Below, piece after piece: positions 1 through 64,000 of a DNA stretch of 64,000 nucleotides. The translations under genes and the position numbers were made by a program. The notes beneath the pieces are model-generated. The model saw nothing but the letters and a program-made list of their open reading frames with translations, did not search any database and had not been told where the DNA came from. Source of the stretch: Planktothricoides sp. SR001. GTDB lineage: Bacteria; Cyanobacteriota; Cyanobacteriia; Cyanobacteriales; Laspinemataceae. The stretch covers positions 45,228-109,227 of the forward strand of contig NZ_LIUQ01000007.1 in assembly GCF_001276715.1 (NCBI RefSeq). Direction: 5' to 3'. Numbering within the stretch: the stretch's first letter is position 1; the number at the start of each line of letters is the position of its first letter.

Positions 1-165
1 CGGGAAGGATCGGGGAAAAGTTACCTAGAAAAGTTGCCTATTCCCTGATAACTGTTGAGGGAACGGGGTTCGGTTATCAGGGAATAGGGAACGGGGAACG
101 GGAAGGATCGGGGAAAAGTTACCTATTCCCTGATAACTGTTCCCTGATAACTGTTCCCTGATTGA
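1..165. repeat. Degenerate short-repeat region downstream of ilvC
   Basis: The sequence is made of imperfect copies of GGGAACGGGGAACGGG and TTCCCTGATAACTG, which pair with each other in places. The same words recur at 2515-2615. No gene is visible. The region lies just past the ilvC stop codon on the minus strand. Confidence 0.6.
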
Positions 166-1200
<1,035 letters not shown>

Positions 1201-1329
1201 TTATATTGTACCAGAGTAGAGTATGGAGATTGCGAGAATTAGCGATCGAAAGGCAACAGGGGTGCAGGGGAGCCGCCATCGAGCGGGGGAGCGGGGGGAG
1301 CCGCCATCGAGCAGAGGTGCAGGGGAGAA

Positions 1330-1396
1330 GTGAATAGTGAATAGTGAATAGTGAATAGTGAATAGTGAATAGTGAATAGTGAATAGTGAATAGTGA
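1330..1396. repeat. Tandem heptamer GTGAATA, about 9.5 copies
   Basis: Uninterrupted 7-bp units. The same unit occurs at 30625-30655 and, inverted, at 36418-36470. Upstream lies CATCGAGC-type low-complexity DNA (1260-1325) and downstream CCACCAACCA-type DNA (1440-1500). The 1159-1564 gap holds no credible gene, although repeats keep several frames open on the minus strand. Confidence 0.9.
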
Positions 1397-1406
1397 TAAT
1401 TCTTTT

Positions 1407-1434
1407 GTACGGGCGAATGGCCATTCGCCCCTAC
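1407..1434. repeat. Palindromic element, GTA..GGGCG/CGCCCCTAC ends
   Basis: The core GGGCGAATGGCCATTCGCCC is a perfect palindrome bounded by GTAC and CTAC. An almost identical copy with perfect ends lies at 60612-60639. It is a member of the GTAGGG...CCCTAC family described in the findings. Confidence 0.8.
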
Positions 1435-1564
1435 GACTTTCCCCAACCAACCACCAACCACCAACCAACAAGCAACAACCACCAACCACCAACCACCAAC
1501 TAATAACTTCTGTCGAGTTGAGTCATAATATCAGAACTAACTAACTGATATTTGCTTTGTACTG

Positions 1565-2110
1565 ATGTGGGTTCAAAATCAGGACGATCGAGAGCGGATG
1601 TCTGCTCAAACAGACGGTGGGTGGGCAATGCCTGCCGCATCCGAGGAGTTACAGAATTATTACACGGTGCTGGGATTGTCATATTCGGCGTCGATAGTGG
1701 AAATTCGCAAGGCGTACTGGGAATTTAGTAAGCGCTATCACCCAGATACGACTAATTTGCCTTCGGATTTGGCTAAGGAAAAGTTTCAAGAGGTGAAGGA
1801 AGCTTACGGGATTCTGAGCGATCCCCGGCAGCGGGCGATTTACGATCAACAGTTGCGTTTTTATCAGCAAAAGATTTATGAACATCAGCTTCGGCAGGGG
1901 TTAGCATCTAATCGCGCTTATGCTCGACCTTCGTCGCAGTCATCGTCCCTGGAACCTGTGGATCGTCCGTTATCCGCTGGGGAGATTTCGGCGCTGTTTT
2001 TTATGGCTATTACGGTTTTGGGCTGTATTATGCTGGCGATCGCGATCGCGGTTATCCGAGGAGATACGGCGTTTCAAACCGTTAGCTGCTTGTGTTTGCC
2101 TCCGGGCTAA
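1565..2110 (+). CDS. J-domain (DnaJ-like) membrane protein
   Basis: Residues ~30-95 form a J domain: YYTVLGLSYSASIVEIRKAY, then the HPD signature in YHPDTTN, then AYGILSDPRQRAIYD. J domains stimulate the ATPase of Hsp70/DnaK. There is no G/F region, zinc finger or DnaJ C-terminal domain, so this is a type III co-chaperone. A single hydrophobic segment (ISALFFMAITVLGCIMLAIA) near residues 140-165 suggests membrane anchoring. The start is uncertain: ATGs at 1565, 1598 and 1628 are in frame, and the last begins just before the domain. A DUF3143 gene follows 110 bp downstream on the same strand. The partner Hsp70 cannot be told from sequence. Confidence 0.85.
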   Translation: MWVQNQDDRERMSAQTDGGWAMPAASEELQNYYTVLGLSYSASIVEIRKAYWEFSKRYHPDTTNLPSDLAKEKFQEVKEAYGILSDPRQRAIYDQQLRFYQQKIYEHQLRQGLASNRAYARPSSQSSSLEPVDRPLSAGEISALFFMAITVLGCIMLAIAIAVIRGDTAFQTVSCLCLPPG

Positions 2111-2220
2111 AGCACTTTACCACTGCTTACCGGGGAATCTATCTGAGTTCTCTGATGATTTTGTCCAATGTCAATTCAATAAGTCATAGAATGATCGCAT
2201 ATATTCATGCTTAGAATTAA

Positions 2221-2496
2221 ATGATGACTAAACTGGCACCGACCACTCCTCTCTATAACCATCCTCTCCCTGATATCGAGCAATGGCTGCGCGATATGGG
2301 ATGCGAACAAAGCCGCGATGAGTTAAGTATTTGGTATGTGGAAAAACCCACCTGGAAAGCTGAGATAGAACTGGATATAGATCAGATTAATGTCCGCTAT
2401 ATTAATGCCGCTGGTGGTAATCAAGATATTAAGCGTTCTTTTAAGTATTCTTTAAGTCGCGAAGATATTCAGGAAGCGGTTTTTTCTGGGCCTTAA
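2221..2496 (+). CDS. DUF3143 family protein
   Basis: A 91-residue protein with the pattern of the cyanobacterial DUF3143 family: PLPDIEQWLRDMGCEQ near the N terminus, then WYVEKPTWKAEIELDIDQI. Its function is not known. It has no signal peptide or membrane segment and is probably cytoplasmic. It follows the J-domain gene in the same orientation, so the two may be co-transcribed and functionally linked; that is inference. ATGs at 2221 and 2224 are both possible. Confidence 0.8.
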   Translation: MMTKLAPTTPLYNHPLPDIEQWLRDMGCEQSRDELSIWYVEKPTWKAEIELDIDQINVRYINAAGGNQDIKRSFKYSLSREDIQEAVFSGP

Positions 2497-2514
2497 TTCG
2501 GTAAAAAAAAGGGA

Positions 2515-2610
2515 ATAGTTATTAGGGAACAGTTATCAGGGAATAGGCAACTTTTCCCCGTTCCCCGTTCCCCGTTCCCCGTTTCCCATTCCCCGTTTCC
2601 CGTTCCCTAT
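2515..2610. repeat. Low-complexity GTTCCCCGTTCCC-type repeat
   Basis: Imperfect tandem GTTCCCC words preceded by the TTATCAGGGAA motif also seen at 60-165. No gene is visible. Confidence 0.65.
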
Positions 2611-2704
2611 TCCTTGCGATCGCATGAAGGGGAAATTACCTCAGAGGCGATCGCTTTTTTTGCTCTAATTTTTGAGATCAGAGAGCAAAAATGTTTATGA
2701 GTTG

Positions 2705-3462
2705 CTAAGAATTGCGTTCGCGAAGCGTTGCGGATGCAATATCGCGAAGCGTTGCGGATGCAATATCGGGATCGATGCCCGCTTCTCGCAATAATTGCTC
2801 TAAACGTTTAGCCCGTTCGCGTTCCCGTTCCAGTTGTGCTGATACAGTTTCCTTAGCCTGACGTTCCTGTTTCAGTTGTGCTGATAAAATTTTTAGTCTT
2901 ACCTGAATATAGTCGGCAAAAGGTTGCCCGTCAGGAAGATATAACTGGAAAGTATCTGATGACAATTCAAAGCGAATTCCTAACCGAGGGGAAACCCAGC
3001 CATTAATTGACGAAATCTCATCTAGCCATTCCTCAGAACGTACCCATCCGGTTAAGCTATTTTGCTGCGGGTCGTAGAGATAGTATTCTTCTACTCCATA
3101 CCGTTGATAAAATATTTCCGACCCATTTCGGTGAAAGTATTGCTGGGGGAAAGAATATCAAATACTACTTGAGGGGCAATGTTATTTTCTTTCCACTGTT
3201 GATAAGAACCTCGGTCTCCTTTTTCCACCCCAAATACTACCATTACATCCGGGGCTTCGCTTAATTAGTTATTTCCCTGCACTGGATACCAGAGCAAGTC
3301 TCCGGCTATGAAAACCCGATCGTTTTCGGCAAATAGCCAAGCCAAGTTGTAGTAAATGACGGTAATCCAGCGAAATTGAATGGTGTTATCGGCGATCGGT
3401 TGTCCATCACTTTTAGGATAAATGATTTCCGCTTCGGTTTGGGGCTGTAATTGCATTACCAT
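2705..3462 (-). pseudogene. Broken Uma2-family (DUF820) endonuclease-like gene
   Basis: Three pieces of one Uma2-type protein can be read on the minus strand. The N-terminal part (3268-3462) ends at an in-frame TAA at 3265-3267 after LLWYPVQGNN. The same frame continues with LSEAPDVMVVFGVEKGDRG and ILSPSNTFTEMGRK, both typical of Uma2. Near 3115-3125 (AAATATTTTATC) the frame shifts, and the protein resumes as FYQRYGVEEYYLYDP through to a coiled-coil C-terminal tail at 2705. The last codons contain two exact 24-bp copies encoding DIASATLR. Uma2 proteins are PD-(D/E)XK-like and common in cyanobacteria, with unclear function. One nonsense mutation and one frameshift make this very probably a pseudogene, though sequencing error could mimic either lesion. 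Confidence 0.85.
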
Positions 3463-3723
3463 AAGTTATTTCCTCAAATCCGCACTACTTATTTTATATC
3501 ACTTTTTTTGCCAAGATAAGTCTATCGCTTTTTTCGAGAGAATAGCTAGAGGAAAGATATAATGCGATCGCGACTTAAAATATTTTATTTTATCGAGGGC
3601 AAATCAAAATAATTACCCACGCTGAACATCAGCGCAAAAGTCCCCATAAAAATAACTAAAAAATTGCCAAAAATGCCTAATTTAACAGTTAGATAAACTT
3701 TCAAAAAAATATTATAAAAACTA

Positions 3724-3752
3724 TTGACAAATCCAGAATAAAGCCTCATTAT
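3724..3752 (+). promoter_or_regulatory. Candidate sigma70-type promoter of the ncRNA
   Basis: A consensus TTGACA (3724-3729) is followed by 17 bp and CATTAT (3747-3752), which predicts a start near 3760. There is no open reading frame behind it until 4106. A structured segment ending in a hairpin lies immediately downstream. Confidence 0.55.
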
Positions 3753-3759
3753 ATAGTTA

Positions 3760-3970
3760 TAAAGACACTCAGGTTAACTGGGGCCAATGTAATACAAGCC
3801 CAAGCTAAACCAGGGATACCCGGCCCGGAGTTCCTCTTTGGAGATACTCAAGGGTTAAAAAACAAGAAAAAACCAGCAGTAGGAGCAGTTAAGTTCCACT
3901 CCGGGCCAGGTAAAACCCTCATAGCTTCCCACTCACCAGGAGAGCCCTCTGGCGGGGCTCTCCTGTGCCT
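3760..3970 (+). ncRNA. Candidate structured small RNA, about 205 nt
   Basis: Behind the promoter at 3724-3752 the sequence has no good reading frame but strong pairing. A perfect 10-bp stem (3822-3831 with 3898-3907) encloses about 66 nt that contain purine-rich AAAAAACAAG. A perfect 11-bp hairpin (3937-3947 with 3955-3965) follows, and then a T-rich stretch. Size and a long stem around a large open loop are compatible with a 6S-like RNA, but I do not recognise conserved 6S sequence and make no family assignment. It could also be an untranslated leader of the Rpn-type gene starting at 4106. The rest of the 3463-4105 gap holds no gene. Confidence 0.45.
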
Positions 3971-3997
3971 ATTTGTGATTTTTTGGTGATTTTTTTG
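3937..3997 (+). terminator. Hairpin terminator of the candidate ncRNA
   Basis: A perfect 11-bp GC-rich stem (3937-3947 / 3955-3965, loop TCTGGCG) is followed within 10-30 bases by T-rich DNA including runs of six and seven T. The T-run is not immediately adjacent, so termination strength is uncertain. Confidence 0.5.
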
Positions 3998-4105
3998 GAT
4001 ATATTTGCGATCGCCCTTAGCTTGACGCTTCACTTGTGATTAAGTCACCTAAAGCCTTGTGGTAAAATTTAGATAACTATCCCTAATGGCTTAAAAGGAA
4101 AAAAT

Positions 4106-4999
4106 ATGAGATTCATTAGTCCCAAGGTCGATTATGCCTTTAAAAAAATCTTTGGTTCTGAACAAAGTAAAGAAATCTTAATTAGCTTTCTCAATGCGAT
4201 CGTTTATGGGGGAGAGAAAGTGATGAAATCCTTAACCATTGTCAACCCCTATAACCCCGGTCAGGTGATGACATTAAAAGACACCTATCTAGATGTGAAA
4301 GCGGTTTTAGCGGACGGGTCAATTGTGGCGATCGAAATGCAAGTGGCTTCGATGACCGCTTTTAACAAACGAGTCGCTTATAATCTGACAAAAACCTATA
4401 GGAACCAGTTGGTTACAGAGGAGGATTATCCCTTACTTAATCCAGCGATCGCAGTGACAATAACCGATTTTATGCTGTTTCCACAAACCCAACAGGTAAT
4501 CAACAAATTTGTGTTTCAAGAAGAAACGCAACACTTTCCCTGTATTGACAAAGAATTGCGCCTGATATTTGTGGAGTTGCCCAAATTTAAGAAAACTCTC
4601 TCAGAGTTAAGTGCTTTAAGCGATAAATGGATTTATTTTCTCAAAGAAGCGGCTACTTTAGAGGAAATACCACCAAGTTTAGGGGAAGTCTCGGAAATAG
4701 AATTTGCTTTGAATTTGGCTAACCAAGCGAAGATGACGGTAGAAGAATTGGAAGCGGTCGATCGCCGGGGGATGATGTTGCAAGATGAGAAAGGACGACT
4801 ATCTTATGCCAAGGAACAAGGACGACTTGAACAAGCGATCGCCCTCGTGATGCGTCAACTATCCAAGCGTTTTGGAGAAATTACCCCGCCAATTATCAGT
4901 CAAGTTGAACAGCTATCTTTAGCGGATTTAGAAAGTTTAACCGAGGCAATTTTTGATTTTCAAAGTTTGGCTGATTTAGAAAATTGGCTGCAAGGGTAG
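4106..4999 (+). CDS. Rpn family (PD-(D/E)XK) nuclease / putative transposase
   Basis: 297 residues beginning MRFISPKVDYAFKKIFGSE, the hallmark of the Rpn/PDDEXK family. In E. coli, Rpn proteins promote recA-independent recombination, and related genes are abundant and mobile in cyanobacteria. The catalytic core is visible as DVKAVLADGSIVAIEMQ near residues 60-80 (D and ExQ of the PD-(D/E)XK fold). The C-terminal half is helical (LEAVDRRGMM, then LEQAIALVMRQLSKRFGE), which is where these proteins usually carry a variable tail. The start at 4106 follows AAAAGGAAAAAAT, a weak ribosome site. The frame is intact. A tandem palindromic repeat cluster begins 20 bp past the stop. The exact substrate is unknown. 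Confidence 0.85.
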   Translation: MRFISPKVDYAFKKIFGSEQSKEILISFLNAIVYGGEKVMKSLTIVNPYNPGQVMTLKDTYLDVKAVLADGSIVAIEMQVASMTAFNKRVAYNLTKTYRNQLVTEEDYPLLNPAIAVTITDFMLFPQTQQVINKFVFQEETQHFPCIDKELRLIFVELPKFKKTLSELSALSDKWIYFLKEAATLEEIPPSLGEVSEIEFALNLANQAKMTVEELEAVDRRGMMLQDEKGRLSYAKEQGRLEQAIALVMRQLSKRFGEITPPIISQVEQLSLADLESLTEAIFDFQSLADLENWLQG

Positions 5000-5018
5000 A
5001 GGCAAAGCATTCCCGCAA

Positions 5019-5231
5019 GTAGGGGCGAAGCATTCGGGCAGTTATCTCCAGGGGAAAACCCGATAATTAGCAGCCCGAATGCTTCGCCCTTACACTTCTG
5101 CATTCGGGCAGTTATCTCCAGGGTAAAAACCGAGAATTGACTGCCCGAATGCTTCGCCCTTACACTTCTGCATTCGGGCAGTTATCTCCAGGGTAAAAAC
5201 CGAGAATTGACTGCCCGAATGCTTCGCCCTT
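5019..5231. repeat. Three tandem ~70-bp palindromic elements
   Basis: Copies lie at about 5021-5088, 5100-5160 and 5171-5231, with a spacing of 70-71 bp. Each begins CATTCGGGCAGTTATCTCC and ends with the complementary ACTGCCCGAATG followed by CTTCGCCC. The last two copies are nearly identical. Related elements occur at 38439-38509, 43700-43792 and 55202-55353. Confidence 0.9.
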
Positions 5232-5286
5232 ACAGACGAAAATTTGTGGTTTATGCAACAGTAAATTGCTGTAAAGCTGGAAAATT

Positions 5287-6636
5287 TTATTTCCTCCAGA
5301 ATGGGTCAGCGATCGCCGTATTTAGCAATTCCTCAACACTATGAACCATTAACACGGGCACCTGAAGTTGACGGGATAAATCTTCAACGGTGACATCATC
5401 TAAAAATCGACTTTCACCATGTTTCAGCATCACCGTGGGCAATAAAATTGCTTCCCCTAAATCTTTCCCTTGCAATCCCATTAACAAATCTTGGCCGGTT
5501 AAAACCCCAGTCACGCTAATAGTTTGCCCCCAAAATTCACTATTTAAAGCTACCACTTGTATCTTTAATCCTTGCACCTGATTCAGGGATTGGCAAATCG
5601 GGTCAAAGGCTTTTTCCACCGCATTGCCCACCACCCAAGTTAAACGCCGTTCTGGGGTAACTTCTTTGGGCAAAATTCCAGCAGCTAATTCCTCAAATTG
5701 CCGGATAAATAAGCGAATTGAACCCACACCATTATCAATTTGGGGATAGTCTTGATAATCTGATTCCGGGGGCAATTCTTCACCGGCAATTAAAAACCAT
5801 TCATCCGCCAACCACGCAAAGGTGGATTTTAATTTTTTTCTAAAAGATGCTTGCAAATTCTGCACTTGCTGAATCACTTCTCTGGCTTTTTCGGGAGAGA
5901 CCGGGACTAATTCATCTTCATCGGGTCTAAATTTGGTTAAGCCAACGGGGACGACGGCAACCGATGCCACTGCTGGCACTTCACCCCGGCCAAATTTGGC
6001 TAAATCTAATAAAGTTTGTTCTAAGTGTTGACCATCATTAATTCCCGGACAAACGACGACTTGAGCATGAATTTGCAGGCGGCGTTCTTTAAACCATTGT
6101 AACTGTTTGAGGATGTCCCCGGATCGCGGATTTTTTAGTAAGCGAATGCGGATTTCTGGTTCAGTGGCATGAACGGAAACATAGAGAGGAGAAAGCCGCA
6201 TTTGTTCGATTCTTTCCCATTCTTTTTTTGGTAAGTTGGTCAGGGTGAGATAAGACCCATATAAAAAGCTGAGACGGTAGTCATCATCTTTGAGATATAG
6301 GGTGTCTCTCATTCCGGGCGGCTTTTGGTCGATGAAGCAAAAAGGACAACGATTATTACATTGAATTAGGCCATCAAACAAGGCGCTTTCAAATTCTAGA
6401 CCGAGGTCTTCGTCGTAGTCTTTTTCGATTTCTATCTGGTGAATTTTTCCTTTGGTGTCTTGAACTTCCAGTTCTAGGAATTCATCGGCACAAAGAAATT
6501 GGTAATCAATTAGATCCCGAGGACGAGTGCCATTAATGGAAATTAGGCGATCGCCCGGTTCAAAGCCAATTTCAGCGGCGATGGAATCGGGAATAATTTT
6601 GGTAATTTGGGCAGGACGGATAGATATTTCGCTCAT
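5287..6636 (-). CDS. TIGR03279-type PDZ / radical SAM / DUF512 protein
   Basis: A 449-residue protein of a family restricted mainly to cyanobacteria and annotated as a putative FeS-containing oxidoreductase; its reaction is unknown. Domains in order: an N-terminal PDZ-like segment (IPDSIAAEIGFEPGDRLISI), a radical SAM-like cluster motif CNNRCPFCF (CX3CX2C) around residue 95-105, and the C-terminal DUF512 domain (ELPPESDYQDYPQIDNGVGS onwards). I chose the ATG at 6636 (MSEISIRPAQI). An upstream extension to 6708 is encoded by intergenic repeat DNA (TPHTL) and is not credible. Family assignment is strong; function is open. Confidence 0.9.
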   Translation of the reverse strand: MSEISIRPAQITKIIPDSIAAEIGFEPGDRLISINGTRPRDLIDYQFLCADEFLELEVQDTKGKIHQIEIEKDYDEDLGLEFESALFDGLIQCNNRCPFCFIDQKPPGMRDTLYLKDDDYRLSFLYGSYLTLTNLPKKEWERIEQMRLSPLYVSVHATEPEIRIRLLKNPRSGDILKQLQWFKERRLQIHAQVVVCPGINDGQHLEQTLLDLAKFGRGEVPAVASVAVVPVGLTKFRPDEDELVPVSPEKAREVIQQVQNLQASFRKKLKSTFAWLADEWFLIAGEELPPESDYQDYPQIDNGVGSIRLFIRQFEELAAGILPKEVTPERRLTWVVGNAVEKAFDPICQSLNQVQGLKIQVVALNSEFWGQTISVTGVLTGQDLLMGLQGKDLGEAILLPTVMLKHGESRFLDDVTVEDLSRQLQVPVLMVHSVEELLNTAIADPFWRK

Positions 6637-6719
6637 TTTCGCAAGGGATTTAGCAACGGATAAGTTTATAAATGACAGGGTGTGGGGTGTAGGGTGTAGG
6701 GCCGCCATCGGGGGAATAA

Positions 6720-6832
6720 TTGATAATTAACAATTGATAATTGACAATTAAAGAAAATTATCAATTATCAATTATCAATTATTAATTATTAATTATTAAT
6801 TATCAATTATCAATTATCAATTACACCCCACA
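6720..6832. repeat. Tandem ATTATCA/ATTAATT heptamers
   Basis: AT-rich units of the type TCAATTA and TTAATTA are repeated in both orientations and could form a long cruciform. The cluster separates the radical SAM gene from uppP, both on the minus strand. A similar run is at 48155-48185. Confidence 0.85.
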
Positions 6833-6842
6833 CCCGACAGAA

Positions 6843-7847
6843 TTATTGTCCTACTGTCCAGGAAATTTGGGCAGCGATCGCGCCTAAAATAGTCAGACCA
6901 AAAATTAGCCGATAGCCCACAAATACCCAGGTGTTCTGGGTTTGTAAGAATTTAATTAACCAGGCGATCGAGCCATAAGAAAATACCACTGATGAGACGA
7001 GTCCGCAGATTAATGGCACCATCCCAACACCCCCGACCCCTTCACTTAATAAGTCTTTAAGCTCAACTAACCCGGCTAAGGTAATAGCGGGAATTCCTAA
7101 TAAAAAAGAAAATCGTGCAGCGGTAGCCCGTTCCAAGCCAATAAATAAGCCGGACGTAATGGTGGAACCGGAACGCGACACCCCAGGAATAATGGCTAAT
7201 GCTTGGGCGCAACCCATTAAGACCCCCTCTTTGAGGCTCAATTGCTCAAAGTTGCGCTGGCGTTTGCCCAATATTTCTGCCACTCCTAATAATAGCCCCA
7301 TGATAATGGAAACAATGGCAATTACTAATAAACTTCTGACTTTTGTGTCATAAAAATCCGCAATGGTGGCGTTAAATTTAATCCCTAGTCCTAAAATAAC
7401 GATGGGCAAGGTTCCCAGGGCAATGCCGATGACGATTTTTAGGTCGCGATCGCTGTATTTCTGCTCCCGTAAAGCACTGAATGCACCTTTAGTCAATCCG
7501 ATCAAGTCTCCCCAAAAGTACCACAAGACGGCGGCAATACTACCCAGTTGAATCACCGCAGTAAAAGAAACACCGGGATCTCCCCAACCGAGGACAACCG
7601 GCACAACTTTTAAATGAGCGGTGCTACTAATGGGTAAAAATTCTGTGAGTCCTTGAACCATTCCCAAGACAATGGCTTCCCAGAATGTTATCTGGGCATC
7701 GGTTGCCGAGGTGCTGGTTTCCGTGACTTGGTTGCTCAAAGCCTGACTAGAAAGCAATAGCGCACTGGTGACACCAGACCCGAATCCGCTTAATAATTTC
7801 CAGTTTGATAGTTTCGATTTAGATATTTTTAATTTAGATAAACCCAC
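6843..7847 (-). CDS. uppP: Undecaprenyl-diphosphatase (UppP/BacA)
   Basis: This integral membrane enzyme dephosphorylates undecaprenyl pyrophosphate, recycling the lipid carrier of peptidoglycan and polysaccharide synthesis; it also gives bacitracin tolerance in other bacteria. The family signatures are present: GMVQGLTEFLPISSTAHL near residues 65-85 and PGVSRSGSTITSGL near residues 220-235, with about eight hydrophobic helices. The start is probably GTG at 7847: AAAAGGAGG lies four bases upstream. Starting at 7925 would add a polar segment that overlaps this ribosome site. An N-terminal extension of about 50 residues before the conserved core remains, ending in a hydrophobic stretch. Downstream lies the radical SAM gene, 200 bp away. 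Confidence 0.93.
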   Translation of the reverse strand: MGLSKLKISKSKLSNWKLLSGFGSGVTSALLLSSQALSNQVTETSTSATDAQITFWEAIVLGMVQGLTEFLPISSTAHLKVVPVVLGWGDPGVSFTAVIQLGSIAAVLWYFWGDLIGLTKGAFSALREQKYSDRDLKIVIGIALGTLPIVILGLGIKFNATIADFYDTKVRSLLVIAIVSIIMGLLLGVAEILGKRQRNFEQLSLKEGVLMGCAQALAIIPGVSRSGSTITSGLFIGLERATAARFSFLLGIPAITLAGLVELKDLLSEGVGGVGMVPLICGLVSSVVFSYGSIAWLIKFLQTQNTWVFVGYRLIFGLTILGAIAAQISWTVGQ

Positions 7848-7850
7848 GAT

Positions 7851-7860
7851 TCCTCCTTTT
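7851..7860 (-). promoter_or_regulatory. Strong ribosome binding site that fixes the uppP start
   Basis: On the minus strand it reads AAAAGGAGGA, then ATC, then GTG. It is the best Shine-Dalgarno match I saw in the window and argues for the GTG start at 7847. Confidence 0.75.
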
Positions 7861-8054
7861 GTATTGGGCAACTCTTGTTTTGGGCAACTTACAGACCATA
7901 GAACAGACCATAGACATTCTTTCATTCACATTGAATCAGTTCCCCTGAATATCTTGAATATATTGATCTGAAAAAGCTCTTTAAATTTACTTGGCAAGGA
8001 TTTGAGTCTGGTATATTAAATAAGATGAAGTTAAGTAAAGAATATTAAAATCCG

Positions 8055-8801
8055 TTGTTTAACGATACTTGGTCTGTTAGGGATGTCACCGCATCTTTGC
8101 TTAAGTCTCCGGTTAATTTGCTCACTTTTGTTCTAGGCAAAATTGGGGTCGCCAAACCGGGATTGGTCTTTGCGGCGTCAGTGTTTCTGGTTTCGGTGCC
8201 GGTATTTTTTGAAGCTCCTTTGGTGAGATATCTGCCTTTAGTGAGCTTGATTCTTACCGGCGGCTGGTTTTGGCTGAGTCGGTGGTTAATGTCTCAGTCT
8301 GCTACGGCGGTTTGGGGCGATTTGTTGATGGGCTTTACGGGTAGTTGGTTGGCGGGTTCTTTGTATTGGGGGGGGTTGCGTTGGGAACCGACCCTACATT
8401 TGCCCGTGGAGGCGATCGCCTTGCCGATGGCGATTTGGTGTATCCGTCGCAATCAATGGCTGGTGGGTGCTTGGTTTTATGTGGGTTCTTTATTTGGCAC
8501 TGCGGTCACGGATATTTATTTTTATTTAGTGGATCTGATTCCCCACTGGCGCCAATTGATGCTGGCTGAATCAGATTTAGCGATGCCAATTTTCCGCAGT
8601 GCGATCGCTCAAGTCCATACCCCTTGGGGAATTGGCTGTGCGGCAGTCCTCGCTACGGTTCTTCTGGTCGTCGGTTTTTTTCCTTTAGGCTATCGTAGAA
8701 GCAGCCCATCAGAAACATTACACTGGTGGGCATTTTCAGGTGCAGTTCTCAGTACAATTTTGGTGGATGGCCTATTTTGGTTGGCGGCTTTGGCGGCTTA
8801 A
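8055..8801 (+). CDS. DUF3120 membrane protein
   Basis: 248 residues with six or so hydrophobic segments and the character of the cyanobacterial DUF3120 family. It has an N-terminal LLTFVLGKIGVAKPGLVFAA stretch and internal WGDLLMGFTGSWLAGSLYWG. The function is not known; the protein should be in the cytoplasmic or thylakoid membrane. No ATG is available at the N terminus. The frame opens with TTG at 8055, because an in-frame TAA at 8046-8048 blocks anything earlier, so the start is uncertain. The next genes are on the same strand, but the 190-bp gap suggests separate transcription. Confidence 0.78.
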   Translation: MFNDTWSVRDVTASLLKSPVNLLTFVLGKIGVAKPGLVFAASVFLVSVPVFFEAPLVRYLPLVSLILTGGWFWLSRWLMSQSATAVWGDLLMGFTGSWLAGSLYWGGLRWEPTLHLPVEAIALPMAIWCIRRNQWLVGAWFYVGSLFGTAVTDIYFYLVDLIPHWRQLMLAESDLAMPIFRSAIAQVHTPWGIGCAAVLATVLLVVGFFPLGYRRSSPSETLHWWAFSGAVLSTILVDGLFWLAALAA

Positions 8802-8993
8802 AAGAAAATGCGGATAGGCCGAAATAGATGGCGCCGATTCCTGCGATCGCCAAAAATTTCCGGATCATCAAAATCTTCGGCTCAATTATGTAAAACATCT
8901 GTAAAAAAATTGCCACCTCTGTCCTTTAGGCTTACCCCATAAAGACCAGGGTAGAATCAGAGGGCGAGGTCTGGCAGCACTGGGAGGCCCATA

Positions 8994-9968
8994 GTGAACT
9001 TGCAACGAAATCCTCATTTGATTCTGCGAACTGAATCCGGTGAGCGCTATCTTCCCCTGATCGGTACAAGCTGCTGGACAATTGGTCGCAGTGACGATAA
9101 TCATTTTGTGTTGCCAGACCGATGGATTTCCCGAAACCATGCCATGATGCAGCGGACAGAAGGGGGTGAATTTTACTTAATCGATCTGGGCAGCCGTAAT
9201 GGTACGTTTGTGAATGGCCGACGGGTGACGATTCCTGTCACTTTACAAAATGGCGATCGCATCACCTTTGGGGAAACGGAAATTGATTTTTACTCAGGGA
9301 TGGACAAACCTACGGAGTCTGTCGATGACCAAGACTCCCAGGATTTAACCGCCGCCTTATATCAACGCTGTTTAATTTCTGTGATGGTGGTGGATATTCG
9401 CAATTTCACCGTCCTGACTCGGCAACTGGACGAGAAAATTCTGTCAGAAGTGATTGGCACCTGGTTTCGCTATGCCGGTGATATTATTAGAACTCATGGT
9501 AGTTGGGTGGATAAATATATTGGCGATGCGGTGATGGCGGTTTGGTTTCATCGCAGCAATCAAGTGAGTTCAGAAGAAGTGCTGCAAATTTGTCAGTCTT
9601 TGATTGGTTTAGCCCAGATCACCGAAAAACTGAATCAGAAATATCCTCTGCCCTTTCCATTACGGATTGGTGCCGGGGTAAATACGGGCTATGCGATGGT
9701 TGGCAATACCGGGACGGGCGATCGCCAAGACTATACCGCCCTGGGGGATACGGTGAATGCGGCATTTCGCCTAGAAACAACCACGAAACAAATTGGCTGT
9801 GATATTGCCTTTGGGGAAACCACTTATAAAGCCCTCTCCGCTTGGGAACCGAATGAGCAAGTATTCCAACAGCATACGGTGCATTTAAAAGGCTACGATA
9901 AACCCACCGTGACTTACGGGGGATCTTTTGTGGATTTGGAAAAATTTGTCCAGATAAAAAGTTCTTAA
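8994..9968 (+). CDS. FHA-domain adenylate/guanylate cyclase (class III)
   Basis: 324 residues. Residues ~25-100 form an FHA phosphothreonine-binding domain (WTIGRSDDNHFVLPDRWISR, then LGSRNGTFVNG). Residues ~125-305 form a class III cyclase domain: the metal-binding aspartates appear in VVDIRNFTVL and DKYIGDAVMAVW, followed by the dimer-arm motif GVNTGYAMVGNTGTGDRQ and ALGDTVNAAFRLE. It should make cyclic AMP (possibly cGMP) in the cytoplasm under control of a phosphorylated partner. The start is GTG at 8994, supported by GGGAGG seven bases upstream. A cNMP-binding protein encoded at 44010-47300 could be an effector, but nothing links them except content. Confidence 0.92.
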   Translation: MNLQRNPHLILRTESGERYLPLIGTSCWTIGRSDDNHFVLPDRWISRNHAMMQRTEGGEFYLIDLGSRNGTFVNGRRVTIPVTLQNGDRITFGETEIDFYSGMDKPTESVDDQDSQDLTAALYQRCLISVMVVDIRNFTVLTRQLDEKILSEVIGTWFRYAGDIIRTHGSWVDKYIGDAVMAVWFHRSNQVSSEEVLQICQSLIGLAQITEKLNQKYPLPFPLRIGAGVNTGYAMVGNTGTGDRQDYTALGDTVNAAFRLETTTKQIGCDIAFGETTYKALSAWEPNEQVFQQHTVHLKGYDKPTVTYGGSFVDLEKFVQIKSS

Positions 9969-10156
9969 CTAAAATGCTTAACTAAAGATACTTGGCTCTA
10001 GAATTTTCTGGTGATTTGCCAATTTTCCAGAGCGAATATTATTGTTGTGCTGTCCAGGACTTACGCAACTTAGAACCGGATTTTCTGAGGGATTTAGGCG
10101 ATTGGTTTGATTTGCCTTATCCTATTTCAGTGAAACCTAAAAAAAATAGTAGTTTT

Positions 10157-10924
10157 ATGGCTGGACATAGTAAGTGGGCAAATATTAAGCGCCAAAAAGC
10201 TAGAGTAGATGCGAAAAAAGGCAAGATGTTTACGAAAATCTCGCGAGAGATTATCGTGGCAGCGCGATCGGGTGTTCCAGATCCGGAGGGTAATTTTCAA
10301 TTGCGGACGGCGATCGAAAAAGCCAAGGCTGCCGGAATTCCTAATGATAATATTGAACGAGCGATCGCCAAAGGTGCCGGAACTTGGGACTCTGGCAGCG
10401 ATAACTATGAAGCGATTCGTTATGAAGGATATGGTTCTGGGGGAGTGGCAATATTAATTGAAGCATTGACCGATAACCGGAATCGAACCGCAGCAGATTT
10501 AAGGGTGGCATTTAGTAAAAATGGCGGCAACTTAGGAGAAACAGGTTGCGTGAGTTGGATGTTTGAACAAAAAGGAGTCTGTATTATCCAAGGTTCAGTG
10601 GATGAAGATGAGTTACTAGAAGTCTTGCTAGAAGCTGGGGCTGAATCTTATGAATTAACGGACGTGGACGATATCCCAGGGGCGGAAGTTTTTACAGAAA
10701 TTAGCAATCTAGAAAATCTGACTCAAATCTTAAAGCAAAAAGGCTATGCAGTAATCGAATCAGAATTGCGTTGGATTCCGGGCAATAATATAGAAGTAAC
10801 CGATCCAGATGTGGCGCGATCGCTTCTCAAATTAATGGATGCATTAGAAGACTTAGATGATGTGCAAAATGTCACCGCCAACTTTAATCTAGCGGATGAA
10901 TTAATGTCTTTAAGTTTCCTGTAA
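10157..10924 (+). CDS. yebC: YebC/PmpR family protein
   Basis: 255 residues starting [20 protein letters not shown], the invariant N terminus of the YebC/PmpR (TACO1-like) family. Members have been described as DNA-binding transcriptional regulators, and more recently the family was tied to translation of difficult peptide motifs. Conserved blocks follow: [33 protein letters not shown] and [13 protein letters not shown]. The true start is ATG 10157; the frame is open further upstream to 9992, but those residues are not family-like. A strong inverted-repeat terminator lies 140 bp downstream. Confidence 0.95.
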
Positions 10925-11065
10925 TTTTTGTTTACAGCAGTTTCCTCTGCTATGGGATACACTTCGCTCCTCCACCCCCCCTTTGATCTCCCCCTTTCAC
11001 CGCGATCGGGTTGGGAGGGTCGAGATGTACCTTATTACATCCCAAAGCGCTATAATAGCTGCGTG

Positions 11066-11100
11066 AAAAACCCGGTTTTTTTCAAAAAAACCGGGTTTTT
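11066..11100. terminator. Bidirectional hairpin terminator (yebC / carbonic anhydrase)
   Basis: AAAAACCCGGTTTTTTT (11066-11082) and its exact complement (11084-11100) are separated by one base, giving a long stem with A- and T-runs on both sides. It lies between convergent genes ending at 10924 and 11151 and can serve both. The core AACCCGGTTT is shared with the AGAAACCGGGTTTCT repeats elsewhere. Confidence 0.85.
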
Positions 11101-11150
11101 AGCTTGACTAGCTCATTATTCTACTAATATTCTACTAATATTAATCAGAA

Positions 11151-11993
11151 TCAATGATGATGAATTTTGCGCCGATGCAACGGTTGCACTGGTCGCGCAT
11201 TCATCGGATAAATTTCCATAAACTGCTCAATTTGTTCTGCCGAAGCTTCGATGGGCGTTGTCATCACATACCATTTCACCGCTTCACTGCAAGGAGGGGT
11301 GGTTAAAGAACCGTCATAACTATAGTATTCCCGATTCTCTGGTAAAAAATTATAGGCATTAACCATCAACTTTTCCAGGGTTTTTTCTCCTTCACTTTCC
11401 GGCAAATGATCCCAAATTTGCTGGAGAAAATAATTTTCTGATCCTTCTTCAATAAAGACTCCCACAACGGCAAAATTTCCCGCCTGATTCTGGTGAACTA
11501 AGTGCAGTTCCATCCCATAAGCCATCTCGTCAACCGTATGTTCGCTAGGGGTGTGAAAGTGAAACTCAAGCAACCGATAAGTTTCTCCATCAATTTCCAT
11601 AGAACTGCCCCCAGAACTGCCCCCAGAATAATCGACTTGAATCGTATGACCATTATTTTTAACCGTTAAAGGAATTCTCTGATAATTAAATTTAAGCGGC
11701 TTCGGAGTAGACTCAGAATTGATTTTTCGCTCAAAATTATCTGAATCGAAATTAATTGGTGATTGATATTGTCCGGTTTTACATAAGACATATTCTGCAC
11801 TTATTTTCCCCCAACGGCTAGGGTTTCTCGAACCGCCATAACTCCAATGGACTAAATAATGATTTTCGGCGATTGCCTCATGTGTTTCTGCTCTCGGATT
11901 TGGATTAATGATAACTTGTAAAAGCAAAACAAACAGACAATATACGAGAATTAGAGAACCAAGCAAAAAATTATTTTTTATAAATTTAATCAT
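11151..11993 (-). CDS. Alpha-type carbonic anhydrase (EcaA-like)
   Basis: Catalyses CO2/bicarbonate interconversion, probably in the periplasm. 280 residues start with a hydrophobic signal or anchor (FLLGSLILVYCLFVLLLQVI). Then come the alpha-CA landmarks HWSYGG, QSPINFDSDN, the zinc-ligand region EFHFHTPSEH with the third histidine in MELHLVHQNQ, and the C-terminal YDGSLTTPPCSEAVKWYVM. All three zinc histidines appear intact. A small in-frame duplication (GGSSGGSS) is present before the zinc site. The C terminus is His-rich (RRKIHHH). It is convergent with yebC across a shared terminator. The family assignment is secure; export is inferred. Confidence 0.94.
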   Translation of the reverse strand: MIKFIKNNFLLGSLILVYCLFVLLLQVIINPNPRAETHEAIAENHYLVHWSYGGSRNPSRWGKISAEYVLCKTGQYQSPINFDSDNFERKINSESTPKPLKFNYQRIPLTVKNNGHTIQVDYSGGSSGGSSMEIDGETYRLLEFHFHTPSEHTVDEMAYGMELHLVHQNQAGNFAVVGVFIEEGSENYFLQQIWDHLPESEGEKTLEKLMVNAYNFLPENREYYSYDGSLTTPPCSEAVKWYVMTTPIEASAEQIEQFMEIYPMNARPVQPLHRRKIHHH

Positions 11994-12064
11994 AGATTAA
12001 ATCGCACATTTTTTCGCTAAAAAATATCACTGTTAAAAACAGAAAAAACCTTGAACAGCAGCCG

Positions 12065-12610
12065 TTAAGAAATATCAGATCCTCCCCAGAACTGCTTTAA
12101 AATATCTATTGGTGAACGATCCCAGGTATCAATATGTTCGTAAATCAAACCAGCATGATTTAGCTTGTACGTGGAATAACCATTAAACAAGAGTGTTGGT
12201 TTCCAAGGCAAGCGTAAAATTCCCCGCACAGTCCAGTTGGCTAAGATAATTTCTGGTTCACTCTCTGGTTTAGTTTGCTGGACATTATGTAAATCAAAAT
12301 AGAGTTCGGTAAAAAATAGCCGGCCATGAAATCGCAGTGTCCAGAAGATAATCCGATAGTTAAATTTGCCTTTAAATGTATTTACCGGGTCTTTAAAAAA
12401 AATATCTTCAGCGTAGATATCGTAAGATAAATCTCGTTCAAATAAAGTGGGTAACTCTTGTTGCAGGGTGGCGATCGCCTTCGGGATAGCTGCCCTGACC
12501 GCTGTTTGTACTTGTTGTGGATTTTCGCTCACTGGTAGGAAGGAGAATTTACTCCGGATTGACTTCTTTCTTATTTTAGGCAAATTTATGCTCAATGCGG
12601 CGATCGCCAT
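12065..12610 (-). CDS. DUF2358 family protein
   Basis: 181 residues matching the cyanobacterial/plastid DUF2358 family, which has an NTF2-like character: LQQELPTLFERDLSYDIYAE, then IFFKDPVNTFKG, then LPWKPTLLFNGYSTYKLNHAG. No enzymatic function is established. The first ~35 residues (basic, RKKSIRSK) are not conserved; an internal GTG near 12532 (VSENPQQV) is a possible alternative start. No operon partner is evident: the neighbour at 11993 is 70 bp downstream on the same strand. Confidence 0.8.
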   Translation of the reverse strand: MAIAALSINLPKIRKKSIRSKFSFLPVSENPQQVQTAVRAAIPKAIATLQQELPTLFERDLSYDIYAEDIFFKDPVNTFKGKFNYRIIFWTLRFHGRLFFTELYFDLHNVQQTKPESEPEIILANWTVRGILRLPWKPTLLFNGYSTYKLNHAGLIYEHIDTWDRSPIDILKQFWGGSDIS

Positions 12611-12622
12611 TGACCATTATTA

Positions 12623-12690
12623 AACAACAAGCAACAAACAACAAACAACAAATAACCAACAACACATAACAAATAACCAACAACACATAA
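12623..12690. repeat. AACAACAAACAACAAATAACC low-complexity repeat
   Basis: Short AACAA/ACCAAC words are repeated upstream of the DUF2358 gene, including two copies of AACAAATAACCAACAACACA (about 20 bp). The same composition is seen at 32300-32388 and 30755-30800. Confidence 0.75.
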
Positions 12691-12829
12691 ATGATCGTCG
12701 TGAACGGTCAACGGTGAACAGTTAATTGAGCAATTTTGGCGAAAGAAAAATTTGGAAATGGTCATCACATAAGTTAAATTGAATTGTCAGAGATTTTAAT
12801 AGACTTGATAGTTGCCGAATAAATTACTG

Positions 12830-14194
12830 ATGATTCATGTAGTGGGAATTGGTTTAGATGGAGTCGCCGGGTTGACCGCACCTGTACGACAAATTGTGGA
12901 GCAAGCGACTATTTTAGTGGGGAGCGATCGCCACCTGAGTTATTTCCCAGACCATCCGGCAGAACGGCTGGTCATTGGCTCAATGAATATAATTAATATT
13001 ATCTTGCGGAAACTGCGCCGCCGACTGGAAAATTATCTCACTCAGGAAATCACTCAGGAAAATTTCGGCAATAGGGAACCGGGGCGGGAAATTTCCTCAG
13101 TGAATCCGCTTTCTCTGCCTTGTATCGTGATTTTAGTCTCTGGCGATCCCTTATTTTTTGGCTTGGGACGACTGCTGCTGGAATCATTTCCCCCGGAACA
13201 TCTCACCTTTCATCCACATATAAGTAGTATTCAACTTGCGTTTAACCGAGTCAAAATTCCCTGGCAAGATGCTACATTCATTAGTATGTCCGGTCGTCCT
13301 GGGGATGAATTAATTAACGCGGTAAAAAAAGGGGTGGAAAAAATTGCCATTCTCACGGGCGATCGCAATACCCCCAGCGCGATCGCCCGGCTCATTCTTT
13401 CCTTAGATTTAGCGGTTTCCTATCAATTTTGGGTCTGTGAAAACCTGGGTAGTCAGGAAGAAAAAGTCCAATGTTTCTCAGACCTCAGCGAAATAAAACC
13501 ACAAACCTTGGGCGAATTAGGCGAATTAAATGTCGTTTTATTAATCCGCCAATCTCCCGAAAAAACTCAGCCCATTGATTTAAATAAATTACCGCAAATC
13601 GGCATTCCTGATCATTACTTTGTCAGTTTTCGCGATTCCCTTCGGGATAGCTTCGCTTCACGCCCCGAATTAATTACTAAGCGAGAAATTCGCCTGCTAA
13701 TCTTAGGAGAACTTGCCCTCAAGCCGAACCAAACAATTTGGGATATTGGCGCAGGAACTGGTTCAGTTGCCATTGAAATCGCCCGGTTATTTCCCACGTC
13801 TAATATCTATGCCATTGAAAAAAGTGCGGAAGGAATTGCCCTAATTGAACAAAACTGCCAACGGTTTCATTTGTCTAACGTAGTTTCAATTTATGGCAGC
13901 GCCCCAGATATTTTATATCGCCTAGCAGTTCCCGACCGAATTTTTATTGGGGGAACCGGGGGTTCCCTGCGGCAAATTCTGAGTCTTTGTAGTAGCTACA
14001 TGGCTCATCATGGCATCATTGTATTAACGATTACCTCTATAGAAAATCTGAATATTGCGATCGCCTGGGCGCAAACATCCGGCTGGCAATATCAACTATT
14101 ACAAGTCAATCTTTATCGCTCAGTTCCCATTGCCGAACTTACCCGGTTATCACCCCTAAATCCGGTCACGATTGTTACTTTGAATCAAAAATAA
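12830..14194 (+). CDS. cobL: Precorrin-6Y C5,15-methyltransferase (CobL / CbiET fusion)
   Basis: A bifunctional corrin-ring enzyme of cobalamin synthesis that methylates C5 and C15 and decarboxylates the C12 acetate. Residues 1-~220 are the CbiE/CobL N-terminal tetrapyrrole methylase (VVGIGLDGVAGLT, then VSGDPLFFGLGR). Residues ~265-450 are the CbiT domain, with the SAM motif WDIGAGTGSVAIEIARLFP and the family block LITKREIRLLILGELALKP. I use ATG 12830 (MIHVVGIGLDG) rather than the upstream TTG. Two oddities are visible. Eight extra residues, SLRDSFAS (13637-13660), interrupt FRD..RPELITK and come from a palindrome. A stretch GNREPGRE (13066-13090) also looks repeat-derived. Both are in frame and in linkers or loops. 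Confidence 0.93.
   Translation: MIHVVGIGLDGVAGLTAPVRQIVEQATILVGSDRHLSYFPDHPAERLVIGSMNIINIILRKLRRRLENYLTQEITQENFGNREPGREISSVNPLSLPCIVILVSGDPLFFGLGRLLLESFPPEHLTFHPHISSIQLAFNRVKIPWQDATFISMSGRPGDELINAVKKGVEKIAILTGDRNTPSAIARLILSLDLAVSYQFWVCENLGSQEEKVQCFSDLSEIKPQTLGELGELNVVLLIRQSPEKTQPIDLNKLPQIGIPDHYFVSFRDSLRDSFASRPELITKREIRLLILGELALKPNQTIWDIGAGTGSVAIEIARLFPTSNIYAIEKSAEGIALIEQNCQRFHLSNVVSIYGSAPDILYRLAVPDRIFIGGTGGSLRQILSLCSSYMAHHGIIVLTITSIENLNIAIAWAQTSGWQYQLLQVNLYRSVPIAELTRLSPLNPVTIVTLNQK
13637..13660 (+). repeat. 24-bp palindrome-derived insert inside cobL
   Basis: GATTCCCTTCGGGATAGC begins a short hairpin (ATTCCC/GGGAT) that adds SLRDSFAS between FRD and RPELITK. The same GATTCCC...GGGAT opening occurs in the insert within the PEBP gene (43164-43196). 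Confidence 0.6.
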
Positions 14195-14613
14195 TTAATA
14201 TTGATTTTTTGTGGTTTTTTATTTCGATTCCCACCAAAAATCAGATAGCTATCGGTTTTCTGAACTTTACAGCATTTGTCTGATTAGTGAACCACAAATC
14301 TTGGATTCAGGCGAAGCATTTCCGTAAAAAATTGGGTCAACAGCCATTGGGTCAAGTTGGGTCAACAGCCCTACAAGCCCAGATCGAACCCCGCAATATC
14401 TGTGGTCTATTCAATCGAAAACCGCCGTATGCAAACCAGCAAAAATTGGTTATGTGAACTTCTCGATTTCTGCTGGTTTGCCCTATTTATTCGGGTCTTT
14501 GCGTCATGCCATCCGGCACGCTTCGTGATCGGCCAAAATGCATCAATTTGCCTTCCGTCCGGCTTCACATTGATAGTTTTACCCTTTGTCTGATGCCATA
14601 AAAAAGAGGATTT
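14195..14613. other. Intergenic region without a recognised gene
   Basis: Between cobL and livF, whose 3' ends face each other. It holds imperfect GGGTCAACAGCC direct repeats (14333-14372), a CCATCCGGCACGCTTCGTG palindrome-like word near 14508 and a GCGAAGCATTTCCG fragment near 14311. A short open frame at 14357-14593 has no family features and I do not call it. Confidence 0.6.
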
Positions 14614-15390
14614 TTAACCCAAATAGGCTTGTCTTACCCGGTCATCATTCAACAAATCTGAGGCTTTTCCCGTCAGAGTAATGCGACCGGCTTCTAACAC
14701 ATATCCCCGATGAGAAATTTGCAGGGCTAAATGGGCGTTTTGCTCAACGAGCAGAATCGTAACGCCGAGGTCGCGCAGATTTTGGATAATCGAGAAAATT
14801 TCCCGCACAATCGCGGGGGCAAGACCCAGGCTAGGCTCATCCAATAGTAACAGTTTCGGTCGGCTCATTACCGCACGTGCGATCGCCAACATTTGCTGTT
14901 CTCCACCACTGAGAGTTCCTGCTAGTTGATGGCGGCGTTCGGCCAACCGGGGAAACACTTCAAATTGTCGAGAAATATCGGCCTTGATTTCTGCGGAATT
15001 AGAATGAATATAAGCGCCTAATTCCAAATTATCTAGCACCGTTTGTCTGGCGAGCACTCGCCGTCCTTCAGGGGAATGGGCAATGCCGAGTCTGACCACT
15101 TCATGGGGGGGACGACGGGTAATATTTCGCCCCTGATAAATAATCTCACCGCTGCGAGGATTGACCAGTCGAGAAATTGCCCGTAAGGTGGTACTTTTGC
15201 CTGCACCATTAGCCCCAATTAAAGTCACCACCTCACCCACGTTAACGGTGAGATTGATACTTTGCAAAGCTTGAATGCCGCCGTAGTTAACAGAAAGGTT
15301 GTTAATTTCTAGGAGCGGGATTAGTTTTTCTGGTTGAGCTAAGTTGCTGGTTTGATCTATATTCATTTGTGATTTTAAATCCTCATTCAT
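14614..15390 (-). CDS. livF: Branched-chain/neutral amino-acid ABC transporter ATPase LivF
   Basis: One of two ATPases of a HAAT-type importer. The Walker A GANGAGKSTTLRAI, signature LSGGEQQMLAIARAVM and Walker B LLLLDEPSLGLAP are intact, and the short C-terminal end ASDLLNDDRVRQAYLG is typical of LivF. The likely start at 15390 overlaps the livG stop by 8 bp (ATGAATGA), implying translational coupling; 15366 is an alternative. It is the last gene of the livH-livM-livG-livF run on the minus strand. In cyanobacteria such clusters include the Nat neutral amino-acid permeases and the urea Urt system. Absence of urease genes and the binding-protein sequence favour amino acids, but the substrate is not proven. 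Confidence 0.93.
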   Translation of the reverse strand: MNEDLKSQMNIDQTSNLAQPEKLIPLLEINNLSVNYGGIQALQSINLTVNVGEVVTLIGANGAGKSTTLRAISRLVNPRSGEIIYQGRNITRRPPHEVVRLGIAHSPEGRRVLARQTVLDNLELGAYIHSNSAEIKADISRQFEVFPRLAERRHQLAGTLSGGEQQMLAIARAVMSRPKLLLLDEPSLGLAPAIVREIFSIIQNLRDLGVTILLVEQNAHLALQISHRGYVLEAGRITLTGKASDLLNDDRVRQAYLG

Positions 15391-16213
15391 CACCCAAATA
15401 AGCTTCAATTACAGCCGGATTATTTTTGACTTCACTGGGTTCACCTAGAGCAATCAATTGACCAAAATCTAAAACGGCAATTCGGTGACATAACCCCATC
15501 ACCAACGGGACATGATGCTCAATCAAAATCACCGTTAAATTAAACTGGTGGCGAATGTCTCGGATAAATTCACTTAATTGATGCTTCTCGTTGGGATTCA
15601 TGCCCGCAGCGGGTTCATCTAATAGGAGGATTTGCGGTTCTAAGGCCAGGGCACGGGCAATTTCTAGGCGACGCTGATCGCCGTAAGCAAAGTTTTTGGC
15701 TTTTTCTAAGGCGCGATCGCCTAATCCCACTAAATTCAGTAATTCTAAAGCCTTCTGTTTGGTTTCTTTCTCGTCAGTAGGAGTTGGCGGCAATCCGAAT
15801 AAACCCCTGAAAAGAGCCGTTGCCTCAGAGGTGTGGCGACTTTTAATATGCCGACCAATCATCACATTTTCCCAGGCAGATAGATCGCCAAACAGACGAA
15901 TATTTTGGAAGGTGCGGGCAATGCCTTTAGCGGCAATTTGATCAGCCCGTAACTGAGTAATTTCTTCTCCTTGATAAATTAGCTGTCCACTAGACGGCGG
16001 CACCAGCCCCGTAATCATATTAAATAAAGTGGTTTTTCCCGCCCCATTGGGGCCAATTAAACCAAAAATTTCGTTGGCATTGACGGTAAAAGATACCTGA
16101 TTCACCGCTACCAGCCCCCCAAAATTCCGGGTCAGACCCTTGCTTTCTAAAAAAGGGTGACTGTTAGATAAGGGTGGATCTGTTTTCGTGATGGCTACGT
16201 TTTCGCTGGTCAT
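15383..16213 (-). CDS. livG: Branched-chain/neutral amino-acid ABC transporter ATPase LivG
   Basis: 276 residues: Walker A GPNGAGKTTLFNMI, LivG-type GIARTFQNIRLFGDLSAWEN, and Walker B with LLLDEPAAGMNPNE. The signature motif is the LivG variant YGDQRRLEIARALA. The C terminus ends KNNPAVIEAYLGDE as expected of the subfamily. Its ATG overlaps the livM stop by 4 bp (ATGA), and livF begins within its last codons, so the three are clearly one operon. The encoded subunit pairs with LivF on the cytoplasmic face of the LivHM channel. Confidence 0.95.
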   Translation of the reverse strand: MTSENVAITKTDPPLSNSHPFLESKGLTRNFGGLVAVNQVSFTVNANEIFGLIGPNGAGKTTLFNMITGLVPPSSGQLIYQGEEITQLRADQIAAKGIARTFQNIRLFGDLSAWENVMIGRHIKSRHTSEATALFRGLFGLPPTPTDEKETKQKALELLNLVGLGDRALEKAKNFAYGDQRRLEIARALALEPQILLLDEPAAGMNPNEKHQLSEFIRDIRHQFNLTVILIEHHVPLVMGLCHRIAVLDFGQLIALGEPSEVKNNPAVIEAYLGDE

Positions 16214-17157
16214 GGGTCTGGTTTAATTTCGTGTTTTAGACTGTGCTGCCGTCTCTTGAATAAGTCTGGCGTAACCAGACCTTGAGGAAAGAAGATGGTT
16301 CCTAAAATAATCAGTAATCCGAAAAAGATTAGGCGACCATCGCGGAGGAATTGGGCTAACCAGAGGGGTAAGTTTGGGGTATCGGCGATCGCCCGCAGGA
16401 TCTCTGGTAAAGCGGTAAATACCATCCCACCTAACACTGGCCCGACAAAAGTTCTGCTGCCCCCAATCAACACAGAAGTCAAATAGACAATACTGGCATC
16501 AAATGTACCTTGACGGGCGTTCCAGGTATTGAGAAAATGGGCACTCACTGCACCCACAATTCCCGCCAAGATTGCACCCAGAGTAAAAGCTAATACCTTA
16601 TAGTAAGTTGGGTTGATGCCCATTGCCCCCGCCGCCAGTTCATCCTCCCGGATGGCGATGAAGGCTCGTCCCACGCGAATTCGCTCTAGGCGGTAGAGTA
16701 TCACCATAGTAATCAGCAGTAAAGGCAGCGCCACCCACAAATACTCAATGGGTGTGGCAAAAGGTTGGGGGATGGCAAAAATCCCGACTGCCCCTCCGGT
16801 GATTTCTAGGTTGAGGGAAATAACCCGCAGGATTTCCACAAAGGCAATGGTGGCGATCGCTAAATAGATTCCTCTTAGCCGCAGGGCGGGAATTCCCACC
16901 AAAAGACCCAATAACCCAGACACAAAGGCGGCAATCAGCATTTCCAATAGCAGCAGATGAATCGGAAACAAACTATCACTGGAGGGAAAAACTTGAGTAG
17001 ATAAAATTGCCGCGATATATCCGCCCAAGGCATAAAAACCAGGACTAGCCAAAGATAGCTGTCCGGTCATCAGTGGCAAATACAGGGATAGCCCTAGCAA
17101 TGCCCCTAGTACCATTGAGACGATGAGCGGCCCGTAAGTGTTGAAAAAATCAGCCAT
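16210..17157 (-). CDS. livM: Branched-chain/neutral amino-acid ABC permease LivM
   Basis: 315 residues, eight or more hydrophobic helices, with the LivM blocks LASPGFYALGGYIAAILSTQ, LRLRGIYLAIATIAFVEILR and the cytoplasmic coupling loop GRAFIAIREDELAAGAMGIN. It is the larger of two permease subunits. The C-terminal 15 residues are basic and hydrophilic. It overlaps livG by 4 bp and is separated from livH by 109 bp containing a five-copy tandem repeat, so coupling with livH may be weaker than within livM-livG-livF. Confidence 0.95.
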   Translation of the reverse strand: MADFFNTYGPLIVSMVLGALLGLSLYLPLMTGQLSLASPGFYALGGYIAAILSTQVFPSSDSLFPIHLLLLEMLIAAFVSGLLGLLVGIPALRLRGIYLAIATIAFVEILRVISLNLEITGGAVGIFAIPQPFATPIEYLWVALPLLLITMVILYRLERIRVGRAFIAIREDELAAGAMGINPTYYKVLAFTLGAILAGIVGAVSAHFLNTWNARQGTFDASIVYLTSVLIGGSRTFVGPVLGGMVFTALPEILRAIADTPNLPLWLAQFLRDGRLIFFGLLIILGTIFFPQGLVTPDLFKRRQHSLKHEIKPDP

Positions 17158-17209
17158 TGATTCTATTGATTCTATTGTGTAAATTTTCTTCAGAGAAGCC
17201 TGGGCAAAT

Positions 17210-17279
17210 TTTAAACTTTCTGGTTTAAACTTTCTGGTTTAAACTTTCTGGTTTAAACTTTCTGGTTTAAACTTTCTGG
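17210..17279. repeat. Five exact tandem copies of a 14-bp unit
   Basis: TTTAAACTTTCTGG is repeated five times without change between livH and livM. The fifth copy overlaps the livH coding end: the last four residues and the TAA stop are read from it. Identical copies suggest recent slippage. Confidence 0.95.
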
Positions 17280-18217
17280 ATCAACCTCCGACCCAATAAA
17301 CCTTGAGGTCTAACCAATAGCATAATAAACAGAATGCCAAAAGCCACTGCATCCTTATAAGCCGAGTAATCTGCGGGCACAAACGCCTCCGCTAATCCAA
17401 TCACCAAACCGCCCAACACTGCTCCCGGAATACTGCCTAACCCTCCGAGTACAATCACCGCTAAACCTTTTAATCCAAAGGCAATGCCAAAATAAGGGCC
17501 AGCAATGCTGACACTCGATCCCACCAAAGTTCCGGCGACCCCAGCCAAGAAACTACTGATGAAAAAGGTCAGAACGATAAAGCCGTCTGTATTAATTCCT
17601 AATAAATTAGCCGCGATCGGATCTTCGGCAACTGCCCGCATTGCCTTGCCATATTTCGTGTAATTAATAAAATAGGTCAAAATGGATAAAATCACCACAG
17701 AAACCCCAAAAATTACCACCTGAACACTGCGAATCGGAATCGGTTGCTCCTCTGTACCAAAGTTAATCGCTGCGGGTAAATTTCCATAGGTATTTCCGGG
17801 AAATGTATAGTTTTCTGCCCCGACTAAATATTGAATCAAATTGACGATGACCAAGGCCACACCCAGGCTAGAAACAACCGTCAGTAAAGAATCAGCCCCT
17901 TTTCGCCGCAACGGACGGAAGGCAAGGCGCTCAATCCCAACCCCGACCAAACCCGCCAGAATACTCCCTAGAATTAAGGCAATAGGAAAGGGTAATTTGA
18001 TTGGCAATTGGCTATTGGCCAACAATCCATTAAAGCCAAAGGCATTTCCCATAATCGCATAGGTGAAATAGGCACCGAGGGTAAAAATTGCCCCATGTGC
18101 AAAATTAATAATCCCCAAGATCGAGAAGATGAGGGTGTAGCCCAAGGCAAAGATGGCATATACACTGCCGATGGATAAACCGTTAAGAAATTGCTGAAAA
18201 AATAGGGTGATGTCCAT
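17267..18217 (-). CDS. livH: Branched-chain/neutral amino-acid ABC permease LivH
   Basis: 316 residues starting MDITLFFQQFLNGLSIGSVY, the canonical LivH N terminus. Further blocks are GYTLIFSILGIINFAHGAIF, the coupling loop GKAMRAVAEDPIAANLLGIN and the C-terminal VRPQGLLGR. It is one half of the transmembrane channel. The final residues IQKV and the stop are encoded by the 14-bp tandem repeat at 17266-17279, so the natural stop may have been lost. The conserved core is complete. The binding-protein gene lies 420 bp upstream on the same strand. Confidence 0.95.
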   Translation of the reverse strand: MDITLFFQQFLNGLSIGSVYAIFALGYTLIFSILGIINFAHGAIFTLGAYFTYAIMGNAFGFNGLLANSQLPIKLPFPIALILGSILAGLVGVGIERLAFRPLRRKGADSLLTVVSSLGVALVIVNLIQYLVGAENYTFPGNTYGNLPAAINFGTEEQPIPIRSVQVVIFGVSVVILSILTYFINYTKYGKAMRAVAEDPIAANLLGINTDGFIVLTFFISSFLAGVAGTLVGSSVSIAGPYFGIAFGLKGLAVIVLGGLGSIPGAVLGGLVIGLAEAFVPADYSAYKDAVAFGILFIMLLVRPQGLLGRRLIQKV

Positions 18218-18435
18218 TGATATTTAAGCTTAAAAGGTTTAATTTGCTGTAAAACTTCCTAATCGCGTCTCCAGAATCTGGTAATGATTTGGTTTTAACC
18301 GAATGGACGCTATTAGACAGGGGTTTTCACCTCTGTCGGGTGATTGGGTGTGCTTGATTTGGGGTGCAATATCTTGCAACCGACTGAAATCAATCTTCAG
18401 CTATCAGCAGTCATTAGGGGAGAAGCATTTGGGCA

Positions 18436-18512
18436 GTAGGGGCGCGATATTTCCGGCAGATACGTTATTGCTTGAACGCCCATATTTATTGATGGAAATA
18501 TCACGCCCGTAC
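18436..18512. repeat. 77-bp inverted-repeat element, GTAGGGGCG...CGCCCGTAC
   Basis: The ends GTAGGGGCGCGATATTTCC and GGAAATATCACGCCCGTAC pair with two mismatches around a 39-bp centre. It belongs to the GTAGGG...CCCTAC family. The surrounding gap 18218-18638, between the binding-protein gene and livH, holds no credible gene; a further TATGGGCGAAGC fragment (inverted) lies near 18555. Confidence 0.75.
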
Positions 18513-18638
18513 ATGGTAAAATTTAGAGTAAAAATTAGAAATTTTAGCACATAAGCTTCGCCCATACAGTATTCTATTAATCGGAAAAGCGCAGCAAAAA
18601 CCCGACAGTTGTTGGCACTTTAATCTTAATGAACTTAA

Positions 18639-19826
18639 CTATTTCAGCGGCACAAATTTACCGTTGCTTCCATCGGGATCTACTTTGAGTTGTGATACAT
18701 AAAATTGCTGCTGAACCACATCGCCAACTGGGGTAAAGGAAATCTCCCCAATGGGAGTATCGTACTTACCAATTAGGACTTGTTGATTTAGTTCTGTCCG
18801 TAGTTGCTCTAAAGGTACTTGGTTAACGGGATTTTTTTGATCGAGTGCGGTGAGAGATTCTACAAATACCTGAACGGCTGTAAATGCTTGGGCACTAAAC
18901 TGAGGCGGTTCTTTTTTGTACTGATTTAGGTAAGTCGTGCGAAAAGTTTGGTTAATTTCTCCCGGATGTTCGGGACTGTATGCTTGAGCGACAATCACGC
19001 CATTACAAAGATCCTTGCATACGGCAAAAATATTGGAGGTGTTAAATCCATTTCCGCCAACAATCTGTCCTTTATAACCCAGTTCTCGCAGTTGCCGCAC
19101 CAAGTTGCCGCCATCGGTGGTCAAGCCAGAAATAATAATTAAATCTGGTTTAAGATTGATGACATTCGTGGCTTGGGATTGGAAGTCTGTGTCTGTGGTT
19201 TGGAACTTTTGTACCGTGGCTAAATCAAGTTTTAAATCTTTGACAACTTGCTGAAATATTTCGGTTTCTGACTTGCTAAAAGCATCATTTTGGGCATATA
19301 AAACCGCAACTTTCTTGATATTTGGGTTGATCTTCAGCGCTGCTTTCAGTGAATTGGGGGCAACGCTCGAAACGGGTGCGGAAACACGGGCAATATAATC
19401 CCCAATTTCTGGAATGCCTTTGGCGGTATTCGAGGCAGCAACCACTGGCACTTTGGCTCGTTCGGCGATCGGATCGGCGCTAAAAGCCTGTTGGGAAAGA
19501 GTTGGCCCAACAATGCCAACCACTTTATTTTGAGTAATTAAAGTTTGAAAGGCATTGATCGCCCCCGCTTCCTCTCCTCCTGTATCCTGAATAATTAATT
19601 TAATCGGTTTCCCATTGATTCCGCCTTTGTCATTAAAATATTTCTCAGCAATTTTGGCTCCTTGAATGCCTTCTTGACCAATCAAAGCTACGTTGCTGGT
19701 TTGTGCCAAGGCAATGCCCAGGGGAATAGTATTTGATGTAGAAGTGTTGTTAGTTTGAGCGCAGGCTGTCAGCAGGAGAGCGAGAGTACCAAATAAGGCT
19801 GAGGTACAAGCGGTATGCTTTTTCAT
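18639..19826 (-). CDS. Amino-acid ABC transporter binding lipoprotein (LivK/NatB-like)
   Basis: 395 residues. The signal peptide ends in the lipobox LLTACAQ, so the mature protein should be anchored outside the cytoplasmic membrane by a lipidated cysteine. The mature part is a type I periplasmic binding fold (Peripla_BP_6): IPLGIALAQTSNVALIGQEG, then VGIVGPTLSQQAFSADPIAE, then VVAASNTAKG. It should deliver substrate to LivHMGF encoded next. ATG 19826 (MKKHTACTS) gives a normal signal sequence; the upstream TTG at 19841 is less likely. A 251-bp MITE ends 45 bp upstream of the start and therefore supplies or displaces the promoter. Confidence 0.93.
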   Translation of the reverse strand: MKKHTACTSALFGTLALLLTACAQTNNTSTSNTIPLGIALAQTSNVALIGQEGIQGAKIAEKYFNDKGGINGKPIKLIIQDTGGEEAGAINAFQTLITQNKVVGIVGPTLSQQAFSADPIAERAKVPVVAASNTAKGIPEIGDYIARVSAPVSSVAPNSLKAALKINPNIKKVAVLYAQNDAFSKSETEIFQQVVKDLKLDLATVQKFQTTDTDFQSQATNVINLKPDLIIISGLTTDGGNLVRQLRELGYKGQIVGGNGFNTSNIFAVCKDLCNGVIVAQAYSPEHPGEINQTFRTTYLNQYKKEPPQFSAQAFTAVQVFVESLTALDQKNPVNQVPLEQLRTELNQQVLIGKYDTPIGEISFTPVGDVVQQQFYVSQLKVDPDGSNGKFVPLK

Positions 19827-19870
19827 AAACTGCCAGAGCAAATATAAGTATGTGTATGGCTATCTTACAT

Positions 19871-20121
19871 CCCACATTCCGCACATCTTCATATATCGTT
19901 ACATATCTTAACTCTATTCAGGATGTTTTTACGAAAAACTGCCATTACAGGAATACTTAATAATGAAACTTCTCAATAGCTAATTTTTATGAGAAAATTT
20001 ATTACAATTATTCATATTATGGGCAATGAATCCTGATAACTAGAATGCTTACAGGATAAAGATTACAAGCGATATATTAGTAAAAATAATTCATTAAATG
20101 TTAAGAAGTGCGGAATGTGGG
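19871..20121. mobile_element. 251-bp MITE with perfect 14-bp TIRs and 6-bp TSD
   Basis: The ends are CCCACATTCCGCAC (19871-19884) and its exact complement GTGCGGAATGTGGG (20108-20121). Directly outside them, TTACAT occurs at 19865-19870 and again at 20122-20127, which is the expected target-site duplication. The inside is AT-rich with no open frame, so the element cannot code for a transposase and must have been moved by one elsewhere. It lies immediately upstream of the LivK-like gene. The parent insertion-sequence family cannot be named from this alone. Confidence 0.82.
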
Positions 20122-20189
20122 TTACATTAAAGTATGCTGGAAAAATGGTTCCAAGTGCCTGTGTCTGAAGTTTTTTTACGGATTTGCTG

Positions 20190-20244
20190 ACTTTGGCTCC
20201 CCGGTTCCCCGGCTCCCTCGCTTCTGGGCTCCCTGGCTCCCCGA
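20190..20244. repeat. GGCTCCCCGGTTCCCC low-complexity repeat
   Basis: Imperfect tandem words of the type GGCTCCC(T/C)GGCTCCCC end at the stop codon of the histidine kinase gene. No other feature is seen. Confidence 0.6.
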
Positions 20245-22377
20245 TTAAACTTTATCAGATATATGATCGGAAATCCCCTGTTGATGGCGAATTGGTAAGG
20301 TAATCAAAAATTCAGATCCTTGACCAGGTTTAGAAACACATTCTAGCAAACCCCCATGCTGATCTACAATAACTTGATAGCTCACAGCCAAACCCATTCC
20401 CGTTCCTTTGCCCACAGGTTTTGTCGTAAAAAAAGGATCAAATATTTTGGAGATAATCTCTTCAGTAATTCCACAGCCATTATCATAAATTGCCACTTGA
20501 ACTTGCTGAAGATTTTCAGCAAACTTAGTTTTAATTTTAATCATGGGATTGGCAACCATTTCTAGAGCATCAATAGCATTACTCAAGATATTCATAAATA
20601 CCTGATTCATTTTGGCAGCATAACACTCAACCAGCGGTAAATTCTGATAATCTTTAACCAGTTGAATTTCTGGACGATTGGCTTGGGGCTTAAAGCGATA
20701 CTGGAGAATTTTTAAGGTATTTTCTAATCCTTCTAGCAAATTCACGGACTTTAAATCCGCTTCATCTAAGCGGGAAAAATTACGCAAGTCTAAGATAATG
20801 CTTTTAATCCGTTCCGCCCCATATTTCATCGATTGGAGGATTTTTTTCAGGTCATAAATCAAGAAATATAAGTCAATCTCCTCAATGGTTTCAGCCAGCG
20901 CTTCTGTCGGTTCGGGATATTCTTGTTGATAGGCTGAAATCAAATTTAGCAGGTCTTCAATATAATCGAAAGCGTGTTCCACATTGCCATAAATAAAGGT
21001 GACGGGGTTATTGAGTTCGTGAGCAATTCCCGCAACTATTTGCCCCAAACCCGCCATTTTTTCGCTTTGAACCAGTTGAAGTTGGGTGACAGAAAGTTTT
21101 TCCAAGGTATCTTGTAATTCTTGCATTTTTAGCTTGAGTTCGCGATCGCGTTGTTGGATTTGTTCCGCCATGAAATTAAACCCTTGGGCTAGTTGGCTTA
21201 ATTCATCACGAGAGATCACCGGCACTCGGATAGTGAGATCGCCATCCGCTAACTGTGTGCTGGCATCAGTGACTTTTTTAATCGGTCGGGAAATTGCCCC
21301 AGCAATTAAGTAACCCATCGTAGAGGCGATCGCCACTCCCAGCAAAGAAAAAATTCCCACGGCGATCCATAACCGTCGCTGTGACTGACGCAAACTCTGA
21401 AGCGGACTCAGTAATAATAACTCTAATTTTGTATTAGCCAATCCATGTATTACGATAGGTTTGGCCATATAAGGTTGCTGGTTAATATACAGTTCTTGAG
21501 TCTTTGGGCGTGAAGGGAATATTTTGGGGGAATCGCGATTTTTACCGTTTAACACATTGTGCCATTGAATCTGATTCCCATTGGGCAACGTAGAGGCGAT
21601 TTGCTGTTGCTGATGCAGCGCGACAATATCTTTATCTAGTCCTTCACTAATCTCTTTTAACAAATCATTACTAATGGCATGGCCGACAATAACTCCACCC
21701 ACGATCCCTTCCTGGGATTTAATCGGTGCGGTTCCCACCAAAACATAAACCACCGGGCTTTTTGTGGCAATCATGCTTGATAAATTGACCCCATGAATTG
21801 CCTGGGAAATCGCAATTTGATCGAAGAGAGTCGCATGGGTCAACAGTGGCACCCGTAAATCGATCAACTTATTCCCGTCTTGATCTACAATCTTAATCAA
21901 ATCTAAAGACAAAGAGGTTTTTAACGGTAACACATTCTGCAACAAATCTGGCGTGTTTTCTGATTTTATTGCTTCAATTATTTGATGGTTTTCTGATATT
22001 AAACGAGCATGAATCTCTAATTGATTTTTGGTTTTTTCAAAATCTCTAAAAATTATTTGACCTAAAGCTTCTATTTCATCACTTTTCTTTTCTTCTAAAC
22101 TTCGTGAAAAGTAATAGCCAAAAGCACTCGATCCTAAAAACCATGTGGCTAAAAACATCACAATAAAAGGCAGGCTAATTTTCTGGCGGATTGACATTTG
22201 CGAATAAACCTGATTTAGCCAAAACCGCCGATGATTATTCTTATTGGCCTCGCCATTGGGTTCAGAATCCTGGTCTTTATCGGATGACACGGTGATGGGA
22301 TTGCCTGTAATTGGATAATTTTTTAGTGACATTACTTGAATTTCTCCATCTATTTTTATCGGCTGTTTTGAGGTCAT
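20245..22377 (-). CDS. Membrane sensor histidine kinase with HAMP domain
   Basis: 710 residues. Order: cytoplasmic N terminus, TM1 (~70-90, [20 protein letters not shown]), an extracytoplasmic sensor of ~245 residues (Cache-like), TM2 (~338-362), HAMP ([20 protein letters not shown]), a coiled coil, then the kinase. The H-box is [18 protein letters not shown], the N-box [16 protein letters not shown], and the ATP lid shows [14 protein letters not shown] and GTGMGLAV. All catalytic elements look intact. Its ATG overlaps the stop of the PstS-like gene by 4 bp, so the binding lipoprotein is a likely co-sensor. No response regulator gene is adjacent; the nearest, at 32390-33382, is 10 kb away. 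Confidence 0.93.
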
Positions 22378-23204
22378 GGCTGCTGAATCACTGCATAGCC
22401 AGACGAGGCTAATTTTTTCTGTCCTATTTCACTGAAAATATAGTTAATAAAATCTTGCGTAACTGGGTTAGGCTGATCCGGGAAAACCATGCCAATTGTG
22501 TACAATAACTCATATTTACCCTGGGCAATATTTTCTGGAGATGCAGAAATGCTATCAATGCTTAAAATATTTATATACCCTTGGGAAAATTCCTCGGTTT
22601 TGGCCACGGTTCCGATGCTATAAGGTGTGCTTAACAAAGCTTTAATAATTTGATCGTCTTCTGAAAAAACGATTGCCCGGTAATCTATTGTAATATCGCC
22701 TAAATAATGCTGCCGCAATAACTGCTTGTCTGCTTCATCTTCCGGTAAATCCAAGAGGATAATTTCTGCATCAGGTCCGCCGACTTCTTGCCAGTTATTA
22801 ATCTGCCCACTGTAGATGCCTTTAATTTGTTCCGTGGTCAAATTTTGAATAGAGACAATTTCATGGGTTGCCAATAGCATCGGACTATGAGCGATCGCTC
22901 GGTATTGAATCGTAGAATCTTTTTCTGACTCTGTTAGTTCTCGACTGGTTAACCCAATATCAATCACTCCATCTTTGACCCCTTGAACCCCACCACTGGT
23001 TTGACTTGACTGAAGAAATTTAAAGTCGATGGTTTTCTTTTCTGCTGCATAAGCTTCCGTCAAAATTTCCATCACTTCATAAGCCTCTGACGAACCGCCA
23101 ATTTTAATGGTTTGCCGATCGCCTGTTATAGGTTCACTTTGGGTGCAACTGGTCAAGACCAGCATTGCCCCCACTACCAACCCACTGATCCAAACAAATT
23201 TCAT
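22374..23204 (-). CDS. PstS-like substrate-binding lipoprotein
   Basis: 276 residues; the signal peptide ends in the lipobox VLTSC. The mature part is a type II periplasmic binding fold of the phosphate-binding-like group: IKIGGSSEAYEVMEILTEAY, GVQGVKDGVIDIGLTSREL, LTTEQIKGIYSGQINNWQEV. No ABC permease or ATPase lies nearby. It is instead sandwiched by 4-bp overlaps between a glycosyltransferase gene and a histidine kinase gene. This suggests it senses a ligand (perhaps phosphate or a similar anion) for the kinase rather than serving transport; that is inference. A stand-alone PstS for a distant pst operon is the alternative. Confidence 0.88.
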   Translation of the reverse strand: MKFVWISGLVVGAMLVLTSCTQSEPITGDRQTIKIGGSSEAYEVMEILTEAYAAEKKTIDFKFLQSSQTSGGVQGVKDGVIDIGLTSRELTESEKDSTIQYRAIAHSPMLLATHEIVSIQNLTTEQIKGIYSGQINNWQEVGGPDAEIILLDLPEDEADKQLLRQHYLGDITIDYRAIVFSEDDQIIKALLSTPYSIGTVAKTEEFSQGYINILSIDSISASPENIAQGKYELLYTIGMVFPDQPNPVTQDFINYIFSEIGQKKLASSGYAVIQQP

Positions 23205-26197
23205 CTCGTAATATCCTCTAAAAAAGGTTGTAATTCTAAGGCTTTTTGCCGATAAGCGATCGCTGCTTGCCCTTGCCCTTGATCTGCCAATAATTTGGCT
23301 AAATTCCAGTAAAGTCCCGCTAACTTTGGTTGTAATTTTATCGCTTTTTCATAACAAGTGATCGCCGCTTGTCCCTGACCATTTTGGTAATACATCGTGC
23401 CTAAATTCGCTAATGCCTCAACAAAATCAGGATTTAGCGCGATCGCTGATTCATAAGCCCGAATTGCCGCCTCAATTTTTCCGTTCCCCTGCAATACATT
23501 GCCCAACAATTTATATCCTGGTGCAAAATTAGGCTGCATCCGAATCAATTGCTGACAAATCGCCAAAGCTTCGCTTAATTTTCCTTCACGAAATAATTGT
23601 TCACCCTGCTGACATAACTTTAGCTCATCCGTTACCCCCTCCGCTTTTTGGGGTGTAGGGTGTAGAGTGTAGGGTGTAGGGGGTAAAGACCGATTTATCC
23701 TATCCGTTGCCATATCCGCTGCCACCAATGATTGCAACCAAGTCACCCACTCTTCGGCCCGGACATCCCAAGTACAAGCCTGATTAACATAGTCCACCAT
23801 CTGACGCAGATGGGCTTCCTGACTCTGATAATTCCGCAACACCGCCAAAGTTGCCGCCACAAACCTTTCACCATAAGCCTTCCAGTCTTGCCGCTGGGAA
23901 AATCGCCAATCCCGGACGGCGGAAAACCCCTGAACATCGGCCACGGACACCAAAGAAGCATATCCGGCAGTGGTTTCGGGTAAAGCGGCTAAATCACTGG
24001 TGACAACATGGCAACCACTAGCCATTGCTTCCATCACCGCAATACAAGAAGTTTCCTCAAAAGTATTCGCATAAGCTAACACGGAAACCGATCGCAATTC
24101 TTGGGCTAATTCCGGCTGAGAAATCGAACCAAGATACTCCACTCCTGCCATTTGCCGACATTGATTATAAAGAGTACCATATTCTGATTCATCCACGGAT
24201 TGCGGCAGTTGATAAACTTTTTTACTGGAAAACACTTTTAACCGAGTACCGGGATAAGCTTGGCGAATTTTTGGGAAAATATCTAACAGTAAGTCTAAGC
24301 CGCGAAATGGGGTACTGGTATAAGCCAAGATGGGCGGTTCTAACTTATGCTGAACAATGCGATCGCCGCTGTTAAATTGTTGGGCAAAAGCTGGGGCGAT
24401 CGCATTCCTTAAAACCGTGGTTTTTTCTGGGGAAATGGCAAAAGCCTCAAAAAAGCGATCGCGCTGCCAACTACTCACAAACGCCATCCCATCATAGACC
24501 GCTTGCTCATTTTTATCTTGCAATCCTTGCATCACACCCAGACTGGGAACCTGTTGCGTCCATAACACCAACCGAGTATGTTTTGCTAAAATTTGTCGTA
24601 ATTTAATTCCGGCACCAGCGTGACTTAAAACAATCACCACATCCCAGGAGTTTACGACAGATTGATAAGCAGAATTAGGGGCAAAAACTTGCTGAAAAGG
24701 TAAACAATTCACTCCCAGGGATTTAGTCTCCTTACTAATCCCATTTAATAAAAAAACTTCATGGCCTAATTTCGCTAAAGCTGCCGCTAAATAACATAAA
24801 GCGGATTGGGAACCTCCCAAAGGCATTTTATAAGGGCTATCTATTTGGTATTCCCAATCAGAAAAATCTAAAAAGGCAATTTTCATTTTACTTTCTGCTT
24901 GAAATTTTCTATCAATTATGTTTAATCTGGGAACGGGGATCCCCCCTCTTAAAAAGGGGGGCAGGGGAGCAGAGGAGAGGAGAAGCCGCCATCGAGAATT
25001 TTTCTCCTCTGCACCTCTGCAACTCTGCACATCTGCACCTCTGCTTTCTTGTTCCCTATTCCCTATTCCCTGTTGCCTCAAACCTTCCAACCAATCCACC
25101 CATTCATGAGATCGCACCGACCAAGTAAACCCCTGATTAATATAATTAACCATTGCCCGAAGGTGCGATTCATCAAGCTGCTGAAGTGCTGAAATTACCC
25201 CATTGGCAAATTGGATTTTATACCTTTCGCGGTCAGGAGTAATCGGAATTAACCGCGCAAATCCGGCGGTAGTTTCTGGCAATGCCCCCAAATCAGAGGT
25301 GACAATATAGCAACCACTAGCCATTGCTTCCATCACCGCAATACAAGAGGTTTCTAAATAAGTATTAGGATAGGCTAAAACAGTGACTTTTTGTAACTCT
25401 TTGGCTAAATCTTTTTGGGGAATAGCCCCAATATATTCTACTCCCTCTATTTCCTGAGATTGACGATAAAGTTCACCATAATTTTCCTGGTCAGCGGCAT
25501 CACTGACATGATAAACTTTCATACTAGAAAATACTTTGAGACGAGTGCCTGGGATGGCTTGGCGAATGCGGGGAAAAATCTCCAATAATAAATCTAATCC
25601 CCGAAATGGGGTACTGGTATAGGCCAAGATGGGCGGCCAAGTTTTTTGAGATAAAATATGAGATAAAATATGGGATAAAATATCGGGATTTGGCGGAAAT
25701 AATCCCGTAAACGCTGGGGCGATCGCATTTCTTAAAATCGCCGTTTTTTCTGGGGCAATGGCAAACTCCTCACAAAAGCGATCGCGCTGCCACTCACTCA
25801 CAAAAGCAAACCCATCATACATTGCCAATTCTGCGGGATTTTGCAATGCCTGCATATCTCGATTATGGTGAGTATGTCCCGTCCAGAGAATTAACTGAGT
25901 CTGTTCGCTAAGGTGAGAGCGCAATTTTGCCCCATATCCAGCCAAATTCAACACCACCAAAGCATCTAACCCTTGAAGTTTTTCCGGATCCAAATTCGTC
26001 AAAGGCAGGGGCAAACAGAGTACCCCACGAGAGATCCTGGGGGTCTTGCTATGATTCAGCAAAAACACCTCATGGCCTTGACTTGCCAATTCTTCTGCCA
26101 AATAACACAAAGCAGACTGAGAACCGCCGAGAGGTTGTTGGTAAGGAGTTTCAATCGTATAATCACAGGCGATCGGGTCAGCAAAAGCAATTTTCAT
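23201..26197 (-). CDS. Double GT4-type glycosyltransferase with C-terminal TPR
   Basis: 998 residues. Two paralogous glycosyltransferase modules begin MKIAFADPIACDYTIETPY (residue 1) and MKIAFLDFSDWEYQIDSPY (residue 438). Both contain PLGGSQSALCYLA, ILAYTSTPFRGLDLLLEIFP (or LLDIFP) and CIAVMEAMASGC. Residues ~865-990 are three to four TPRs (ALNPDFVEALANLGTMYYQN). Both junctions are read from intergenic-type repeats: residues ~372-437 from GGGAATAGGG/GAGGTGCAG DNA (24890-25080) and ~836-852 from GGTGTAGGGTGTAG DNA (23640-23690). The reading frame is continuous, so I annotate one CDS. An internal start at 24886 could still make the second half separately. It overlaps the PstS-like gene by 4 bp and diverges from a methyltransferase gene. 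Sugar and acceptor are unknown. Confidence 0.85.
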   Translation of the reverse strand: MKIAFADPIACDYTIETPYQQPLGGSQSALCYLAEELASQGHEVFLLNHSKTPRISRGVLCLPLPLTNLDPEKLQGLDALVVLNLAGYGAKLRSHLSEQTQLILWTGHTHHNRDMQALQNPAELAMYDGFAFVSEWQRDRFCEEFAIAPEKTAILRNAIAPAFTGLFPPNPDILSHILSHILSQKTWPPILAYTSTPFRGLDLLLEIFPRIRQAIPGTRLKVFSSMKVYHVSDAADQENYGELYRQSQEIEGVEYIGAIPQKDLAKELQKVTVLAYPNTYLETSCIAVMEAMASGCYIVTSDLGALPETTAGFARLIPITPDRERYKIQFANGVISALQQLDESHLRAMVNYINQGFTWSVRSHEWVDWLEGLRQQGIGNREQESRGADVQSCRGAEEKNSRWRLLLSSAPLPPFLRGGIPVPRLNIIDRKFQAESKMKIAFLDFSDWEYQIDSPYKMPLGGSQSALCYLAAALAKLGHEVFLLNGISKETKSLGVNCLPFQQVFAPNSAYQSVVNSWDVVIVLSHAGAGIKLRQILAKHTRLVLWTQQVPSLGVMQGLQDKNEQAVYDGMAFVSSWQRDRFFEAFAISPEKTTVLRNAIAPAFAQQFNSGDRIVQHKLEPPILAYTSTPFRGLDLLLDIFPKIRQAYPGTRLKVFSSKKVYQLPQSVDESEYGTLYNQCRQMAGVEYLGSISQPELAQELRSVSVLAYANTFEETSCIAVMEAMASGCHVVTSDLAALPETTAGYASLVSVADVQGFSAVRDWRFSQRQDWKAYGERFVAATLAVLRNYQSQEAHLRQMVDYVNQACTWDVRAEEWVTWLQSLVAADMATDRINRSLPPTPYTLHPTPQKAEGVTDELKLCQQGEQLFREGKLSEALAICQQLIRMQPNFAPGYKLLGNVLQGNGKIEAAIRAYESAIALNPDFVEALANLGTMYYQNGQGQAAITCYEKAIKLQPKLAGLYWNLAKLLADQGQGQAAIAYRQKALELQPFLEDITR

Positions 26198-26263
26198 CAG
26201 TCAAACATCTACATTTCCGGTTATTATATACTGATTTGTGCATTAAATTCTCATTGTAAATCG

Positions 26264-26977
26264 ATGTCACCTCTAAATCACTCCATCTTTGAAACAGAAT
26301 TTTTACCCCAAAATCATCAGGCGATCGATGCTTATTTTGGCTCATTTTTCGGCTTACTGCGACGTTCCTTAGTTGCGGGAGGATCTGAATTTGGGGTAGG
26401 CATGACCTTGTTTTCCTTAGCGGTAAGTATTCGCGCCGCATCCATCATCGAAATCGGACGATTCAAGGGATTTTCTACCTTATCATTAGCCAGTGCTTTA
26501 AAATTTATCGATATTGGTTGGCAGGAACCAGCCCAACATAAACAACGACCGGATAGTAACTATGAAAAATTAGAAAAACCCCAAACTAGAAAATTATTTT
26601 CTATTGACCCATTTCCCACTCAAGAAGCCAGAGACTTAATTAACGAAGCGCAACTGAATCAATATGTAGAATTTATCGATCGCCCCTCTCAGACTGTCAC
26701 CGTTCAAGGACAAGCGGACTTAATCTTTATTGACGGCGACCACAGCTATGAAGGCTGTAAAAGGGATGTAGTTCAATATACCCCATGTCTAAGACCTGGT
26801 GGATATTTTATCTTACATGATTATTTTGGCTGGTATGATGCCCAGAAGCAAAACAATTCTCCCGTCAAAAAAGTAATTGATGAATTAATCGATCAAAAAA
26901 TATATCAACATATTTTAATCGATACAGGTTATCAGGGTTTTGTCATTTTCAGAAAATCTAATCCCGCCATTGATTAA
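26264..26977 (+). CDS. Class I SAM-dependent methyltransferase (Methyltransf_24-like)
   Basis: 237 residues from ATG 26264 (MSPLNHSIFETEF). The nucleotide-binding loop reads SIIEIGRFKGFSTLSLASAL, and the acidic metal-site block reads DLIFIDGDHSYEGCKRDV, followed by LRPGGYFILHDYFGW. That pattern is typical of the Methyltransf_24/CmcI-like group acting on sugars or small molecules. It is transcribed divergently from the glycosyltransferase 66 bp away, so a shared regulatory region and a common glycan pathway are plausible. The frame is open further upstream, but those residues overlap the divergent gene and are not family-like. Confidence 0.88.
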   Translation: MSPLNHSIFETEFLPQNHQAIDAYFGSFFGLLRRSLVAGGSEFGVGMTLFSLAVSIRAASIIEIGRFKGFSTLSLASALKFIDIGWQEPAQHKQRPDSNYEKLEKPQTRKLFSIDPFPTQEARDLINEAQLNQYVEFIDRPSQTVTVQGQADLIFIDGDHSYEGCKRDVVQYTPCLRPGGYFILHDYFGWYDAQKQNNSPVKKVIDELIDQKIYQHILIDTGYQGFVIFRKSNPAID

Positions 26978-27085
26978 ATGTTGATTAAATGTTGTTTTTT
27001 CTCAAGATGAATCTCGCTTTAGGGATATGTAACCCTTGGTTTACCCCGGAGTAAAAAAAATTTAAATTAACTTACCCTAAAGGCA

Positions 27086-27091
27086 TATAAT
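27086..27091 (+). promoter_or_regulatory. Consensus -10 box upstream of rpiA
   Basis: TATAAT lies 46 bp before the rpiA ATG, with no convincing -35. It sits inside an imperfect inverted pair (AACCCTTGG at 27030 and CCAAGGTTA at 27095) that could be an operator. Confidence 0.4.
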
Positions 27092-27136
27092 ACCCAAGGT
27101 TATGAGAATTTAATCGGATTAATCGGAGTATTTACT

Positions 27137-27847
27137 ATGAGTACAGCAACAGATGCGGTCACATTAATGAAACAACAAGTGGGCAAAGCAGCGGCGGATC
27201 GGGTAAAATCTGGTTCCATCGTCGGACTGGGAACAGGTTCGACTACTGCTTATGCGATTCAGTATATTGGGGAAAGAATTCAGTCCGGGGAACTGACTGA
27301 TATTAAAGGGATTCCCACCTCATTTCAAGCGGAAGTGCTGGCGAAAAAATATGGCGTTCCTTTAACCACTCTTGATGAAGTGGATCATATTGATGTGGCG
27401 ATCGATGGTGCCGATGAAGTGGATCCAAACAAGAACTTAATTAAAGGGGGTGGTGCCGCCCATACCCGTGAAAAAGTGGTGGATAGCCTCGCCGATCAGT
27501 TTATTGTGGTGGTTGATAGTTCCAAACTGGTGGATAAACTGGGTTCGACATTTTTGTTACCCGTGGAAGTGCTGCCCATGGCAATGACCCCGGTCATGCG
27601 GGCGATCGCCAAACTTGGGGGCAAACCGGAACTACGGATGGGCATCAAAAAAGCAGGCCCCGTGATCACAGATCAAGGCAACTTTGTCATTGACGTAAAA
27701 TTTGACAAAATCGATAACCCGGCTGAATTAGAAAAAACCCTGAATAACCTGCCCGGAGTATTAGAAAATGGCCTATTTGTGAATGTTACTGATGTGGTCT
27801 TAATTGGCGAAATCAAAGATGGCCAGCCCGTAGTCAGAGAAATGTAA
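27137..27847 (+). CDS. rpiA: Ribose-5-phosphate isomerase A
   Basis: Interconverts ribose 5-phosphate and ribulose 5-phosphate in the Calvin-Benson and pentose phosphate pathways. 236 residues, the normal length. The phosphate loop [12 protein letters not shown], the catalytic DGADEVD and the [11 protein letters not shown] block are all present. GGAG 13 bases upstream supports the ATG at 27137. No operon partner is visible: downstream is repetitive and decayed mobile DNA. Confidence 0.97.
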
Positions 27848-28170
27848 AAATTAGTCTTTTGACTGCCCCCTTTTTTAGGTGGGTTGGGGGGATTCCAGCA
27901 ACCAGAAACCGGGTTTTTACTATTTTTCCCGGCAATTCTGGATAAAGCACAGAAAAAACCTGGTTTATTATGTTTGGGGAATATGCGATCGCCTTTCTAG
28001 CAAATAAAATAGCGATCTCTTCTTGGCACAGAAACCAAGTAGACAGAAACCGGGACTCGATTTTTTGTGGCCACAGTTAACTGTTAGTTCCACCAAAAAA
28101 AACCCGGTTTCTTTTCCGGGGGAAAGAGGCGATCGCTTCTCTTATATCATGTCCGTTTAATCAGTTATAA
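27848..28170. other. Intergenic region with GAAACCGGGTTT palindromes
   Basis: It contains three or four copies or fragments of the AGAAACCGGGTTTCT word (near 27903, 28033 and 28098) and no gene. It separates rpiA from decayed mobile DNA. Confidence 0.65.
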
Positions 28171-28600
28171 TTAAACCCCCATTTCAAGCCACCACTGAAA
28201 ACCAGTTAATCCTTGAATTAAATCGGGCTGTTTTAATAAACTTTGACAACGGTCAAATAAGACATCTTCTAAATCATCCAGACTCTCAAAAGATTGGTTA
28301 GCAATGGGTTCATTGACTCAGGGTCATAACCTTTCCGCCGGTTGTAATTCCGGTGAATAAGGAGGTAAAAAAATTAAATGTAGTCCCACGGGAATTTCTA
28401 AATCCTGACTCCGATGCCATCCGGCTTGATCTACTGCTAACACAATCTGTTTGTCCCGACCGACACCCAATTCCCGGGCAAAATCCGCACAATTGAGTGT
28501 TCACTAATGGAAGAATCCACCAGTAGGTTTCTCCCGTTAGAGGACGAACAAAACCATACAACCATAACCACTTAAATTTCCAATTGACATTAGCGATCGG
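28171..28600 (-). pseudogene. IS630-type transposase fragment, frameshifted
   Basis: Reading the minus strand from about 28600, WLWLYGFVRPLTGETYWWIL is in one frame. After a shift near 28495-28505 the protein continues in another: FARELGVGRDKQIVLAVDQ, GWHRSQDLEIPVGL and LIFLPPYSPELQPAERL. A stop then interrupts before the C-terminal SLDDLEDVLFDRCQSLLKQP...WWLEMGV ending at 28171. These are hallmarks of the DDE domain of IS630/Tc1-mariner transposases. The N-terminal DNA-binding half is absent. It is therefore a dead remnant, next to group II intron debris. Confidence 0.85.
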
Positions 28601-28607
28601 TCTTTCC

Positions 28608-29085
28608 CCTCTTGAAGCAAGGGGATGTCGAAATCAAACGACACACCTTGATACAACCTGACAAATCACCATTCGACGGAGACTTTGTTTACTGGAGTAC
28701 CAGGCGAGGAAATGATATAGAAACCCCTACAAGAGTGGCAAAACTGCTGAAAAAGCATGCATGGTAAATGTCCATATTGCGGACAATACTTCACAAGCAG
28801 CGACCTGCTAGAAGTAGATCACATAAACCATTCCCAAAAGCAAAGGCGGGTTCGATGAATAGAAAAACCTGCAATTGTGTACGCACACTGTCACGACTTA
28901 AAGACAAGATGTGACGGCAGCGCCCAAGGATATCAGGAGGAAGAATTACCACTCTGGTAGTCGTACCTATGACCGCCAACGTCAACATAGGTAGGAGCCT
29001 ATTGCCGTGAAAGTGGCACTTAGGGGGTTCTGAATGGGAGGTGGGAGGAGTGATTCTCCCATCGACCCCTAATCCACTGGAGAAC
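28608..29085 (+). mobile_element. Decayed 3' end of a group II intron (RT/maturase remnant)
   Basis: In shifting frames the plus strand encodes the C-terminal end of a group II intron protein: LKQGDVEIKRH, SPFDGDFVYWSTRRG, TPTRVAKLLKK, then after a frameshift KCPYCGQYFTSSDLLEVDH, then AHCHDLKT. These are the maturase tail and HNH endonuclease motifs of such proteins. Several stops and frameshifts follow one another. Downstream, GGAGCC...GAAA...GGTTC (28992-29030) and GAATGGGAGG.GGG (29031-29045), up to ATCGACCCCTAA at 29078-29089, resemble the intron 3' structure (domains V-VI). The 5' intron and the RT domain are missing. Confidence 0.8.
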
Positions 29086-29124
29086 TATTTACCGTAAGAG
29101 CCTTAATTGATAAGAACATTAATA

Positions 29125-29310
29125 ATGAATATGAGCCGATCGCGATCTAAGTCTGATTTACCGGAAAAAATCTGTGTCGTGTGTCAACGTCCTTTTAGTT
29201 GGCGGAAAAAATGGGCGGATTGTTGGGATGAGGTGAAATATTGCTCTGAACGGTGTCGGCGGCGTCGTTCTCAGGCATCATCTTTCAAGGACGAACCGCC
29301 ACCGAGATGA
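29125..29310 (+). CDS. DUF2256 zinc-ribbon-like small protein
   Basis: 61 residues. The block KICVVCQRPFSWRKKWADCW, followed by EVKYCSERCRRRR, matches the DUF2256 family. The CxxC...C...C pattern suggests zinc binding. In other bacteria DUF2256 genes often accompany cryptochrome/photolyase genes; none is seen here. ATG 29125 or 29131 may start it. It begins 40 bp after the intron remnant and precedes the isoaspartyl peptidase gene. Biochemical role unknown. Confidence 0.8.
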   Translation: MNMSRSRSKSDLPEKICVVCQRPFSWRKKWADCWDEVKYCSERCRRRRSQASSFKDEPPPR

Positions 29311-29402
29311 TGGCAATGATGGCAAAAAAATAATGAATGTCACCGAGAACACGGTAAAATGGGCGATCGCAAGATTTAAAACATTCCTCAAAAGATTAAC
29401 CC

Positions 29403-30350
29403 ATGTCAACTGGTCAGGTGCAACCCAAGCTAATCATTCACGGTGGGGCAGGAAGTTCTTTACAAGGAAAGGGAGGCGTAGCAGCGGTGCGCCAGTCTCT
29501 TTACAAGGTTCTCGGTGAAGTTTATCAGATGCTAGAAGAGGGTGCCACTGCAAAAGAGGCCGTCGTCCACGGCTGTCGGATGCTCGAAGACGATCCCCGT
29601 TTTAATGCCGGGACTGGTTCCGTTCTCCAATCTGATGGTCAAATTAGAATGAGCGCTTCATTAATGGATGGGCTAACTCAAAAATTCAGTGGGGTGATTA
29701 ATGTCTCTCGGCTGAAAAATCCCATTGATTTGGCTCAGTTTCTACAAGCAAGTCCCGACCGTGTGTTGTCCGATCATGGCGCTGCCTATTTATTACGAGA
29801 ATTAAATATCCCCATCCATGACCCCTTGACGGACTTACGCTTGGGCGAATGGATCGAAGAACGCAAAGATAATTTTTCGCGGACAATGGCGAATGTGGTG
29901 GCAGAGAGTAAACCCAGCGAAGCCGGTCGGGGGACAATTGGCGTGGTTGCCTTAGATAACCAAGGTCGTCTCGCTGCGGGAACTTCCACCGGGGGTAAAG
30001 GATTTGAACGGATTGGTCGGGTGAGTGATTCGGCTATGCCTGCGGGAAATTATGCCAGTCCTCATGCAGCGGTGAGTTGTACCGGCATTGGGGAAGATAT
30101 TATTGACGAGTGTTTGGCGGCTAAGATTGTGATCCGGGTAACGGATGGGTTTTCTCTGAAACAAGCTTTTGAGCGGTCTTTTGCAGAGTCTCACGAGCAT
30201 CAGCGCGATTTAGGCGCTATTGGCATTGATGCGACAGGGGCGATCGCCTGGGGGAAAACTTCTGAGGTGATTTTGGCCGCGTTTCACGACGGTCAGCGCA
30301 TGGGAGATAGTTTAGAAATGGGCAAAGATACTCAGGTTTTCTTGGCCTAA
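29403..30350 (+). CDS. iaaA: Isoaspartyl peptidase / plant-type L-asparaginase
   Basis: An N-terminal nucleophile hydrolase that removes isoaspartyl residues from peptides and hydrolyses asparagine. 315 residues with IIHGGAGSS near the N terminus, NAGTGSVLQSDG, and the autocleavage site GRGTIGVVALD, where the threonine becomes the nucleophile of the beta subunit. Substrate-binding GTSTGG and CTGIGE follow. All catalytic residues appear intact. The ATG at 29403 gives the usual N terminus. Likely released by breakdown of cyanophycin or damaged proteins; no cyanophycin genes are in the window. Confidence 0.95.
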   Translation: MSTGQVQPKLIIHGGAGSSLQGKGGVAAVRQSLYKVLGEVYQMLEEGATAKEAVVHGCRMLEDDPRFNAGTGSVLQSDGQIRMSASLMDGLTQKFSGVINVSRLKNPIDLAQFLQASPDRVLSDHGAAYLLRELNIPIHDPLTDLRLGEWIEERKDNFSRTMANVVAESKPSEAGRGTIGVVALDNQGRLAAGTSTGGKGFERIGRVSDSAMPAGNYASPHAAVSCTGIGEDIIDECLAAKIVIRVTDGFSLKQAFERSFAESHEHQRDLGAIGIDATGAIAWGKTSEVILAAFHDGQRMGDSLEMGKDTQVFLA

Positions 30351-30368
30351 AAGCAAAAAAGTATAACC

Positions 30369-30400
30369 AAAAAAAAAGGACACGGCGAAAGCCCGTGTCC
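30369..30400 (-). terminator. Intrinsic terminator reading minus strand (for glmU)
   Basis: GGACACGG (30378-30385) pairs with CCGTGTCC (30393-30400), and on the minus strand the stem is followed by nine T (30369-30377). Orientation therefore fits transcripts coming from glmU at 30801, although about 400 bp of repeats intervene. On the plus strand, for iaaA, the T-run is missing. Confidence 0.75.
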
Positions 30401-30435
30401 TTACAGTCAAAGAATCCCTACCCAACAATCAACAA

Positions 30436-30655
30436 CCAACAGGGAACAGGGAACAGGGAACAGGGAACAGAGAACAGTGGTGCAGGGGTGCAGGGGTGCG
30501 GCTGTAGGGGCGATCCCCCCGAGGTCGCTCCGGAGCGGGGGTGCGGGGGAGCCGCAAATCGAGCCGCCAATCGAGCCGCCAATCGAGCCGCCAATCGAGC
30601 CGCCAATCGAGCAGAGGAGAGAGTGAATAGTGAATAGTGAATAGTGAATAGTGAT
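30436..30655. repeat. Mosaic of tandem repeats
   Basis: Successive blocks: GGGAACA units (30441-30478), GCAGGGGTGCAGGGGTGCGG (about 30482), five copies of the 12-bp GCCGCCAATCGA (about 30550-30612), and GTGAATA heptamers (30622-30653). AACAACC-type DNA follows at 30755-30800. No gene in 30401-30800 is credible. Confidence 0.85.
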
Positions 30656-30664
30656 ACTTATTTT

Positions 30665-30719
30665 GTACGGGCGTCCTTGCGAAGCCCATGCCGTCAGGCT
30701 ATATGGCCATTCGCCCCTA
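30665..30719. repeat. GTACGGGCG...CGCCCCTAG palindromic element
   Basis: It has the same outer words as the element at 1407-1434 but with a longer, imperfect centre containing TTGCGAAGCCCATGCC. It lies downstream of glmU. Confidence 0.65.
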
Positions 30720-30800
30720 GGACTTTTCAATGCATCACTTTTCACTTTCCCTACCCAACAACCAACAACCAACAATCAACAACCAACAATCAACAACCAA

Positions 30801-32225
30801 CTAATCTTTTTTTAAGGGTTGCCAATTCGCGATCGATGCTTGACGGGAGCGAGCGATCGCCAAAGCGTTATCCTCCACATCTTTGGTAATGGTCGATCCT
30901 GCGGCTACGGTGACATTTTCTCCCAGGGTGACAGGGGCCACCAGCACGCTATTTGCCCCGGTTTTACTGCCGTCACCGATAATGGTTTGATGTTTATTCA
31001 CCCCGTCATAGTTGGCAGTAATGGTTCCCGCACCGATATTCACTCGTTCGCCCAAGGTGGCATCTCCCAGGTAAGAAAGATGGGCTACATTGGTGCGATC
31101 GCCCACGGTACTCTTTTTAATCTCCACAAAATTACCGACCCGGCAACCTTGACCAATTTTCGCCTTACCCCGCAAATGGGCATAAGGTCCAACAATGCTG
31201 TCCGCAGCTACTTGGCTATCGGTGATGACCGAATACAAAACCCGGACATTTTCACCAATTTCACTATTTTCAATGAGACTCCCAGGCCCGATCCTCGCCC
31301 CAGAACGAATCACCGTATGACCCCGGAGGTGGGTTTGAGGTTCAATAATTACATCGCGATCGAATTGCACCGTATCATCAATGGTGATACTGTTCGGATC
31401 GACCAGGGTGACACCGGCTCGCATCCAACGATCTTTGAGGCGTTCTTGTAAAATGCTGTAAGCGTTCGCCAACTGTTTGCGGTCATTAATCCCCAAAATT
31501 TCCTGATAATCGGCCACATCTACCGCCATCACTGGAGCCAGAAAATTCACCGCATCGGTTAAATAATATTCTTGCTGGTCATTGTTCGCCTTTAAATCTG
31601 GCAAAACCTTGGCCAAAGCAGGCCAATTAAAGCAATAAACCCCCGCATTAATCCGGCGATTTTGCTTTTGTTCCGGGGTGCAGTCTCGGTCTTCAACGAT
31701 TTGTTGCAGGAAATTATCGCGATCGCAAAATACCCGGCCATATCCTTTGGGGTCTGGCAACTGTGCGGTCAACAGCGTGGCCGCATTTTTATGGGTAGTG
31801 TGAGTTTCCAGCAGCATTTTAATGGTTTCTGGTTGCAACAACGGCACGTCCCCATTCAAAACCAGTAAATCTCCCTCAAATCCTTGCAAGTGGGGAAGTA
31901 GTTGCTGGATGGCATGACCTGTCCCGAGTTGCTCGGTTTGTTGCACAAATGTTAAGGGAGGTAGTTGTCCCGACTGCTGCTGCCGGGAAAATCTCGCTTC
32001 ACAAACCGCTTGAACCAATTCTCCTTTATATCCCACTATGACAAAACAATGGGATGGCTCAATGTCCGAGGGCTTGGGGGATAATGCTTGCGGGCGCAAG
32101 CATTGCGCCCCTACTTCTAACACTCTTTCTATGAGCGATCGCCCTCCCAACTGATGTAAAACTTTGGGCAGATCAGACTTCATGCGTGTCCCGCGTCCAG
32201 CCGCTAAAATTGCTACTGCTACCAT
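30801..32225 (-). CDS. glmU: Bifunctional UDP-GlcNAc pyrophosphorylase / GlcN-1-P acetyltransferase
   Basis: GlmU acetylates glucosamine 1-phosphate and then uridylates it to UDP-GlcNAc, the precursor of peptidoglycan and polysaccharides. The uridylyltransferase signature [18 protein letters not shown] is at the N terminus. The left-handed beta-helix acetyltransferase domain fills the C-terminal half ([31 protein letters not shown]). At 474 residues it is about 20 longer than usual. The excess is at residues ~38-57 ([11 protein letters not shown]), read from a palindromic GTAGGGGCG-type element at 32083-32114. The insert lies between LIERVLEV and FVIVGY, a surface loop in known structures, so function may be kept. 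Confidence 0.96.
32083..32114. repeat. Palindromic element inserted in frame in glmU
   Basis: GGGCGCAAGCATTGCGCCC followed by CTAC is a perfect hairpin, and AATGCTTGCG upstream can pair alternatively with CGCAAGCATT. The same word is intergenic at about 60391-60413 and 60441-60457. Confidence 0.8.
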
Positions 32226-32279
32226 GCTTTTTTTTCTTTTATTTTTTTGGGGATCTCTACATCAGGAGATTTTACCATT

Positions 32280-32388
32280 GATTGTTATTCGTTATTTGTT
32301 GTTTGTTGTTTGTTATTATTTATTGTTTATTAGTTATTGGTTATTATTTGAAGAGGAGAAACAACAAACAACAAACAACAAACAACTA
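32280..32388. repeat. TTGTTGTTTGTTATT and inverted AACAACAAAC repeats
   Basis: Low-complexity DNA in both orientations upstream of glmU and directly at the 3' end of the HD-GYP gene; the two halves can pair. No gene is visible. Confidence 0.75.
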
Positions 32389-32389
32389 T

Positions 32390-33382
32390 TTAACTCGCTA
32401 AGGAGTGAATTTCTGCACTCACTTGGAACATAAAATCTCTGAACTGTTGCATCAGTTTAGGATTTCGCCAACCTTTATCGGTTTCCTCCTGCATAATTTC
32501 CAAAGCGGTTTGGGGAGAGAACGCTTTTTTATACGGTCGTTCACTGGTTAAGGCATCGTAAATATCAATAATTTGAAAGACTTGAGCTAAATAGGGAATT
32601 TCATCACCGATTAAACCATCGGGATAACCACTTCCATCCCAGCGTTCATGGTGGTGGCGAATAATGGGAATCACCCCTCGCATTGTTCGCAGAGGTTTAC
32701 AAATTTTTTCCCCAATAATCACGTGCTGTCGCATAATCACCCATTCTTCCTCTGTGAGGCGACCTGTTTTCAGCAGCACTGAATCAGGAATCCCCACTTT
32801 GCCAATATCGTGGAGATAACCGCCCCACATTAAATCCCGAATTTGGTTGCGGGGCAAACCCAGATATTCCCCAAATTCTTGCCCTCGTTCTACCAGCCTT
32901 TCGCAATGGTCGCCGGTATTCGGATCGCGGCTTTCTACGGTTTTGGCAATGGAAAATAGGACTTTCTCCGCATGGTCGAGGTCTTCGTTTAGCCGTTTCT
33001 GTCGAATTAGGGATTTGACTCTGGCAGAAAGTTCTAAATGGTCAAAGGGTTTGGTGAGAAAATCGTCTCCTCCCGCTTCGATCCCTCGGATGCGCGATCG
33101 CCGGTCATTGAGGGCGGTGACAAATACAATCGGAATTAACCGAGTTCCTTCGCTTTGTTTTAAGTGGCGACAGACCTCAAATCCGTCCATTCCCGGCATC
33201 ATTACATCCAGTAAAATTAAATCTGGATTGGTTTCTTTGACCTGTGCCAAGGCGGCAGGGCCACTGTCTGCTTCTAGAATTTCATAGCCTTCCACAGACA
33301 ATAAAGCCATTGCGGTCATCCGGCTGGCTGGATGATCGTCTACCACTAGAATTTTAGATCGTTCTGTCTCAAGAAAGTTCAC
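32390..33382 (-). CDS. Response regulator with HD-GYP phosphodiesterase domain
   Basis: 330 residues. The N-terminal receiver domain (~10-125) has the acidic pair VVDDH, the phosphoacceptor aspartate in LILLDVMMPGMDG and the lysine in FLTKPFDH. The C-terminal domain (~140-315) has HD-GYP signatures: GDHCERL, YLHDIGKVGIPDSVL, HHERWDGSGYPDGL. Such domains hydrolyse cyclic di-GMP or related dinucleotides. The metal-binding HD is present and the GYP motif is intact. The start is GTG at 33382 (NFLETERSK follows), with AAGGTG about 8 bases upstream. The partner kinase is not adjacent. Confidence 0.94.
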   Translation of the reverse strand: MNFLETERSKILVVDDHPASRMTAMALLSVEGYEILEADSGPAALAQVKETNPDLILLDVMMPGMDGFEVCRHLKQSEGTRLIPIVFVTALNDRRSRIRGIEAGGDDFLTKPFDHLELSARVKSLIRQKRLNEDLDHAEKVLFSIAKTVESRDPNTGDHCERLVERGQEFGEYLGLPRNQIRDLMWGGYLHDIGKVGIPDSVLLKTGRLTEEEWVIMRQHVIIGEKICKPLRTMRGVIPIIRHHHERWDGSGYPDGLIGDEIPYLAQVFQIIDIYDALTSERPYKKAFSPQTALEIMQEETDKGWRNPKLMQQFRDFMFQVSAEIHSLAS

Positions 33383-33582
33383 TTTGAAGCACCTTTTCGT
33401 AAATATGATACAATCTTTTATAGCGCACCACTTGTTGTCAGTTTGTTGGCCGTAACAAGAAGGTAGTTACGCTTTTGTCTACTTGAATTAATGGTAATAA
33501 CGCATCTATTTTTAGCTTAAGTAAGATATTAGCGTTATATCTGGGTATTTTTTGTGTTTCTCTGCGTTTCTGTGGTAAACAT

Positions 33583-34503
33583 TCAAATAGATATGTTAGT
33601 CCACCATCGCTTTTTCCATTGAGAAGTAGGTGGTAGAGCAGAATTTTTCTGCTCCAGAACTCGGCGATTTAAGATTGACTCAGCGGAGTCAGAGAGGGTA
33701 GGATCGCGATAGGGAATAGCTGCACGAGTTTGTAGATGTTCTTGCTCTTGTTGAGACAAACGAATATCTACGGATTTCCCGGTTTCATCTAATAAGAGAA
33801 AATCAGAGTCACTGGTATCAGGCCACCAAGCAATTGTACCGGGCGATCGCCGACCTACCGGAGGGGTGGAGCCAATTGTTAGTCCTACTTCTATTAAAGC
33901 AGTTCTTACGGCGGCTGAACAAGAATAAGTGGCAAGATATCCCCTGGAATTTAAACATTGTGCCACTAACCGGAAAAATTCGACTGTCCATAACTGCGGG
34001 CAACTGGGGGGAGAGAAGGGGTCGAGAAAAATCGCGTCCGCTGCAAATCCCCGCTTTAAGATTTGTTGAATCGTTTGACGGGCATCGCCGATCAGCAGTT
34101 GAGCGCTAAGATTGGGTTGATCTAATTGGTGATGGTTCCCTAATTCAGTTAGGATTTGCACAATTGCCGGTGGCCAGCTATTTAAAAGATTTTCCGCGAT
34201 CGCGCATTGGGGAACGTGGGGGTCTAACTCCAGTCCCACCCATTCCACCACACAATCAGGATTTCTTTGCCTAATGGTTGCTAAGGCTGCGGCTGTGTTG
34301 TAACCAAGGCCATAACAAATATCCAGGATTTTTAGGTTGGGTTGTTGGGCTTTGCGGAATAACTGGGTGGGTTCCACAAATTTACGCTGGGCTTCTTCCT
34401 TTGCCCCAAAGTGACTATGAAAGGTTTCGCCAAACTCCGGGGAAAAGAAGGTAAAAGAACCATCTGCTGTGGGTTGTGGTTTAAAGCGATCGCTTTGGGT
34501 CAT
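33583..34503 (-). CDS. MnmC-like (DUF752) tRNA methyltransferase domain protein
   Basis: 306 residues. The N terminus TADGSFTFFSPEFGETFHSH is the MnmC/MnmD signature. A SAM motif DICYGLGYNTAAAL and the catalytic-region DAIFLDPFSPPSCPQLWTVE follow. MnmD-type enzymes complete 5-methylaminomethyl-2-thiouridine at the tRNA wobble position. The oxidase half of E. coli MnmC is absent, which is usual for stand-alone MnmD. The C-terminal ~60 residues are variable and basic. The gene is divergent from the unrecognised protein starting at 34555; only 51 bp separate them. Confidence 0.88.
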   Translation of the reverse strand: MTQSDRFKPQPTADGSFTFFSPEFGETFHSHFGAKEEAQRKFVEPTQLFRKAQQPNLKILDICYGLGYNTAAALATIRQRNPDCVVEWVGLELDPHVPQCAIAENLLNSWPPAIVQILTELGNHHQLDQPNLSAQLLIGDARQTIQQILKRGFAADAIFLDPFSPPSCPQLWTVEFFRLVAQCLNSRGYLATYSCSAAVRTALIEVGLTIGSTPPVGRRSPGTIAWWPDTSDSDFLLLDETGKSVDIRLSQQEQEHLQTRAAIPYRDPTLSDSAESILNRRVLEQKNSALPPTSQWKKRWWTNISI

Positions 34504-34554
34504 ACTAGGAAGTAATATCTCCGACGAAATTAAAGAAAAAATTAATGTTGTGGC

Positions 34555-36276
34555 ATGAGTAAAAAACAGCCATCATCTTTTTGGCAAGCTGCTAATGAAA
34601 TGACCCAGGGCATGAAAGAGGCGATCGCCAAGCAAGCATCCCAAGCGGGTCAAGCCATCAGTAAAAAAGCCGCTGATGTTAAGGATCAACTGCAAAATCA
34701 AGCTTCTGATGCGGCGCATAATTTGAGTGAGGCGATTCGCGTTAGCGATCCGCTGCGCGGAATCGCTAAACAAGCCTCTCAAGCGGGTCAAGCGATTACC
34801 CAGAAAGCCCAAAAGGTTTCTAATTCGGCCACTCAAAGCACCCAAAACTGGATTTCCCAAGTTAATTCCGGCAAATCAACGGGATCATCAGAACTTCCTG
34901 AAGAAGTCTATCATGTTTTTATCGGTTATGAAATTGCTGAAAAAGGCGGTTCCCAAAATGTCACTTTAAAGTCGGGAAAAAGTTATGACATTAAGATTTC
35001 CCCGGGTTTAGAAAATGCTTGTAAACGGCGTTTGAAGAAATGTGGCATTCAGGACAATGACGCTTTTGTGGTGTTTCATACCCTCTTCCATGAAGGACTC
35101 AATATTTATCGTCAAATTAATCAGCAAGTGGCTCATGCTCCGATTGAAAGTCTGAGTAAAAGCCAATGTTCAGAAGCCTATGGGGTACTTAATGCTGGAC
35201 AAGCGGTGAAAAATTTACCGGCTTTAGACCTATTAGACTTTATTGTGTTATCCGCTAATTTACCTAGGGAAATTCGCGATCGATATATTATTGGTAGCCA
35301 AAATTCCAGGCTTAGGGCAATTGAGGAATGTTTGGAGGAAGCGTTAGCGGTAGCTTATCTCACCGAAGCTAAAAAACGCTTGATTAAATCGACCTATCAG
35401 TTTATTCGGGCTGGAGAAGCCGTGGTGAATTTTACCGCTTTACATCAGCTAAATGCGATCGTTCTCAATTCCTATTTATTTCCAGAATTAATCCATCAGT
35501 ATTTGATAGCCGCTGCTACCTCATCGGCTTTAGCTCTAGATGCTTGGCTCGAACCGGAGATTCTGAGTACAGTATCAGAAAAAGAGCAGAAAAAATATCT
35601 GGGAGTTTACCACCAGATCCGAGATGGTGAGGCGGTGGATGATCCAGAAATTTTAAGTTTGTTAGATGCTTTGGTTGGGGCTGCGGATATTCCCCTGGCC
35701 AGCAAAGTGATTTACAAATTAGCTGGCGATCGCTTCCATGAAGCCGATGATGACTTTGAGATTCCCGACTTTTTAACGGCTTTTCAGAAGTACCAAAAAG
35801 CCGTGAAGTTTGTCCAGGAAAATGCGGCCAATCTTAATGATGACCATGATCTAAATAAACCCGTAAAACCCTTGCAAAGAGCGAGTACGTTTTCGGGAAA
35901 TTCGGTGGCGGAAGGAAAGTTAGGACTGCTGGGAGAACCGGCATTTCCTAAGATGGGGATAGGCTTGATTCGGGCAGCGGTATTTTGGGCGATCGCTGCG
36001 GTTTCAGAAATGGAAACTCAAGCCAAAATTTACCTCGGCATTACGCCACCGGAAACGCCCGCATCTGGGCATAAAACTTTACCTCCCTCAGAAATTTACG
36101 ATCAAATTATGACCCTATTAGATGGCATGATTTACCCCCAATTACCGATCGCCAACCAGATAGCCCCAACCCGACTTAATCAGAGGGGTTTAGGTGGACT
36201 AATGGGTAATTTTATGATGGGAAATTCAGAAAAACAAAGAATCTTAAGGGAATTAGAAGAAAGATTAAATTCTTGA
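34555..36276 (+). CDS. Unrecognised 573-residue protein with LEA-like N terminus
   Basis: I do not recognise the family. Residues ~20-105 contain two copies of KQASQAGQAI followed by S/TKKA or TQKA, spaced about 50 residues apart, in an Ala/Gln/Lys-rich amphipathic helix resembling LEA or apolipoprotein segments. From ~118 a globular region begins (YHVFIGYEIAEKGGSQNVTL). Two related segments follow (SEAYGVLNAGQAVKNLPALD near 205 and STYQFIRAGEAVVNFTALHQ near 280), plus VYHQIRDGEAVDDPEILSLL near 355, suggesting three helical repeats. The C terminus is ..LMGNFMMGNSEKQ. No signal peptide or membrane span is clear. The frame is long and intact with cyanobacterial codon use, so it is a real gene. 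Confidence 0.8.
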   Translation: MSKKQPSSFWQAANEMTQGMKEAIAKQASQAGQAISKKAADVKDQLQNQASDAAHNLSEAIRVSDPLRGIAKQASQAGQAITQKAQKVSNSATQSTQNWISQVNSGKSTGSSELPEEVYHVFIGYEIAEKGGSQNVTLKSGKSYDIKISPGLENACKRRLKKCGIQDNDAFVVFHTLFHEGLNIYRQINQQVAHAPIESLSKSQCSEAYGVLNAGQAVKNLPALDLLDFIVLSANLPREIRDRYIIGSQNSRLRAIEECLEEALAVAYLTEAKKRLIKSTYQFIRAGEAVVNFTALHQLNAIVLNSYLFPELIHQYLIAAATSSALALDAWLEPEILSTVSEKEQKKYLGVYHQIRDGEAVDDPEILSLLDALVGAADIPLASKVIYKLAGDRFHEADDDFEIPDFLTAFQKYQKAVKFVQENAANLNDDHDLNKPVKPLQRASTFSGNSVAEGKLGLLGEPAFPKMGIGLIRAAVFWAIAAVSEMETQAKIYLGITPPETPASGHKTLPPSEIYDQIMTLLDGMIYPQLPIANQIAPTRLNQRGLGGLMGNFMMGNSEKQRILRELEERLNS

Positions 36277-36289
36277 GGTTTCAGGGAAC

Positions 36290-36475
36290 GGGGTGTGAGG
36301 CCGCCATCGGCGTAGGGTGTAGGGTGTAGGGTGTAGGGCTGCCATCGGTGTAGGGTGTAGGGTGTAGGGTGTGGGGTGCGGGGGTGCGGGGGAAAGTGAA
36401 AAGCCCGTACAAAAGAATTATCACTATTCACTATTCACTATTCACTATTCACTATTCACTATTCACTCTCCCCTC
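36290..36475. repeat. GGTGTAGGGTGTAG, then ACTATTC heptamers
   Basis: A block of 7-bp GTGTAGG units with interspersed GCCGCCATCGG (36300-36395) is followed by inverted copies of the GTGAATA heptamer (about 36418-36470) and CATCCCCT words to 36510. GTGTAGG units also form the TPR junction of the glycosyltransferase at 23640-23690. Confidence 0.9.
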
Positions 36476-36529
36476 TGCTCCTCATCCCCTCATCCCCTCA
36501 TCCCCTCTGCTCCTGAAGCTCCTCTGCTC

Positions 36530-37198
36530 CTATTTTTGATCCACGTTGGATAATTCAATGCCAGATTTGACACTAGATCCGATGAAAATCAGAATTAAGA
36601 TCGCCGCTAAAATTGCGAAGATCACATCATAAACCGATAGGACACCGAAGGGCAGGGTAATTTTCGGGAATACCATAAAATACATGATGGTATTCAGCAA
36701 AATAAAAATAACTCTCACTTCCGTCGGCCCAAGTTGACCATAAGAAATTTGAAAAACCCCATCTACTGCGGTGCGAACGTAAACCAGTACGGAAAGCAGT
36801 AAGTAACCAATTAATCCTAAACAGGCGATCGCAAAGCTGACATAAGGGGATAATCCCAATCCCATGACGATGATAAACTCATTAAACGCATCCACCGTAT
36901 GATCGAGAAAAAAACCATACTTGGGGCGCTCAATTTTTCTATACCGGGCTAAAGTTCCATCTAAACTATCCCCAAACCAATTGATCGCAAAACCGAGGTC
37001 AACTAACCACAAAAAATTGCGATCGATGTTGGTCAAGCAATAACTGATAAAAATCACCATTGCTCCCAAAATGCCCACAGCGGTGAGGACATCAGGTGTC
37101 ACCCAACGGGGCATTTGAGCGGCTAAAATTTGCAAGACCGGCTTTTCTAATGGGGTCAAGAGAGTTTGATTTATTCTTTGGTGAGATTTTATATCCAT
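36530..37198 (-). CDS. CDP-alcohol phosphatidyltransferase family protein
   Basis: 222 residues from ATG 37198 (MDIKSHQRI). The active-site motif is complete: DGTLARYRKIERPKYGFFLD then HTVD, i.e. D-G-x2-A-R-x8/9-G-x3-D-x3-D. Five or six hydrophobic helices follow or surround it. These enzymes transfer a phosphatidyl or related group from a CDP-alcohol to an alcohol at the membrane. The substrate cannot be predicted; the sequence is not clearly PgsA or PssA. The upstream TTG start at 37249 is less likely. Divergent from the WecG-like gene at 37571 with a 370-bp gap. Confidence 0.88.
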   Translation of the reverse strand: MDIKSHQRINQTLLTPLEKPVLQILAAQMPRWVTPDVLTAVGILGAMVIFISYCLTNIDRNFLWLVDLGFAINWFGDSLDGTLARYRKIERPKYGFFLDHTVDAFNEFIIVMGLGLSPYVSFAIACLGLIGYLLLSVLVYVRTAVDGVFQISYGQLGPTEVRVIFILLNTIMYFMVFPKITLPFGVLSVYDVIFAILAAILILIFIGSSVKSGIELSNVDQK

Positions 37199-37445
37199 GT
37201 CAGAGTTTTTGGTTTTTGGCAAATTACAGATATCTAGCTTAACGATCAATTAGCTTCAGAGATGTACAAGCACTACAGAAATTGGGCAACCTCATTGGCT
37301 CAATGATGATGCTTTTGTAACAAAAACTTGACAATTTTGCCCAAAAGTTATTAAATTTGCATGACACTTGTAAATTAACCGATTTTTATAGAATAAATCA
37401 ACGAAATTATCGATTTAATTGCGTTGATTTACGCGATCGGGGATT

Positions 37446-37476
37446 TTGACAAAAACCTTTATCATGGAAATATGTT
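37446..37476 (+). promoter_or_regulatory. Possible promoter of the WecG-like gene
   Basis: TTGACA (37446-37451) is followed at 19 bp by TATGTT (37471-37476). The -35 is perfect and the -10 weak. Transcripts would then cross the 34-bp palindrome at 37532-37565. Confidence 0.35.
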
Positions 37477-37531
37477 TCTAAGGTTTATGATTGGAAATAG
37501 AATAATATTTCAGGATAATTTTACTCGCTCT

Positions 37532-37565
37532 GAATAGCCCCAAAATAATTATTTTGGGGCTATTC
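37532..37565 (+). promoter_or_regulatory. Perfect 34-bp palindrome just before the wecG-like start
   Basis: GAATAGCCCCAAAATAA is immediately followed by its exact complement, ending five bases before the ATG at 37571. In RNA it forms a 15- to 17-bp hairpin that covers the ribosome-binding position, where only AGG is left exposed. It could be a translational switch, an attenuator or the terminator of an upstream transcript. Confidence 0.7.
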
Positions 37566-37570
37566 AGGCT

Positions 37571-38635
37571 ATGAATAGGGTCAATATTTTAAACTTGCCA
37601 ATTGATAATTTATCGATAGTGGAGTTATTGGAAAATTTGAAACATGGCGGTATGGTAGTAACTCCCAATGTAGATCATATCATTAAGTGGCAAAAAGATC
37701 GAGAATTTTATCAGATTTATCAAGAGGCAGACTATCGCACTTGTGATAGTCAAATTCTGATTTTTATTTCGCGGTTAATTAATCGACTCCTGAAAGAACG
37801 AGTGTCTGGGTCAGATTTATTTCCTAGATTTTATGACTATTATAAAGATGATGAAACCATGACCATATTTCTTTTGGGCGGTGGTCCGGGAGTGCCAGAA
37901 ACCGCTCAAGAAAAGATTAATCGCAAAGTGGGTCGCCAAATGGTCATTGCAGCGCATTCACCCTCTTATGGCTTTGAAAAAAATGAGGCGGAATGCGAAA
38001 AAATTATCGAGATGATTAATGAATCAGGGGCTACGGTTTTGGCGGTGGGTGTGGGCGCACCAAAACAAGAAAAATGGATCTATAAATATAAAGATCGGTT
38101 TAAGCATATTAAGGTGTTCTTGGCGATCGGGGCGACGATTGATTTTGAAGCCGGGTATGTTCAGCGATCGCCTGCTTGGATGAGTAATTTAGGGATTGAG
38201 TGGATTCATCGATTACTTTCAGACCCCAAACGGCTTTGGAAACGATATTTGATTGAAGATATCCCGTTTCTTTGGTTGATTATTAAGGAACAATTGGGTC
38301 TGTATCGCAACCCATTTGAAATTGGTGAATATTTCGGGGAATTAGTAGTTAGTAGGGGTCCAATGCTTGCGCCCCTAGGGTGGGCAAGTATTTGCCCACC
38401 CTACCACTCAGGGTGGGAAGCGATCGCGATAAAAACCTGTAGGGGCAAAGCATTCGGGCGATTAATTTTGGGTAAAAACGGAGAATGTATTACCCGAATG
38501 CTTTGCCCTGGCTTTGGGGTTGGTGGGTTTGTTAATACCAAGTTAGTAGGGTGGGCAAGTATTTGCCCACCCTACCACTGCCGGAATGCAAAGGGCGAAG
38601 CATTCCGGGATAAAATCTCTGCTTTTAAGCCATAA
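37571..38635 (+). CDS. WecG/TagA/CpsF family glycosyltransferase, repeat-extended C terminus
   Basis: The conserved part (residues ~1-258) is a GT26-type enzyme that adds ManNAc-type sugars to lipid-linked intermediates of surface polysaccharides: NILNLPIDNLSIVELLENL, VTPNVDHIIKWQKD, TIFLLGGGPGVPETAQEKIN, and VGVGAPKQEKWIYKYK. The typical end is around GLYRNPFEIGEYF. Residues ~261-354 instead translate palindromic repeats (GWASICPPYH occurs twice), so the original stop seems lost. The tail is probably unstructured. The ATG sits five bases after a perfect 34-bp palindrome. The neighbouring CDP-alcohol phosphatidyltransferase is divergent. Confidence 0.88.
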   Translation: MNRVNILNLPIDNLSIVELLENLKHGGMVVTPNVDHIIKWQKDREFYQIYQEADYRTCDSQILIFISRLINRLLKERVSGSDLFPRFYDYYKDDETMTIFLLGGGPGVPETAQEKINRKVGRQMVIAAHSPSYGFEKNEAECEKIIEMINESGATVLAVGVGAPKQEKWIYKYKDRFKHIKVFLAIGATIDFEAGYVQRSPAWMSNLGIEWIHRLLSDPKRLWKRYLIEDIPFLWLIIKEQLGLYRNPFEIGEYFGELVVSRGPMLAPLGWASICPPYHSGWEAIAIKTCRGKAFGRLILGKNGECITRMLCPGFGVGGFVNTKLVGWASICPPYHCRNAKGEAFRDKISAFKP

Positions 38636-38665
38636 CGGATCTGCCGGAATGCTTCGCCCCTACGG
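38352..38665. repeat. Cluster of palindromic elements at the wecG 3' end
   Basis: Elements seen: 38352-38404 (GTAGGGGTC...CACCCTAC, two fused palindromes), 38439-38509 (GTAGGGGCAAAGCATTCGGG...CCCGAATGCTTTGCCCT), 38546-38575 (GTAGGGTGGGCAAGTATTTG...CCCTAC) and 38583-38663 (AATGC...CGCCCCTAC, imperfect). Most of it is translated as the tail of the glycosyltransferase. Confidence 0.85.
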
Positions 38666-38695
38666 GTATGTGAACGGTATGTGGACGAAGGTGAA

Positions 38696-41308
38696 TTATT
38701 GAGATTTGGCTTCTAGAGTTTCCAGACGACTTCTCAGTTCTTGATTTTGTTTTTTCAATTGCTGTAATTCGTCACGGAGTTGTTTTAAGGCTTTATCGGA
38801 GCCAATTTTTTTCTCAACTTTGTGGATGGCTTCTTCGGCGATCCGACGGACACGACCATCTGGGGTTTGATCCGCTAAGGATTGCAAAATGCCGATCGCT
38901 TTTGGGGTTTCCATTTGTCCCAAGGCAGTGACTACCGCTACTTGAGTGAGAAAAAAGGTTTCTGCGGAGAGTTCTGATAACCGCTCTAAAATGCGTTCCA
39001 GGGCGGGGGCATTTTGGCCGGTGGAAATGGTGCCTAATGCCCGAATTGCCCCTAAGCGTAAGGGTTGAGGCACTCCGGCTTGGGTGTAGTGCAAGATAAT
39101 ATTTAGTGCTTCTTCGGAGGTTTTGAGTTCACTTAGACCAGCGATCGCGCCATTTCTAACTACCTCATTCCAACCAGCCCGTTCTTCCAGCACGGTTTTG
39201 AGTAACTTAATCACCCGGCTTTCTTTGGGTTTTTCGTCTAATTTGGCGGCGGCAATTGACCCAATGGCTTTGTTAGCGGCGGCTTCCACATAGTAGCTGG
39301 GATCGCCCTTTTCTACTAAAGGTTTCAGGGCTTTATAACTTTCAGCGGTTTTAATGGTGCCTAAAGCTTCCACCACCGCTCGCCGCACCCAGGGATTTTC
39401 ATCTTTTAACCCTTCCACTAGGGCATCAAAGGCTTGATCCAGTTTAATTTTGCCGAGATTTTTAGCCACTTCCAGGCGCACCCCCCAGAATGGCTCCTGT
39501 TTGAGGGCTTCTGCCAAAGCTTTTACTGCTTCTAAGTTGCCCCCATTTTTTTTCGGGCCGACGGCGAGGGCTTCAGCGGCATAGATCCGAGAAATAGGGT
39601 CTGGATCTAATTTCAATTGTTCTTTAAGTTCCGCCACCGGATAGTCTAATTGAACGGTTTTGAGATAGTGATTTCCGGCATCAAAACTAATAAATCGGGG
39701 TTTTTCTGGCAAGGGGAAATAAAAACTCTGTTCCCGTTCGTGGATCCGCACCGTAAAGGTGGTGAGTTTTACGCCTTCGGTTTCATGGACATACCCAAAG
39801 GCAATGGGAATTTTTAGGTCAAATAATTCTTTATGAGGATGGGGATTTTTTTTGTCGCTTTTCACCTGAGTTTGGGTGACGGTGATTTTGGCAAAAGAAT
39901 TATTGTTATCCCAAGAATAGGAAACTCTATATTCAGGATGTCCACCCCGATAGACATATTGATCGAATAAGAATAGTAGATTCCGTCCGGTGGCTTTTTC
40001 GATCGCCCGTAATAGGTCAATGGTTTCTACGGTTTTGTGAGCATTGTCTTGGACAAAGGTGGCGATCGCTTTAAAAAATAACTCGTCCCCTAACTCTGCC
40101 CGAATCATGTGATAAACACAACCGCCTTTCTCATAAAGGTGGCGATCGTAAAGTTCAATTGCTTCCCGATAAACATGGGTGACAATTGGCCGCCGATAGC
40201 GATTTTTATCTTCACTAAAATAGTTGCGGGCTTCAATTAAACGATAGTAAGCTGCCGCATCAGCCCCATATTCATGGTCAGTCCAGAGAACTTCAGAATA
40301 AGTAGCCATGCCTTCTTTTAACCAGGCATGAGACCAATGTTTAATTACCACTAAATCCCCAAACCATTGATGGGCTAATTCGTGGGCAACTAAAGTTTCC
40401 GTGCGCTGGTCATCTAAGGCAGCCCGTTCGTCTAATAAGCAGCGATCGGTCAGCAGGGTGGTTGAGGTATTTTCCATCCCGCCAAAGATAAAATCTGCCA
40501 CACAAACTTGGGCATATTTAGGATAAGGATAAGCATAGCCAAAAATTTGGCTAAAAAATGAAATCATATGCGGCGTTTTGCCCATGCTGCGCCGCGCATC
40601 TTCTTGACGGTTTTTCTCTACATAATAGGTGACAGGTTTTCCTTGCCACTCGTCTTGAATTTCCGCAAAATCCCCTACCGCCAAAGTCATCAAATAAGTC
40701 GGATGAACTTCTTTTTGATACCAGTGATAAATTTTAGATTCACCTTCTTCTTTAACGGCAATCAGTTCACCGTTAGAAATGGCCATGAATTGCTTCGGAA
40801 CTTTGATTTTTATTTCTGAAGTGGCGAGTTGTCCTGGGTAGTCAAAACAGGGAAACCAAAACCGCGAGTCTTCATCTTCCCCTTGGGTCCAAACTTGCAC
40901 GGGTTTATAGGGATCGTGGCGATCGTGGCCGACAAAATATATGCCCCGTTGGGGTTTTTCTACGCTGTAGGCGATCGCGATCGTGAAAGGGTGGTCTACT
41001 TTGGTGGGTTCATTGAGCTTAATATTTAGTTGTTCCCCATCATAAGCAAAGGATAGTTTCTTTTTGTCTACCTTGACGGATTTAATATTCAGGCTGACCG
41101 CATCCAAAGTTAAGGATTGAATGCCATTGCGGACGGGTTTTAGGCGAATACTACAAGTGCCTTCATAGCTTTGCTGGGGAATATTTAGGGCTAAATTTAA
41201 GGCAATATGCTCAACTTGACCGGGCCGATCTGGGTTGTAGTGGGGTTTTGCCCCTGGTAACTCAAAGGATCGGGGATCGTCGTGGTCATCAAAGTAAAAT
41301 TGCAACAT
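38696..41308 (-). CDS. M1 family aminopeptidase with C-terminal HEAT repeats
   Basis: 870 residues from ATG 41308 (MLQFYFDDHDD). The exopeptidase motif reads FGGMENTSTT and the zinc site HELAHQWFGD, with the third ligand E in WLKEGMATYSEVLW; all catalytic residues are present. Residues ~560-830 are HEAT-type repeats (NPWVRRAVVEALGTIK, VRNGAIAGLSELKTSEEAL), and the last ~35 residues form a coiled coil (LKQLRDELQQLKKQNQELRS). It removes N-terminal residues from peptides, probably in the cytoplasm as no signal is seen. M1 peptidases with HEAT tails are common in cyanobacteria. The gene lies alone, convergent with the WecG-like gene. Confidence 0.94.
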   Translation of the reverse strand: MLQFYFDDHDDPRSFELPGAKPHYNPDRPGQVEHIALNLALNIPQQSYEGTCSIRLKPVRNGIQSLTLDAVSLNIKSVKVDKKKLSFAYDGEQLNIKLNEPTKVDHPFTIAIAYSVEKPQRGIYFVGHDRHDPYKPVQVWTQGEDEDSRFWFPCFDYPGQLATSEIKIKVPKQFMAISNGELIAVKEEGESKIYHWYQKEVHPTYLMTLAVGDFAEIQDEWQGKPVTYYVEKNRQEDARRSMGKTPHMISFFSQIFGYAYPYPKYAQVCVADFIFGGMENTSTTLLTDRCLLDERAALDDQRTETLVAHELAHQWFGDLVVIKHWSHAWLKEGMATYSEVLWTDHEYGADAAAYYRLIEARNYFSEDKNRYRRPIVTHVYREAIELYDRHLYEKGGCVYHMIRAELGDELFFKAIATFVQDNAHKTVETIDLLRAIEKATGRNLLFLFDQYVYRGGHPEYRVSYSWDNNNSFAKITVTQTQVKSDKKNPHPHKELFDLKIPIAFGYVHETEGVKLTTFTVRIHEREQSFYFPLPEKPRFISFDAGNHYLKTVQLDYPVAELKEQLKLDPDPISRIYAAEALAVGPKKNGGNLEAVKALAEALKQEPFWGVRLEVAKNLGKIKLDQAFDALVEGLKDENPWVRRAVVEALGTIKTAESYKALKPLVEKGDPSYYVEAAANKAIGSIAAAKLDEKPKESRVIKLLKTVLEERAGWNEVVRNGAIAGLSELKTSEEALNIILHYTQAGVPQPLRLGAIRALGTISTGQNAPALERILERLSELSAETFFLTQVAVVTALGQMETPKAIGILQSLADQTPDGRVRRIAEEAIHKVEKKIGSDKALKQLRDELQQLKKQNQELRSRLETLEAKSQ

Positions 41309-41530
41309 GGTCAAAATAGTGAATCTCTAAGACTGAAAAGTGAAAGTGTCTAGGTACGCTATCTAAGCTACTGATTTTAGATTAGCGCTTCAGTGGGCTG
41401 CCTTGGTAAAATCTTGCGTAGATGTACGGATCGGCCAGAGAAAGGAACAGGCGATCGCTCGATCGCCTGATTAAGGGAAAATTTATACATTTAAGTCTAA
41501 TAATAGGTCTAATAAATTTCCAAGGTTGAT

Positions 41531-42493
41531 ATGAGTTATGTTCTAGGAATTGATGGCGGTGGGACTAAGACCATTTGCGTGCTGATTAACTCAGCGGGGG
41601 AAGTTTGCGGACGCGGAGAGGCGGGGCCTTCTAATTATCAAACCGTGGGACTGGATGCTGCCGGTCAGTCGATCGCGATCGCCATTAAACGGGCGGTTCC
41701 CCCAGAGATGGATTTTGCCGATATCGCAGCCATTGGTTTGGGGTTAGCGGGAGTCGGTCGTCCCGAAGATCAAGTGGTGGTTCATAGTGTGGTGCAGCAG
41801 TTGCCCTACAGAAACGATGACCCGGTTCAGTTAGCCCTGCCCCCCGAATGCGTGTATGTCAGTCACGATTGCGCGATCGCCCTCGCTGGGGGCACCCATC
41901 AGAATGTGGGCATTGTCGCCGTAGCTGGGACTGGTTCCATTGCTTACGGACGCAACCACGAGGGTGTCACCGGACGAGTCGGCGGCTGGGGTTATCTTTT
42001 AGGGGACGAAGGCAGTGGTTATGATATTGCCATCCAAGGGTTGCGAGCAGTGATGCGGGCATTTGATGGTCGTCAGCAACCGACTCGTTTGACCACGGAT
42101 TTGATGCAGCAGCTAGAATTAAAGACCGTAGAAGATTTGATTGCTATTGTCTACCGAGGCAACTGGAAGCCTAAAGATATTGCTGCATTAGCGCCGTGGG
42201 TGAATGCGGCAGCAGTGGCGGGGGATCCGGTGGCGAATCAAATTATCGATCGCGCCGTGGCCGAATTGGTTTCGATGACCGAGATTTTATGTGAGTCCTT
42301 GTTTAAGGATAGCTCCTTTGAAATCGTGACAATGGGCGGCGTTTGGGCCGGAACCGCGAAAATTCGCGATCGCTTTGAGCAAGAAATTACCCGCCAATAT
42401 CCCCAGGCTAAAATTATTTGGCCGCTCCATGAACCGGCTTATGGCGCGGGAATATTAGCCTGGGAGCAAATTATATCGTGCCACAATAATTAA
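41531..42493 (+). CDS. BadF/BcrA-type ATPase, N-acetylglucosamine kinase-like
   Basis: 320 residues with the ASKHA-fold phosphate-1 motif GIDGGGTKTICVLI, a phosphate-2 region VAGTGSIAYGR and GGWGYLLGDEGSGYDIA, which is typical of N-acetylglucosamine/N-acetylmuramate kinases. The C-terminal adenosine motif appears as EIVTMGGVWAGTAKI. It probably phosphorylates an amino sugar released by cell-wall turnover. The Cys cluster of the related acyl-CoA reductase activators (BadF) is absent, which argues for a sugar kinase. The ATG at 41531 follows CAAGGTTGAT (AGG 8 bases upstream). No operon partner. Confidence 0.9.
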   Translation: MSYVLGIDGGGTKTICVLINSAGEVCGRGEAGPSNYQTVGLDAAGQSIAIAIKRAVPPEMDFADIAAIGLGLAGVGRPEDQVVVHSVVQQLPYRNDDPVQLALPPECVYVSHDCAIALAGGTHQNVGIVAVAGTGSIAYGRNHEGVTGRVGGWGYLLGDEGSGYDIAIQGLRAVMRAFDGRQQPTRLTTDLMQQLELKTVEDLIAIVYRGNWKPKDIAALAPWVNAAAVAGDPVANQIIDRAVAELVSMTEILCESLFKDSSFEIVTMGGVWAGTAKIRDRFEQEITRQYPQAKIIWPLHEPAYGAGILAWEQIISCHNN

Positions 42494-42773
42494 TCGTTAA
42501 TTAATCGTCAATTAATCGTTAATTAAGGGTTGCTTCTACCAGGAATCGCGGAAATATCGAAGACAATTTTAGCTGCTCCCTCACACTATCTGCGATCGAC
42601 CGCGTTTCACTCCGTTTAACTTTTAATTTGAAGTGGCGTTTTTTGATTGATAAAAGAACGTTTGTTTCTGATGTTTGTCAGTGTTTTTTCTGGTTTTTCT
42701 ATTTTTTCTTAATTAAGGTAAACAAGCGATCGCCGTTTTGATTTATCTTGACTATTTTTGGACTATTTTTGGA

Positions 42774-43259
42774 CTATTTTTGTCGGGCATAGCGTCCCAT
42801 AAGCTCAGTTTCCGCTAAAATATGACCTGCCATTGCTGTTAATAACTTCGCTTGGGTGGCACCGGGTTTTAAGCCCAACTTTCGATCCAAAGCATAAAGC
42901 TTAAAAAAATATCGATGAGTGCCACTGGGAGGACAAGGGCCACCATACCCCAAACTGCCAAAATCATTGATACCGTGAATTCCTCCATTCTCCAGGGTAG
43001 CGGTGGGTGGCACCGACTCTACTAACTCACGAGTGGTGGCAGGCAAATCGTACAGAACCCAGTGAACCCAAGTTTTCCCAGGGGCATCTGGGTCATCACA
43101 AATTAGGGCAAAACTTTGAGTTCCTGCCGGTGGTTCATCCCAAATCAAAGCCGGAGAAATATCTTGGGGATTCGCGAGAGCGGATCCCTTATGGGAATCG
43201 CAAGTGTGGATCGGTGGAATTAAACCGTTGGCTGAAAATGCCGAACTTTCAAGTTTCAT
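42774..43259 (-). CDS. YbhB/YbcL family PEBP (Raf kinase inhibitor-like) protein
   Basis: 161 residues. The PEBP ligand-pocket motifs are seen: DISPALIWDEPPAGTQSFAL, CDDPDAPGKTWVHWVLYDLP and GPCPPSGTHRYFFKLYALD. The bacterial role is not established. An insert of about 11 residues (SHKGSALANPQ, 43164-43196) separates HTCD from DISPALIW, where related proteins read a short CDGxDISP; it derives from a GATTCCC...GGGAT palindrome. The loop position makes a functional protein plausible. The ATG at 43259 is preceded by GGGAAAACACT, a modest ribosome site. Confidence 0.92.
   Translation of the reverse strand: MKLESSAFSANGLIPPIHTCDSHKGSALANPQDISPALIWDEPPAGTQSFALICDDPDAPGKTWVHWVLYDLPATTRELVESVPPTATLENGGIHGINDFGSLGYGGPCPPSGTHRYFFKLYALDRKLGLKPGATQAKLLTAMAGHILAETELMGRYARQK
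43164..43196. repeat. 33-bp palindrome-derived insert inside the PEBP gene
   Basis: Read on the minus strand with the preceding codon, it opens GATTCCCATAAGGGATCC, in which ATTCCC pairs with GGGAT. It opens like the insert in cobL (13637-13660). Confidence 0.6.
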
Positions 43260-44009
43260 AGTGTTTTCCCTCAGTCATGTTTTCCTAGGGACATCTTTCC
43301 CTATTATATCCTAAATTTTAGCTAAAAATTGGCCACTATTATATTTTTACTTTTTCTTAATTTTTGATGATTTTAAGTCTCTATGGTGAAAAATTTTGCC
43401 GCCCAAGGTCAATCATTCATGGCGTTTATGGTCAACTTACCGAATCTTGCGGAAAAATGGGCAGCCTAGAGGACAATTTTACCCAGATGAAAACATCAAT
43501 ATCAGTCAGATTTGCGGTACGGATTCCCCAGGAGATAAATTTAATAGACAAGAGGGCAAAATTATCATCGCTCCGAGTGGCGCTGCCAAGGGGGTTTAGG
43601 GGGGGATTGCTCCTGAATTATGCCAGGAGTGTCTAATTTGATGCCCAGTCAACTTGACAACTCGGTAAATAGAATTACAATATGAAAAAAAATCATCGGG
43701 TGGGGGCGAAGCATACTCTTCGAGAAGGCTTCGCCTAAGGGCAGTTAATTATCCCTTGTAACAGTTAAGGCAATTACCCGAATGCTTCGCCCGTTTATTT
43801 CAGATTACCAAAAGAGTCACCTTGCCACGGGACATTTATAGCTGAGGCGATCGCGGATGATGCTCGGAAAAGCTGTTTTGCTAACTATCAAATTAGGCTG
43901 GCAAAGAGCGCGAACGCGCAGGAGCTTTGCGGAGCAATATCGCCGATAAGTTTTTCCGGCTTTTGATAGTAAAATTTTATCGCCATACAACAATCACATA
44001 GTCAACTAT
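43260..44009. other. Long intergenic region, no recognised gene
   Basis: A short plus-strand frame at 43364-43636 has no family features and weak codon structure; I do not call it. A palindromic element lies at 43700-43792, and a TGCGGAGCAATATCGCC-type GC-rich repeat at 43905-43945. The last 60 bp should carry the promoter of the following gene; no clear boxes are seen. Confidence 0.6.
43700..43792. repeat. Long palindromic element GGGGGCGAAGC...GCTTCGCCC
   Basis: The ends GGGGCGAAGCAT and ACCCGAATGCTTCGCCC match the outer words of the elements at 5021-5231 and 55202-55353. An inner inverted pair (CTTCGAGAAGGCTTCGCC) is added. Confidence 0.75.
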
Positions 44010-47000
44010 ATGCAGAACCGCCTATTTAAACCCAGAGAAAGCAGTATAAATCAGAAAAATCGACTGCTGATTCTGTTTCTGTCGATCGCCGCATCGATTA
44101 TGACCCTGAATGGTCTGGGTTTTACCGTGGGTAGTTCTTTATTCTTAACTCATGCTGGCCCAGAAAATCTGCCTTTTTCCTACATTTTGATGGGTGTATT
44201 ATCCATTCCTATTTATGGCTGGTTTTCTCAAGTGGTTGACCGTTTTAACCGGGCGCAGTTATTTCGCTATATGCTGCTGTTTACAATGGTATTTTCATTG
44301 CTGCTGCGCTTCTTGCTGAATGCGGGGGTTGGGGCAGAAGTTGGAGGTTTGTCTCTGTACTATGTGATGTTTATTGGCTTTTATTTCCAGTGGGAAATGC
44401 ACACGGATATTTTATTTCCCAGCTTAGTCTCTGACTATTTTAATACTCTGGATTATAAACGTTATGCCAGTTTTTTGGCGATGGCGATGGCCGCTGGGGG
44501 ATTGATCGGTGGGGGAATGACCAGTTTGCTGGCAAAATATTTCAGCACCGAGGATATCTTGTTGGCTGTTCCGGTGGTCTGCGCGATCGCGATCGCTCAA
44601 CTCGCTTATCTGGACAATTCCTTTCAGCAGTTCAATTTTTTTTTAGGGGGGGGAAATAAATATAAAGATACCCAGGGAGGATTTCTGGCTGAGTTAAAAA
44701 CCTTTCCCAATTTAGTTAAACGCTATCCCATCATTATTTATTTAGCCACCAGTGCCTTTTTGGTGATTATCCTCGCCACGATTTCGGAGTTTCAGTTTTT
44801 CAGCATTTACTCTACTTCATTTCCTGACGAGCAAAAACTCACCGCTTTTATGGGTCAGATGCGGATTATTAATAATCTGGTGCAGTTTTTGGTGCTCTAC
44901 TTTTTTACTCAGCCATTAGTCCAACGTCTGGGAGTCGGGCCAATGAATTTAGCTTATCCCCTGACAACGGTATTATCTTTTTTGGGATTAGCGATTAATT
45001 TTCGTTTACCGGCGGCGATCGCCTCTCATGTCAACAAAGAACCCCTGGAATTTAGCATCAACAAGCCGATCTATACCTTAAATTACAACGCGGTCCCCTA
45101 CCGTTTTGTGGGCAGAATTCGCGCCCTCAACGAAGGGTTATTTAGTGGCATGGGTCTGAGTTTTGCCGGGGGACTGCTTTGGATCTGCCAATCATTGCTC
45201 AACCCATTCCAAATCACCGTGCTGGGTCTTACCCTCAGTGGCTTATTTCTGGGGGTGCGCTACCAACTGGGCAAGAGTTATTTACAGTCTTTATTGACCT
45301 TGCTACGTTCAGAATCGATCAAACTCGACGATCTCGGAGATGGACTGACGCAGTTACCGGCGAAGTATTTATCAGAAGTCCGCGAACTGCTCAGTAGTCC
45401 TCATTTTGACCGAAGGATTTTAGGGTTAGAATTAGCCAGTCGCTTAGATAATCCCAGCCAAGTATTAGAACAAGTGGATGAGTTGATCTCTCAAGGAGAT
45501 GCGATCGCCCGACGAGCGATCGTCAAATTCCTCAGTGTCCGGCACCCAGATATTAGCCGTTACCTAGGCAGTCTGCTCACCTGCGATAATTTTCCCTTGC
45601 AACTTATTGCCCTAGAAGCCTTAATCGCCAGTCAGCAATCTTTAACTAACAGCGAAATCCGCCGCATTTTGCGGAATACTCCCCTCAAAACTATTGCCAC
45701 GATCTCTGAAGCCAACCACAGCCCGCAATCAGAAAACCAACTCCGCCAAGTCCTGCGGGAAAAATCCCAAATTCAAGCCTTGGTTTGTTTAGCCGCCACG
45801 GTTCAAAACCTAGAAAGGGGCGGCAACCAGAATCCTGAAATTCAAGCGGTCTGCGAACGGGTTTGGGGGTCAAAACTCGATAGCTTAACTCAAATCACGG
45901 TGATTCGGGCAATTAGAAGCACCAAAAATCGAGCTTTGATTCCGTTACTGATTCAAATTATCAAAGATGCCAGCGATGGAGTGAAACGGGACGGCTTGGA
46001 AGTTTTGTCTGAATTGGCATTGCCAGAAGATACCTACCTAGCGGATTTGGCGGTGCAGCAATTAAATAGTCGCAATAGTTTAGTGCAGGCAGCAGCTTTT
46101 AATCTTTTAGGGGTGCTGCATTCTCCCCAAGCGATCGATCAGGTGGTGACGGGTTTAAAACATCGCAATTTGGCGGTCAGACTACAAGCCGCTGAAGCCC
46201 TGGCGAGGTATGGGGAAGCCAGCTTACCTTTGGCACAGGATTTGTTGCAGTCACCGCGATTAGAAGTGGTGGAAGCGGCTATTTCCGCGATCGCCAAAGT
46301 GGGGACTACCCATGCGGAAGATATCCTCTATGAGTATTTCAAGTCAGATTATCGTCTGGTGGGTCGCACGATTCAATGGCAGCAGTCTAACCAAAATCTA
46401 AGGGGCAACCCCAATCTTACTGGTCAACCCTTGGAGATTGCCATTAAAGATTACCACCACCGACTCACCCATCGGGTACTCTATGTGCTTTCTTGTCTCG
46501 ACCATTCGGGAACTTTCAGTTATGTGCGGCAAATCCTCCATAAAACCGATGTGCGGGCTAAAGCCGCCGCCGTAGAAGCCTTAGCCTCTGGGCGACATCG
46601 CCGCTTTGTCCTGCCGATTATTCCCTTATTAGAACAACTGGATACAGAAGAACCGAAGCCAGTAAAATCCCCAGGAATTAGCGATCAGGGCGTAAGGCTT
46701 ACGCCCCTACACTGGCTGGAAATCCTCAAATCAGGCGATCGCTGGATTATGATTGGCGCTTTATTAATGGCCAACCCAGAATTTATTGTCCAGAACCTAC
46801 CGGATATCCAGCAGCAGGATACATTTAGCGATTCTTTAGTCCAAGATGTCCTCGGTTATGTCACCTCTGCACCCCAACCACCGGAAGCGGCCATTGATTT
46901 TTTCATCAATCGAGTTTTATTTCTCAAGACTGTTCTGTTGTTTAGTCGCCTTTTCCTGGACGAACTGTTACTGATTCACCGATCTTTGACCAGAGAAGAA

Positions 47001-47300
47001 TTTCCGTCAGGGACACAGATTTGTCATCCCGGACAAATCCTCAACAAAATGTACATTGTCTATCAGGGCAGTCTTCTTTTAATCTCAGAGAAGCCCGATT
47101 CTTCCCTAGCAACAGCCCAAGTGATGCCGACTCAATGTATCGGTGAGATGGCGCTTTTACAAGATGAACCCCTTCAGATGACGGTGGTGGCGGAAACTGA
47201 CACGATTTTATTGACCTTGGGGAGAAACAAATTTGAGCAATTAATTGAGGTTTGTCCGCGATTGCTCACTTGCTTGTCTGGATCTAGTCAGATGATTTAA
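44010..47300 (+). CDS. Transporter-like / HEAT-repeat / cNMP-binding protein
   Basis: 1096 residues in three parts. Residues ~20-425 form an MFS- or ATP/ADP-translocase-like membrane domain of about 12 helices (SSLFLTHAGPENLPFSYILM, FLAMAMAAGGLIGGGMTSLL). Residues ~440-900 carry HEAT repeats (RLQAAEALARYGEASLPLAQ, AAISAIAKVGTTHAEDILY). Residues ~975-1090 are a cyclic-nucleotide-binding domain (FPSGTQICHPGQILNKMYIV, CIGEMALLQDEPLQMTVVAE). The design suggests a transporter or membrane sensor gated by cAMP/cGMP; the cargo is unknown. The CNB lacks an obvious canonical RTA arginine motif, so nucleotide binding is uncertain. A palindromic element adds about eight residues (QGVRLTPL) near residue 893. 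Confidence 0.85.
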   Translation: MQNRLFKPRESSINQKNRLLILFLSIAASIMTLNGLGFTVGSSLFLTHAGPENLPFSYILMGVLSIPIYGWFSQVVDRFNRAQLFRYMLLFTMVFSLLLRFLLNAGVGAEVGGLSLYYVMFIGFYFQWEMHTDILFPSLVSDYFNTLDYKRYASFLAMAMAAGGLIGGGMTSLLAKYFSTEDILLAVPVVCAIAIAQLAYLDNSFQQFNFFLGGGNKYKDTQGGFLAELKTFPNLVKRYPIIIYLATSAFLVIILATISEFQFFSIYSTSFPDEQKLTAFMGQMRIINNLVQFLVLYFFTQPLVQRLGVGPMNLAYPLTTVLSFLGLAINFRLPAAIASHVNKEPLEFSINKPIYTLNYNAVPYRFVGRIRALNEGLFSGMGLSFAGGLLWICQSLLNPFQITVLGLTLSGLFLGVRYQLGKSYLQSLLTLLRSESIKLDDLGDGLTQLPAKYLSEVRELLSSPHFDRRILGLELASRLDNPSQVLEQVDELISQGDAIARRAIVKFLSVRHPDISRYLGSLLTCDNFPLQLIALEALIASQQSLTNSEIRRILRNTPLKTIATISEANHSPQSENQLRQVLREKSQIQALVCLAATVQNLERGGNQNPEIQAVCERVWGSKLDSLTQITVIRAIRSTKNRALIPLLIQIIKDASDGVKRDGLEVLSELALPEDTYLADLAVQQLNSRNSLVQAAAFNLLGVLHSPQAIDQVVTGLKHRNLAVRLQAAEALARYGEASLPLAQDLLQSPRLEVVEAAISAIAKVGTTHAEDILYEYFKSDYRLVGRTIQWQQSNQNLRGNPNLTGQPLEIAIKDYHHRLTHRVLYVLSCLDHSGTFSYVRQILHKTDVRAKAAAVEALASGRHRRFVLPIIPLLEQLDTEEPKPVKSPGISDQGVRLTPLHWLEILKSGDRWIMIGALLMANPEFIVQNLPDIQQQDTFSDSLVQDVLGYVTSAPQPPEAAIDFFINRVLFLKTVLLFSRLFLDELLLIHRSLTREEFPSGTQICHPGQILNKMYIVYQGSLLLISEKPDSSLATAQVMPTQCIGEMALLQDEPLQMTVVAETDTILLTLGRNKFEQLIEVCPRLLTCLSGSSQMI
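46688..46710. repeat. Palindromic element in frame inside the HEAT/cNMP gene
   Basis: GGGCGTAAGGCTTACGCCC plus CTAC. It has an 8-bp perfect stem and the same GGGCGxAA..TTxCGCCCCTAC plan as the glmU insert. It is translated as QGVRLTPL between GISD and HWLEIL. Confidence 0.8.
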
Positions 47301-47340
47301 GATAACCTAAAAGTTAATCACTGTGATTAAAAGCTGTCCA

Positions 47341-47372
47341 TCCCCAGCTTTGCCAAAAAGCTAGGGATTTTT
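47341..47372 (+). terminator. Intrinsic terminator
   Basis: TCCCCAGCTTT (47341-47351) pairs with AAAGCTAGGGA (47357-47367) with one C-A mismatch, followed by TTTTT. It lies 40 bp after the stop of the HEAT/cNMP gene and before panD. Confidence 0.8.
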
Positions 47373-47551
47373 AGAGAAATCCTGAAAAAATATCTCATTT
47401 AAATTTTGGGCAAATGGTGAAATCAGAGAAATGTCTCCAAACATCTATGTTATTGTCTACAACAACTATCTATGAATAGTCGATCGATTTTTTCCTGAGT
47501 TTTATCTGGTAATTCTTATCACTGATCGTGGACTGATTTCGGGAGCAATAA

Positions 47552-48031
47552 ATGTCTAAAATTAAGCTGATGCACGCTAAATTGCATCGGGTGCGGGTGA
47601 CTGAGGCAAATATAGAATACATGGGCAGTGTCACCATTGACCGGGAATTAATTGAAAAAGTGGGGATTTTACCTTTAGAGGAGGTCTGCATTTGGAATGT
47701 GAACAATGGTCAGCGTTTGTCCACTTATGTGTTACCGGGAGAACCGGGCAGCGGTATGGTTTGTATTAATGGCGCGGCGGCTCATTTATGTAATCCTGGA
47801 GATGCGGTGATTATTGCCGCTTATCAAGAGTGCGATCGCGATGAAGTGCTGCTTCATGGACATACTGCCAGAGTGATTATTGCCGACGAACACAACCGCT
47901 GTCAAGAATTTCTTTATCAACAGCTAATTCCCGCCGAAGGTTACGTTGAATTTCGCTCTGCCCAGAGTGCGATCGCGCCAACCAATTGGGTGAATGGGCC
48001 GTTAAATCAGCCTCTTTCCGCAGATAATTAA
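47552..48031 (+). CDS. panD: Aspartate 1-decarboxylase (pyruvoyl-dependent)
   Basis: Makes beta-alanine from aspartate for pantothenate and coenzyme A. The self-cleavage site is in [13 protein letters not shown], where Gly-Ser is cut and the serine becomes the pyruvoyl group. Further blocks are [20 protein letters not shown] and [20 protein letters not shown]. At 159 residues it is about 30 longer at the C terminus than E. coli PanD (126); the extra part ([20 protein letters not shown]) has no recognisable domain. The ATG at 47552 is preceded by GGGAG with 7-base spacing. A tandem repeat follows the stop. Confidence 0.95.
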
Positions 48032-48039
48032 CAATTATT

Positions 48040-48187
48040 GATAGTTGATGGGTAGGGATTCTATGGTTGATAGTTGATAGTTGATGGTTGATGGGTAGAG
48101 ATTCTATGGTTGATAGTTGATGGTTGATGGTTGATGGTTGATAGTTAATATACTTAATTATCAATTATCAATTATCAATTATCAATT
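48040..48187. repeat. TTGATAGTTGATGG tandem repeats
   Basis: 7-bp TTGATGG/TTGATAG units in two blocks separated by GTAGGGATTCTATGG (twice), then TCAATTA heptamers to 48187. The last units encode the C-terminal IDN of the DUF4058 gene, which ends at 48168. Confidence 0.85.
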
Positions 48188-48995
48188 GTTGGGATTTTAA
48201 CAAATCTTCAGCCCAAAGCTTTTCTGCTTCTAATAATGGCGGTACAGGTGCTTGGGTATAATCGATCGCCATATCGTAACTTCCTGTATCGTAAATCTGA
48301 TTCAACAATGCTTGTAAATCGATCCTTGGTTCACTATCTTCTGCCTTCAGGGGTAGAGGAAATGACGGAATTGGATCGGGCAAATTAAAACTATATAAAT
48401 CGGCTTCTGGACGACAGTCGCTGCGACTAACTAAAATTCGATAGTGACTCTCAAGATTATTCCCATAAACCGGCATCGGTTCTCCCCGCCGCAATAAATC
48501 AATTTCCACTAAATGAGTGGCACTGCTGAATATTTTATTTCTTTTAATTTGATATTTTTCTCGTCCCTCCCCTGGGCGTTTATTCACCGGAGAAAGGATT
48601 TCAATGGCGGTGATTACTTCCTGGGTCGCTACTTCTCGGATTTCTAAATACCCTTGTTTAATGGTTTCGGGAACGGGAACTGCCACTTTTTGTAGCTTTG
48701 TGGGAGATGGGGCAACAGCCACATTACTTGCAGGCTGTTTGGCCGTTGTTTGAACCCTTTTCACCGCTAAATCTGGAATACCACATTGGTGCGTTACGCT
48801 ACCGCTAACGCACCCTACAAGCGATCGCTCGTCAATATCTTCATAAATTCTCACCTCAACCGCCACTCGATATTTAGGACGCAGTTGGGGTGCTAGAACC
48901 TGAGTTAACTGACCAATCAGTAATAAATGAATTCCCGGCCAGAGTTCTGGATGTTCCAGATATGGGTTAATTCCGGGAAAAGGATTATTCGGCAT
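48168..48995 (-). CDS. DUF4058 family protein
   Basis: 275 residues of a cyanobacteria-rich family of unknown function. Signatures are PFPGINPYLEHPELWPGIH, YRVAVEVRIYEDIDERSL, EIREVATQEVITAIEILSP and VEIDLLRRGEPMPV. The overall pattern (E..E.. and ILSP) is reminiscent of PD-(D/E)XK-like folds such as Uma2, but no activity is claimed. An insert GCVSGSVTHQC (48788-48818) breaks the expected SLVGIPDLAVKR and is read from a GTAGGGTGCGTTA palindrome. The C-terminal end merges with TTGATAA-type repeats, so the natural stop may be shifted slightly. Confidence 0.85.
   Translation of the reverse strand: MPNNPFPGINPYLEHPELWPGIHLLLIGQLTQVLAPQLRPKYRVAVEVRIYEDIDERSLVGCVSGSVTHQCGIPDLAVKRVQTTAKQPASNVAVAPSPTKLQKVAVPVPETIKQGYLEIREVATQEVITAIEILSPVNKRPGEGREKYQIKRNKIFSSATHLVEIDLLRRGEPMPVYGNNLESHYRILVSRSDCRPEADLYSFNLPDPIPSFPLPLKAEDSEPRIDLQALLNQIYDTGSYDMAIDYTQAPVPPLLEAEKLWAEDLLKSQQLIIDN
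48788..48818. repeat. GTAGGG-type palindrome in frame inside the DUF4058 gene
   Basis: GGTGCGTTA and TAACGCACC flank a 9-bp centre, followed by CTAC. The same element, with a different centre, is intergenic at 56571-56600. Confidence 0.8.
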
Positions 48996-49024
48996 AACAT
49001 TTTCTCCGTTGTTCTCTCCTCTAT

Positions 49025-49115
49025 TTTACTTGTCCCCTTTACTTGTCTCCTTTACTTGTCCCCTTTACTTGTCTCCTTTACTTGTCCCCTTTACTTGTCC
49101 CCTTTACTTGTCCCC
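49025..49115. repeat. Seven tandem copies of a 13-bp unit
   Basis: TTTACTTGTCCCC is repeated seven times; two copies read TCTCC at the end. It lies upstream of the DUF4058 gene. The rest of the gap up to 49468 has no recognised gene. Confidence 0.95.
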
Positions 49116-49468
49116 ACAAAATTCCGCAAAAACTTTCCCCATCCCCAAATCATACAATATTTATACAATATGCCCTGGTGCTTAATCAGCGGTTGATAAG
49201 AATTTACACTTAACAGCCCAGGCTGGGCGGAAATGCCCGAAATCACCCCGGCTGGATCGACAGGGCTGAATCGACTGTCCGGGGTGGAATTTCTCGCTTG
49301 ATGCAGAAATTTTATGTCAGCAGTTCCCAATTAGTCCCCAATTATTGATAAAATTACCACTCTGAGCAATAAGCCCGTGTTTTTCAGATTTCAGATTGAC
49401 TCAAAACGAGTCTGAAGTGAACTAAACCTCCCTTGCGAATAAATTTCATTGAGATTAAATTTAACCCC

Positions 49469-50491
49469 ATGATTCCCGTAACAGCCCCCTTGAATGTATT
49501 AAAAGCAAACCCTTTAGAGATTGTGAGAATCGCCAGCGATCGCCCATCCGCTGCCGAAATCACCAGCAATCATGGTGAAGATATCGTTTGGGGACTGACC
49601 CAAAACCCTAAATCGATACCCCCCAAATACTTTTACGACGATCGCGGGTCAGATTTATTTGAACAAATTTGTGAGTTGCCCGAATATTATCCCACTCGCA
49701 CCGAAGCGGCAATTCTCGCCCAATATGCGGGGGAAATTGCCCAGATCACCGGGCCGAGTGAATTAGTAGAACTAGGTAGTGGCAGTTCCAGCAAAACTCG
49801 TCTATTATTAGACGCTTATCAAGGATTAGGACATCCATCAATGTATGTCCCCATTGATGTCAGTGGGGGCATTCTCGAAGCCAGTGCCAAACAGTTAGCG
49901 CAAGAATATCCGGGATTACACATTCGCGGTTTAGTCGGCACTTATGAACAAGCCCTGCTACATCTTCCTCCCACCAAATTTGCATCGCGAGTGATTATAT
50001 TTTTGGGCAGCAGTTTAGGGAATTTTCCTCCCGAAGAGTGCGATCGCTTTTTTGAAGAAATTCATATCGCTTTGCGAGAAGAAGATTACTTTTTATTGGG
50101 GGTTGACTTACAAAAACCGCATCATATTCTCGAACCCGCCTATAACGATGCCCAAGGAGTCACCGCCGAATTCAATCTGAATATGCTCTCCCATTTAAAC
50201 TGGCGCTTTGGGGGGAATTTTAATCTAAATCTATTTAGCCATGAAGCCATTTACAATCAAGAAGCATCTCAGATTGAAATGTACTTAAATTGTCATAAAT
50301 CTCATCAAGTTCGGCTGGAAAAACTGGACTTTACCGTTCAGTTTTCTGCCGGAGAAAGTATCTTAACGGAAATTTCTCGTAAATTTGATTTTGCCCACAA
50401 GCAAGAATATTTAAAAGACCGGGGACTAAAATTAGTCAAAGCTTGGACAGATCCCAAAGAATGGTTTGGTTTGTTGTTATGTCAAAAGTAA
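49469..50491 (+). CDS. egtD: L-histidine N-alpha-methyltransferase (EgtD)
   Basis: Trimethylates histidine to hercynine, the first step of ergothioneine synthesis. 340 residues from ATG 49469. Family blocks: PPKYFYDDRGSDLFEQICEL, YYPTRTEAAIL, the SAM motif VELGSGSSSKTRLLLDA, and the histidine-pocket region FLGSSLGNFPPEEC. The C-terminal ISRKFDF contains the EISxKF motif. No egtB (sulfoxide synthase) is adjacent, although cyanobacteria often place it elsewhere. The frame is open to a TTG at 49433, but ATG 49469 is preferred. Confidence 0.95.
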   Translation: MIPVTAPLNVLKANPLEIVRIASDRPSAAEITSNHGEDIVWGLTQNPKSIPPKYFYDDRGSDLFEQICELPEYYPTRTEAAILAQYAGEIAQITGPSELVELGSGSSSKTRLLLDAYQGLGHPSMYVPIDVSGGILEASAKQLAQEYPGLHIRGLVGTYEQALLHLPPTKFASRVIIFLGSSLGNFPPEECDRFFEEIHIALREEDYFLLGVDLQKPHHILEPAYNDAQGVTAEFNLNMLSHLNWRFGGNFNLNLFSHEAIYNQEASQIEMYLNCHKSHQVRLEKLDFTVQFSAGESILTEISRKFDFAHKQEYLKDRGLKLVKAWTDPKEWFGLLLCQK

Positions 50492-51170
50492 GGACAAGGC
50501 ACTGCTCTGTTCTCAACTAAGTTAATTATTCTAGAAACCGGGTTGCTTTCTTTGTGGCTTTCTTTATTGCTTTCTTCGTGGCTTTCTTAGACCACAAAAT
50601 ATAGAGGCTACTGAAAGACAAACCCGGTGTCGCTCTGGAAGAGCGCAAAGCAGCTTTTCAGCTACAGTTTAGCGATAGGTTGCTATCGGAATTTGGCTCT
50701 GAATTTGGCTCTAAATTTGGCTCTGAATTTGGCTCTAACCCGCTGCGGTCAATTTTCCTTCTCTCTTGGGGCTACTTGACTTCGGCTTTCCCAGAAACCG
50801 GGTTTCTATAAGAGTTGTTGGTTGGTGGCAAAGGTTAACGTTAATTACCCGGTTTCTGTGACCCAGGTTTATGTATCCCAGGAACAAGAAACCGGGTTTC
50901 TGCGATAACTCTTGCCACCCAGCCAAAACTTAAATTAAGAAACCCGGTTTCTAACCGCTCCATAAGACTCATTAAAATTCCGCCAGAAAACCTGGGGGCA
51001 GCACCCCGCCACCACGGGGGTGCTGACTAATTTCCCCAGGGCGCAAGGGCAAGATGCCTCCGGCACGCTTTCGCGAACGCCCAGGCCGAAACCTTCATAT
51101 TTGTTTACAAACCCTGGGGTAAATCGTTAAGCTTCATTACAAAATAAAACCTGATGTCTCGAAAGATGGT
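50492..51170. other. Repeat-rich intergenic region, no recognised gene
   Basis: Contains CCGGGTTTC words near 50536, 50625, 50795, 50890 and 50943 (AGAAACCGGGTTTCT family). A four-copy 12-bp tandem repeat lies at 50689-50736, a CAGCACCCC/GGGGTGCTG hairpin at 50999-51025, and a GCTTTCGCGAACGCC word near 51070. No family-like reading frame is visible. Confidence 0.7.
50689..50736. repeat. Four tandem copies of GAATTTGGCTCT
   Basis: 12-bp unit; one copy begins with A instead of G. The position is intergenic, 200 bp after egtD. Confidence 0.9.
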
Positions 51171-51422
51171 ATGGTTCAAAGAAATATTGCCAATGCCGAG
51201 AATCTTTGGATGGAGAACACTTTGACTTCACAACTGAATCAACAAGCTGCTGGTTTGATGCGTGAAGATATCGGTGAGTATGTGGCTCACTTACAGCTTC
51301 ACATGACTTTACAAGCCCGGAACTTGATTCCCACCTTAATTCAAACTAAAGATAGCCGAGAGCAGTTGTTACAACAGACTCAGGCGAACTTTGAAAAATA
51401 TGTTTCTCGACAAGCTCTTTAA
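51171..51422 (+). CDS. Small hypothetical protein, 83 residues
   Basis: I do not recognise a family. The protein is Gln/Leu-rich and predicted helical: LTSQLNQQAAGLMREDIGEY, then LQLHMTLQARNLIPTLIQ, then LLQQTQANFEKYVSRQAL. It has no cysteine, signal or membrane segment. An intrinsic terminator with a T-run follows 60 bp after the stop, supporting a real transcription unit. A start at the internal ATG (51210, MENTLTSQ) is also possible. Confidence 0.6.
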   Translation: MVQRNIANAENLWMENTLTSQLNQQAAGLMREDIGEYVAHLQLHMTLQARNLIPTLIQTKDSREQLLQQTQANFEKYVSRQAL

Positions 51423-51482
51423 ACCTGTTTAACCCAGTTCGGAGATTCTCTCTGAAAGCAATTATCCAATTTTTTTCTTAAG

Positions 51483-51517
51483 AATCAGGGCATTGATCGC
51501 GCTCTGATTTTTATTTT
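51483..51517 (+). terminator. Intrinsic terminator of the 83-residue gene
   Basis: AATCAGGGC (51483-51491) pairs with GCTCTGATT (51501-51509), allowing one G-U pair, and is followed by TTTTTATTTT. Confidence 0.75.
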
Positions 51518-51560
51518 ATCGGCGTTTGATTTCTGGGCGACTATCTAATGCGATCGGGAA

Positions 51561-51610
51561 AATAAGCCAAAATAAACCAAAATAAACCAAAATAAACCAA
51601 AATAAACCAA
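51561..51610. repeat. Five tandem copies of a 10-bp AATAAACCAA unit
   Basis: The first copy reads AATAAGCCAA; the other four are exact. The region lies between two convergent genes. Confidence 0.9.
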
Positions 51611-51658
51611 AATAAAATAGGGTGAGATTTCATCCCACCCCAACCAATTCTAATTTAA

Positions 51659-51730
51659 TTTTTGTCGATATTTTTGTCGATATTTTTGTCGATATTTTTG
51701 TCGATACTTTTGTCGATATTTTTGTCGGTA
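51659..51730. repeat. Six tandem copies of a 12-bp TTTTTGTCGATA unit
   Basis: Units vary by one base (TCGATAC, TCGGTA). It ends just before the PEP-CTERM gene's 3' end at 51752. Confidence 0.9.
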
Positions 51731-51751
51731 TTACCCGATATTTCAACTCAC

Positions 51752-52750
51752 TTAGCTTTTCTGAGATTTCTTCATCCGTCGCAGGGCAGCCCCTCCCAGT
51801 CCAGCGGCAGCAACTAAGCCAGTAATCGGTTCGGGAACGTCTTTGGACTGTATGGCACCAGCAATCTTCACTTCATAATTGCCATTGTGCGACCAGGCAT
51901 CTGTTTCTAATAAACCAGATTTTGTAGCGTTAAAGCTGTAAAGATAGTCGGTGGTATCACCATAGGTGTACTTGAGCACTTCACTGGCTTGGAAACCATC
52001 AACAAGATATGGCGCTAACCAGGCATATTGCGAATCTTGGGTATAGAAAGCTTTCAGATCGTAGTGACCAGCTAAACCAATGTTAATATCATTCTTGTCT
52101 TCGTAGATATATGAGATATTGGGGTCACTGGAGCCAGCAAATCCGCCGATTGAGTTGAATTTATCAAAAGCAAATTTACGAGTTTCGGCAGCGGTTAAAG
52201 CTACGTCAATCTTCTGCGTTTTTGGTCCAATTTTAACAGTTTGTTTAACCGATATCCCCTTGGTTTTAACAGTTTCGGTTGCTCCCTTGTCCCAAAATTC
52301 TGCAAACCACTCATTCGCCAAATTATTAGCACCATAGCTGGTGTCAATCTTTTTGTGATCCCAATCCCAGAACCAATCATTAAAATTTAAGCTGCTGAGA
52401 GTCAGGGTTTGCCCGCCAATTTTGCCACTGATGCTCGTGGTTTGCCCGGACATAAATGCAGTTAGACCGGATTGCTTTTCACTGCTGGCAAATAACTCAA
52501 TGTTGCCACCAGGGTTGCTGCTATTTCCTTGTAAAATACTATCTAAACTGGCGCTTTGATTCAAATAGGTTTGACTACCATTGACATCATATTTGTAGTA
52601 GTCATTGCCGGAAATTGTAGCGCCAGTTAAACCAGCGGCGGTTGCCGGTAGAGTAATTGCTGCACTCATGCCAACTGCTACTGAGGCACCGATAAAAAGT
52701 TGTTCGCTAGTGGCAATAATTGGTTGGAATTTTTGATTCAGACCTTTCAT
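51752..52750 (-). CDS. PEP-CTERM sorted exported protein
   Basis: 332 residues. The C terminus is a PEP-CTERM signal: VPEPITGLVAAAGLGGAALR then basic RMKKSQKS, recognised by exosortase for processing and surface display. The N terminus has a long signal region (LFIGASVAVGMSAAITLPAT). The mature part is Gly/Ser/Asn-rich and beta-like (GATISGNDYYKYDVNGSQTY, GGNIELFASSEKQSGL) with no known catalytic motif. Such proteins are thought to belong to extracellular polysaccharide matrices, which fits glycosyltransferase genes elsewhere in the window only loosely. The next gene diverges 850 bp away. Confidence 0.85.
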   Translation of the reverse strand: MKGLNQKFQPIIATSEQLFIGASVAVGMSAAITLPATAAGLTGATISGNDYYKYDVNGSQTYLNQSASLDSILQGNSSNPGGNIELFASSEKQSGLTAFMSGQTTSISGKIGGQTLTLSSLNFNDWFWDWDHKKIDTSYGANNLANEWFAEFWDKGATETVKTKGISVKQTVKIGPKTQKIDVALTAAETRKFAFDKFNSIGGFAGSSDPNISYIYEDKNDINIGLAGHYDLKAFYTQDSQYAWLAPYLVDGFQASEVLKYTYGDTTDYLYSFNATKSGLLETDAWSHNGNYEVKIAGAIQSKDVPEPITGLVAAAGLGGAALRRMKKSQKS

Positions 52751-53606
52751 TATTATCTCCCCTCGATCATTCTAGATGATTTATTTATTGATTTAAACGA
52801 TTCAACTTTAGATGCACTCAATAGCAGTCAATTTATGTTTCTGTTGGTTTTTTGTGCAGAAATCATTTTTAACTCTGTAACCATCATCTCCTCATGGCCA
52901 TAGGTTTGTCATCGGTGAGGGTACGGATAAAAATATGAAGTGTTGTTAAAGTTGAATGCCTGGAAACGAGCTCGATCTATTCAGGCAAAAGGGACATTTA
53001 AGGGGTTTATCCGTGAAATTACTGAGAGAATTATGAAGTGTTTTTAAAGTAAACAACCGGATTGTTAAACCATTGTTGTTTTTCTATGCGACTAGGGGTT
53101 CGTGAGTCTCTGGGTTGTTTGCAGGCAATCGATCGCGGGCAAAAAATGGTTAAACTGGTCATACCCTTGCTTTCTGGCAATCGTGGAAGCTGACCATAGG
53201 CGATATCCGCAACGCTCCGCTCTAATATTGACGATGCTCGATGACGATGCTCGATGACGATGCTCGATGGGAAAAAATTTTAGCCAGATATAAAGGAATA
53301 TAAAGATTTATTAAGAAGAGTGCCGAATAAAAGAGTGCCGACTAAAACCAGTCAAATCAGGGAGCGATCGCCTCTGGGACATCGCCTTTGGGATGTGCTG
53401 TATTTGCTACAATTAAAATAATAAGTGCGATATACTTAAATCTAGGTGGATTTTTGAAGAAACGCCGATGCTTCGACCATAATTCAGCCGCCAATCCATA
53501 GAATTAATCTAGAGTTTAGCTGATTCACTCAAATAGGCTTAACGGCATAGAATTTTGATAATTTTTATAATTTTTTTGAATAAGTTTTCCCAGGAAGAAC
53601 ATAAAA
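52751..53606. other. 856-bp divergent intergenic region
   Basis: It separates the PEP-CTERM gene from the OmpA-fused binding protein. I see no gene. Two similar words, ATGAAGTGTTGTTAAAGTT (52936) and ATGAAGTGTTTTTAAAGTA (53033), lie 97 bp apart and may be regulatory. A three-copy ACGATGCTCGATG tandem repeat sits at 53231-53269, and AGAGTGCCGAATAAAAGAGT (53318) is a short direct repeat. The length suggests complex regulation or decayed DNA. Confidence 0.5.
53231..53269. repeat. Three tandem copies of ACGATGCTCGATG
   Basis: 13-bp unit with an internal near-palindrome (CGATGCTCG). It is intergenic and just after a GATATCCGCAACGCTCCGC element at 53202. Confidence 0.9.
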
Positions 53607-55193
53607 ATGAGTAAGCGCGATAATCCCATAGTTTTAATTCTCGCAATTCTAATCACAGGTGGTTTGATGATTGCCCTGGTGCAGTCAATGCGGGGCATAT
53701 TTCAAACTGAGACGAACTCTGGTCAAAATAACAATCCTATGGTCACAGGTCAACGGGATACAATTAACCGGGACAATTTAAAAATATTAGGAGATACCTT
53801 TAGTGGCTATAGTACATTTAGAAACCCAGAGTTTCAAGCAGCCCTGAAAGAAGCTGGATTAACTTTAACTTATCAAGATGAGTTCGATCAAGGGAAACGG
53901 GCTAATTTGTTGAACCAAGGACAAGCGGATTTATTAGTGACCACCCTGGATCAATTTATTAAACAACAGCCCAGAGGCAAAATTGTGGCTTTGCTTGATC
54001 GCACTGTGGGGGCAGATGCGGTGGTATTAAATACTCAAAAATATCCCCAACTCAAATCACTTTTAGACCTAAATCAATTGGTCAAAGAGGCGCGATCGCG
54101 AGGGGAAAAACTCAGCATTGCTTATGCGGGAGATACCCCCAGTGAATACTTAGCCTTAGTCCTCAGTACCAAATTCGATAACTTCAATTTATCCGACTTT
54201 AATATTAACACCGTCGCCGATGCTTCGGAAGCGTGGCAACTATTACAAGACCCGCAGCAAAATGTTGCCGTAGCGGTGCTTTGGGAACCATTCGTCACCC
54301 AAGCAAAACAACAAGGATATACTGTAGTTTTATCCAGTCAGGATGCCCCCACTGCCATTGTAGATGTGCTGGTTGCCTCCGATAATTTAATCCAATCTCA
54401 ACCGGAAAAAATCTCTAATTTACTAGAAGTTTACTATCGTCGGATTGATGCGAATGTTAGAGAACCAGTGGCATTACTCAAGCAAATTGCTGAGGATGGT
54501 AATTTATCAGAAGAAGAAGCTACGGCTGTTTTAGATGGCATTGACTTTTTTACTTCCGTCGAAGCCAAAGAATGGATGACTAATCGCACCTTAGAAACGC
54601 GCATTGGTTCCACTGCTGCGGTTTTAGTTTTATCGGGAAAATTAAATAATGTTCCATCTAATCCTAATCAATTATATAGTTCCCAATTAATCACTAAAGC
54701 TGCCGCAAATACGGAAACCTTAATTAGTTTAGTCCGGGCAGATAATCCCGAACTGGCAGATAAATTAGCTGGCAAAGGTACTATTACCGCTTCAGCGAAT
54801 ACCGTCACCGTTAATCAAGTAAAAAACGCCCCAGATATCGGTAATTTAACCGTGAGGGGGGAGGTAAAATTTGACGTAGGATCTAGTGATTTAACTTTGG
54901 ACTCTGAGGCAACTTTGCAGAAATTAGGCCAAGAAATTGGCGAATTTAACCCGCAAACCGTAGCCGTCCGCATTATTGGTCATACCTCAAAAACTGGTTC
55001 CCCAGACTTCAATCAACAACTTAGCGAACAACGGGCTCAAGCGGTGGTGAATTATCTCCGCAGCTTGGGTTTAAAACATCAGTTAGTTGCGGAAGGCAAA
55101 GGGTTTTATTTGCCACTTTCGGGTATTCCCCCTGAAGACTCTCGTCAACAACGGACGGAAATTCGCCTAGTTAGAATTAATGAGTTAAATTAA
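53607..55193 (+). CDS. Type II binding protein fused to C-terminal OmpA domain
   Basis: 528 residues. The N-terminal hydrophobic stretch (IVLILAILITGGLMIALVQS) acts as a signal or anchor. Residues ~60-300 form a NMT1/SsuA-like periplasmic binding fold (NLKILGDTFSGYSTFRNPEF, ALLDRTVGADAVVLNTQKY). Residues ~420-527 are an OmpA-like peptidoglycan-binding domain (VKFDVGSSDLTLDSEATLQK, VRIIGHTSKTGSPDFNQQLS, EQRAQAVVNYLRSLGL). This is an envelope-tethered binding protein. It precedes a second binding protein, a permease and an ATPase in the same orientation (NitT/TauT-type), so it probably belongs to that importer or senses its ligand. AGGAAG nine bases upstream supports ATG 53607. Confidence 0.87.
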   Translation: MSKRDNPIVLILAILITGGLMIALVQSMRGIFQTETNSGQNNNPMVTGQRDTINRDNLKILGDTFSGYSTFRNPEFQAALKEAGLTLTYQDEFDQGKRANLLNQGQADLLVTTLDQFIKQQPRGKIVALLDRTVGADAVVLNTQKYPQLKSLLDLNQLVKEARSRGEKLSIAYAGDTPSEYLALVLSTKFDNFNLSDFNINTVADASEAWQLLQDPQQNVAVAVLWEPFVTQAKQQGYTVVLSSQDAPTAIVDVLVASDNLIQSQPEKISNLLEVYYRRIDANVREPVALLKQIAEDGNLSEEEATAVLDGIDFFTSVEAKEWMTNRTLETRIGSTAAVLVLSGKLNNVPSNPNQLYSSQLITKAAANTETLISLVRADNPELADKLAGKGTITASANTVTVNQVKNAPDIGNLTVRGEVKFDVGSSDLTLDSEATLQKLGQEIGEFNPQTVAVRIIGHTSKTGSPDFNQQLSEQRAQAVVNYLRSLGLKHQLVAEGKGFYLPLSGIPPEDSRQQRTEIRLVRINELN

Positions 55194-55201
55194 ATAAATG
55201 C

Positions 55202-55353
55202 GTAGGGGCAAAGCATTCGGTGGATAAATTATCGGTTATAACAGTTAATATACTTACCCGAATGCTTCGCCCAAATCAAGGGGTAGGGGCAAAGCATTCG
55301 GGGGATAAATTATCGGTTATAACAGTTAATATACTTACCCGAATGCTTCGCCC
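55202..55353. repeat. Two tandem ~81-bp palindromic elements
   Basis: Copies at 55202-55272 and 55283-55353, each running GTAGGGGCAAAGCATTCGG to CCCGAATGCTTCGCCC, identical but for a few bases. They lie in the 210-bp gap between the two binding-protein genes of the ABC operon, where their RNA hairpins may limit read-through. Confidence 0.9.
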
Positions 55354-55403
55354 AAATTGACATAACATGACAACAAAAACATTTATATATAAGGTAAAAT
55401 ACC

Positions 55404-56438
55404 ATGATAAAACGTCGCCAATTTTTTGTTTATTCGGCGGGATTTTTATTCACTTTAACCCTAGCCGTAAGCTGTGGATATAGCCAAAATTCTCCCAAAT
55501 CTGAAGCCCCAATAACCAGCGATCGCCCTGTGGTTTTAGGATACAGTAGTTGGGCGGGCTGGTGGCCCTGGGCGATCGCACAAGAAGAGGGAATATTTAC
55601 GGCTAATGGCTTAAATGTTCAACTAAAATGGTTTGACGGCTATTTGGAATCATTACAAGCATTTAGTGCCGGTCAATTAGATGCGAATTGTCAAACTCTC
55701 AACGATACCATTGCCTTTGCTCCCAACTCAATTAATGGCCAAGTTGTAGTATTAGTCAACGACAACTCGGCGGGAAATGACAAAATAATTGTCGCTGAAA
55801 ATATTAACACCATCCAAGACTTAAAAGGCAAAAAAGTGGCCTTAGAAGAAGGACTGGTGGACGATTTTTTACTTAGTTTTGCTTTAGAAAAAAATGAAAT
55901 GTCCCGCAAAGATATCCAAGTAGTGAACTTAGAAACTGGGGCAGCAGCAGCGGCATTTGCTGCGGGTCAAGTAGATGCAGTGGGCGCTTTTCCTCCGTTT
56001 TGGTTAACTGCACTTAAACGGAAAGGTAGTAAAGAATTGTTAAGTTCAGCGGAATTCCCTGGCGCCATTCCCGATCTATTAGTAGTCAGTCAAAAACTGG
56101 TGAATGAACGACCGGAGGTGGTGCAAGGACTGGTAAAAACTTGGTTTGATATTCGGGAGTTTATGCAAAAAAATTCCGAAAAAGCCGATGCAATTATGGC
56201 CAAACGAGCGAATGTCACTGTTGAGGAATTTCAACTGTTTAAACAAGGAACAAAATTCTTTACAGTGGAAGATAACCTAGAAGCTTTTGCCCCCGGAAAT
56301 ACGATGAAAAATATGCCTTATGCCGCCCAAGAGATGACTAATTTTATGTTAGAGGTTGGCTTAATTAAACAGGCAGCGGATTTGACTAAGCTTTTTGACG
56401 ATCGCTTTATTAAGGCTTATGCTAATTCTCGTTCTTAG
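55404..56438 (+). CDS. NitT/TauT-type ABC binding lipoprotein
   Basis: 344 residues. The signal ends in a lipobox-like LAVSC. The mature protein is a type II binding fold of the sulfonate/nitrate/taurine group: VLGYSSWAGWWPWAIAQEEG, NGLNVQLKWFDGYLESLQAF, then DAVGAFPPFW. It should hand substrate to the permease and ATPase encoded at 56651 and 57523. The substrate cannot be fixed; families of this group carry sulfonates, nitrate, bicarbonate or thiamine precursors. Compared with the OmpA-fused protein upstream, it is the more likely transporter subunit. Confidence 0.9.
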   Translation: MIKRRQFFVYSAGFLFTLTLAVSCGYSQNSPKSEAPITSDRPVVLGYSSWAGWWPWAIAQEEGIFTANGLNVQLKWFDGYLESLQAFSAGQLDANCQTLNDTIAFAPNSINGQVVVLVNDNSAGNDKIIVAENINTIQDLKGKKVALEEGLVDDFLLSFALEKNEMSRKDIQVVNLETGAAAAAFAAGQVDAVGAFPPFWLTALKRKGSKELLSSAEFPGAIPDLLVVSQKLVNERPEVVQGLVKTWFDIREFMQKNSEKADAIMAKRANVTVEEFQLFKQGTKFFTVEDNLEAFAPGNTMKNMPYAAQEMTNFMLEVGLIKQAADLTKLFDDRFIKAYANSRS

Positions 56439-56570
56439 TTGTTAGTTATTAGTTATTGATTGTTAGTTGTTGGTTGTTAGTTATTAGTTTCTTGGTGTTA
56501 GCTTAAGTTAAATAACAACTAACAACTAACAACTATATGACTTAAGCAACAAATCTATATATGGGGTATT

Positions 56571-56600
56571 GGTGCGTTACGCTTCGCTAACACACCCTAC
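56571..56600. repeat. GGTGCGTTACGCTTCGCTAA element with CCCTAC end
   Basis: Intergenic version of the insert in the DUF4058 gene; imperfect at the second arm (ACACACC). The preceding 56440-56540 is TTGTTAGTTATTAG/AACAACTAAC low-complexity DNA. It lies 50 bp before the permease gene. Confidence 0.75.
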
Positions 56601-56650
56601 GGATAGCGTTTATCCGTAATTCCTGAACTACCAGCAAATTACAAAAAGTT

Positions 56651-57466
56651 ATGAAAAAACCAGAATATCATCAATCTTTAAAACCCAGTATATTTTGGGG
56701 AATTGCTCAAAGTATCCCGAAATCCCTACATGGGGTATTGATCGCTATGGCGGTAATATTTCCGCTGGGTTTTTGGTGGTTAGCGGCTAATTTACCTGGG
56801 GTCGATTCGGTTTTTTTGCCCAGTCCATTGGAGGTAGGACAAGCTTTGATTCGTCTCTGGGAAAAAGGCTTTTTAACTCAGGATATTGCCGCTAGTTGTT
56901 TTCGGGTAGGAGTGGGTTTTTTATTAGCCGCGATCGCCTCTGTTCCTATTGGTATTTTAATGGGGGCTTTTGCCAGCATTCGAGCCATTATGGAACCGAT
57001 CGCGGGCATTTTAAGATATATGCCTGCCGCTGCATTTATTCCCCTTTTAATTCTCTATTTAGGAATTGGGGAAGCGCCGAAAATTATGCTGATTTTTATT
57101 GGCACAGTTTTTTACAATACCTTAATGGTGATGGATGCGGTCAAGTTTGTTCCCAAAGAAATGATTGAAACTACCTATACTTTAGGAGGTAGTCGGAAAC
57201 AAGTTTTATTGGAGGTGATTACCCCTTATATTTTCCCCAGCATTATTGATACATTCAGAATTAATATTGCGACTTCTTGGAATTTAGTGGTAGTCGCGGA
57301 ACTGGTTGCCGCTGAGACTGGATTGGGGAAACGGATCCTGATTGCCCAAAAGTTTATGCAGACCGATGAAATTTTTGCCTGCTTGATAGTTTTAGGTCTG
57401 ATTGGCTTGAGTCTAGATTTATCATTTCGTCTATTACTCAAGGTTTCTTGTCAATGGGTTAGTTAA
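56651..57466 (+). CDS. NitT/TauT-type ABC permease
   Basis: 271 residues with six hydrophobic helices. The EAA coupling region is YTLGGSRKQVLLEVITPYIF, with earlier blocks FRVGVGFLLAAIASVPIGIL and PIAGILRYMPAAAFIPLLIL, as in SsuC/TauC/NrtB. It forms the homodimeric channel. The ATPase gene follows 57 bp downstream. Repeats separate it from the binding-protein gene by 210 bp, so expression of the two parts may differ. Confidence 0.92.
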   Translation: MKKPEYHQSLKPSIFWGIAQSIPKSLHGVLIAMAVIFPLGFWWLAANLPGVDSVFLPSPLEVGQALIRLWEKGFLTQDIAASCFRVGVGFLLAAIASVPIGILMGAFASIRAIMEPIAGILRYMPAAAFIPLLILYLGIGEAPKIMLIFIGTVFYNTLMVMDAVKFVPKEMIETTYTLGGSRKQVLLEVITPYIFPSIIDTFRINIATSWNLVVVAELVAAETGLGKRILIAQKFMQTDEIFACLIVLGLIGLSLDLSFRLLLKVSCQWVS

Positions 57467-57522
57467 AAATCACCCATTGTTGAATATCTCATTTTCGCCA
57501 ATTTTAAAAAAGCACAAAAAAC

Positions 57523-58308
57523 ATGACAGTTTTAACAGTATCTCACGTTTATCAAAAATTTGTCAAACGGCAAGATTCTCTCTTGGTTTTGAAAGATATT
57601 AATTTATTCATAGAAACTGGGGAATTTGTCTGTGTGGTTGGCCCTTCGGGTTGTGGAAAATCAACCTTTTTAAGACTGGTTGCCGGTTTGGAAATACCCA
57701 CTGCTGGGCATATTTTGGTGGAACAATTGCCGGTGACTGGGCCGGGTTTTGATCGCGGCATGGTTTTTCAAAGTTATACTCTTTATCCTTGGATGAATAT
57801 CGCCGATAATGTGGGGTTTGGATTGAAATTACAAGGACTACCTAAGACCGAACGGCGCGATCGCATTTCTTATTATTTGGATATGGTCGGTTTGTCTGAG
57901 TTTGCCCATGCTTATCCCAAGGAATTATCCGGGGGAATGAAGCAACGAGTAGCGATCGCGCGGGCTTTAGCTTGTCACCCGAAAATCCTGCTTTTGGATG
58001 AACCATTTGGGGCGTTGGATATCCAAACTAAAGAAATTTTGCAACAATTTTTGCTGCAAATTTGGCGACAAACGGGGATTACCATTTTAATGATTACCCA
58101 TGATATCGAGGAAGCGGTGTTTCTTTCCCAGCGAATATATGTTCTCACCGCCCGACCGGGGACAATTCAACAAGAATTTCCGATTAACTTACCCGGCGAT
58201 CGCCCATATCGAATTAAGCGACAATCAAAATTTCAACAGTATAAAAATGAAATCGCTGATTGTTTGATGAGTAACGCCCAAGAAGCTTTGTTTTTTGGCG
58301 ATCGATAG
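57523..58308 (+). CDS. NitT/TauT-type ABC ATPase
   Basis: 261 residues: Walker A VGPSGCGKSTFLRL, signature LSGGMKQRVAIARALA, Walker B ILLLDEPFGALD, and MITHDIEEAVFLSQ with the switch histidine. The C-terminal QEFPINLPGDRPYRIKRQSK is typical of the SsuB/TauB/NrtC group. It powers the importer encoded immediately upstream. A perfect palindromic element serves as the likely bidirectional terminator 28 bp after its stop. Confidence 0.94.
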   Translation: MTVLTVSHVYQKFVKRQDSLLVLKDINLFIETGEFVCVVGPSGCGKSTFLRLVAGLEIPTAGHILVEQLPVTGPGFDRGMVFQSYTLYPWMNIADNVGFGLKLQGLPKTERRDRISYYLDMVGLSEFAHAYPKELSGGMKQRVAIARALACHPKILLLDEPFGALDIQTKEILQQFLLQIWRQTGITILMITHDIEEAVFLSQRIYVLTARPGTIQQEFPINLPGDRPYRIKRQSKFQQYKNEIADCLMSNAQEALFFGDR

Positions 58309-58335
58309 TTAGGGTTCATTAATTGCCAACAATTA

Positions 58336-58360
58336 GTAGGGTGGGCATTGCCCACCCTAC
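58336..58360. terminator. Perfect GTAGGGTGGGCA palindrome between convergent genes
   Basis: GTAGGGTGGGCA and TGCCCACCCTAC are separated by a single T. The element lies between the ABC ATPase (ending 58308) and the ArnT-like gene (ending 58367 on the minus strand) and could terminate both. It is a clear member of the GTAGGG...CCCTAC family. Confidence 0.65.
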
Positions 58361-58366
58361 TAATTG

Positions 58367-60244
58367 TTATTTTTCCTTGCTAATTGTCAGCGGGCGAAAT
58401 ATCTCTAGATTTACGCGAACTAACTGATACGGCGTGATTTCATAAAAGGCTTTATAGTGAGGCGATCGCAACCCCGCCCCATTGAGTTTATTCGGCCAGC
58501 CAACGATTAATACTGAGATGGGAGTTACTGCTTTTTTCCCTTTAGCTTTTAAGTAATTCAAGGCGTCGGTAGACCGGCGAAAAAATGTCACCGGCTGATG
58601 ACTATAAAAAACTAAACTTGGTTTTTCAAAGGCAATCATCACGATTTCTTCTTCGGGCTGCCTAATCTCTTTTACAATAGCCGCGATTTCTCGGACAGGT
58701 TGCTGTCTTTCTGCATTAAATATCAGCAAAGTGGGCATCAGGGCAAAGATGAAAAATGCCAAAAAGCCGATAAAATTAATCGCCCACAGTCCATAACCGG
58801 GTAAAAGCCCCTGTCCTGCTGAAACCGATGTTTTTTGTTTTTTTAATTGCTGTAAAGTAGCAGCAATTATCTGATTTGAAAATAGCAAAAATAAGCCAAT
58901 AATCAAGGCGATCGCACCTAAAATAATTGCTCCTACAGTTGGGACTCCTGATGCTTGTAAAGCTTGCGGAAAATTGGGCATCGCTGGGTCAGTATTCAGG
59001 AAACTGTAAACCCAGAAACAAGCAAGGGCTAACAGCAGCCAAAATACTAAATTAATCCAACCATTAATTAGAATAGATTTGGGAAAAGCTAACTTTTCTG
59101 AAGACTCACTAACTTTATTATCCGGGTAATTTGTAGTGAACAACAAAGCGACTAAAATGGCTGCCGCAGGCATTAAAGGCAAGACATAACTAGGCAGTTT
59201 TGTCGCCGCAACGGTAAAGAAACCAAAAATCGCCACAAACCAACAAAGGGCAAATAAACCTAACTGTTGAATGCGGGTTTGTCGCTGCCAATAATTTCTT
59301 TGCCACCACTTCAAACGGGCGATCGCTAAGGGTAAATATAATGACCAAGGGGCAAATCCAAGTAACACAACTATAAAGTAAAAATACCACGGAGCACTAT
59401 GTCGATTGACCACATTGGTAAATCTTTCAAAGTTATGATAACCAAAAAAACTGTCGATATATTCTTGTCCATTTGCCCAGGTGACTAAAATATACCAAGG
59501 CAGGGTAATGAATAAAATAATCAGCAGTCCTCGAATCGCTTGCATCTCGGCTAAAACTGACTTAAACTGACCGAGATAGAGTAAAAATAAACTAATAATA
59601 AGTCCGGGTAAGACAATTCCCACCGGACCTTTGGCTAAAATCCCTAAAGCAATTAAAATATAAAAGGCTAAATACCATAAATTTACCTCTGACTTTTCGG
59701 GTTTATTCTCATGGTGAATAGTTGCCGGTTTTGTTTCTGCATATCCCAGGAAAAATGCTAATAAAGCACCGCCCATACAGCCCGTGAGCAGCATATCAGA
59801 AACACCGCTACGACCCCAGGCAATAGTTTCTAGATTAAAAGCCAGCATTCCTGACCCGAAAAAGGGTAAAATTTTCTGGAAAAACCTGGCTTTATTCTCA
59901 GAATTAGCAAATTTATTTAGGGTATAAAATAGTAGAATAATTAGCCCGATCGCTGATAAAGCAGAGGGCAACCTTACCGCCCATTCGTTCACCCCAATTA
60001 ACAGATAGGCGATCGCTTGTAACCAGTAAATTAATGGCGGCTTATCAAACCGGGTTTGCTCATTAAAATAAGGAGTAATCCAATCCCCCCGGACAATCAT
60101 TTGGCGAGATGCTTCAGCAAATAAGGGTTCAGTTTCATCAATTAAGTTAATCGCCCCTAAATTCCATAAAAAAGCGATCGCCCCAATCACAGTTAACCAG
60201 ATTATTGCTAAAATTAATCCGATATTTTTTTTGTGTTTAACCAT
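58367..60244 (-). CDS. ArnT-like (GT83/GT39) membrane glycosyltransferase
   Basis: 625 residues from ATG 60244 (MVKHKKNIGLI). About twelve hydrophobic helices. The N-terminal loop carries the catalytic DETEPLFAEASRQMI (DE motif), followed by NEQTRFDKPPLIYWLQAIAY, both typical of dolichyl-phosphate-mannose/ArnT family enzymes. These use a lipid-phosphate sugar donor on the outer face of the membrane to modify lipid A, proteins or glycans. The acceptor here is not predictable. The ORF is open upstream to 60283 but only through repeat DNA. Convergent with the ABC ATPase gene. Confidence 0.9.
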   Translation of the reverse strand: MVKHKKNIGLILAIIWLTVIGAIAFLWNLGAINLIDETEPLFAEASRQMIVRGDWITPYFNEQTRFDKPPLIYWLQAIAYLLIGVNEWAVRLPSALSAIGLIILLFYTLNKFANSENKARFFQKILPFFGSGMLAFNLETIAWGRSGVSDMLLTGCMGGALLAFFLGYAETKPATIHHENKPEKSEVNLWYLAFYILIALGILAKGPVGIVLPGLIISLFLLYLGQFKSVLAEMQAIRGLLIILFITLPWYILVTWANGQEYIDSFFGYHNFERFTNVVNRHSAPWYFYFIVVLLGFAPWSLYLPLAIARLKWWQRNYWQRQTRIQQLGLFALCWFVAIFGFFTVAATKLPSYVLPLMPAAAILVALLFTTNYPDNKVSESSEKLAFPKSILINGWINLVFWLLLALACFWVYSFLNTDPAMPNFPQALQASGVPTVGAIILGAIALIIGLFLLFSNQIIAATLQQLKKQKTSVSAGQGLLPGYGLWAINFIGFLAFFIFALMPTLLIFNAERQQPVREIAAIVKEIRQPEEEIVMIAFEKPSLVFYSHQPVTFFRRSTDALNYLKAKGKKAVTPISVLIVGWPNKLNGAGLRSPHYKAFYEITPYQLVRVNLEIFRPLTISKEK

Positions 60245-60268
60245 ACTTATTTTAGAAATTACTTCAGA

Positions 60269-60640
60269 TAGTAGGGTGAGCAATGCCCACCATGACCTGA
60301 CTTATTTTAGATAGTAGGGTGGGCAATGCCCACCATGATCTTTAATTTTATCATATAGTCATTTGAATTGTGGTTGACATAAAACATCAGGGGCGCAAGC
60401 ATTGCGCCCCTACAATATACGTTTATTTTCTGTAGGGGCGCAATGCTTGCGCCCCGGTATAATTTTATCAATCTTGAAAACTTGAAATAACTATACCAAA
60501 TAAGGTTGCCATAGTAATCTTAAGTTGGGTCCACCGTCCAAGAAACCCAACGGACAAATTTAGAATAGATGCGCTACTACTATTTTAAAGCGGACTACAG
60601 CTTGTTCACGAGTAGGGGCGAATGGCCATTCGCCCCTACT
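60269..60640. repeat. Palindromic elements upstream of the ArnT-like gene
   Basis: Two near-copies of GTAGGGTG(A/G)GCAATGCCCA (about 60270 and 60315), two facing GGGGCGCAAGCATTGCGCCC units (about 60390-60412 and 60437-60456) and a perfect palindrome at 60612-60639 (GTAGGGGCGAATGG...CCATTCGCCCCTAC). The 60245-60795 gap has no gene. Confidence 0.85.
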
Positions 60641-60748
60641 TAACACATTCTCCTCACCCTAAATTTTTCCCCCAAAAAGGGAGAGGGACTTTGAGATTCG
60701 ATAGAATTATTTCTGAGCAGGCTGTATCTCTGGATGCCATAAATATAG

Positions 60749-60754
60749 TATAAT
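60749..60754 (+). promoter_or_regulatory. Consensus -10 box for ycf20-glyK
   Basis: TATAAT, 42 bp before the ycf20 ATG, without a clear -35. Confidence 0.4.
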
Positions 60755-60795
60755 ATCGGTGAATTGAATCTAGGTCAATACTGGAATCGCCAATT

Positions 60796-61128
60796 ATGCA
60801 AAACACTCGTCTAAATACACTGGTAGATGTAACTTTAAATCGCTTAGATGAATGGTTAAAGAATCCCTGGCGCAGAACTTCTATACAATTATTAGCGTTT
60901 TTATTGGGTTTTATCGCCGGACAATTTATTGCCAGTATCGCCGGTCAAAGGGCAAATTTGGATGTAACAATGGCGGCGGTTTTCTTGATTATTATTGAAA
61001 GCTATAGTCGGTTGATTTATCGGTCTAACAGCGAATGGACTAAATCTTTATTTTTGCAAACCATAAACTGGTTTAAAATTGGTGTTATGTATTGTTTATT
61101 TTTGGAGGCTTTTAAACTTGCATCTTGA
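60796..61128 (+). CDS. ycf20: Ycf20-like protein (DUF565)
   Basis: 110 residues with two or three hydrophobic stretches and the Ycf20 blocks LKNPWRRTSIQLLAFLLGFI and SIAGQRANLDVTMAAVFLII. It is a membrane protein conserved in cyanobacteria and plastids, linked in some algae to thermal dissipation of light energy; the molecular function is unknown. Its last codons overlap the start of the glycerate kinase gene (61118), so the two are translationally coupled. Confidence 0.88.
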   Translation: MQNTRLNTLVDVTLNRLDEWLKNPWRRTSIQLLAFLLGFIAGQFIASIAGQRANLDVTMAAVFLIIIESYSRLIYRSNSEWTKSLFLQTINWFKIGVMYCLFLEAFKLAS

Positions 61129-62209
61129 GAAAGTGGGGTCACAAATTCTGCAAAATTGGGCGACCCTGGGACGCCGCCCCAACCCGGAAGAATGGCAACA
61201 GCTAGAAGCCAGGGAATTGCAGGATAAAAACCGTTGTTTAGGGTTGGGAATCGATCCAGAAAATATTACGGAACTGCTTCAGCAGCGATCGCATTTGTTT
61301 GAGGCGGTGGTGGGAGAAGTTGGCCATATGCTTGGCTATTTGCCCGTGACTACTTTATGGTATTTGTGGATTCCTTTGGCTATGCAATTAGCGGCAAAGC
61401 AAAAAATATTAAACCGTCCCTTAATTCAAGGCATTTTAGGCGGTCAGGGGACGGGCAAAACCACAATGGGAAAAATGCTGAGTTTGATTCTCCGTGAATT
61501 AGGCAATCGCACCTTAAGTTTATCCATTGATGACCTATATAAAACTTATGCAGAACGGCAAAAATTGCGGGAATTAGACCCCCGATTAATTTGGCGTGGC
61601 CCCCCAGGAACCCACGATGTAGAATTGGGTTTGCAAGTGCTGGATAAACTGCGTCAGCAACCTTTAAAATTAGAAACAAATTCGCCAACTACGCCAAAAT
61701 TAATCGAAATTCCTCGGTTTGATAAGTCAGCTTATCAAGGGGCAGGCGATCGCACCAATCCTGAAAAAATTGATGGTGCAGAAATTATTTTATTTGAGGG
61801 TTGGTTTGTGGGAGTTCGTCCCGTAGAGGGGGATATTTGGCACAATGCCCCGTGGCCAATTATTACAGAAAGCGATCGCATTTTTGCCCAAGATAATAAT
61901 CAAAGATTACGAGAATATTTACCTCTTTGGCAGCGGTTAGATAGTTTAATTGTCCTCTATCCGGTGGATTATCGCTTAAGTTTAGCATGGCGAAAACAGG
62001 CCGAACATGAGATGATTGCCAGCGGTAAATCGGGCATGAGTGATGCAGAAATTGAACAATTTGTTTACTATTTTTGGCAAGCCTTACATCCAGAGTTATT
62101 TATTGAACCCTTAATCAAAAATCCGCAATGGGTGGATTTAGTCATTACCATTAATCGCGATCGATCCATCGGGCAAATTTATTCTCCGAAACCGGGTTTC
62201 TTTGCTTAA
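61118..62209 (+). CDS. D-glycerate 3-kinase (plant/cyanobacterial type)
   Basis: Phosphorylates glycerate to 3-phosphoglycerate, the last step of photorespiration. 363 residues: Walker A GILGGQGTGKTTMGKMLSLI, LSLSIDDLYKTY (GLYK-specific), PRLIWRGPPGTHDVELGL and ILFEGWFVGV. The best start is TTG 61118: GGAGG (61104-61108) lies nine bases upstream and overlaps the end of ycf20. ATG and GTG alternatives lack a ribosome site. The C-terminal KPGFFA and the stop fall inside an AGAAACCGGGTTTCT-type repeat, so the original end may have been replaced. Confidence 0.9.
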   Translation: MHLEKVGSQILQNWATLGRRPNPEEWQQLEARELQDKNRCLGLGIDPENITELLQQRSHLFEAVVGEVGHMLGYLPVTTLWYLWIPLAMQLAAKQKILNRPLIQGILGGQGTGKTTMGKMLSLILRELGNRTLSLSIDDLYKTYAERQKLRELDPRLIWRGPPGTHDVELGLQVLDKLRQQPLKLETNSPTTPKLIEIPRFDKSAYQGAGDRTNPEKIDGAEIILFEGWFVGVRPVEGDIWHNAPWPIITESDRIFAQDNNQRLREYLPLWQRLDSLIVLYPVDYRLSLAWRKQAEHEMIASGKSGMSDAEIEQFVYYFWQALHPELFIEPLIKNPQWVDLVITINRDRSIGQIYSPKPGFFA

Positions 62210-62255
62210 CCTTTGCCACCCAACCCACATTAAAATAGAAACCCGGTTTCTTACA
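62188..62255. repeat. Paired GAAACCGGGTTTC palindromes
   Basis: Copies at 62188-62200 and 62238-62250 (the latter GAAACCCGGTTTC) face each other across TTGCTTAACCTTTGCCACCC. The same unit recurs at 62405-62480 and 63085-63245. The first copy provides the stop of the glycerate kinase gene. Confidence 0.85.
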
Positions 62256-62280
62256 GCGGTTTTTAAATGAATAAACCACA

Positions 62281-62412
62281 TTAACCGCCAGGGAATAAAT
62301 TCCCTGGCTAATAGCGCAAGTCGGTTAAAACCGACTGAACTTTTCATCGCTACAAGCATGATTAGTCGGTTTTAACCGACTTACGCTATGAGGCGGGGAT
62401 TTTAATCCCCGA
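62281..62412. repeat. Composite inverted-repeat element
   Basis: The arms ATAGCGCAAGTCGGTTAAAA (from 62311) and TTTTAACCGACTTACGCTAT (to 62390) pair over 26-28 bp with one mismatch. Each arm also contains its own GTCGGTTAAAACCGAC palindrome. Outside lie two more hairpins, CCAGGGAATAAATTCCCTGG (62288-62307) and CGGGGATTTTAATCCCCG (62394-62411). No coding capacity. It may be a small non-autonomous element; target duplication was not seen. Confidence 0.75.
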
Positions 62413-62500
62413 CGGGTGTGGTTTACGCAGTCAACCTTTGCCACCCAACCCACATTAAAATAGAAACCCGGTTTCTTTGCATGAACTCCCCACACCTCCC

Positions 62501-62563
62501 CACACCTCGATGGCGGCCTCCCACACCTCGATGGCGGCCTCCCACACCTCGATGGCGGCCTCC
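62501..62563. repeat. Three exact tandem copies of a 21-bp unit
   Basis: The unit starts CACACCTCGATGGCGGCCTC and repeats with no mismatch; the related CATCGAGC/GCCGCC words occur at 1265-1315. Confidence 0.95.
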
Positions 62564-62572
62564 CCCTCCTCC

Positions 62573-63039
62573 TCACTCCTGCATTTTCGCCATAATCTTC
62601 AAACTCATCTCTGCCGATAATTCCCCTTGACGATTCTCACTCACCACCTGCTGCAAAAACCGCAAATAATTCCGCCAAACAGTTTGAGTATTCGGATGAT
62701 TTTTTCTCAGTCCTGACACCAGAAAGGCATTAAATAATATTGACTACCGATGGATGTCTCGACGTGATAGCCATGACCAGAAAAATAAATCACTACTGTA
62801 GCGTCTGGGTTGCTGGTCTAAGCTAAATTATCTAATCCAGAGAGAATATTTTCGCGAATTGCGGCTTCGCTGACTAATAAACTGACTTGGTTTGTAGGAT
62901 AGGCACATCGTCCTTCGTCTTTGAGAATGTTCGCCAAACCTTTGGCATCATCGATGGTATTCGGTAAATCTGCGCCCACCCCCACCACGAGGGCAAAACC
63001 TTGCTGGAAAATTGCTGTCATTGTCTTTTGCTCCATCAC
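62573..63039 (-). pseudogene. Inactivated metacaspase (peptidase C14 domain) gene
   Basis: The N-terminal part is a clear caspase-domain start: FALVVGVGADLPNTIDDAKG then LANILKDEGRCAYPTNQVSL. An in-frame TAG (62824-62826), where related proteins have Gln, stops it after SGLDNLA. The frame then continues with NPDATVVIYFSGHGYHVE, holding the catalytic histidine motif. Soon after MPFWCQD the frame shifts and the remaining C-terminal segment (TVWRNYLRFLQQVVSENRQG) follows directly. The catalytic-cysteine portion appears deleted. It is therefore a pseudogene of an orthocaspase-type protein, surrounded by repeats. Confidence 0.85.
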
Positions 63040-63084
63040 ACCTTATATATAGTGTCATTTTTTTCTGATATTGCCTACAACTAT

Positions 63085-63245
63085 TCAGAAACCGGGTTTC
63101 TTTGCTTAACCTTTGCCACCCACCCCCAGAAACCGGGTTTCTTCAGATAACCTTTGCCACCAACCCCAGAAACCGGGTTTCTTTAGACCATCGAAAGCCA
63201 CCAACAAACAAATGTCATAGAAACCCGGTTTCTTGCCCCGGTTTC
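63085..63245. repeat. Four or five AGAAACCGGGTTTCTT palindromes
   Basis: Copies near 63089, 63128, 63168 and, inverted, 63219, with fragments to about 63262. They are spaced about 40 bp apart and joined by AACCTTTGCCACC words. The gap 63040-63391 contains no gene; ACGGATGGGCAA direct repeats follow at 63275-63305. Confidence 0.85.
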
Positions 63246-63370
63246 TTCCCCCGGTTTCTTTGCGTCATGGGCAACGGATGGGCAATTGGCAACGGATGGG
63301 CAACGGATGCGCGATCGCCTTTCTTGGCCGATCGCCAAAACTAGAAAAATATTGATTTCTCGGCTATCAT

Positions 63371-63482
63371 AAAAAATATAACTTACCCAATATGATGAGA
63401 GAAACAACCTTTGCGGACATATTGGAAGCCTGCGATCGCCTTCCCCTAGAAGACCAAGAAAATCTGATTAATATTTTACAAA
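63371..63482. repeat. Left copy of an exact 112-bp direct repeat
   Basis: Identical base for base to 63759-63870, 388 bp further on. It carries the 5' end of the antitoxin-like gene and 21 bp of upstream DNA. Confidence 0.95.
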
Positions 63483-63517
63483 TTTACAAAATCGGAAATG
63501 GTAAAAAAACCAGCTAA
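63392..63517 (+). pseudogene. Truncated copy of the 71-residue antitoxin-like gene
   Basis: Starts MMRETTFADILEACDRLPLE exactly as the gene at 63780. After ILQ it diverges: an extra TTTACAAA-type word shifts the frame to IYKIGNGKKTS and a stop at 63515, giving 41 residues. It probably arose by the 112-bp duplication. It may still be translated; the next gene starts immediately after its stop (TAAATG). Confidence 0.8.
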
Positions 63518-63769
63518 ATGAAAATATTCAAAAAAACAGAAAATAATTTATTCTTTATGTTAATAGACAAAATTATCCAAGAACTAGAAGATATTCCCGC
63601 AGAAAATCTCACAGAAATTTATGATTTTATTCATAACTTCCGTTTAAGATTAAACTCAGATAATCCCCAAACACTTACGGTAAGCGAAGTCGAACCGCGT
63701 ACCCCTGGAATCCTTCCAGGAAAACTGGGAGATGCGTTTTTTGAACCCCTACCAGAAGAAAAAATATAA
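63518..63769 (+). CDS. Putative antitoxin-like small protein
   Basis: 83 residues. LIDKIIQELEDIPAENLTEI then YDFIHNFRLRLN, ending GKLGDAFFEPLPEEKI, resembles DUF2281/Phd-like antitoxin C termini (…FxEPLPxE). Internal ATG 63557 (MLIDKIIQ) is an equally likely start. No PIN or RelE toxin follows directly; instead the 71-residue gene does. Its last codons lie in the 112-bp repeat. It may be an orphan antitoxin. Moderate confidence in the class, low in any target. Confidence 0.55.
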   Translation: MKIFKKTENNLFFMLIDKIIQELEDIPAENLTEIYDFIHNFRLRLNSDNPQTLTVSEVEPRTPGILPGKLGDAFFEPLPEEKI

Positions 63770-63870
63770 CTTACCCAATATGATGAGAGAAACAACCTTT
63801 GCGGACATATTGGAAGCCTGCGATCGCCTTCCCCTAGAAGACCAAGAAAATCTGATTAATATTTTACAAA
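63759..63870. repeat. Right copy of an exact 112-bp direct repeat
   Basis: See the copy at 63371-63482. The repeat includes the stop of the preceding antitoxin-like gene and the start of the following gene. Confidence 0.95.
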
Positions 63871-63995
63871 ATCGGATTAGAGAACAGCGCCGATCCGAGA
63901 AAGTAAAAGATGTTCAAGAAGCACAAAAAGAATTTGCTGAAGGAAAGTGTCAACCTGTGACCCCCGAACAACTGATGGAGGAAATTCTATCGTGA
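63780..63995 (+). CDS. Antitoxin-like protein of a probable toxin-antitoxin pair
   Basis: 71 residues, MMRETTFADILEACDRLPLE...EKVKDVQEAQKEFAEGK then CQPVTPEQLMEEILS. Cyanobacteria have many short proteins of this pattern placed directly before RelE/ParE-like toxin genes; I infer that class from pattern, not from a named domain. Its TGA overlaps a GTG (63992-63994) opening another frame, the classical coupling of such pairs, but the partner is cut off by the window end. Start ATG 63780 or 63783. Confidence 0.65.
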   Translation: MMRETTFADILEACDRLPLEDQENLINILQNRIREQRRSEKVKDVQEAQKEFAEGKCQPVTPEQLMEEILS

Positions 63996-64000
63996 CATTT
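63992..64000 (+). CDS. Start of a possible coupled gene, cut by window end
   Basis: GTGACATTT overlaps the preceding stop by 4 bp (GTGA). Only three codons are visible. The overlap suggests a toxin gene, but no sequence supports it. Confidence 0.25.

Follow-up and report, generated by a model that had tools for sequence, protein, structure and literature searches.

How does an essential gene come to carry a palindrome within its reading frame, and with what consequence? The glmU gene, which encodes a cell-wall enzyme and is essential in bacteria, lies in Planktothricoides sp. SR001 on the 64,000-nucleotide stretch of DNA analysed here (the window), and an earlier note had placed a palindrome in it at 32083-32114. 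The palindrome is located there, within a full insert that spans 32076-32114. Very probably, a GTAG-tagged repetitive extragenic palindrome (REP) with a truncated inverted partner was inserted in glmU after the split from the sister species (G001), was likely moved by a REP-associated tyrosine transposase (RAYT), and is tolerated. The features concerned are the following.

30801-32225, minus strand: glmU, 474 aa, bifunctional UDP-GlcNAc diphosphorylase / GlcN-1-P acetyltransferase
32076-32114, minus strand: in-frame insert of 39 bp, GTAGGGGCGCAATGCTTGCGCCC followed by GCAAGCATTATCCCCC, giving 13 residues (38-50); G001 is shorter by 39 bp
32092-32114, minus strand: perfect GTAG-tagged REP unit with unpaired GTAG, 8-bp stem GGGCGCAA/TTGCGCCC and 3-nt loop TGC
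32076-32091, minus strand: 3′ extension GCAAGCATTATCCCCC, a truncated inverted half-REP, from which a longer nested hairpin results
38353-38374, plus strand: degenerate REP with 2 mismatches, close to the 3′ terminus of an open frame of 365 aa; it reads SRGPMLAP, in another frame
60391-60454, no strand assigned: intergenic tail-to-tail REP pair inside a MITE-like inverted-repeat context

The insert lies between the codons for E37 and K51 and makes up 13 codons, without a stop in the reading frame used. Its first part is a perfect copy of the dispersed repeat GTAGGGGCGCAATGCTTGCGCCC, a 23-bp unit. The earlier note had estimated the excess at about 20 residues and traced it to the hairpin word that is intergenic at 60391; the excess is real, but the insert accounts for 13 residues, and while the exact word GGGCGCAATGCTTGCGCCC is indeed present at both places, the glmU copy adds the 3′ extension. 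In the window this word occurs exactly at 32092 and in the inverted pair at 60391/60436, and with up to 3 mismatches it gives 8 matches at 5 places (shuffled sequences average 0.01), a count in which a near-palindrome may score once per strand.

Judged from its sequence, the glmU repeat is a GTAG-tagged REP. Such elements carry an unpaired GTAG at one end of a stem-loop of 20-40 bp, and the stem of 8 bp and loop of 3 nt read from the glmU copy conform to this; they are also dispersed, of high copy number and mostly extragenic, and here the 19-base core of GTAGGGGCGCAATGCTTGCGCCC has 54 exact copies in the window's own genome (G000; 0 for the reversed control), with 5 of 86 copies within genes. 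A REPIN joins two inverted REPs in one hairpin, and the glmU copy has a complete REP plus an inverted half that is truncated. With its 39 bp, the insert falls outside the MITEs (70-300 bp, terminal inverted repeats, often a target duplication), and visual comparison of the glmU junctions with G001 showed no target duplication.

The family is well represented in this genome and in some of its relatives. A search of G000 with TAGGGGCGCAATGCTTGCGCCC and up to 3 mismatches gave 103 strand-matches, in which near-palindromic places may count twice, and the stretches covered contain 86 distinct copies with at most 2 mismatches, 51 of them exact. Seventy of the 86 start with GTAG; 57 stand alone, 22 are arranged tail-to-tail and 7 head-to-head, and by simple motif rules one MITE-like context accounts for 27 and a second for 16, leaving 43 outside both. 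The element around the 60391/60436 pair (window 60300-60480) has outer sequences of the AATTGAAAT.ACTAT type, which recur around 27 of the 86 copies in G000. Among 59 genomes, own included, the exact 20-base word is present in 13, with 52 occurrences in G000, 115 in G001, 230 in G006, 211 in G007 and 105 in G012, and at most 22 in each of G005, G008-G011, G018, G038 and G039. After some copies, as at L019 (contig C29 of G000) and L384 (C56 of G001), the 3′ half of the REP has expanded in tandem, e.g. as repeated ACAATGCTTGCGCCC, which suggests slippage at the REP hairpins.

The sister species G001 lacks the 39 bp at the glmU site. Where G000 has the insert between GTGTTAGAA and AAGCCCTCGGAC, G001 reads GTGTTACTTAGTATTTCGGAC, a difference of 39 bp; as the codons flanking the junction also differ between the two genomes, the breakpoint is sure only to within a few bases. 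From this comparison the insertion is fairly recent, younger than the G001 split. In an alignment of the N-terminal region, the 13 residues are missing in 49 of 49 other GlmUs, namely that of G001 (L032) and 48 further loci (L033-L080; the window is L031), all or nearly all cyanobacterial and some possibly from the same or near-identical species. Going by record titles, L061-L080 are all cyanobacterial apart from L067; this is a MAG with the title Tatlockia, and its GlmU aligns with those of the cyanobacteria. GlmU matches were found in 59 genomes (own included), of which 30 were looked at for the insert site and 29 left out. This was the check, set beforehand, for the earlier note's view that the residues are an insertion and not an old loop, and that view is borne out: being absent from G001 and from 48 of 48 further GlmUs, the residues are no old loop in the genomes inspected. 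A chance resemblance between the repeat and an old GlmU loop could draw on the neighbouring loop (residues 71-89), which is old length variation, but it would also have to account for the perfect 23-bp repeat unit in the DNA, and we give it practically no credence. This second length excess is common to G001 and to L037 and L040 of another family, in whose genomes (G044 and G013) there is no exact copy of the repeat word, and it is unrelated to the REP insert.

Nor do we see much room for an assembly or sequencing artefact. Repeats can misassemble and G000 is a draft of 165 contigs, but the frame is intact, a usual read is longer than the 39 bp, and similar in-frame inserts are found in several genes and in a second species, all of which makes an error very improbable. 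The hairpin could instead have been selected, for tuning the translation or stability of the glmU mRNA or for a functional loop. For the strand with the hairpin, the folding energy across 81 nt is -25.2 kcal/mol (z -1.85); however, 12 of 200 shuffles fold as well or better, and the element is dispersed in unrelated places and genes, so that selection for the hairpin is an improbable origin, if a little less so than an artefact. A stronger contender, although still unlikely, is a history in two steps, with a plain 23-bp REP first and its 16-bp 3′ extension added later, when replication switched template at the hairpin and the frame was restored. The extension corresponds to a portion of the left half of this REP, inverted, and the tandem half-REP expansions at other copies suggest hairpin slippage. 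Against this, a TPR-like gene of G001 carries VGAQYLRPQALPP, which has 36 of the 39 bases of the glmU form in an unrelated gene and points to a shared, pre-formed 39-bp variant. We retain the insertion of the REP together with its truncated partner as the best explanation.

Among 12 genomes, the 37 bases of the fused form with at most 3 mismatches were found only in glmU of G000 and in the TPR-like gene of G001; the TPR-like gene of G000 has a version 15 bp shorter, in frame too. The two 39-bp copies are both intragenic and share a reading frame, VGAQ[C/Y]LRPQAL[S/P]P. It is conceivable, though rather doubtful, that the 39-bp variant is a coding-compatible form of the REP which persists because it passes for a peptide insert, and not as intergenic DNA; a length that is a multiple of three, a stop-free frame in the gene-borne copies and the location of both in genes would fit this reading.

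Other copies in G000 are also read in frame, in four genes: those for a Glyco_hydro_57 (GH57) protein, a TPR-like protein (called from a Pfam TPR_12 match that scores under the cut-off), a UvrD-like helicase and a trypsin-like protein. According to alignments with relatives, the copies in these genes sit in length-variable stretches, and the same-strand copies in glmU, GH57 and TPR all read VG[A/G]QCLR. In the trypsin-like gene (L153 2030-2060, contig C102), the GTAG of a REP provides the TAG stop, and another copy lies inside the gene. The degenerate REP at 38353-38374 may extend or alter the C-terminus of the 365-aa frame. The count of 5 intragenic copies among 86 was made by reading G000 frames of at least 150 aa, and several long frames that look spurious were left uncounted (L009, L019, L029, L030, L160, L170, L174 and L178); the in-gene candidates of G001 besides TPR (L328, L378, L384, L395 and L396) were judged by eye, and some look spurious. 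With a coding fraction of about 0.75 in the window, about 65 of the 86 would be expected within genes, compared with the 5 seen (6 of 86 in that calculation). Intragenic copies thus appear strongly selected against, which is indicative only as the ORF thresholds of the two estimates differ.

Comparison of the flanks in G000 and G001, run for 98 copies, yielded 31 rows, and many of these rows are cross-matches between MITEs. It shows G001 without the copy at glmU and GH57 only, in a comparison where most G001 stretches had been chosen for holding a copy, so that most empty sites are invisible. At GH57, G001 has 23 unrelated bases in place of 29 bases with the REP in G000, and this site is thus a replacement and not a clean insertion. 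Both species carry a copy at the TPR, L016 and L181 sites, and these insertions are most likely older than the split.

What has the insert done to the enzyme? The identity of GlmU is clear (757.8 bits for the NCBIfam equivalog GlmU, cut-off 602; Pfam NTP_transf_3 and Hexapep domains). G000 has a single full-length GlmU match, the other two being partial and 32-34% identical, and the reading frame is intact with the conserved columns kept despite the insert. Between G000 and G001, dN is 0.032 and dS 0.255 over the aligned codons, and the resulting dN/dS of 0.13 describes the whole divergence of the two and not solely the period after the insertion. The AlphaFold model, built with 36 sequences, predicts a normal GlmU (mean pLDDT 92.9), with TM-scores by query length of 0.88 against Streptococcus pneumoniae GlmU (1g97) and 0.86 against E. 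coli GlmU (1hv9). In this model, residues 38-41 of the insert form the end of a helix (31-41), and residues 45-53, ahead of a strand at 57-64, have a pLDDT below 50, which is no proof of disorder; the insert is predicted to be mostly a disordered loop. In the uridyltransferase domain the insert separates a helix from a strand, so that the enzyme would still fold and work. With one full-length glmU in the genome and a dN/dS of 0.13, the insert is most likely tolerated, as the earlier note had supposed, through indirect support to which the intact frame and columns and the predicted loop also contribute. It would then be a selfish passenger, presumably without effect on the enzyme.

The second issue is how the element reached glmU. 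The movement of REP elements of this kind is ascribed to a Y1 (HUH) RAYT transposase that acts on them in single-stranded form, and the 39-bp REP with its truncated inverted partner would have entered the window's lineage in this way after the split from G001, between the E37 and K51 codons. In both G006 and G007, an open frame of 211 aa that encodes a Y1 transposase adjoins tandem arrays of two repeat versions, GTAGGGGCGCAATGCTTGCGCCC and GTAGGGGCGTATTGCATACGCCC, which differ by two compensatory stem changes around a common TGC loop. Among the 59 genomes the RAYTs closest to the G006 query are those of G006 (100%), G007 (97%) and G009 (73%), all three flanked by arrays of the REP family; the next best is at 53%. 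The domain scan covered the G006 protein, leaving out those of G009 and G000 (C5, C82), and gave 31.3 bits for Pfam Y1_Tnp (cut-off 23) and 65.7 bits for NCBIfam REP_Tyr_transpos, under its cut-off of 80. Several other RAYTs of the G006 type adjoin different GTAGGGG palindromes.

The distribution of this RAYT speaks against a simple account. Five genomes contain over 50 exact copies, and of these only G006 and G007 have a close RAYT; in G009, which has the 73% RAYT with arrays at its flanks, exact copies number only 5. In G001 (115 exact copies) there is no match of the G006 type at E <= 0.001, its three Y1_Tnp matches being of other kinds, and in G012 (105 exact copies, genome 87% complete) there is only a partial match of about 50%. 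G000 has no close RAYT of the G006 type, which membership among the GTAG-tagged REPs does not require; identity reaches 44-45% in its best matches, of which that at C5 adjoins a different palindrome (GTAGGGGCGAACGGCCGTTCGCCCCTAC). We rejected as cognate the six Pfam RAYT-like genes of G000 (L141-L146): L142 and L143 are flanked by GAAACCGGGTTTC and L145 by GTAGGGTGGGCAATGCCCACCCTAC, L141 and L144 have no copy of the glmU REP family nearby, and L146 is a second fragment beside L144. The window has the GTAGGGTGGGCAATGCCCACCCTAC core as well, near 60315. In the window's genus, the mover may have been lost, may lie in a gap of the draft, or may be a different RAYT. We infer RAYT-catalysed movement of the glmU copy.

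Very small mobile repeats have reportedly been described in cyanobacteria before, as the small dispersed repeats of Nostoc (Elhai and colleagues, 2008), and the glmU REP resembles them by description only, being very small, mobile and cyanobacterial.

The closest known elements are the GTAG-tagged REPs, for which linkage to RAYTs and intragenic copies in several species, maybe neutral in loops or linkers, have been described (Di Nocera et al. 2013, PMC3733652). The likeness extends to the unpaired GTAG, the short stem-loop, dispersal, inverted pairs, the RAYT link and some intragenic copies; its cyanobacterial families are GTAG-12, -15 and -16, and the glmU repeat is likened to them by features, not by sequence. 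It also mentions that REPtrons may be lost. We found no glmU case in the part of that paper covered, the supplementary gene list being outside its scope. REPINs, which include those of Nostoc punctiforme, likewise pair a REP with an inverted REP in a RAYT-linked hairpin (Bertels and Rainey 2011, PMC3116915), but in glmU the partner is truncated and fused without a spacer. The palindromic elements of Rickettsia are, according to PMC10969869 and PMC3733652, mobile palindromic repeats translated in frame in unrelated genes, as in glmU; they differ in coming from Rickettsia, in their size of about 150 bp and in lying chiefly inside genes, and are likened here by description only. RPE-4 and RPE-6, intragenic REPs of R. 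conorii, are of the CGTC type and not GTAG (PMC3733652).

Intragenic GTAG REPs were known already (PMC3733652), and resemble the Rickettsia elements. Among the matches listed, titles and abstract beginnings revealed no published insertion of a palindromic element in a cyanobacterial glmU, and an intragenic cyanobacterial REP may already be in print in supplementary tables, which lay outside this literature scope. The new elements are the cyanobacterial glmU example with its empty site in G001, and the fused 39-bp variant, both of whose copies found in 12 genomes are intragenic and in frame. G000 and G001 thus form a before-and-after pair for the conversion of a mobile hairpin into a 13-residue insert of an essential enzyme, with a REP family tied to its likely transposase in relatives, and indicate in cyanobacteria too a route to new protein loops like that of the Rickettsia elements.

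Two further repeats border glmU. Downstream of the gene, window 30395-30640 holds a tandem repeat of the CGAGCCGCCAAT type, absent from the G001 flank over the 400 bases aligned. In the interval from glmU to the gene that follows, at 32280-32395, heptamer-like repeats TTGTTGTTTG and AACAACAAACAAC are densely packed in an inverted arrangement.
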